A stretch of DNA of 36,406 nt from an uncultured Mollicutes bacterium (GTDB lineage Bacteria; Bacillota_I; Bacilli_A; RFN20; CAG-826), in the NCBI GenBank assembly GCA_946539555.1, contig CAMNHN010000005.1, forward strand, positions 1 through 36,406. Direction: 5' to 3'. Below, piece after piece: positions 1 through 36,406 of this stretch (positions are counted from its first letter, which is position 1; the number at the start of each line of letters is the position of its first letter). The position numbers were made by a program, and so were the translations under genes. The notes beneath the pieces were generated by a model. It searched no databases. It was not told where the DNA came from and worked only from the letters and a program-made list of their open reading frames with translations.

Positions 1-681
1 CTTTTAAAACGTTCTCCAGGTAGAGAAGCTTATCCAGGAGATATTTTCTATTTACATTCAAGACTACTTGAAAGATGTGCTAGATTAAATGATAAATATG
101 GTGGAGGTTCCATAACTGCACTCCCAATTGTTGAAACACAAGCAGGAGATATTTCAGCATATATTCCAACAAATGTCATTTCAATTACTGATGGTCAAAT
201 TTTCTTACAAACAGACCTTTTCAATGCTGGTCAACGTCCAGCAATTGATACGGGATTATCGGTTAGTCGTGTTGGAAGTAGTGCTCAATATAAAGTAATG
301 AAGCAAGTTTCTAAATCAATCAAAATGGATCTTGCTAATTATCATGAACTTTTATCATTTGCTCAATTTGGTAGTGACCTTGATGAATCAACAAGAAAGA
401 TTTTGAATCATGGTCGAGTTGTTACCGAACTTTTAAAGCAAGAACAATATGCCCCTTTATCACTTGATAAAGAAGTTGTTCAAATTTATGCTGGTATGAA
501 TCGCTATCTTGATAACGTTGAACCAGATAAAGTTAGTAAATTCTTAGAAGATTTATATACATATGTCAAGAGATTCTACCCTTCAGTTTTGGAAGAAATC
601 AATGCAAAACATGAATTAAATTCTGAAATTGAAGAATTAATGAAGAAAGCAATCGAGGATTTCGTTAAAGAAAGAGCATAG
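1..681 (+). CDS. atpA: F1 ATP synthase subunit alpha, C-terminal part (5' truncated by window edge)
   Basis: Frame 1 is open from base 1 ([69 protein letters not shown]...), the typical AtpA core; in frame with the 298..681 ORF; followed by atpG-atpD-atpC. Confidence 0.97.
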
Positions 682-684
682 TAA

Positions 685-2959
<2,275 letters not shown>

Positions 2960-2960
<1 letters not shown>

Positions 2961-3367
2961 TGGAAAAGAAAATCCACTTAGAAATAATTTCAATTGATGG
3001 TAAAGAAGAATATGTTGATGTAGATACAGTCTATGTCGATGTTCCAAATTCTGGAGTATTAGGTATTCTTCCTAATAGACAACCAGTTGTTGCCTTACTT
3101 CATATTGGCTATTTTTATTATTCAATCGGTGATAAAAAAGTAGTTTATGCAATAAGTGGAGGAATTTTAAATTTTAGAAATAATAAAGCTGTTATTTTAG
3201 CAGATACACGGGAAAGAGAAGATGAACTTGATCTTGCTAGAATAACACGAGCAAAAGAAAGAGCGGAAGAAATTTTAGGTTCAATTGATAATAAAAATTC
3301 AGTTGAATATGAAAATGCTTCTTTTAGCTTAAAGAAAGCACTTAATAGATTAAAACTTTTAAACTAG
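2960..3367 (+). CDS. atpC: F1 ATP synthase subunit epsilon
   Basis: Position after atpD, about 135 aa, beta-sandwich N-terminus plus helical ARITRAKERAEEIL C-terminus. Confidence 0.93.
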
Positions 3368-3379
3368 GTAGGTATCGTT

Positions 3380-4588
3380 ATGAAAAATTTTATCTTTATC
3401 TCTCCGAATTTTCCTGAATCATATCGGAGATTTTGCATTGCTTTAAGAGATTGCGGAATCAATGTACTTGGAATTGGTGATTGCCCATGGTTTGAGCTTG
3501 CTGATGAGGTAAAAGGCTCTCTTGAAGAATATTATTATTGCTACGATTTATCTGATGATGAAGCGCTAATTAAAGCAATTTCTTATTTCCAAGATAAATA
3601 CGGAGAAATTGATTATATTGAAAGTAATAATGAATATTGGTTAGAGCAAGATGCAAAAATGAGAACAATTTTTGGTATTACTACTGGACCTAATTTAGAA
3701 ACAATTAAAAATTATAAACAAAAATCACTTGAGAAATATTTTTATGAAAAAGCTGGGGTAAAAACTGCTCGATGGACACTTGATACTTCTTTTGAAAAAG
3801 TAGAAGCTTTTGCTAAAGAAGTTGGCTATCCGATATTTGCAAAACCTGATAATGGAGTTGGTGCACAAGATACCTATAAAATAAAAAATATTAAGGATTT
3901 GCAGGCTTTTTTCAATAATAAAGACCCTCATAAACCATATATTATTGAAGAATTTGTTGATGGACAAATAATTTCTTTTGATGGAATAACTAATTCAAAA
4001 GCCGAACCATTATTCTACACACATCATGTTTTTATTAATGATAATTCAAAGATTGTAAATGAAAAATTAGATGATATGTATTATTGTGTTCCAACAGATA
4101 AAGTTCCTCAAGAACTTGTTGAAGCGGGAATTAAAACTTTAAAATCTTTTAATGTTCAAAATAGATTTTTCCATCTTGAATTTTTTAAATTAAATTCTGA
4201 CCATGCTTATTTAGGAAAGAAAGGGTCAATTGTTGCTCTTGAAGCAAATATGAGACCTGCTGGAGGCTTTACACCTGATTTAATTAATTTCGCAAATTCT
4301 ATAAATTGTTATAATATATATGCACAAAGCATCGCATATGATGAAAATCGTGAATATATGAATCATGAAAAGTTCTTTTCATGTGCAATCAGCAGAAGAG
4401 ATGAATTAAAATACAAACATTCTTTTGAAGATGTTTTAAAGAATTATAAAAATAATATCTGTTTCTATGGAAGATATGCTAAAGCGATTAGAGATGACAT
4501 GGGCGATTCATTTGTGTTTGCAAAGTTTAAAACACTCGATGAACTCTTTGAATTTGACAATTATGTAAGAGCAAAAGAAGGAGAATAA
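3380..4588 (+). CDS. ATP-grasp domain protein (carboxylate-amine ligase-like), substrate unknown
   Basis: ATP-grasp signatures: GYPIFAKPDNGVGAQDTYKI, PYIIEEFVDGQIISFDG, ALEANMRPAGGFTPDLIN. Confidence 0.8.
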   Translation: MKNFIFISPNFPESYRRFCIALRDCGINVLGIGDCPWFELADEVKGSLEEYYYCYDLSDDEALIKAISYFQDKYGEIDYIESNNEYWLEQDAKMRTIFGITTGPNLETIKNYKQKSLEKYFYEKAGVKTARWTLDTSFEKVEAFAKEVGYPIFAKPDNGVGAQDTYKIKNIKDLQAFFNNKDPHKPYIIEEFVDGQIISFDGITNSKAEPLFYTHHVFINDNSKIVNEKLDDMYYCVPTDKVPQELVEAGIKTLKSFNVQNRFFHLEFFKLNSDHAYLGKKGSIVALEANMRPAGGFTPDLINFANSINCYNIYAQSIAYDENREYMNHEKFFSCAISRRDELKYKHSFEDVLKNYKNNICFYGRYAKAIRDDMGDSFVFAKFKTLDELFEFDNYVRAKEGE

Positions 4589-4590
4589 TT

Positions 4591-5136
4591 ATGTACGAAG
4601 GCTTAATTAAATTATTTAGTAATTTTGATGAAAAGTCGATTACACCTAACACATTTTATGCTTTTATTGAAATTCCAAAAGGTGCAAAAATAAAATATGA
4701 ATTTGATAAACAAGTTGGTGTTATTAAAATGGATAGAATTTTATATACTTCTACACATTATCCTCACAATTATGGTTTTATCCCTTTAACTTATTGTGAT
4801 GATGGTGACCCACTCGATGTTTTAGTATTATGCAGCGACTCTTTAGCTCCAAGCACAATTGTTGAATGTAAGCCAATTGGTGTATTAGAAATGCTTGATG
4901 GAGGAAAAAGAGATTCAAAGATTATTGCAGTCCCTTTACATGATCCTTATTACAATTGTTACAATGATATTTCTGAAATCCCAGTACATGTTGCAGAAGA
5001 ATTAAAACACTTCTTTGATGTTTATAAAAATTTAGAAAATCTTGTTGTTAAAACAGGAGATGTTGATAATTCTGGTGTTGCAAAACAAGTTATCGAAGAA
5101 GCAATTGAATTATATAAAAATACCAAATTTAATTAA
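4591..5136 (+). CDS. ppa: Inorganic pyrophosphatase, family I
   Basis: YPHNYGFIPLTYCDDGDPLDVLVL active-site segment; 181 aa. Confidence 0.93.
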   Translation: MYEGLIKLFSNFDEKSITPNTFYAFIEIPKGAKIKYEFDKQVGVIKMDRILYTSTHYPHNYGFIPLTYCDDGDPLDVLVLCSDSLAPSTIVECKPIGVLEMLDGGKRDSKIIAVPLHDPYYNCYNDISEIPVHVAEELKHFFDVYKNLENLVVKTGDVDNSGVAKQVIEEAIELYKNTKFN

Positions 5137-5162
5137 AAATCTTGCAAAACTGAACTATTTTT

Positions 5163-5687
5163 ATGTTAGGAATAATTTTATATAGACCAGAAAAGCCAAG
5201 TAATGTTGGAAATATTTTTAGAACAGCTATGGCAATTGAAGGGAAACTGATTATTATTGGTCCCCTTTCTTTTGAGTTAGATGATAAATCGCTTAAACGT
5301 GCTGGAATGGATTATATTAAAGAAACTGATTATGAATATTTTAAGGATTATGACTCTTTTTTAAAGGAATATAGTGATGCAAACATTTATTATGTCACTC
5401 GATATTCTAAAAATATTTATACTCAAAACGATTATTCAAATTTAACAGAAGATATTTATTTCATGTTTGGAAGAGAATCAACCGGTATCCCTCATGAAAT
5501 TTTAAGAGAGAATTATGAAAAAACCATTAGAATTCCAATGGTCATTAGCGCTCGTAGTTTAAATGTCTCAAATACCGTAGCCATCATAGTTTATGAAGCT
5601 TTAAGACAAAGAAATTTTTATGGTTTAGCTACTAGAGAAACTATAAAAGGTGAAGATTTTTTAGAAGAAGAAACTAAAAACGTTTAG
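5163..5687 (+). CDS. trmL: SpoU-family tRNA 2'-O-methyltransferase (TrmL-like)
   Basis: RPEKPSNVGNIFRTA, FGRESTGIP, IRIPM...SLNVSNTVAIIVYEALRQ SPOUT knot motifs. Confidence 0.88.
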   Translation: MLGIILYRPEKPSNVGNIFRTAMAIEGKLIIIGPLSFELDDKSLKRAGMDYIKETDYEYFKDYDSFLKEYSDANIYYVTRYSKNIYTQNDYSNLTEDIYFMFGRESTGIPHEILRENYEKTIRIPMVISARSLNVSNTVAIIVYEALRQRNFYGLATRETIKGEDFLEEETKNV

Positions 5688-7053
5688 CTTCTTTAATTAA
5701 AGAAGAAAAATCATATTTTAAATTTTTGATTAAATAGGACTCGTAACTTGAGAGCTTAACTAAGCCAGGTTCTGATCCTTTTTTTATTGTTGAACATTTT
5801 GCCACTATAATTTCCCCATCATTGTGACCAGTTAAAAATGCACAAAACTCACAAGCAAATTCTAATATTTCATCAGTAAGTTCGCTTGAAAAAATTATTA
5901 CATGATTCCCGTGTTCGTTTTTTGTGTGTAAAAAATAATCATTTCTTGAGGCAAATTTCCAAGTTAAATTATCGTTTTGTAAACTGTTTTTTCCAAAACC
6001 AATTTTAACTCCATTATGGATTAAATAATAAGGTTTTGCAGCGTTTTTTAAATTTTTCGGAGCTTTTTGTTTTGCAGTTTTTAATAATTTCTTTTCAATT
6101 AATTCTGGAATTAATTCTTGATAATCGTTCTCGTTATAGAAAGGAAGAGAGGCAAAAACAGAATTTAAATAATCAATTTCATGCTCAGTTTTATCAACAT
6201 AATCTTTGGATGATATAAGTGTTTGCTTTGCCTTTTTATATGTTTTATAAAGTTGATTTAAATTTTGAGAAGGAGAAAAATTTTCATTAATTTTGATTTT
6301 TTGACCATAATAATCAAAATAAGAGTCACCTCTTTTTATCTCATCCATTATTGTTAAAAAATGGTCACCATAATTTTTATATTTTAAATTTTTTGTCGCC
6401 TCATCTTGATCTTCTTTGATTTTTTCTAATTTCTTATTTAATGATTTTATTTTCCTTTTTATATTTAAAGAAATTTCCTTATATTTTGAAGCAACATAAA
6501 GCGATTCAAGATTTTGAACATAAAATTTTTCATATTGTTCGTCTTTTTCTTTAACTTCTTTAGAAAAATTCAGTTTTTCTGGTGGCAAATATTTTACATT
6601 TTTTAAAATAGGATGATTTGTATCTATTCCTCTAAAGCGGAAAGCTTCTTCTATTTTGTCCTCATTAAGCAAAATCAAATTTGCATTAGATTTAAAAATT
6701 TCAAAAATCAAAAAATAATGTATTTTGTCATAAGTATCGTTAATTTTGCTAAATTCTAAAGAAAGGATATTATCATCATTTACAGTTGATGCATTTATCA
6801 AGCAAGAGTTTGCAAGTTTAAATTTAATTTTTTGATAAAAAGAAGAAGTAGAAGAAAATGTATATCGTTCGTCAATAAGAGTAACAAAAGGATTTTTCGA
6901 ATTTAATGAGATAAAAATCGATTTTGATTTTGACCTAGAGAATCTAAAAATGTAATCGAATTCTGATAAACATTCGATTCTATTTAAATAACTTCCTCTC
7001 AAATCTTTGTTAATGTTTGAGACAATTTCAACCAATTTTTCTTTAACAAGCAT
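5674..7053 (-). CDS. rqcH: Rqc2/RqcH-like NFACT protein (ribosome-associated quality control), short version
   Basis: NFACT-N-like start, coiled coil, NFACT-R-like C-terminus (RNDYFLHTKNEHGNHVIIFSSELTDEILEFACEFCAFL...PGLVKLSSYESYLI). Likely start is ATG at 7053; the ORF track starts at an upstream TTG (7059). Confidence 0.83.
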   Translation of the reverse strand: MLVKEKLVEIVSNINKDLRGSYLNRIECLSEFDYIFRFSRSKSKSIFISLNSKNPFVTLIDERYTFSSTSSFYQKIKFKLANSCLINASTVNDDNILSLEFSKINDTYDKIHYFLIFEIFKSNANLILLNEDKIEEAFRFRGIDTNHPILKNVKYLPPEKLNFSKEVKEKDEQYEKFYVQNLESLYVASKYKEISLNIKRKIKSLNKKLEKIKEDQDEATKNLKYKNYGDHFLTIMDEIKRGDSYFDYYGQKIKINENFSPSQNLNQLYKTYKKAKQTLISSKDYVDKTEHEIDYLNSVFASLPFYNENDYQELIPELIEKKLLKTAKQKAPKNLKNAAKPYYLIHNGVKIGFGKNSLQNDNLTWKFASRNDYFLHTKNEHGNHVIIFSSELTDEILEFACEFCAFLTGHNDGEIIVAKCSTIKKGSEPGLVKLSSYESYLIKNLKYDFSSLIKEAKRF

Positions 7054-7109
7054 ATACAAATTATAAGTGATTTGATTATCAAATTAAAATTATTTATAAT
7101 TTATCCAAT

Positions 7110-7679
7110 ATGAAGGGACTTTTGATTGTTTTAAGTGGACCTAGTGGTGTTGGAAAAGGCACTGTTAGAAAAGTTTTAATGGAAGACGAAAGTTTGAAAT
7201 TAGCTTTTTCAATTTCTATGACAACTCGTAAGCCAAGAAATGGAGAAGTTGATGGAGAAGATTATTTTTTCGTCAGCAAAGAGACCTTCAATGAAAATAT
7301 TAAAAATGGTGAATTGCTCGAATATGCAAGATTTGTTGGAAACAGTTATGGAACTCCTAGAAGTTACGTTGAAAAATTGCGTAACGAAGGCAAAAATGTC
7401 CTTTTAGAGATTGAAACTAATGGAGCTAAACAAGTTATGGAGAAATTTTCAGATGACCCAAAATTTGTTTCGATTTTTTTATTACCTCCTTCATCACAAG
7501 CTTTAGAAGAAAGAATCAGAGGAAGACAAACTGAATCAGAAGAAGTAATTCAAGAAAGATTAGCCAAATCAAGGAAAGAATTGAAATTATCAAATTTATA
7601 TATGTACCAAGTCGTTAACGAAACGCCTGAACAAGCGGCTAACGAAATTTCAAAAATTATTAAATCAAAATCAATCTAG
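7110..7679 (+). CDS. gmk: Guanylate kinase
   Basis: GPSGVGKGTVRKVL P-loop, TTRKPRNGEVDGEDYFFVS. Confidence 0.96.
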   Translation: MKGLLIVLSGPSGVGKGTVRKVLMEDESLKLAFSISMTTRKPRNGEVDGEDYFFVSKETFNENIKNGELLEYARFVGNSYGTPRSYVEKLRNEGKNVLLEIETNGAKQVMEKFSDDPKFVSIFLLPPSSQALEERIRGRQTESEEVIQERLAKSRKELKLSNLYMYQVVNETPEQAANEISKIIKSKSI

Positions 7680-7682
7680 TTA

Positions 7683-9878
7683 ATGTACATACTTAAAATA
7701 TTAGTTGAACATATTGTTTTAAAACTTAATCGCGAATTTCTTTATTCAAGTGAAAATAAAGTTGAAATTGGAGTTCGTGTTTTTATTAAATTCAATCACC
7801 AAGAGATTGTTGGTTTTGTTATTGACTCATTTGAATTAAAAGAAAATTTAGAGGAGTATTCTAAACGTCTTGGTTTTGATATTAAACCTATTTCAGGAAT
7901 CTTAGATGAAAAACCAATTGTAAATAAAGAATTATGGGATTTAGCCAATCAATTATCTGAACATTATTTCTTTCCGCTTATTGGTGTTTTGCAAACAATG
8001 TTGCCTAATTCAATGAAACCAAAACACGTAGCTTTAAATGGACCAAAAATTAAATATGATGAATTTTATAAATTAAATAAAGAAAAAATAAATTATAAAA
8101 ATTTGAGCAAAAACGCTTCAAAACTCATCTCAAAATTTGAAAATTCACTTGTTTTGCAAAGAAATAAATTATCAAAAACTAAAACTTTGGATGAATTAAT
8201 TTCAAAAGGAATTATTGAAATTGAAAAAGTTGAAGCCAATAGATATAAACCACTTATAACTTTTGATTATGAAAAAGAAATTACTTTAACAAATGAGCAA
8301 CAATTTGCTTTTGATGAAATTGTTAATGAACAAGAATATTTTACTTTTTTATTAAAAGGTGTCACTGGATCTGGCAAGACAGAAGTATATATAAAATTGA
8401 TTGAAAAAGCTAAAGAAGATAAAAAAGGATCATTGGTTTTAGTTCCTGAAATTGCCTTAACCCCATTAATGATTTCTAGACTTATTTCATATTTTGGTGA
8501 TGGTGTAGCCGTCTTGCATTCTTCCCTTTCACCTGCTCAAAGATACGATGAATATCGTAGAATCGCTAGAGGAGACGCGGATATAGTTGTTGGGACAAGA
8601 AGTGCAATTTTTGCACCTTTGAAAGATTTAGGTTTAATCATAATTGATGAAGAAAATGATGAAAGCTATAAAGAAGACGACCAAAGATTTCTTTATAACG
8701 CAAAAGATGTTGCTTCAATGAGAGCGAAATCAAATAATGCAAAATTAGTTTTAGGAAGCGCAACTCCATCAATTGAAACAATGGCGAAAGCTAAAAAAGG
8801 ATTAATCAAATTAGTCGAATTAAAAAATCGATATTATGATGTTGAATTACCAAATGTTTATGTCGTAGATAAAAACGATAAAAATATGTTTTCATATAAA
8901 AGCAGTGTTTTTTCATTACCTTTAATTAAAAAAATTAAAGAAACTATTGCTCAAGGAGAACAAGTAATACTTTTAATAAACAGCAGAGGCTATTCAAATA
9001 ACCTTCAATGTAGAGAATGTGGCGAAACTTTTAAATGTCCAACTTGTAATTTGCCACTTCACTATCACAGAGTAGAAAATATTTTATATTGTCATCATTG
9101 TGAATATAAAATAAGAAAACCTGATACCTGCCCAAAATGTAATTCTAGATTTTTTAAATTCGGTAATTTTGGAATTGAAAAAGTTGAAGAAGAATTTAAA
9201 AAACTCTTCAATGTTCCTTACTTAATTCTTGATAGTGATCGTGCAAATAAGACATATCAAATTGAAGAAATTCTTAAAAATTTCAACGAAGAAAAATATC
9301 AAGTTTTAATTGGAACACAAATGGTAAGTAAAGGTCATGATTTTAAAAATGTTTCACTTGTTGGAATTTTAAACGCTGATACTTTAATTAATTTTCCAAA
9401 TTATAGAAGTAATGAAATGACTTTTTCATTAATTACACAAACTATTGGACGAGCTGGTAGATTTGAAAAGCAAGGAGAAGCAATCATTCAAACATCTTAT
9501 GTTGATAATTATGTAATTCAAACTGCTGCAAACCAAGATTATGATAAATTTTATGATCTTGAAATACGAAGAAGAAAAATGAGTGATTATCCTCCGTTTA
9601 TGAATGTACTTTCTTTTTCTATTAAATCTAAAAAAGAAGATATGGTTTTAAAATATTCAACAATAATTAAAAATTATTTTGAGAGTTTAAACCTAAAAGA
9701 TGTGCAAGTTTTAGGTCCTTCTAAGCTTAATAAACTTGGTCAGATTTTCTCTAATAACGTTTTCATCAAATATAAAAAATTTAATGTAATTCATGAAGAT
9801 GTAAAACTTCTAATTGAGTCATATAAAAACGAGAATGAAGTTCAAGTAAAGATAAATTTAAACCCTTATTCATATTAA
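7683..9878 (+). CDS. priA: Primosomal replication restart helicase PriA
   Basis: GVTGSGKTEVYIKLI, DEENDESYK, zinc-binding CRECGETFKCPTCNLPLHYH...CHHCEYK...CPKC, GTQMVSKGHDF. Confidence 0.95.
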   Translation: MYILKILVEHIVLKLNREFLYSSENKVEIGVRVFIKFNHQEIVGFVIDSFELKENLEEYSKRLGFDIKPISGILDEKPIVNKELWDLANQLSEHYFFPLIGVLQTMLPNSMKPKHVALNGPKIKYDEFYKLNKEKINYKNLSKNASKLISKFENSLVLQRNKLSKTKTLDELISKGIIEIEKVEANRYKPLITFDYEKEITLTNEQQFAFDEIVNEQEYFTFLLKGVTGSGKTEVYIKLIEKAKEDKKGSLVLVPEIALTPLMISRLISYFGDGVAVLHSSLSPAQRYDEYRRIARGDADIVVGTRSAIFAPLKDLGLIIIDEENDESYKEDDQRFLYNAKDVASMRAKSNNAKLVLGSATPSIETMAKAKKGLIKLVELKNRYYDVELPNVYVVDKNDKNMFSYKSSVFSLPLIKKIKETIAQGEQVILLINSRGYSNNLQCRECGETFKCPTCNLPLHYHRVENILYCHHCEYKIRKPDTCPKCNSRFFKFGNFGIEKVEEEFKKLFNVPYLILDSDRANKTYQIEEILKNFNEEKYQVLIGTQMVSKGHDFKNVSLVGILNADTLINFPNYRSNEMTFSLITQTIGRAGRFEKQGEAIIQTSYVDNYVIQTAANQDYDKFYDLEIRRRKMSDYPPFMNVLSFSIKSKKEDMVLKYSTIIKNYFESLNLKDVQVLGPSKLNKLGQIFSNNVFIKYKKFNVIHEDVKLLIESYKNENEVQVKINLNPYSY

Positions 9879-9981
9879 AAATCAAAAAAATTGGAAAATA
9901 ATATGAAATTAAGGGATTTTTTTATAATTAAATTGAAAAAAATATCATAATAATCTATGATTATTATCTAAGAGGTATTTT

Positions 9982-10455
9982 ATGATTACTATTTCTATTA
10001 TTGGTGTTGATCCCTTCATAGTTAGACAAATTTCAAAGGCAATGACTAGCAAGATTGCAGCTCTTTACGAAGTGCAAGTTGACGATGTAAATTTTTATGC
10101 TCCTGAATGTCTTTATATTCATGATGGTGTCGAGCAAAATACTTGGAATGTTTTAGTAAAAGTAAATGCGCCTTCAAAAGTAAAAGTCTTAGAAGATAAA
10201 GCTGTAAGAGTTATTCGTGAATACATGCTTGATGCTTGTGTTAATTTAGCAATCGAATTTTATTATTATTCTCAAGACAATCGTTATGAATTCATTGATC
10301 CTACACATCCTAGATTTATGACTGAAGAAAACACTGTTGATTTCTTTGAAAATGACGAGGAAATTGAAGAAGAATTTGAAAGCGATGAGAACACGGAAGA
10401 ACCTTATTTAGGCAACATCTTTGAAGATTTTGAAAAAAAGATGAAACAGGAGTGA
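9982..10455 (+). CDS. DUF1904-like small protein with acidic C-terminal tail
   Basis: 157-aa ORF with SD AGAGG; short alpha/beta fold-like N-terminus, then ENDEEIEEEFESDENTEEP; family call is tentative. Confidence 0.55.
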   Translation: MITISIIGVDPFIVRQISKAMTSKIAALYEVQVDDVNFYAPECLYIHDGVEQNTWNVLVKVNAPSKVKVLEDKAVRVIREYMLDACVNLAIEFYYYSQDNRYEFIDPTHPRFMTEENTVDFFENDEEIEEEFESDENTEEPYLGNIFEDFEKKMKQE

Positions 10456-10459
10456 TTCT

Positions 10460-11707
10460 ATGAAGATATATGACACAACTTTCAAAATTCTAAAATCTGT
10501 TCTTAAAGATAAGAATTCATTTTCTTCATCTTTAAAACAAAATTCTGTTGGATTAAAAAAAGAAGAAGCAGCACTTTCATCAAATTTAGCTGGATTATTT
10601 TTAAGAAATTATTATTTGATTACAGTTATTGGTGATTCAATTTTTGGTGTAAAGGATGAAGAACCTTTAATTTATATTGGCTCTGTTTACATGAATAACA
10701 GCTATAAAAAAGCGTTAGATGAAAAAGAATCAATCAAATATTTGACTCAAAAATTAGCTTTGTATCAAGTTAAATTTAATGATGATGCAAAGTTAAAACG
10801 GGATTTAGCTGTTGCTGATAAAAGAGAATTTTTAAGACAAAATGTTGGCGGCAATAGAATTAGATTTTTAAGTGCAAGAAACAATTTACCTGTTTGGGTT
10901 GTCAAATCTTTAATCACTCAATATGACGATGAAATAGCTATAAAAACAATTAATGCTATGACAAAAATGCCAATACAATTTGGCTATTTAAATAAAGTTT
11001 TAGCACCTGAAAATTATCAAGAAAAGTTAGGCGATTTTGAACAATTGCAAGGAAATTTATATCTATATAAATCAAATTCAAGCATAAGAAAAAATGAATT
11101 AGTTAGAAATGGAACAATGGTTCCAATTCAAAAAGCTGATTATTATTTCGGATTAAAATTACCTGAAGTTCAAAACGGATTTGTTGCAATGTATTCAGAT
11201 GGAAAGAATTCGCTTTATCCAATTCTTTTTGATAAATATTTAGCAAACAATAAAGTTTCAGTTTTATCTCCTAATGAAAAAGTAAATTCTGATCTCTTCT
11301 TAAGAGTTAAAAATAAAGCTGGAGCAAATTTAAGCACATATGTTGGGCAAAGAAGCGAAATAATTTCTCATATTTCTGAAAAACAAAATGTTTTCATTTA
11401 TGCTCCTGAATCAAGCGAGCTTGAACAATTAAGAAGAGCGCCAGAATATGGAATTTTATTCGATACTAATCGATTAGATTCAATTATTCAAAATCAACAA
11501 AAAGGGTTAGATGAAATCGCTCAATTTGTTGCTGAAGATGGTTATTTAATTTATTTAGTCCAAACTTTTAACATTAAAGAAACTTATGTTAGAACAAGAG
11601 ATTTCTTACAATCAAATAAGAATTTCACAATTGCTGGAGAAAAATTATTTTTCCCATTCGAACAAGAAAATAGCGTATATTATTACGCCATATTAAAGAG
11701 AAAATAA
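10460..11707 (+). CDS. Divergent RsmB-like protein, probably catalytically inactive
   Basis: Lies between priA and rlmN, where rsmB usually sits; NNLPVWVVKSLITQYDDEIAIK, VFIYAPESSELEQLRRAPEYG and GYLIYLVQTFNIKETYVRTRDFL line up with RsmB segments, but the cysteines are absent. Confidence 0.7.
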   Translation: MKIYDTTFKILKSVLKDKNSFSSSLKQNSVGLKKEEAALSSNLAGLFLRNYYLITVIGDSIFGVKDEEPLIYIGSVYMNNSYKKALDEKESIKYLTQKLALYQVKFNDDAKLKRDLAVADKREFLRQNVGGNRIRFLSARNNLPVWVVKSLITQYDDEIAIKTINAMTKMPIQFGYLNKVLAPENYQEKLGDFEQLQGNLYLYKSNSSIRKNELVRNGTMVPIQKADYYFGLKLPEVQNGFVAMYSDGKNSLYPILFDKYLANNKVSVLSPNEKVNSDLFLRVKNKAGANLSTYVGQRSEIISHISEKQNVFIYAPESSELEQLRRAPEYGILFDTNRLDSIIQNQQKGLDEIAQFVAEDGYLIYLVQTFNIKETYVRTRDFLQSNKNFTIAGEKLFFPFEQENSVYYYAILKRK

Positions 11708-11708
11708 A

Positions 11709-12743
11709 ATGATTAATCTATATGATTTTACTTTACAAAATTTAGAAGAACACTTAGTTGCCCGCGGAGAAAAGAAATATCGAGCTACGCAACTTTTTAA
11801 GTGGATTTATGAAAAAAGAGTAGGATCATTTGATGAAATGAGTGATGTTTCACTCAAATTTAGAGATATTTTAAAAGAAGAATATTCTTTAGAAAAACCA
11901 AAAATATTCACAAAACAAGTTAGTAAAGACGGAACAATAAAATTATTGTTAGAACTTTCTGATGGTTCAAAAGTTGAAACTGTTTTGATGCGATATAACT
12001 ATGGAAATGTTGCATGCGTAACAAGTGAAGTTGGCTGCAATATGGGTTGTGCTTTTTGTGCAAGTGGATTATTAAAAAAGAAAAGGGAACTTAAGGTATC
12101 TGAACTTGTTGGTCAAGTTTTAGTTCTTGATGATTTATTAAAAGAGGAAAATAGTTGTATTTCTCACGTTGTTGTCATGGGAACTGGCGAGCCTTTTGAT
12201 AATTATGAAAATGTTTTAGATTTCATTCGAATTTTAAACCATCCTTATGGTTTTGCAATTGGGGCACGCCACATTACCGTTTCAACATGTGGTATTGTTC
12301 CTCAAATTTATAGATATGCAAAAGAAGGGCTTCAAATCAATTTAGCAATTTCTTTACACGCTCCAAATAATGAAATTCGTAATAAAATCATGCCTATTAA
12401 TCGACAATATGATATTAATGAATTAATGGAAGCTGTTAAATTTTATGAAAAAACAGCAGGTAGAAGAGTAACTTTTGAATATATATTATTAAAGGATATT
12501 AATGATTCTAAAGAATGCGCTATTGAATTATCAAAATTAATTAAGGGAACTTTAGCATATGTTAATTTAATTCCATTTAACCCTGTAAACGAACTCAAAT
12601 ATAGAAGAAGTGATGAAAAATCTGTTCATGATTTTCTTGATACACTTATGAAAAATGGTGTTACCGCAACTATAAGAAAAGAATTTGGAACTGATATTGA
12701 TGCGGCTTGTGGCCAATTGAGAGCAAAAAATGAAAAAAAGTAA
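11709..12743 (+). CDS. rlmN: 23S rRNA (A2503-C2)/tRNA (A37-C2) methyltransferase
   Basis: Radical SAM CNMGCAFCASG, VVMGTGEPFDNYENV, C-terminal DAACGQLRAKN. Confidence 0.97.
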   Translation: MINLYDFTLQNLEEHLVARGEKKYRATQLFKWIYEKRVGSFDEMSDVSLKFRDILKEEYSLEKPKIFTKQVSKDGTIKLLLELSDGSKVETVLMRYNYGNVACVTSEVGCNMGCAFCASGLLKKKRELKVSELVGQVLVLDDLLKEENSCISHVVVMGTGEPFDNYENVLDFIRILNHPYGFAIGARHITVSTCGIVPQIYRYAKEGLQINLAISLHAPNNEIRNKIMPINRQYDINELMEAVKFYEKTAGRRVTFEYILLKDINDSKECAIELSKLIKGTLAYVNLIPFNPVNELKYRRSDEKSVHDFLDTLMKNGVTATIRKEFGTDIDAACGQLRAKNEKK

Positions 12744-13485
12744 ATTCATTGGTGATTTTAGTTACAAAAAGGACATTGGCAAGATAAGAATTGCTAATGA
12801 AGATGAATGCAAAGTTGTCGTTAATGGAGCTGGCAACGTTTTAATGATGGTTGCAGATGGAATGGGTGGCCACAATAAAGGTGATTTTGCTTCTGAAAAA
12901 ACTATTGAAATAATTAGTGAAATTTTTAAAGAGAAAAAAGGTTTTATTAATACTTTTTTTGCTGCTCAACGGATTCAAAAAGTAATAAAAATTGCAAATT
13001 CTCGAATTTATAACATTCAAGATAAAGATGAAGATTATAGAGGAATGGGGACGACTCTTGCTCTTGTTTTATTAATCAAAAATAAGATGATTACCGTTAA
13101 TTGTGGAGATAGTAGAATCTATTGGGTAAAAAATAATGACCTTGTTCAATTAACTGAAGATCAAACTTATGTAAACTTTTTATTACATTCTGGCCAGATT
13201 ACTGAAGATGAAGTTGCTACTCACCCTCAAAGACATATTTTAACGAATGCAATCGGACTTTTTCCTTCTGTATCCATTGATATTAAAATACACAATTATA
13301 ATGGTGAAAAAATATTTTTGTGTAGCGACGGAGTCTATAACAATATAAAAAAGAAAGATATATTAAATGTTTTAAATACTAAATTAAGTGTTGAAGATAA
13401 AGCGCAATCCCTCATTAGTTTAGGAAATTATAATGGCGGAAGTGATAACATGTCACTTATCATTTGGGAGGCAATCAATGATTAG
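12730..13485 (+). CDS. prpC: PP2C-type Ser/Thr protein phosphatase
   Basis: RIANEDE, VADGMGGHNKGDFAS, GMGTTL, NCGDSRIYW, CSDGVYN, GGSDNMSLI; overlaps the rlmN 3' end by 14 nt. Confidence 0.94.
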   Translation: MKKSKFIGDFSYKKDIGKIRIANEDECKVVVNGAGNVLMMVADGMGGHNKGDFASEKTIEIISEIFKEKKGFINTFFAAQRIQKVIKIANSRIYNIQDKDEDYRGMGTTLALVLLIKNKMITVNCGDSRIYWVKNNDLVQLTEDQTYVNFLLHSGQITEDEVATHPQRHILTNAIGLFPSVSIDIKIHNYNGEKIFLCSDGVYNNIKKKDILNVLNTKLSVEDKAQSLISLGNYNGGSDNMSLIIWEAIND

Positions 13486-14362
13486 AATCGGTGATTTTCT
13501 AAATGATAGATATAAAATTGTTGCTGAACTTGGCCATGGTGGAATGAGTGAAGTTTATGAAGCACGAGATATCATTTTTAAAAGACCTGTTGCTATAAAA
13601 ATGATTAGATTTGATACCGCAAATAAGATTGAAAATTTAATTAGATTCCAAAATGAAGCAAGATTTGCAGCAGCTTTTTCTCACCCAAACATAGTTAAAA
13701 TTTATGATTATGGCGAGCATGAAAACATGCCTTACATTGTTCAAGAATTCATAAAAAGCGATACTCTTCGTGATATTTTGGATTATAAAAAGAGCTTTAG
13801 GCCTAATGAAGCTTGTTCAATTATGCTTCAAATTTGTGATGCACTAATTGAAGTTCATTCTAGAGAAATAGTTCACCGCGATATCAAGCCTCAAAATATT
13901 TTTTATGGAAATGATGGAACGGTTAAACTTGGAGATTTTGGAATTTCAGTATTAATTGATTCTCCATTAAATGTTAATGAAAACAAAAAAGTTATGGGAA
14001 CTGTCCAATATTTATCGCCTGAACTTGTCTATGGTAAAAAACCTTCTTTTCAAAGCGATATCTATGCTCTAGGAATTACTTTTTATGAAATAGTTACTTC
14101 AAAAGTACCTTTTGATGATGATGACCCAAGCAAAGTCGCATCAATGCAAGTTAAAGATGAAGTGCCTTCACCTTTAAAAATTATTCCTTCTCTTCCTGTT
14201 GAATTAGAAAAAATAATCATGAAGTGTTTAGAAAAAGATTTGGAAAAAAGATATAAATCTGTTGAAGAAATAAAAAGAGATATTAATTTATTTTTAAAAA
14301 AAGATAGCAAGAATAAGAAAAAAGGGACATTTTTTGGTAAAATATTTGGTGTAAATAAATAG
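13478..14362 (+). CDS. prkC: PrkC-like Ser/Thr protein kinase, kinase domain only
   Basis: GHGGMSEVYEA, VAIKMI, HRDIKPQN, DFGIS, SDIYALG. Probable start ATG 13478 with GGGAG upstream, overlapping the prpC stop; the ORF track starts at 13433. No transmembrane or PASTA segment seen. Confidence 0.9.
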   Translation: MIRIGDFLNDRYKIVAELGHGGMSEVYEARDIIFKRPVAIKMIRFDTANKIENLIRFQNEARFAAAFSHPNIVKIYDYGEHENMPYIVQEFIKSDTLRDILDYKKSFRPNEACSIMLQICDALIEVHSREIVHRDIKPQNIFYGNDGTVKLGDFGISVLIDSPLNVNENKKVMGTVQYLSPELVYGKKPSFQSDIYALGITFYEIVTSKVPFDDDDPSKVASMQVKDEVPSPLKIIPSLPVELEKIIMKCLEKDLEKRYKSVEEIKRDINLFLKKDSKNKKKGTFFGKIFGVNK

Positions 14363-14363
14363 T

Positions 14364-15023
14364 ATGAAAAGAATCGAGATTGCTCCATCAATTCTAAATG
14401 CGAATTTTGCAAATTTAGAACAAGAAATTAAAAAAGTAGAATCCTTAGGGGTTAAATTTTTGCATTTTGATATTATGGATGGGCATTTTGTTCCTAATAT
14501 TTCTTTTGGAACGCCTGTTTTATCATGTGTCTCAAGTGCTTCAAATTTAATTAATGACGTTCATTTGATGATTTCAGATCCAAAAAAATATTCTCCAGAT
14601 TTTAAAAAAGCAGGAGCAGATATTATTACTTTTCATTACGAAGCATGTTCATCAAATGATGAGGTTTTAGAGACAATTGAATTTTTAAAATCTTTAGATG
14701 TTAAAGTTGGCTTATCTATAAAACCAGCGACAACTGTCGAAGAAATTATGCCTTTCTTATTTCTAGTTGATGTAGTTTTGGTAATGTCTGTTGAACCTGG
14801 ATTTGGTGGTCAAAAATTCAATCCAAATGCAATTGAAAAAATTAAAAAACTTGATGAAATTAGATGTGAGTTAGATTTAAATTATATAATAGAAGTAGAT
14901 GGTGGAATTAATGATAAAACTGCCCACGACTGTAATTTAGCTGGAGCAGATTTATTAGTTTGTGGCACCTATCTTTATAAGAGTAAAAATATCGAAGAGG
15001 ATTACAAGAAATTGTTTGAATAA
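14364..15023 (+). CDS. rpe: Ribulose-phosphate 3-epimerase
   Basis: APSILNANFANLEQEI, HFDIMDGHFVPNISFG, VEPGFGGQKFNP, EVDGGINDKTA. Confidence 0.97.
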   Translation: MKRIEIAPSILNANFANLEQEIKKVESLGVKFLHFDIMDGHFVPNISFGTPVLSCVSSASNLINDVHLMISDPKKYSPDFKKAGADIITFHYEACSSNDEVLETIEFLKSLDVKVGLSIKPATTVEEIMPFLFLVDVVLVMSVEPGFGGQKFNPNAIEKIKKLDEIRCELDLNYIIEVDGGINDKTAHDCNLAGADLLVCGTYLYKSKNIEEDYKKLFE

Positions 15024-15025
15024 TT

Positions 15026-15706
15026 ATGGAATATGTCATTATCAGCTGCATATTACTTGGAATTTTATGTTTTGCAACTTTGTTATTTTTTGAGATCAAA
15101 GCATTTAACAGAACTGGTTCAGCAAAGTTCAATTTTTTGACGTATCTTCCTTACGAATTAAATAGATTTAAACGTGATCAAAAATATAGTTATTTATATC
15201 CAGCAGTTCAAGTAACTGGCAGTGTATTTTTAGCTATACCTTCATTTGTTTTTGCGATTATGGTCGAGCAAAATGGAGGTTCAGTAATTCCTTGTTTTGT
15301 TTTTGCTGGAGTTATTTCTTTAGCCTTAATTACTTTTAATATCGTGTCTTTTATTAAGCTTTCTGCATTTAAATTACATATGGTTTTTTCAACAATATTT
15401 GTCACTTTGACTTTAGCTTTAAATGCTCTTTATATGTTCTTTTTTACATCTGATAGTTTTGTTTTTGTCAAAGGAGCACCATCTCAAAATTTACAAATTG
15501 TAATGTTTATTATACTCATCATTATCATGATTTTTGAATTCTTCTTAATGATAAATCCTACTTATAAAAATTGGGCTAGAATGGTAAAAGTAGATGCAGA
15601 AACTTTTAATAGACCAAAAAAATGCTATCTAGCAATTTTAGAGTGGGGGACATTACTTAATTTATTTTTAAGTTATGTTCCAATTTTACTTATTATCTAT
15701 TTCTAA
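15026..15706 (+). CDS. Integral membrane protein of unknown function
   Basis: Several strongly hydrophobic segments across 226 aa; no family recognised. Confidence 0.7.
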   Translation: MEYVIISCILLGILCFATLLFFEIKAFNRTGSAKFNFLTYLPYELNRFKRDQKYSYLYPAVQVTGSVFLAIPSFVFAIMVEQNGGSVIPCFVFAGVISLALITFNIVSFIKLSAFKLHMVFSTIFVTLTLALNALYMFFFTSDSFVFVKGAPSQNLQIVMFIILIIIMIFEFFLMINPTYKNWARMVKVDAETFNRPKKCYLAILEWGTLLNLFLSYVPILLIIYF

Positions 15707-15726
15707 TTTTTGGATAAATTTGCAAT

Positions 15727-15756
15727 AAAAAAACTTCCTTACTTGGAAGCTTTTTT
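15727..15756. terminator. Bidirectional intrinsic terminator between convergent 15026 gene and rpmB
   Basis: A7 - ACTTCC ttactt GGAAGC - T6: 5-bp CTTCC/GGAAG stem flanked by A-run and T-run. Confidence 0.8.
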
Positions 15757-15760
15757 ATCA

Positions 15761-15955
15761 TTAATTTTCTTTAAGTGATTTGTTGAGGGTACGATAAGCA
15801 CGAGCACTCATTCTTACTTTACAAACTTGACCATCGATTTCGACTCTGTATGTATGTAAGTTGACGTTCCATCTTCTTCTTGTTGCTCTTAAACTGTGTG
15901 AACGGTTGTTACCACTTAATGGTCCTTTACCAGTTACTGGACAATATCTTGACAT
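15761..15955 (-). CDS. rpmB: 50S ribosomal protein L28
   Basis: MSRYCPVTGKGPLSGNNRSHSLRATRRRWNVNLHTYRV...; SD AGGAGG. Confidence 0.96.
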   Translation of the reverse strand: MSRYCPVTGKGPLSGNNRSHSLRATRRRWNVNLHTYRVEIDGQVCKVRMSARAYRTLNKSLKEN

Positions 15956-15987
15956 TTCGTTTGCCTCCTTTCAAATCAGCGTGATTA

Positions 15988-16016
15988 ATATTAACACAAC
16001 GACTTTACTTTGTAAA
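15988..16016 (-). promoter_or_regulatory. Candidate sigma-A promoter for rpmB
   Basis: On minus strand: TTTACA - 17 nt - TAATAT. Confidence 0.5.
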
Positions 16017-16264
16017 GAACAAAAATTCTATTTGAAAATTCATAATTTTCTTTTTAATTTTTGTTTCAAAATTTAATTTTAAATTTCGATTTTCAAAATC
16101 GATTTTTAAAAACAGAAATTGAAATTCGATTTTCATTTTTCATATTTAATTTTCGAAATTAATTTAAAATATTAAATCACTGAAAATATATGCAAATCGC
16201 AAACGAAAAGACAAAATTTTTTGAAAATTTTCTTACAAATTCGAATTTTTATTATTTAATAGCT

Positions 16265-16292
16265 TACCTTAAAATGATATAATTTTAAGGTA
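16265..16292 (+). promoter_or_regulatory. Inverted repeat around the -10 box of the jetABC-like operon
   Basis: TACCTTAAAAT gatata ATTTTAAGGTA, 11-bp perfect arms, TATAAT at 16278-16283, first ATG at 16295. Confidence 0.6.
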
Positions 16293-16294
16293 TT

Positions 16295-17713
16295 ATGAAC
16301 TTATTTGATATTATACCTGAAAATTATTTTGGATTATTTGGCGGGAAGAACAAAGCAATCTATCTTGATAGTTTGATGGTTCTTTATAGTTTACTTGAAA
16401 GTGATGAAGCCTTTATCAAAAAAAGTGACTTCATTAAGACTTTAAGAGAAAGAGGTAAAGAACTCGAAAATTTTTCTTATGAGGATGAAGAATTAGATTC
16501 TACTGAAGACAATTCTCTTTTAGCTGAGACTGCAACAGGTAAAGCTTCTTATATTGTTAAACGATTAGAAGAAACTGGTTGGATTGATGTAATGATGGAT
16601 CCTGACACATTTGAAGAAAGCATCATCATGCCTCAATATTCAATTTTAATTTTGAAAGCTTTTAAAGATATTATTAGCGATGAAGAAAGTCCATACATGG
16701 CGCTTGTTCATTCAACTTATAGTGAACTTAAACTTGAAGATGAAGAACAAGATGAACTTATGTATGCAACTCTTTCAAGATGTTACGATAATACAAAACG
16801 TTTAAAAGTTGAACTTATTACAATTAATCATTCAATTAGAATTTTCCAAAATAGGTTATCAAAATTATTTGATACTAATCGTGTTTTACATGATTATTTT
16901 GATGTTTATAAAAACAAAATTGTTGATAGATATTATCATCCACTTAAAACTTTTGATAGCGTTGCTAAATTTAAAAGACCTATTATCAAAATTTTAGATA
17001 GATGGTTAAACGATAGAATTTTAAGAGAAAAAATTATTAGACAAGCTCAAGTTTCTAACCCAACAGAAACCCGTGAAGCAATGCAAGCTGATGTAATTGA
17101 AAAAATTAACTACATCACAGATACTTATGAAAAACTCAATTTAACAATTTCAAGTATCGATAAAGAAAATAACGCTTATACAAAAAGTAGTGCCAACAAG
17201 ATTTTATATCTTAATAACAACGACAAAACTATTAAGGGTCATTTAGAAAATATTCTCAAAGAATATGCAAAAAATATTAATGATCCTCGAAATTTAAGAA
17301 AAATTTTATCAAAAATGCAAGACAGCATTTATTTCTATGAACAAGGCTATATTAATGGAGATTCGTTGACTCTTCCAATATTAAGAAAAATTAGAGAAGA
17401 TGATCTTCCAATGGAACTTGTTTCATTCGATGATGCTGCAGACTTCTTAATGAGCGATTTCATCGAAGAAACTAGATTAATTTTCACAGATGAAAAAGTA
17501 TATGGATTTATGGAATTAGCGTTTGGTGATAAAAACGAAATCAATATTTCCGAAATCCCGATTGTCGATACTGATGCATTTATTTGTTTAATTCTTGCTG
17601 TTATTAAAAAAGATGATGAAAATTGCTTCTATTGGGTTGAAGAAGTTGATAAAACAAAGATTCGTTCTTACGGATACATCGTTCCAAATTTCAAATTTAT
17701 AAGAAAGGAGTAG
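16295..17713 (+). CDS. jetA: JetA-like (Wadjet/MksF-type kleisin) protein
   Basis: MNLFDIIPENYFGLFGGKNKAIYLDSLMVLYSLLE N-terminus typical of JetA-family proteins; followed by JetB- and JetC-like genes. Confidence 0.82.
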   Translation: MNLFDIIPENYFGLFGGKNKAIYLDSLMVLYSLLESDEAFIKKSDFIKTLRERGKELENFSYEDEELDSTEDNSLLAETATGKASYIVKRLEETGWIDVMMDPDTFEESIIMPQYSILILKAFKDIISDEESPYMALVHSTYSELKLEDEEQDELMYATLSRCYDNTKRLKVELITINHSIRIFQNRLSKLFDTNRVLHDYFDVYKNKIVDRYYHPLKTFDSVAKFKRPIIKILDRWLNDRILREKIIRQAQVSNPTETREAMQADVIEKINYITDTYEKLNLTISSIDKENNAYTKSSANKILYLNNNDKTIKGHLENILKEYAKNINDPRNLRKILSKMQDSIYFYEQGYINGDSLTLPILRKIREDDLPMELVSFDDAADFLMSDFIEETRLIFTDEKVYGFMELAFGDKNEINISEIPIVDTDAFICLILAVIKKDDENCFYWVEEVDKTKIRSYGYIVPNFKFIRKE

Positions 17714-17719
17714 AAAAAT

Positions 17720-18352
17720 ATGTTTACTGAAGATTATTTAAAAATGCCAAGCAGTGATCAAAATGAATTTTCTACTGTTGTTAACAAATTACTTTTAAAA
17801 GGATTTATTGTTCGTGATATTTTCGATACTAAAGAGAAAGTTATTCGAATTAATCCTGATTATAGATTTTTAGAACGTTATTTTGAAGTCGTTAATGACT
17901 ATTTAAAATATGCCGGATGGAACGTTGAAAAAGATGTTATTTTAGGTGTTGTTGCTTTAACAAATCTTTATGGTGAAAATAGAATCAGAATGGATAGAGA
18001 AACATCTCTTATCCTTTTTGCTTTAAGATTGATTTATGAAAATTATAAAAATGAATCAAATTCAACTAATCAAGCAATCTATTTAACTACTCCAGGTTTA
18101 TTAAAAACAATGATTGATGATGGAATTACTATGCCAGGAAGAAAATTAAACGGAAGATCAATTTCACGTTCATTAAGATTTTTAGCAAATCATAATATTA
18201 TTTCTAAAGTTAGTGGAAATTATGATGAAGGAAACGTTTCTTTCTACATTCTTCCAAGTATTGTTTACGCTCTTGATAATGAAAAGATTGTTGCTATGAG
18301 CAATGCTCTTGATGAACTCAATTCTCGTAATCAAGGAGAGGGGGCATTTTAA
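17720..18352 (+). CDS. jetB: JetB-like (MksE-type, DUF4194-like) protein
   Basis: 210 aa, winged-helix-like RSISRSLRFLANHNIISKV; between jetA- and SMC-like genes; SD AAAGGAG. Confidence 0.8.
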   Translation: MFTEDYLKMPSSDQNEFSTVVNKLLLKGFIVRDIFDTKEKVIRINPDYRFLERYFEVVNDYLKYAGWNVEKDVILGVVALTNLYGENRIRMDRETSLILFALRLIYENYKNESNSTNQAIYLTTPGLLKTMIDDGITMPGRKLNGRSISRSLRFLANHNIISKVSGNYDEGNVSFYILPSIVYALDNEKIVAMSNALDELNSRNQGEGAF

Positions 18353-21300
18353 TGAAACAATTAAATAAAGTAAAAATTATAAATTGGCATTATTTTTGGA
18401 ACGAAACAATCGACATTCGTCCAATCGTATTTTTAACTGGTGTTAATGGTTCTGGTAAATCAACTTTAATCGATGCTATTCAACTTGTTTTACTTGGCGA
18501 TACAACTGGAAAATATTTTAATAAAGCTGCTATGGACAAATCATCACGTACTCTTGTTGGCTATTTAAGAGGAGAACTTGGTGATACAGTTGATGGTGGT
18601 TTTAAATATTTAAGAAATGGTAGATTTACAAGCTACGTTGCACTCGAATATTACGATACTTTACATGACTCATATTTTACTATGGGCATAGTTTTTGATG
18701 TTTTTAGCGAAGGAACAATTGATCACAAATTCTTCTTCCTTGATAGCAAGATTCCAGATAATGAATTTGTTGAAAACAATATTCCTTTAGACATTAAACA
18801 ACTTAATAAATTCTTTGAAGAAAATTATCCATTACAATACCAATTCTTCGATAGTAATCGTCAATATCAAGACTTTATGAAGAAGAAATTTGGTGGATTA
18901 AAAGATAAATATTTTAGTCTTTTAAAGAAAGCTACATCTTTCTCACCAATTACAGACATTGCTACATTTATTACTGAATATGTTTGTGATCCTCAAGCAA
19001 ACATTGAACTTGATGCTCTTCAAGATAATATTCTCCAATATAAGAGACTTGAAAATGAAGCTTTTAATATTGAAAAGAGAGTAAAAAGACTTGAAGAAGT
19101 CAATGATATTTATGCAAGTTATAAAAAACAAAAAGAAAGTTTAACTGTTGCTCAATATATTTTAGAAAGATGCCAATTAGAGCAAAGTTACGATAAATTA
19201 AGAAAATTAAATAAACAAATCGAAAATAATAAGAAAAGAATCGACGAAATCGATGGTGAACTTAAAGAATTTGATGCAAATCTTGAAGAACTTGAAACTC
19301 GTAAGAGCAGACTCATCATGGATAAAGCATCAAATGATACAGTTAGAATTACTGAAGATTTGAAACGTCAAAAGAAGGACGTTACAGATAAAATTAATTC
19401 TATTCAAAACAACATTTCAACTGTTAAAACCTCACTTTATGGATATGCAAACAATTTTGCAAATTGCGGAGAAGCATTAATTAAGAATTTAGAAAAAATT
19501 AATGTTGATATTTTAGGTGAAGATAGAGCAGAAGAAATTGAAGAAATTAAAGAAGCTTCAAAAGATATTAGACAAGTTACAGCGTCATTTAAACAAAATT
19601 ATTTATCAAATATTGTCGAACTTGATAAAGGAGCCCTTAAAGATTTTAGAGATGCCTTACTTATTTACAAAAATAAGATATCTTCACTTGCAGTTTCTTT
19701 AGCAAGAACTATTCAAAATTTAGAAAAGAATATTAAAGCAATTCGTGAGCAAGAAAACGACATGAAGAGTGGTACAAAAGCTTACGATGCTAGACTTGTT
19801 ATGGTTAAAGCAAGACTTGAACAAGAATTACAAGCTCAATTCGGTAAAAAGATTGAAGTTTCAATTTATGCCGATTTAGTTGATATTGATGATTTAAGTT
19901 GGTCAAATGCAATTGAAGGTTTCCTTTCAGGACAAAAATTTAATTTATTTGTTGCTCCAAAATATTATGCTGCAACATATAAAATTTTAAGAAAATTACT
20001 TGAAGAATATAAATTCTATGGCACAGCTCTTGTTGATGAAGAAAAAATCATCGAAAAAGGATTTGATGCTGATAGAGGTTCACTTGCTGAAGAAATCATC
20101 ACAGATCATGATGGTGCTAGAGCTTATACAAACTTCCTTATTGGTAGACTTTATAAAGCAAAAAATATCGAAGAAGCTCGTGAAAGCGGAAACGGAATTA
20201 CAAAAGAATGCGATCTTTATCGTAATTATTCGCTTCAAAAGATTAATCCAAGACTATATCATGAAAGCTTCATTGGTAGAGGAATTAATGAAAGATTCCT
20301 TGAAGAAAAGAGCAAGCAAATCACTGAATATAGTAGTAACTTAAATTATTTTAGACAAATTAAAGCAATAATTGATGAAGCAAATAAACTTGAAGTTTTT
20401 ACTTCTTCAGAAATTGATAACTATTTCATTCTTTTAAGTCACGTTGCTGATTTAGCAGGTTATGAAGCAAATCTTTTATATATAAATAAGGAATTAGAAG
20501 GTTCAGATACACCATTAAGCGAATCACTTGATAATAGAATTAAAGATATAGAGCAAGATATTAAAGATATTCATGATTCAAGAGATAGAATCGTTCTTGA
20601 AAAAGGTAATTTGAGTTCAGATATTGAAACAATTAAATCTGAAAAAATTGTTGATGAACAAAAAATCGCAAAGCAAAAAGAAGATTCAATTAATACAAAC
20701 TATGATCCTTTCCTTGTTGAAGAAATTGCTCTTCCAGCTTATGAAAGCAAACTTGCTGAAGGAAAATCAGTTTTTGAAATTTTCCAAGAAACAAATGTTG
20801 AATATGCACGTTTAACATATCTTGTTAACAATTTCAGAAACCAAGTTATTAAATTAAGAAGAGATTATTTACAAGATTATCATCTAAGTTATGATGCAGA
20901 AGCAGATGATAATAAAGCTTTTGATGATGAATTAACAGAATTTAGAGATGTTAAACTCCCTCAATATAGAGAAAAAATTCAAGATTCATACAATAAAGCA
21001 ACTAAACAATTTAAAGATGACTTTATCTTTAAACTTCGTGGAGCAATCGAAGATGTTGAAGATCAAATCGACAACTTAAATGTTGCTTTACGTCAATCTG
21101 CATTTGGCAAAGATTTATATAGATTTACAGTCAAACCATCAACAGTTTATAAGAGATATTATGACATGTTAAAAGATGATCTTATCCTTGAAACAGGTAA
21201 AGATGATTCTGAATTTGTTGAAAAATATAAAGATGTCATGGAAGAACTCTTCAGACAAATTGTTGATGTTGGTGAAGGTGAAAAGAATGCTTTATTACTT

Positions 21301-21717
21301 GAAAACGTTGCAAAATTCACAGATTATCGTTCATATTTAGAGTTCGACCTTATTGTTTACAATAAGGAAACTGGTGATGAACAACGTCTTTCTAAGATGA
21401 TTAAGAAGAAGTCAGGTGGTGAAACTCAAACACCATTCTACATCGCAGTTCTTGCATCATTTGCTCAACTTTATCATGTTAATGATGAAGGAGAAATGGG
21501 CAACACAACACGTCTTATCATATTCGATGAAGCTTTCTCAAAAATGGATAAGACCAGAATGACACAAGCAATTAAACTTCTAAATGATTTCAAATTACAA
21601 GTTATTTTATCTGCCCCTTACGACAAAATTCCAGATATTTCACCACTTGTTGATGAAACACTCATTGTTTTAAGAGATAAAAATAGAAGTACAGTTAGAC
21701 TATTTGAAAAAGAATAG
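18352..21717 (+). CDS. jetC: JetC-like (MksB-type) SMC-like ATPase
   Basis: Walker A GVNGSGKSTLIDAIQLVLLG, long coiled coils with a hinge-like WSNAIEGFLSGQKFNLFV, signature KKKSGGETQTPFY, Walker B TRLIIFDEAFSKMD. Confidence 0.9.
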   Translation: MKQLNKVKIINWHYFWNETIDIRPIVFLTGVNGSGKSTLIDAIQLVLLGDTTGKYFNKAAMDKSSRTLVGYLRGELGDTVDGGFKYLRNGRFTSYVALEYYDTLHDSYFTMGIVFDVFSEGTIDHKFFFLDSKIPDNEFVENNIPLDIKQLNKFFEENYPLQYQFFDSNRQYQDFMKKKFGGLKDKYFSLLKKATSFSPITDIATFITEYVCDPQANIELDALQDNILQYKRLENEAFNIEKRVKRLEEVNDIYASYKKQKESLTVAQYILERCQLEQSYDKLRKLNKQIENNKKRIDEIDGELKEFDANLEELETRKSRLIMDKASNDTVRITEDLKRQKKDVTDKINSIQNNISTVKTSLYGYANNFANCGEALIKNLEKINVDILGEDRAEEIEEIKEASKDIRQVTASFKQNYLSNIVELDKGALKDFRDALLIYKNKISSLAVSLARTIQNLEKNIKAIREQENDMKSGTKAYDARLVMVKARLEQELQAQFGKKIEVSIYADLVDIDDLSWSNAIEGFLSGQKFNLFVAPKYYAATYKILRKLLEEYKFYGTALVDEEKIIEKGFDADRGSLAEEIITDHDGARAYTNFLIGRLYKAKNIEEARESGNGITKECDLYRNYSLQKINPRLYHESFIGRGINERFLEEKSKQITEYSSNLNYFRQIKAIIDEANKLEVFTSSEIDNYFILLSHVADLAGYEANLLYINKELEGSDTPLSESLDNRIKDIEQDIKDIHDSRDRIVLEKGNLSSDIETIKSEKIVDEQKIAKQKEDSINTNYDPFLVEEIALPAYESKLAEGKSVFEIFQETNVEYARLTYLVNNFRNQVIKLRRDYLQDYHLSYDAEADDNKAFDDELTEFRDVKLPQYREKIQDSYNKATKQFKDDFIFKLRGAIEDVEDQIDNLNVALRQSAFGKDLYRFTVKPSTVYKRYYDMLKDDLILETGKDDSEFVEKYKDVMEELFRQIVDVGEGEKNALLLENVAKFTDYRSYLEFDLIVYNKETGDEQRLSKMIKKKSGGETQTPFYIAVLASFAQLYHVNDEGEMGNTTRLIIFDEAFSKMDKTRMTQAIKLLNDFKLQVILSAPYDKIPDISPLVDETLIVLRDKNRSTVRLFEKE

Positions 21718-21766
21718 AATAAAAAATAATAATTTTCATACATATACATAATTTAGGAGGTTAAAT

Positions 21767-22900
21767 ATGGTAAGAAAAGTCGTTGCAATGATTCTTGCTG
21801 GTGGTAAAGGCACAAGATTACAAGCTTTAACTAAAAAAATTGCAAAACCAGCGGTCTATTTTGGAGGGAAATATCGTATTATAGATTTTTCTCTTTCAAA
21901 TGTTGCTAACAGTAACATCCAAAGCTGTGGAGTTTTAACTCAATATGAATCAGTTGCCCTTAATAAATACATCGGTAATGGTTCTGTCTGGGGATTCGAT
22001 GGAGTCAATGGTAAATGTTTAACACTCGCTCCTCGTCAAACTGAAGAGGGTTTATCTTGGTATGATGGAACTGCTGATGCTATCTATCAAAACCTTGACT
22101 TTTTAGATGAAGAAAACCCTGATTATGTTCTCATTTTAAGTGGTGATCATATTTATAAAACTACTTATGATGAAATGCTTGAACAACATATCAAAACCGG
22201 AGCAGCATGTACAATTTCAGTCATTGAAGTCGACTGGAAAGAAGCTTCAAGATTTGGAATTCTTGAATGTGATGAGAATTTAAGAATTCAAAAATTCGTT
22301 GAAAAACCAAAAGTACCAAAGAGCAATTTAGCTTCAATGGGTGTTTATATTTTCACTTATAAAGAATTAAGAAACGCCTTAATTAAAGATAGAAAAATTG
22401 AAGGTACAGAACACGACTTTGGTAAAAACATCATTCCTTATTTATTAAATTCTGGTAAAAAACTTTATGCATATAAATTTAAGGGATATTGGAGAGATGT
22501 TGGAACACTTGATTCTTTACATCAAGCAAATATGGAACTTTTACCATCAAAAAGATCTGAAGATACCATTAATTTCGATGTTGATCCAATAATTTATACA
22601 GAAGATACACATTCTTCACCAACATTTATGGGTAAAAAAGCATCAGTTTCTGATTGTTTAATCAACCAAGGCGCAATGATTTTTGGTAAAGTTTCTGAAT
22701 CTGTCATTTCAAATGAAGTACTTATTGAAGAAGGAGCTGTTGTTACAAATTCAGTTGTTATGCCAGGAGTTGTTATTGGTAAAAACGCTCATGTAAATAA
22801 CGCAATTATTGGACCAAAAACACAAATTAAAGACGGTGAAGTTATTAATGAAAAAGGCGATAAAGTCGTATTAATTGATTATGAAAGGAGCCTTCAATAA
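21767..22900 (+). CDS. glgC: Glucose-1-phosphate adenylyltransferase
   Basis: ILAGGKGTRLQALTKKIAKPAVYFGGKYRIIDFSLSN, GTADAIYQN, SGDHIYK. Confidence 0.96.
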   Translation: MVRKVVAMILAGGKGTRLQALTKKIAKPAVYFGGKYRIIDFSLSNVANSNIQSCGVLTQYESVALNKYIGNGSVWGFDGVNGKCLTLAPRQTEEGLSWYDGTADAIYQNLDFLDEENPDYVLILSGDHIYKTTYDEMLEQHIKTGAACTISVIEVDWKEASRFGILECDENLRIQKFVEKPKVPKSNLASMGVYIFTYKELRNALIKDRKIEGTEHDFGKNIIPYLLNSGKKLYAYKFKGYWRDVGTLDSLHQANMELLPSKRSEDTINFDVDPIIYTEDTHSSPTFMGKKASVSDCLINQGAMIFGKVSESVISNEVLIEEGAVVTNSVVMPGVVIGKNAHVNNAIIGPKTQIKDGEVINEKGDKVVLIDYERSLQ

Positions 22901-24006
22901 TGATTAAGACATATGCATTAGTTAATTGCTTTGAAGCACCAGGACTTGGTGAATTAACAGATGAAAGACCACTTGCTTCTACAACATTTTTAGCGCGATA
23001 TGCTTTCATCGATATTACTCTTTCAAACCTTACAAATAGTGGAATTGATAATATTGCAATCTTAGTAAAAAATAGATTAAATAGTATCGCTAAACACGTT
23101 AAAAACCAAAATACATATTTAACAAATCCAAGAACAGGTTCTTTAAGTTATTTCTTAAAAACTGGTAACAATCATGTTTTTAATACAGATATTCAATGTT
23201 TAAGAAGTAATGACCCATTCTTATTTGAAGAAAAATATCAATATGTCATGATTTGTGACCCATCTTATATTTTTAAAGCTGATTATTCTAGTTTTATTGA
23301 AGAACACGTTAAAAGCGGAAGAAGAATGTCAGCAGTTTATACACATATTAGTGATGGCTCAGATTTTAAGACAACAAAGAAATTTGTTATTAATTCTTTA
23401 GGCGATGTTCAAAGAACATATTTCTCAGATGAAAATAAACCATGTGATATTGGAACAGGTATCATAATTGTTGAAAGAGAACTTTTAAAAGAATTACTTG
23501 AAACAGTTTCAAATATTTCAAAATTAAATACAATCACAGATTTATTTGATTACGCAATTAAATATTCTTGCCAAGTTCACGCAATTAGATTTGATGGCTA
23601 CATGAGAAGATTTGAATCTTTTGAAGATTACTACAAATACAGCATGGAACTTTTAAACGATCAAAAATTATTAAAAGAACTCATTTATGATGAACCAACA
23701 ATTTATACAACAACACATAATTCTAGACCAGTTTTATATGGTAAATCAGCAAAAGTAACAAATTCAATCATTGCTAATGGCTCAACAATTAATGGTAAAG
23801 TTAAAAATTCTATTATTTCTAGAGACGTTGTAATTGAAGAAGGTGCAACTGTTGAAAATAGTATTATTTTTACGCATACAATCGTTAAAAAGGGAGTTCA
23901 CTTAAAGAACGTTGTCTCTGATAAACGTGTTGTTTTCCAAGCTAGAAAAGAGGTTCAAGGTACAGAAGAAGAACCATTATATTTCCCAAGAGGAGCTAAG
24001 ATTTAA
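22900..24006 (+). CDS. glgD: Glucose-1-phosphate adenylyltransferase regulatory subunit GlgD
   Basis: GlgC-like fold without the GGxGTRL loop, ARYAFIDITLSNLTNSGI; directly after glgC. Confidence 0.92.
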   Translation: MIKTYALVNCFEAPGLGELTDERPLASTTFLARYAFIDITLSNLTNSGIDNIAILVKNRLNSIAKHVKNQNTYLTNPRTGSLSYFLKTGNNHVFNTDIQCLRSNDPFLFEEKYQYVMICDPSYIFKADYSSFIEEHVKSGRRMSAVYTHISDGSDFKTTKKFVINSLGDVQRTYFSDENKPCDIGTGIIIVERELLKELLETVSNISKLNTITDLFDYAIKYSCQVHAIRFDGYMRRFESFEDYYKYSMELLNDQKLLKELIYDEPTIYTTTHNSRPVLYGKSAKVTNSIIANGSTINGKVKNSIISRDVVIEEGATVENSIIFTHTIVKKGVHLKNVVSDKRVVFQARKEVQGTEEEPLYFPRGAKI

Positions 24007-24009
24007 TTT

Positions 24010-25446
24010 ATGAATATTTTAATGGCTACTGCTGAAAGTTTACCTTTCTCTAAAACTGGTGGTTTAGCAGATGTTGCTTACGCTTTAAGTAAAGAATTAG
24101 TAAGACAAGATAATAGCGTTTCAATAATTGTTCCTTATTACAAAGATTTAGATACTACAAAATATAAAGCAAAAAAACTCTATTCATTAACAGTGAAAAT
24201 GAATTGGAGAACAATTCCATTCAATGTCATTCATACTTATTTTGATGGAATTCATTACTATTTTGTTGATCAAGAAAGATATTTTAAAAGAAATAATGGA
24301 TTATATGGATATTTTGATGATGGGGAAAGATATGCATTTTTCTCACTTGCAGTCATTGAATTTTTAAAGAAAATTTCAATCAAAATGGATATCGTCCATG
24401 TCCATGATTGGCAAGTTGGTATGATTCCTTGCTTACTTAAATCAAAATATGCTCAAGATCCAGTTTTAGGAAAAATCAAAACTGTTTTAACAATTCATAA
24501 CCCATTATTTAAAGGATATTTCAATCCTTCAAGTTTATGGGATTTATATGAATTAGATTATTCTCTTTATACAGAAGGAAAAGTTAGACTTGATAACCAA
24601 GTTTCAACTTTAAAAGCTGCAATTTATTTTGCTGATAAAATTACAACAGTTTCTCCAACTCATAAAAATGAACTTTTAACACCTGAAGGTTCAAAAGGCT
24701 TAAGCTATGATTTGCAACTTAGAGAAGGCGATTTTGTTGGTATTTTAAATGGCATGGATTATAAAGAATTTAATCCTTTAAGAGATCCTTACATTTATAA
24801 AAATTGGAAATCTAACGAATATAAAAAAGGAAAAGCAGCAAATAAAGAGGCTTTCTGCAAGGAATTTGATTTAAATCCTAATAAACCTCTATTCTCTGTC
24901 GTCTCTAGACTTACAGATCAAAAAGGTATTGATTTAATTTTAGCTATGGCAAATTTTGCTGTTAAAAGCGCAGGTCAATTTGCTGTTTTAGGAAGTGGAG
25001 ATGCTTACGCTGAAGAATTCTTCAGAAATTTAAAAAAGCAATATCCTGAAAATGTCTTTGTATATATTGGCTATAATAATGAACTTGCTCACAAGATTTA
25101 TGCAGCTAGTGATTTCTTTATCATGCCAAGTGCATTTGAACCATGTGGTCTTGGACAAATGATTGCTCAAAGATATGGAGCACTTCCAATTGTTAGAAGA
25201 ACTGGTGGATTATATGATTCAGTAATTCCTTTTGATTTAAATACAAATAATCAAGATGTTGCTGATGGATTTGGATTTACAACTTATTCAACAATTGATG
25301 CGATGACTTCAGTTGCTCAAGCTTTAATGGTTTATAATTCTAGCAAGACAATTATGAATAAACTTGTTAAAAATGCTTTAAAAGTTGATCATACCTGGAA
25401 AAAATCTTGCCAAGAGTATATTGAACTTTATAAAAGTTTGTTATAA
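24010..25446 (+). CDS. glgA: Glycogen synthase (ADP-glucose type)
   Basis: MNILMATAESLPFSKTGGLADVAYAL, HVHDWQVGMIP, PSAFEPCGLGQM. Confidence 0.97.
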   Translation: MNILMATAESLPFSKTGGLADVAYALSKELVRQDNSVSIIVPYYKDLDTTKYKAKKLYSLTVKMNWRTIPFNVIHTYFDGIHYYFVDQERYFKRNNGLYGYFDDGERYAFFSLAVIEFLKKISIKMDIVHVHDWQVGMIPCLLKSKYAQDPVLGKIKTVLTIHNPLFKGYFNPSSLWDLYELDYSLYTEGKVRLDNQVSTLKAAIYFADKITTVSPTHKNELLTPEGSKGLSYDLQLREGDFVGILNGMDYKEFNPLRDPYIYKNWKSNEYKKGKAANKEAFCKEFDLNPNKPLFSVVSRLTDQKGIDLILAMANFAVKSAGQFAVLGSGDAYAEEFFRNLKKQYPENVFVYIGYNNELAHKIYAASDFFIMPSAFEPCGLGQMIAQRYGALPIVRRTGGLYDSVIPFDLNTNNQDVADGFGFTTYSTIDAMTSVAQALMVYNSSKTIMNKLVKNALKVDHTWKKSCQEYIELYKSLL

Positions 25447-25449
25447 TAT
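25421..25449 (+). promoter_or_regulatory. Candidate promoter for the leuS T-box transcript, inside the 3' end of glgA
   Basis: TTGAAC - 17 nt - TAATAT (overlapping TATAAT). Confidence 0.45.
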
Positions 25450-25457
25450 TTCGCGAT

Positions 25458-25630
25458 GACTAATTTAAAGGGAGTTATCTAGAGAGTTGATGGGTGGTGA
25501 AAATCAATTAAATTCCTTTAAAATCTCACATCGATTAATTTATTAAATTAAGTGCATCTATAAAAATAGGTGAACTAAGGTGGTACCGCGTAATTTACGT
25601 CCTTAGATTATTTAAGGACGTTTTTTATAT
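25458..25630 (+). promoter_or_regulatory. T-box leader (tRNA-Leu responsive) of leuS, with terminator
   Basis: AGAGAGttgatGGGTGGTGAAAatcaa Stem I signature, candidate specifier CTC (25525-25527), T-box AAGGTGGTACCGCG, terminator ACGTCCTTA gattatt TAAGGACGT + T6. Confidence 0.92.
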
Positions 25631-25647
25631 AAAAAAGGAGAAACTTT

Positions 25648-28053
25648 ATGTACGATCATAAAACGGTAGAAAAGAAATGGCTAAAAGTTTGGTTAGAAAA
25701 CAAAGAATACGCTTGTGATACAAGAGATTTTTCTAAGCCAAAATATTACGCTCTTGATATGTTTCCTTATCCAAGTGGTCAAGGCTTACACGTAGGTCAT
25801 CCAGAAGGATATACAGCAACAGATATCATTTCAAGAATGAAACGTATGCAAGGATTTAATGTTTTACATCCAATTGGATGGGATGCTTTTGGCCTTCCTG
25901 CTGAGCAATACGCAATGAAAATGAATGAACATCCCGAGGGTTTCACTATTAAAAATATCAATAATTTCAGAAGGCAAATTCAATCTTTAGGATTTTCTTA
26001 TGATTATGATCGTGAAATTATGACTTGTGATCCAAATTATTATAAGTGGACACAATGGATTTTTGCTCATATGTTTGATAAAGGACTTGCTTTTGTTGAT
26101 TATAGACCTGTTAATTGGTGTCCTGAACTTGGTACAGTTTTAGCTAATGAAGAAGTTATTGATGGCAAAAGCGAAAGAGGAGGATTCCCAGTTATTCGTA
26201 AGCCTATGAGACAATGGATGCTCAAAATTACCGCATATGCTGATAGATTAGCAAACGATCTTGAAGGATTAGATTGGCCACAATCTACCATTGAACTTCA
26301 AAAAAACTGGATAGGAAAATCAGAAGGTACAGAAATTAAATTTAAAGTATTTGAAAGCGAAGAAACATTTACTGTATTTACAACAAGAGCTGATACATTG
26401 TTTGGTTGCTCTTATTGTGTTTTAGCTCCAGAACATCCACTTGTTAAAAAACTTGTTACAGATGAATGCAAAAAGCAAGTTGAAGATTATATCGAAGAAG
26501 TTTCTCACAAATCAGATTTAGATAGAACCGAATTAAATAAAGATAAAACAGGAGTTTTTATTGGAAGATATGCAATAAATCCAATAAATGGCAAAAAAGT
26601 TCCAATTTATATAGGAGATTATGTTTTAGCAAGTTATGGAAGTGGAGCTGTTATGGCTGTTCCATCACATGATGAAAGAGATTTTGCATTTGCAAAGAAA
26701 TATAATTTACCAATTCTGCCTGTAATTGATGCAGATGTTAGCCAAGCTGCATTTACTGGTGATGGTAAACATATTAATTCAGATTTTGCTAATGGATTAA
26801 ATAATGCAGAAGCAAAAAGAGCTATTACCGATAAACTTATCGAGTTAGGTGCTGGTAAATATAAAATTAACTATAAATTAAGAGATTGGTTATTTTCACG
26901 TCAAAGATATTGGGGTGAACCTATCCCAGTTGCAACCGTAGATAACAGTGATGAAATGATTAGATTACCTGACTTTGATTTACCTCTTGTTTTGCCTGAA
27001 TTAGATGAATATAAACCTTCCGGAACAGGAGATTCACCATTAGTTCATGCTAAAAATTGGCTCCATAGAGAAATAGATGGAAAACCAGTTACTTTAGAAA
27101 CTAATACTATGCCACAATGGGCTGGAAGCTGCTGGTATTATATTAGATATATTGATCCAAAAAATGATAAAGTTATCGCTGACAAGGAATTGCTTGATCA
27201 CTGGTTACCAGTGGATTTATATATCGGAGGACAAGAACACGCAGTTTTACATTTATTGTATGCACGTTTCTGGCACAAATTCCTTTATGACCAAGGTGTG
27301 GTTTCATGTAGTGAACCATTCAAAAAACTTTTCCATCAAGGAATTATTCTTGGCGAAAATGGTGAAAAAATGTCTAAATCAAGGGGAAATGTTATAAATC
27401 CAGATTTAGTAGTTGAACAATATGGAGCAGATACTTTAAGACTTTATGAAATGTTTATGGGGCCACTTGAAGCAAGTTTACCATGGAATGGCAGCGGCCT
27501 TGAAGGCTCAAGAAAATTCATTGATCGTGTCTATAGATTATTTGAAGACCCAGAATATAATTCTAAAATTGTTGAAGTTAATGACGGCTCACTAGATTAT
27601 ATTTATAATTTCACAGTCAAAAAAGTAACTAATGACTTTGAAAATTTACAATTTAATACAGCGATTTCTCAAATGATGATTTTCATTAATGAACTTTATA
27701 AAGCAAAGACTATTTTTAAACCATATCTTGAAAATTTCATTAAGATGTTTGATTGTATTTGTCCATTTGTTGGAGAAGAAATTTGGCATAATTATTTAGG
27801 TCATTCAGAAATGATTACTTATGCACAATGGCCTACTTATGATGAAAGCAAAACTGTTCTTTCGACAATTAAAATAGGTGTTCAAGTTAATGGAAAATTA
27901 AGAGATACAATTGAAATCGAAAAAGATTCAGAAGATGATGTTGTTAAAGCCAAAGCATTAGATTCAGAAAACGTGAAACGTAATATTGAAGGTAAATCAA
28001 TTGTCAAAATAATTGTTGTAAAGAATAAGATTGTTTCTATTGTAATAAAATAA
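25648..28053 (+). CDS. leuS: Leucyl-tRNA synthetase
   Basis: [32 protein letters not shown] editing domain, [15 protein letters not shown]. Confidence 0.98.
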
Positions 28054-28142
28054 AAACCTTGCAAAACTCAACTATTTTTTAAAATTAGTAGCTATTTAGT
28101 TGATTTTTAGTTGATTGAAATTTTCAAATTTGTTCTAAATTT

Positions 28143-28170
28143 AAGCCTAATTCTTGAATTAGGCTTTTTT
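28143..28170 (+). terminator. Intrinsic terminator after leuS
   Basis: AAGCCTAATTC tt GAATTAGGCTT followed by T-run. Confidence 0.85.
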
Positions 28171-28231
28171 AAGTGATTAAATATTAAAGTAAATTTCACG
28201 GTACTTATTAAAGACTGTAGAAGGAGAAGTT

Positions 28232-28993
28232 ATGATTTTATGTTTAGATTGTGGAAACACAGCCATTAAAATCGGGATTTTTGAAGGAAGTGAACTTAAA
28301 AAGTCGCTATCATTAAGAACCGATAGAAACAAATCAAGTGACGAATATGCTTTGACATTTTCTTCACTTATAAAACTAAAAATTACAGGAGCTATAATCA
28401 GTAGTGTTGTGCCTTTGCTTACAGACACTATTTTTTATGCAATTAAAATTGCTTTTGGAGTTGAGGCATTAATTTTATCTAAAAATTTGAAAACTAAATT
28501 AGCAATAAAAACTGATAATCCAAATGAAGTTGGTAGTGATTTAATTGCAGGTGCAATTGGAGCCAAAATTTCTACTCCAATTCCATTTATTGTCGCTGAT
28601 TTAGGAACTGCAACAAAGCTTTATGTTGTTGACAAAAACGGAGCTTTTATTGGTGTAATTATTACTTCTGGAATGGAAGTTTCTTTAAAAGCATTAGTAC
28701 AAAATACAAGTCAATTATTGGAGACGCCAATTAAAAAACCAACGAATATAATCGGAAAAAATACAAAAGATTCAATTCAATCAGGAATAGTTTATGGACA
28801 AGCTTATATGGTAAGCGAGTTTGCTAGAAGAATTGAAAGGGAATTAGGATATGATTTAAATAGAGTTCTTACTGGTGGTTATGCAGATAGAATTAAAGAT
28901 GAAATTGTTTGCTACAATTACGATCCTTATCTTGTTTTAAGAGGATTAAATTATATTTATCATATCAATAGTGGTGAAGACTATGAAAGATAG
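28232..28993 (+). CDS. coaX: Type III pantothenate kinase
   Basis: MILCLDCGNTAIKIGIFEG, ADLGTATKLYVVD, GGYADRI; SD AAGGAGA. Confidence 0.94.
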   Translation: MILCLDCGNTAIKIGIFEGSELKKSLSLRTDRNKSSDEYALTFSSLIKLKITGAIISSVVPLLTDTIFYAIKIAFGVEALILSKNLKTKLAIKTDNPNEVGSDLIAGAIGAKISTPIPFIVADLGTATKLYVVDKNGAFIGVIITSGMEVSLKALVQNTSQLLETPIKKPTNIIGKNTKDSIQSGIVYGQAYMVSEFARRIERELGYDLNRVLTGGYADRIKDEIVCYNYDPYLVLRGLNYIYHINSGEDYER

Positions 28994-29762
28994 AAAAGTA
29001 ATTCTTGAGATAGTCACTTCGGCTATGTTTATCGCTTTATTGGCGATATTTTCTTTTGTTCCATATGTTGGGTTTATTACAATTGGGCCAATTTCTTTCA
29101 CAACTGTTCATATAATTGTTCTTATTGGAGCGTTTCTGTTAGGATGGAAGCATGGACTTATTTTAGGATTTTTCTTTGGACTTTTTTCCTTTTTCCAAGC
29201 TTTAGGTACAGCAGGTACAGTAAATTATTTATTTGTTAATCCGTTCATAAGTATTTTGCCAAGAGCTATATTTGGAGTGGTAGCTGGACTTGTTTTTGAT
29301 TTCTTAAGAAAAAGAATGACTCCGTCTCAATTTTTAGGAATTAGTGCCATTTCTGCAGGGTTATTAACTCTATTTCACACTTTTGTTACCTTGTTTTGCT
29401 TATATATTTTTGGTATTTTGGATATTTTTAAAATTAGTGAATTGCTCGGATTAATTGAAATTACTGATAATTTGAAAGCAGCTGGTTTTGATAATTTTGG
29501 ATTATTCATTCTTGGCTTTGTATCTTTTGGATGTTTAGCTGAAATATCTGCAGCTTCATTAATTGTCCCTTTAGCAGGAGGAGTTATTTTACGATCATTT
29601 AAAAATTCTAGTTTTACTAATTTAGGAGTTATTAAAAAACCAAATAGAGAAATAGAATTATCTAGAGCAAAGTTTATACTGTTATTTGTAATTGCAGGAA
29701 TAATTTTACTTGGTTTTATGGCTGGGTTAATTGCCCTTTATTCTATGGGTAAAATCGCATAA
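28983..29762 (+). CDS. ECF transporter S component, possibly pantothenate
   Basis: Multi-TM protein with AMFIALLAIFSFVPYVG...GPISFTTVHIIVLIGAFLLGWKHGLILGFFFG; overlaps coaX; substrate inferred only from that neighbour. Confidence 0.8.
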   Translation: MKDRKVILEIVTSAMFIALLAIFSFVPYVGFITIGPISFTTVHIIVLIGAFLLGWKHGLILGFFFGLFSFFQALGTAGTVNYLFVNPFISILPRAIFGVVAGLVFDFLRKRMTPSQFLGISAISAGLLTLFHTFVTLFCLYIFGILDIFKISELLGLIEITDNLKAAGFDNFGLFILGFVSFGCLAEISAASLIVPLAGGVILRSFKNSSFTNLGVIKKPNREIELSRAKFILLFVIAGIILLGFMAGLIALYSMGKIA

Positions 29763-29837
29763 TAAATTATCGTTTTTGTTGATTATTTTGGTTATTATTT
29801 TATAGTATTTACTTGTTAACAAGTAAGAGGTTAAATT

Positions 29838-31199
29838 ATGTTAGATTTTAAGAAAATTTGTAAATCATATGAAAAAGAAGCATTAAATACGCTTCAAAAG
29901 GATGTTCAAATAAATAGTATATATGATCCTTCCACAATCACTAATGAAATGCCTTATGGAAAAGGTGTTTATGATTGTTTTGAATTTTTAAAAGAACTCG
30001 CATTAAAAGATGGTTTTAATGTAGATTTATGTGATGGTCACTGTTTAGAAATTTCTTATGGTAAAGGAGAAAGATTAATTGGTATTTTTGCTCACCAAGA
30101 TGTTGTACCTGTTACTCCAGGATGGACTCATGATCCATTTAGCGGATATATAGATGAAAAAGAAAATAGAATGTATTCTAGAGGAACAAGTGACGATAAA
30201 GGACCTGGAATTGCAGCATATTATGCTTTAAAAGTTTTAAAAGAAAACGATTTGATCAAAAATTATAGAGTTAAACTTGTTTTTGGTGGAGATGAAGAAA
30301 GAGGTTCTTCCTGTTTAGAATACTATTTCCACACATTAAAAAAAGAAGATCCTACATATGGATTTACTCCTGATGCTGATTTCCCATTAATTTATGGTGA
30401 AAAGGGAATTGTAAATTATAAATATTCTGGCACTTTACCTCTTAACAATGTTATTTCTATTAAAGCAGGAACAGTCTTTAATGTTGTAATTGATACTGCA
30501 ATTGTTAAAGTTACTAATGCTGAAAAACTCGCTGATTATCTTAAAAATCATAGCGAAGTAAAAGCTGAAAGAATTAGTGATGATGAATTTAAATTTATTG
30601 GAAAAGCTGCACATGGTTCTCTTCCAGAATTAGGATTCAATAGTGGAGTAGAAGCCTTACGAGTTTTAGGTGAAGTTTATGATAACAAAGCTTTATCTTT
30701 ACTTGCAAAAGAATATGAAAACCCAAATGGTGAAAACATGGGTGTTAAATATGAATCAAAAGATATGGGTGCAACAACATATAATGTTGGTGTAATCAAT
30801 TACGAAAATGGAAAATTTGAATTAATTGTTAATTTTAGACATCCAGAAAATTGTAATCCAGACGAAGCTATTGAAAAGATTCAAAAAGTTTCACCATTGC
30901 CAGTCTTTGTTATGTCAAAGAGTCCATATTTGTATTACAATCCAGAGACAACAGATTTTATTAAAGAATTATATAAAGTTTATGTTGAGGAAACTGGAGA
31001 TACTGTCCATAAACCAATGGCAATTGGTGGAGGAACATATGCTAAAGAGGCAAAACATACTATAGCTTTCGGAAGTTGTTTCCCTGGCAAAGTTGATCAT
31101 ATTCATGAAATAGACGAGAAAATTGATTTAGAAGATTTCTTTAATTCTATCCCAATTTATGCACATGCAATATATGCTTTAGGTAATTTGAACAAATGA
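29838..31199 (+). CDS. pepV: M20 family dipeptidase PepV/Sapep-like
   Basis: IFAHQDVVPVTPGWTHDPFSG, YSRGTSDDKGPGIAAYYALK, FGGDEERGSSCLEYY; ends with TGA. Confidence 0.93.
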   Translation: MLDFKKICKSYEKEALNTLQKDVQINSIYDPSTITNEMPYGKGVYDCFEFLKELALKDGFNVDLCDGHCLEISYGKGERLIGIFAHQDVVPVTPGWTHDPFSGYIDEKENRMYSRGTSDDKGPGIAAYYALKVLKENDLIKNYRVKLVFGGDEERGSSCLEYYFHTLKKEDPTYGFTPDADFPLIYGEKGIVNYKYSGTLPLNNVISIKAGTVFNVVIDTAIVKVTNAEKLADYLKNHSEVKAERISDDEFKFIGKAAHGSLPELGFNSGVEALRVLGEVYDNKALSLLAKEYENPNGENMGVKYESKDMGATTYNVGVINYENGKFELIVNFRHPENCNPDEAIEKIQKVSPLPVFVMSKSPYLYYNPETTDFIKELYKVYVEETGDTVHKPMAIGGGTYAKEAKHTIAFGSCFPGKVDHIHEIDEKIDLEDFFNSIPIYAHAIYALGNLNK

Positions 31200-31870
31200 G
31201 AACAAAATATAAACCTTGGGCAGTTCAATATTTAAGTGAATATTTTGAAAACCAATTTACTCTAGAAAATGAGGAATCAATCAAATCACTAGTTGATTTT
31301 GTTTCTAGCAAAGATACTTATTTAGAAATAGGTCCAGGCAAAGGACAATTCATTTTAAATTTAGCAAAGAGATATCAAAATATTAATTTTTTAGTTTGTG
31401 AATTGAATAAAACTATAAGTGGAATTTGTTTGAAAAAAATTGATGAAAGTGATTTAAAAAATGTAAAATTAATTTCTTGTGATTTTTATAAATTATCAGA
31501 ATTTTTAAAAACAGTGAAGTTTTGCGGGCTTTTTCTAAATTTTTCTGATCCACGGCCTAAAAAAAGACACACAAATAGAAGATTAACAAGTGATAATTTT
31601 TTAGTCGAATATTCAAAAATTTTAAAAAATAATCATTATATTTATTTTAAAACTGATAATGATAAATTTTATGAATATTCAAAAGAAAATTTTGAAAGAT
31701 ATAATTGGAAACAAATTTATATAAATGAAGATTATAAAAACTTAGATGATTTTGATGCAGAAACTGAATTTGAAATGAAATTCAAAGGTGAAGGAGTCAA
31801 AATTAAACGATTAATTCTTGAAAAGACAGATGCTACAATAAATAATGTTATTGAAGAGGATAAGAATTAA
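31196..31870 (+). CDS. trmB: tRNA (guanine-N7-)-methyltransferase
   Basis: MRTKYKPWAVQYL, LEIGPGKGQFILNLA, SDPRPKKRHTNRRL. Confidence 0.93.
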   Translation: MRTKYKPWAVQYLSEYFENQFTLENEESIKSLVDFVSSKDTYLEIGPGKGQFILNLAKRYQNINFLVCELNKTISGICLKKIDESDLKNVKLISCDFYKLSEFLKTVKFCGLFLNFSDPRPKKRHTNRRLTSDNFLVEYSKILKNNHYIYFKTDNDKFYEYSKENFERYNWKQIYINEDYKNLDDFDAETEFEMKFKGEGVKIKRLILEKTDATINNVIEEDKN

Positions 31871-32478
31871 TGAATTACGGTTTGTATTATGATTATAAAA
31901 AGATAGGAGATGTTCTAATTATTCTTTTTGATGCAACTTTAGAGAGCAATCATGAAGAGAAAAATGGTAATGTCGTCTCTTTATTTTGTGATGATAAACT
32001 AATTGGAATAAATATCTATGAAATTTCTAAAATTATAAAGATAAAGGCAAAAGGTTTTATCCCACTAATAAATGAGAAAATTCTCGATGTAATCAATACA
32101 ATTTTGTTAAATGCAAATCTTGAGCCATTAAGTTTTTTAAATAATTCAGGTTATGTTGTAGCTCGAATCAATGAAGTCTTTGATCACCCAACAAACAAAA
32201 GTATGAAAGTTTGTAAACTTAATATCGGAGATACTGTTGAACTTCAAGTAGTTAGTAATCTTGAAAATATAAGAGAAAACTTATTATGTGTTTGTGCTTT
32301 GCCTTTCGCATTTTTACCAAATAGAAAGCAAATGATTCCTTATAGTGTTGAAGGAGTCGATAGTTGCGGGATAATTTGCACTCCTAAAGATTTACAAATA
32401 AAAGTTCCTGATTCAGAAAATAAAGCTCTTGAACTTGATGAAACTTATTCAGTAGGAATTGATTTTTGGAAATATTAG
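31870..32478 (+). CDS. ytpR: YtpR-like tRNA-binding domain protein
   Basis: VARINEVFDHPTNKSMKVCKLNIGDTVELQVVSNLENIRE... EMAP/CsaA-like OB fold; N-terminal DUF4479-like part. Confidence 0.8.
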   Translation: MNYGLYYDYKKIGDVLIILFDATLESNHEEKNGNVVSLFCDDKLIGINIYEISKIIKIKAKGFIPLINEKILDVINTILLNANLEPLSFLNNSGYVVARINEVFDHPTNKSMKVCKLNIGDTVELQVVSNLENIRENLLCVCALPFAFLPNRKQMIPYSVEGVDSCGIICTPKDLQIKVPDSENKALELDETYSVGIDFWKY

Positions 32479-32505
32479 ATTCATTTCCAGGATTTTCATT
32501 TATAA

Positions 32506-32532
32506 AAGTGCGATAATAATCGCTCTTTTTTA
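32506..32532 (+). terminator. Intrinsic terminator after ytpR
   Basis: AAGTGCGAT aata ATCGCTCTTTTTT, one mismatch in stem. Confidence 0.65.
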
Positions 32533-32590
32533 TTTTTAATAATTTGTTAAATTGTTTTCAAATGAAAAAAGTTTACATTTTCTTTCATAA

Positions 32591-32620
32591 TTGCTTACAT
32601 TAAGTTTTAAATATGATAAT
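32591..32620 (+). promoter_or_regulatory. Candidate promoter of the LacI-family gene
   Basis: TTGCTT - 18 nt - GATAAT, followed by SD AAGGAGA. Confidence 0.5.
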
Positions 32621-32643
32621 ATTTAAAAGTAAGGAGACTGATT

Positions 32644-33642
32644 ATGGAAAACTTGAAAGATCACGTTACGATTTATGAAGTTGCACAAGCGGCAAACGTT
32701 TCTTTAGCTACAGTTTCTAGAGTTATAAATAATTCTGGTACAGTTAAACCTGAGACAAAGGAAAAAGTCCTTCAAGTAATTAAGCAACTCGGATATAAAC
32801 CTAGTGGTTTAGCTCAAGCTTTAGCTACAAATAAGTCGACATCAATCGGTGTTATTATTCCTAGTGCAAATTATGTTTATATTTCAAACATGTTAAATGG
32901 AGTGACTGAAGTTTGTAGAGATAAAGGGTTTACTTTAAATTTATACACAACTTCTCATAGTAGAGAAGATGCTCTTAGTTCATTAGAAAGAGTTATTAAA
33001 TCTAGAGTAGATGGAGTTATTGTATTTGATGATGAACTAGATGCTCCTGATTTAGAATTCCTAAATAATTATTCAGTCCCAGTTATTAACATTAATAACA
33101 AAATTGTTGAATCAAAAATAGGGTGCATTCCATTTGGATATGAACATTTAATTAAAAAGATTATCGAAGACAATTTTGTTAGAGGCGATAAGAAGATGAC
33201 GTTCGTCCATGTTCATAATTCTGGTCGATTATTATCGCGAATTGAGCAACAATTTATTAAGGTTCATAAAGAAAATGATCGAGAATATAACATTGTTAAT
33301 TGTGATGATTCTTATCATAGAACTTATCAAGATTTTATCGAAAGATTTAAAACTCAAAGAAAAGGTTATTTCATCGCTTATAGAGATTCAATCGCTGCAG
33401 CAATCATTAACGCCGCAACAGATAGTGGACTAACTGTTCCTGGAGATATTGAAGTTTTATCAATAATCGGAACAAAATATTCTTCAATTATTAGACCATC
33501 AATTTCAAATCTATATATTGATTTCCAAGAGGTTGGAAAAAGATCAATGTATATGTTAATCGACCTGATTAATGATAGATTATCTGAAAAAGAATATAAA
33601 TTTGAAAGTGTTTATATAAAGAAATATTCAACAAAATATTAG
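32644..33642 (+). CDS. LacI-family transcriptional regulator
   Basis: TIYEVAQAANVSLATVSRVINNSGTVKPETKEKVLQVIKQLGYKPSGLAQAL HTH and periplasmic-binding-protein-like body. Confidence 0.94.
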   Translation: MENLKDHVTIYEVAQAANVSLATVSRVINNSGTVKPETKEKVLQVIKQLGYKPSGLAQALATNKSTSIGVIIPSANYVYISNMLNGVTEVCRDKGFTLNLYTTSHSREDALSSLERVIKSRVDGVIVFDDELDAPDLEFLNNYSVPVININNKIVESKIGCIPFGYEHLIKKIIEDNFVRGDKKMTFVHVHNSGRLLSRIEQQFIKVHKENDREYNIVNCDDSYHRTYQDFIERFKTQRKGYFIAYRDSIAAAIINAATDSGLTVPGDIEVLSIIGTKYSSIIRPSISNLYIDFQEVGKRSMYMLIDLINDRLSEKEYKFESVYIKKYSTKY

Positions 33643-33658
33643 AGTTTGGGAGGATTTT

Positions 33659-34369
33659 ATGGATATTTATGACAAATACATTAGGACAATTGTAGATTTT
33701 CCTATTGAAGGAATTAAGTTTAGAGACATCACACCTTTACTTGCTAATGGAGAAGCTTTCCATCAAGTAATCATGGATTTAAATAAAGAATTACCTAGCT
33801 ATGAAAACTGGGACAAGATTATTGCAGCTGAAAGCAGAGGCTTCGTGTTTGCTTCACCTCTAGCTGAGTTAAATAATAAAGGTTTAGTCCTTGCTAGAAA
33901 GAAAGGAAAATTACCAAAAGTCGGATATACAGAATCTTATGCTCTTGAATATGGAGAGGCAACAATTGAAATTCCAGAAGGAGCAATTAATCCTGGCGAT
34001 AAAGTTATCATTTTAGATGATTTGATTGCAACTGGCGGAAGCGCTAAAGCGATGGTCAATCTTGTTAGAAAAGCTGGTGGAATCCCAATTATGGCTTTAT
34101 TCTTAATCGAATTGAGAAGTATGGAAGGCTATAAACAACTTGGTATTCCTACCGTTTCAATAGTTAATTATGGTTTACATGCAGGTGATTTGCTGCAAGT
34201 AGAAAGCCAAAATGGATCTTTTGCTAAATTTGTAAGCAAAGTTGATGATGAAACAATTGAAGTTGAATTTGAAGATGGTAAAAAAGAAAATTTAAATAAA
34301 AACAAAATTATTTCGATTGTACAAATCGAAAAAAACGGAAGACAAACATATATAAAATATAGGGATTAA
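33659..34369 (+). CDS. apt: Adenine phosphoribosyltransferase with C-terminal extension
   Basis: DFPIEGIKFRDITPLLANGEAF, AAESRGFVFASPLA, VIILDDLIATGGSAKAM; 236 aa. Confidence 0.94.
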   Translation: MDIYDKYIRTIVDFPIEGIKFRDITPLLANGEAFHQVIMDLNKELPSYENWDKIIAAESRGFVFASPLAELNNKGLVLARKKGKLPKVGYTESYALEYGEATIEIPEGAINPGDKVIILDDLIATGGSAKAMVNLVRKAGGIPIMALFLIELRSMEGYKQLGIPTVSIVNYGLHAGDLLQVESQNGSFAKFVSKVDDETIEVEFEDGKKENLNKNKIISIVQIEKNGRQTYIKYRD

Positions 34370-34371
34370 TT

Positions 34372-35628
34372 ATGAGCAACGTTATTGATGAATTAAATTG
34401 GAGAGGCTTGATACAAGCTTATTCAAACGAAGAAAATGTAAGAAAATTATTTGAAACAAAGCAAACAATTTATTGTGGATTTGACCCAAGTGCCTCAAGT
34501 ATGCATATTGGAAATTTTGTAATGATTTCTATTTTAATGAGACTGCAACAAGCTGGACATAAAATTATTGCAATTGTTGGTGGTGGAACCGGAATGATTG
34601 GTGACCCAAGTGGTAAATCTAAAGAAAGAAGTTTTTTAACTCCAGAAAAAGTTTTAGAAAATACAAATGCTATTAAAAACCAACTTGAAAGATTTATTGA
34701 TTTGACTGATCCAGAAAAAGGAATGATTTTAAATAACTATGATTGGTTAAGTAAATTGTCTCTTTTAGAATATTTAAGAGATACAGCTAAATTTTTCCCA
34801 ATCAATTACATGCTTAGCAAAGATATAGTTAAATCAAGATTAGAAGCTGGGATTTCACTTACAGAATTTTGTTATATGACATTGCAATCATATGATTTTA
34901 AACTTTTGCATGATAAATATGGTGCTTCGATGCAAATCGGAGGTAATGATCAATGGGGAAATTTAACGGCTGGACTAGATTTCATTAGAAAAACTGAGGG
35001 TGAAGATCAAAAAGTTGAATGTATGACAGCTCACTTAATCACAAGAAGTGATGGTAAAAAATTCGGTAAAAGTGAAGACGGAGCATTGTTTTTAGATCCA
35101 AAATTAACTTCACCATATAAACTATATCAATTTTTTATTAATCAAACTGATGAAGATAGCGTCAAATATTTAAAAGTATTTACATTCCTTTCAAAAGAAA
35201 AGATTAATGAAATTGCTGAAGAACATTATGCTAATTTAGGAAAAAGAGTTGCTCAAAAAGTTTTAGCTTTTGAAGTTACTAAAACAATTCATGGTGAAGA
35301 AGCTGCTCTTGAAGCTAAAAAGATGAGTGAATCTTTATTCTCAAATGATTTTAAAAATTTAAAGGAAGCATCAATTGAAGAATTATTTGGCTCAATTAAA
35401 ACAGAAATTCATGAACCATTAATTTTAGAAGACTTATTAATCGCAACAAAAGCCGCCAGTAGCAAAAGAGAAGCAAGGGATTTTATTAAAAACGGTGCAA
35501 TCTCTTTAAATGGCGAAAAGTTTGTTGATGCACAACAAATAATTAATAAAGAGAATTCTTTATATAATAAATATATTGTTCTTAAAAGAGGTAAGAAAAA
35601 TTATTATTTAGTTGTTTTAGATTTTTAA
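34372..35628 (+). CDS. tyrS: Tyrosyl-tRNA synthetase
   Basis: YCGFDPSASSMHIGN, GGNDQWGNLTAGLD, KFGKSEDGALFLD, C-terminal S4-like domain. Confidence 0.97.
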   Translation: MSNVIDELNWRGLIQAYSNEENVRKLFETKQTIYCGFDPSASSMHIGNFVMISILMRLQQAGHKIIAIVGGGTGMIGDPSGKSKERSFLTPEKVLENTNAIKNQLERFIDLTDPEKGMILNNYDWLSKLSLLEYLRDTAKFFPINYMLSKDIVKSRLEAGISLTEFCYMTLQSYDFKLLHDKYGASMQIGGNDQWGNLTAGLDFIRKTEGEDQKVECMTAHLITRSDGKKFGKSEDGALFLDPKLTSPYKLYQFFINQTDEDSVKYLKVFTFLSKEKINEIAEEHYANLGKRVAQKVLAFEVTKTIHGEEAALEAKKMSESLFSNDFKNLKEASIEELFGSIKTEIHEPLILEDLLIATKAASSKREARDFIKNGAISLNGEKFVDAQQIINKENSLYNKYIVLKRGKKNYYLVVLDF

Positions 35629-35631
35629 AAC

Positions 35632-36174
35632 TTATTTTGAATAATAATAAATTTGGTTTTTGATTTTTTCAGCGTGTTCTTTAGAAGTCAAAGCTTCTAA
35701 AAATAAGAATGCAAAATCAATTGTACCTGCTGCACTTATGCCTGTAATGATGTTACCATCTCTAACGGCATAAGTGTTTTTATAATTTCCACCAAAATCT
35801 TCATTCATTGAAGTGAAGCATGTATAGTTTTTATTCTTTAGAAATCCTAAATGACCTAAGATAGTTGGTCCTGCGCAGATTGCAGCTATCAGTTTATTAT
35901 CTTTATAAAAAGATTTAACTATATTAATAAAGAAGGAGTTTGATTCCAATTCAGCATATTGTGGGCCACCAGGAATTAGAAGCGATTCATATTGATTAAG
36001 GCTTAATTTACATAAGTTATTTAGATTAGAGATTTTTACTCCATACCTTCCTGTTGCACATTCTTCATGCAAACTATATATGTCTAAATCTATGCCACCT
36101 CTTCTTAAAATCGCTATTGAACCAATAGCTTCGATTTCTTCAAAACCGTTTGTTAAGATACATAATACTTTCAT
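35632..36174 (-). CDS. DJ-1/PfpI family protein
   Basis: GFEEIEAIGSIAILRRGG, LLIPGGPQYAEL, LIAAICAGPTILGHLGFL with nucleophile Cys. Confidence 0.9.
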   Translation of the reverse strand: MKVLCILTNGFEEIEAIGSIAILRRGGIDLDIYSLHEECATGRYGVKISNLNNLCKLSLNQYESLLIPGGPQYAELESNSFFINIVKSFYKDNKLIAAICAGPTILGHLGFLKNKNYTCFTSMNEDFGGNYKNTYAVRDGNIITGISAAGTIDFAFLFLEALTSKEHAEKIKNQIYYYSK

Positions 36175-36269
36175 GCTTTTACCTCTAAATATTATCTTTT
36201 AATATTATTGCAACATTTTGTTTAGGAGGTCAAAATAAAAGTAAATTTTTATGAATTTAACAAAAAAAC

Positions 36270-36299
36270 TTGCTTATGCAAATGACTGTATGGTATATT
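36270..36299 (+). promoter_or_regulatory. Candidate promoter of the tRNA-Ala
   Basis: TTGCTT - 18 nt - TATATT with extended TGg. Confidence 0.5.
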
Positions 36300-36330
36300 A
36301 TTAAAGCATTTTTTAGAATGCGTCTTATAT

Positions 36331-36404
36331 GGGCCCTTAGTTAAATGGGATAACGGTAGCTTTGCAAGCTTCAGTTAGGAGTTCGATTCTCCTAGGGTCC
36401 ACCA
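36331..36404 (+). tRNA. tRNA-Ala(UGC), CCA encoded
   Basis: Acceptor GGGCCCT/AGGGTCC with G3:U70, D arm GTTA..TAAC, anticodon loop TTTGCAA, T arm AGGAG TTCGATT CTCCT, terminal CCA. Confidence 0.88.
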
Positions 36405-36406
36405 AT

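Follow-up and report, generated by a model that had tools for sequence, protein, structure and literature searches.

The jetABC operon

The window, that is, the whole stretch of 36,406 nucleotides analysed here (contig CAMNHN010000005.1), contains three co-directional genes coding for a JetA-like kleisin, a JetB-like KITE subunit and a JetC-like SMC ATPase (Table 1). The genes are tightly packed, with a 6-nt gap between jetA and jetB and a TAATG overlap between jetB and jetC, as a preliminary description made from the sequence had reported for a JetA-, JetB- and JetC-like operon. Their best PADLOC matches are JetA1, JetB1 and JetC1, which places all three subunits in type I Wadjet rather than outside the Jet and Mks families. 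Walker A (GVNGSGKST, residue 30), the SGGE signature (residue 1021) and Walker B (LIIFDE, residue 1055) are intact in JetC, again as first described, and the protein matches the Pfam profile SbcC_Walker_B (E=6e-26) and JetC entries in the PDB (E=7e-13). The AlphaFold model of JetB (pLDDT 87) has its best PDB matches in chains of JetABC from Pseudomonas aeruginosa PA14 and of Wadjet from Escherichia coli, followed by MukE. For the poorer model of JetA (pLDDT 77, pTM 0.45), TM-scores are low; a chain of Wadjet-II JetABC comes first and chains of MukBEF follow. As judged from the profiles, the motifs and the JetB model, the set of an SMC ATPase with its kleisin and KITE partners is present and its ATPase motifs are intact.

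Table 1. Features of the operon and its surroundings (window coordinates; for the reading frame between jetC and glgC in relatives, the locus code precedes the coordinates)
Feature	Position	Strand	Description
rpmB	15761-15955	-	near the operon in the window
Promoter-like site, TTAATA-16-TATAAT with TG	16256-16283	+	consensus scan only; just 5' of jetA
jetA	16295-17713	+	472 aa, JetA-like kleisin; PF18982 JetA E=9.6e-88, PADLOC JetA1 E=2.6e-115
jetB	17720-18352	+	210 aa, JetB-like KITE subunit; PF13835 DUF4194 E=6.5e-16, PADLOC JetB1 E=5.5e-66
jetC	18352-21717	+	1121 aa, JetC-like SMC ATPase; PADLOC JetC1 E=0
jetC-glgC intervening ORF	L056 11421-12335		
jetC-glgC intervening ORF	L059 11405-12307		
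jetC-glgC intervening ORF	L063 11430-12347		
jetC-glgC intervening ORF	L065 11397-12254		
jetC-glgC intervening ORF	L074 11478-12398		
jetC-glgC intervening ORF	L080 11441-12307		

The promoter-like site upstream of jetA suggests that the operon may have a promoter of its own, in a region where the number of such sites in the consensus scan does not exceed that in shuffled sequences. Only 11 nt separate the end of the extended -10-like hexamer from the jetA ATG, and a ribosome-binding site is not clearly recognisable 5' of this ATG (window 16256-16295); jetA may therefore be leaderless, or may start at a later codon.

Genomic neighbourhood

Housekeeping genes, among them glgCDA and rpmB, lie on both sides of the operon, in agreement with the preliminary description, and the flanking genes further include priA, rlmN, leuS, tyrS and genes for a PP2C phosphatase and a protein kinase. 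The place of the operon is fixed in most loci of the family, down to approximately 50% JetC identity, with rpe and a membrane-protein gene upstream and with leuS and glgC-glgD-glgA on the downstream side. Several of the family's genera have an ORF of ∼285–306 aa with a membrane-like N-terminus between jetC and glgC (Table 1), with one match to DUF3137 and one weak match to DUF2079. This ORF of ∼290 aa was considered as a possible replacement partner, and rejected, being membrane-like and absent from the window's genus.

Other families of the class, which carry code labels in our genome sample (f1 being the family of the window), keep JetD-less jetABC in other places that are just as fixed. In f27, it lies directly upstream of sepF in all five loci (L122, L123, L125, L127 and L128), often also with ileS, which links JetD-less jetABC to a cell-division neighbourhood. 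Most loci of f28 have dnaJ and a PadR-like gene in front of the operon and rsmE-mtaB behind it, and in many loci of f16 the operon stands between a DEAD-box helicase gene and ptsI or a peptidase gene.

Absence of JetD

Type I Wadjet restricts circular plasmids by cleavage. In the window, glgC starts at position 21767, 49 bp downstream of jetC (the spacing had been put at about 50 bp), and no jetD stands between them, as first noted; JetD_C (PF09983) has no match in the entire genome to which the window belongs. This genome is a MAG of 969 kb in 58 contigs that is only 74% complete, so that its lack of JetD is weak evidence, and for this reason relatives were searched. The sample comprised 96 genomes of the window's order, many of those searched being MAGs, with orthologous JetC defined by an identity of at least 34%. 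Orthologous JetC was found in 72 of the 96: in the window's own genome, in 24 of 25 genomes of the same genus (the single exception is 52% complete), in 10 of 32 genomes of the family's other genera and in 37 of 38 from other families. Gene order and full-length proteins are conserved through the order. The operon is thus retained vertically, with synteny kept, in the genus and the order's other families, but less so in the other genera of its own family.

No JetD_C was found anywhere in 59 of the 72 genomes with orthologous JetC, most of these 59 being >90% complete; the genome-wide search also covers loci where a contig ends and the absence of JetD cannot be checked locally. JetD_C matches, one of them sub-threshold, occur in 15 of the 96 genomes, and 13 genomes hold both the orphan, JetD-less jetABC and a JetD. 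In all 12 loci fetched from the 15 JetD_C genomes, however, the gene for JetD immediately follows a divergent second copy of jetC (∼26% identity). These results bear on the reading of the operon as an ordinary Wadjet defence system that relies on a nuclease from another locus or of an unrelated kind; a JetD elsewhere and an unrelated nuclease had both been named at first. The incompleteness of the window's genome and the 13 relatives with a jetD would be compatible with it, but a JetD elsewhere, in this genome or in relatives, is a matter of a minority and of another jetC copy in the loci read. Nor was a nuclease gene recognised beside the operon, where the neighbours change between families, and defence with a separate nuclease is accordingly considered improbable.

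Few alignment columns separate JetD-plus rows from JetD-less ones, and this comparison brought out no residue signature that would mark a lost JetD interface. The published IFDR motif of JetB was unrecognisable in both groups. The nearest relatives found outside the order are full jetABCD systems, from Geosporobacter subterraneus (38% JetC identity) and a Peptococcaceae MAG (40%).

A decaying Wadjet remnant would also lack jetD, but the three reading frames are intact with all ATPase motifs and the proteins are conserved over their full length across the order. Compared with a relative of 91% JetC identity, dN/dS is 0.05 for jetA, 0.05 for jetB and 0.10 for jetC, which is in the range of the neighbouring glgC, glgD and glgA (0.06–0.10), and the jetABC genes are therefore under purifying selection. 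Decay after the loss of jetD is largely refuted by these data, and its remaining probability is very small.

The main rival to a role as a chromosomal condensin, discussed below, is a cleavage-free anti-plasmid complex, which would still serve in defence by extruding or trapping small circular DNA, so that plasmids are silenced or mis-segregated without being cut. The type I Wadjet identity of JetA, JetB and JetC speaks for such a silencer. Defence islands are patchy, however, whereas this operon holds a stable place among housekeeping genes and is nearly universal in the genus and in most of the order's families; a jetD-bearing system is also present in 13 relatives. Plasmid silencing is thus judged unlikely, if the least unlikely of the alternatives considered.

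Phylogeny of JetC

In a tree of 96 JetC sequences, the JetD-less rows fall in several separate clades. AU tests under a mixture model with 42 JetC rows rejected a joint clade for each pair of groups, namely the order and f16 (p=2e-32), the order and f26–28 (p=5e-44), and f16 and f26–28 (p=2e-5), ruling out a single origin of all JetD-less jetABC. Loss of JetD is therefore recurrent, and the JetC trees show that it happened separately at least three times: once each in the order of the window, f16 and f26–28, at the least. Within the order, the JetD-less rows do not form one clade that excludes a JetD-bearing pair from Clostridia (AU p=0.004), which suggests either that JetD was lost there more than once or that the genes have moved between lineages.

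Absence of SMC-ScpAB

Neither a match to the SMC hinge (PF06470) nor ScpA was found in the window's genome. Across the 96 genomes of the order, ScpA gave nothing above threshold (9 of 14 control genomes were positive), and the sole SMC_hinge matches, at 20–31 bits, lie within JetD-less JetC itself, so that no true hinge was found. Canonical SMC-ScpAB is thus missing in the order on the basis of the ScpA and SMC_hinge searches, and within the reach of these searches no kleisin/KITE SMC complex other than JetABC was detected in its genomes. The matches within JetC, weak but above threshold, were observed in families f5 and f8 (L085–L089), suggesting that the hinge of JetD-less JetC in these families may be close to the canonical SMC hinge.

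The same pattern was followed in 247 genomes of the class, nearly all ≥90% complete, which are a sample and not the full class; a phylum-wide census redrew the same class and added nothing. ScpA was found in 116 of these genomes, a true SMC hinge in 115 and either of them in 118, whilst JetA was found in 66 and JetD_C in 16. Combined with the fetched loci, these counts give JetD-less jetABC in 56 of 129 genomes without SMC but in just 6 of the 118 with it (Fisher p=5e-13), in a test that ignores relatedness, which matters because both traits are strongly clustered by family.

A possible condensin derived from Wadjet

Since the operon lacks JetD, lies among housekeeping genes order-wide and encodes the only SMC-type complex found, it has probably turned into a chromosome organiser. 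The most likely reading, held with somewhat more confidence than doubt, is that in this order of Bacilli with small genomes the JetD-free descendant of type I Wadjet acts as a chromosomal condensin in place of SMC-ScpAB. JetC as the SMC motor, JetA as the kleisin and JetB as the KITE subunit would assemble a Wadjet-type complex without the nuclease, which would load on the chromosome and, as in Wadjet, use ATP to extrude DNA loops. Loop extrusion could then help to compact and separate sister chromosomes, similar to MukBEF in gammaproteobacteria. A cleavage-free complex acting as a condensin was among the options of the preliminary description; the order-wide housekeeping slot, the lack of SMC-ScpAB and the purifying selection favour this option. 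These features, the identity and intactness of the genes and the lack of JetD are shown by the data, and the assembly of the complex, its loop extrusion and its role on the chromosome are inferred.

Strictly speaking, the operon is not Wadjet, since it lacks JetD, the subunit that defines the system. It shares with type I Wadjet (JetABCD, also MksFEBG or EptABCD) the gene order jetA-jetB-jetC and homology of the three proteins over their full length, but differs in the missing gene for the JetD toprim nuclease, in its housekeeping slot and in its vertical retention through the order. With SMC-ScpAB it would share the presumed cellular role, although neither ScpA nor a canonical SMC hinge protein was detected in the order's genomes. 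Precedent for the idea exists in MksBEF of Pseudomonas and in MukBEF. P. aeruginosa, which has MksBEF without MksG, retains SMC-ScpAB, whereas the operon described here is type I Jet by profile, belongs to another lineage and occurs where no SMC-ScpAB was found. In one bacterial lineage, SMC-ScpAB has been replaced by MukBEF, an SMC complex with kleisin and KITE subunits (PMC10586767). JetABC is likewise a kleisin/KITE SMC complex, with a predicted JetB structure that resembles MukE and a predicted JetA structure that weakly resembles MukBEF chains, and by analogy may work like MukBEF. The similarity in sequence is only distant, and JetC is not MukB by profile, the MukB N-terminal domain (PF04310) scoring 21.8 bits over 54 residues only, below the 23-bit cut-off, whereas JetC1 fits over the full length.

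A transition from Wadjet to MukBEF/MksBEF has been put forward as speculation (PMC10586767), and the case of the window fits this proposed route, except that the proteins are of the type I Jet family and the loss occurred repeatedly. As JetD-bearing and JetD-less JetABC occur in the same genus, and even in the same genome, this transition could be tested with matched pairs. Extended to the phylum, the claim would be that type I Wadjet, in a phylum where SMC-ScpAB is missing from many lineages, was disarmed by loss of JetD at least three times and became the sole chromosomal condensin, for which the chances are put at slightly below even. In the literature covered, to which subscription journals and preprints mostly do not belong, no description was found of a recurrent replacement of SMC-ScpAB by JetD-less type I Wadjet in this phylum. 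If true, a machine of defence would repeatedly have been converted into a housekeeping motor, a present-day counterpart to the origin proposed for MukBEF. The loop-extruding core of Wadjet would be separable from its nuclease and able, repeatedly, to take over chromosome organisation. The label "Wadjet anti-phage" given by annotation pipelines may then name housekeeping genes.

Distribution beyond the proposed role

Several lineages have neither SMC-ScpAB nor jetABC by profile: families f12, f19 and f23, most of f21, those members of f16 that have small genomes, and 22 genomes of f1 with high completeness. The genomes of f12, f19, f23, f21 and f1 concerned are ≥90% complete, and the statement covers the ScpA, hinge and JetABC profiles. 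Divergent JetC proteins that had been missed were considered as an explanation and rejected, as a profile built from 32 JetC sequences gives only short, mostly Walker-A matches in the jet-less genomes; those read out resemble RecF, RecN and SbcC. These lineages apparently manage with no SMC condensin that could be recognised. An SMC-type complex is therefore not a strict requirement in this group, and indispensable would be too strong a word for the orphan jetABC; this is the chief evidence against the proposed condensin role. This leaves some room for an SMC-like complex that acts on the chromosome in a more limited way, such as DNA repair or the handling of replication forks or the terminus, since a global condensin may be dispensable in the group. 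Against this, JetABC apart, no kleisin/KITE SMC complex was detected in the genomes of the order, and a role short of global condensation is given only a small chance.

A condensin role in place of SMC-ScpAB would also have to accommodate family f14 (L136, L138, L140, L141 and L142), where genomes with SMC-ScpAB carry JetD-less jetABC, in some cases alongside a complete jetABCD; JetD-less jetABC is therefore not tied only to the loss of SMC. It was also observed in Lachnospiraceae, on a secondary replicon: a 252-kb plasmid of Agathobacter rectalis (L178, NZ_CP143948.1) carries jetABC at 1232–6824, followed by a gamma carbonic anhydrase gene and no jetD.
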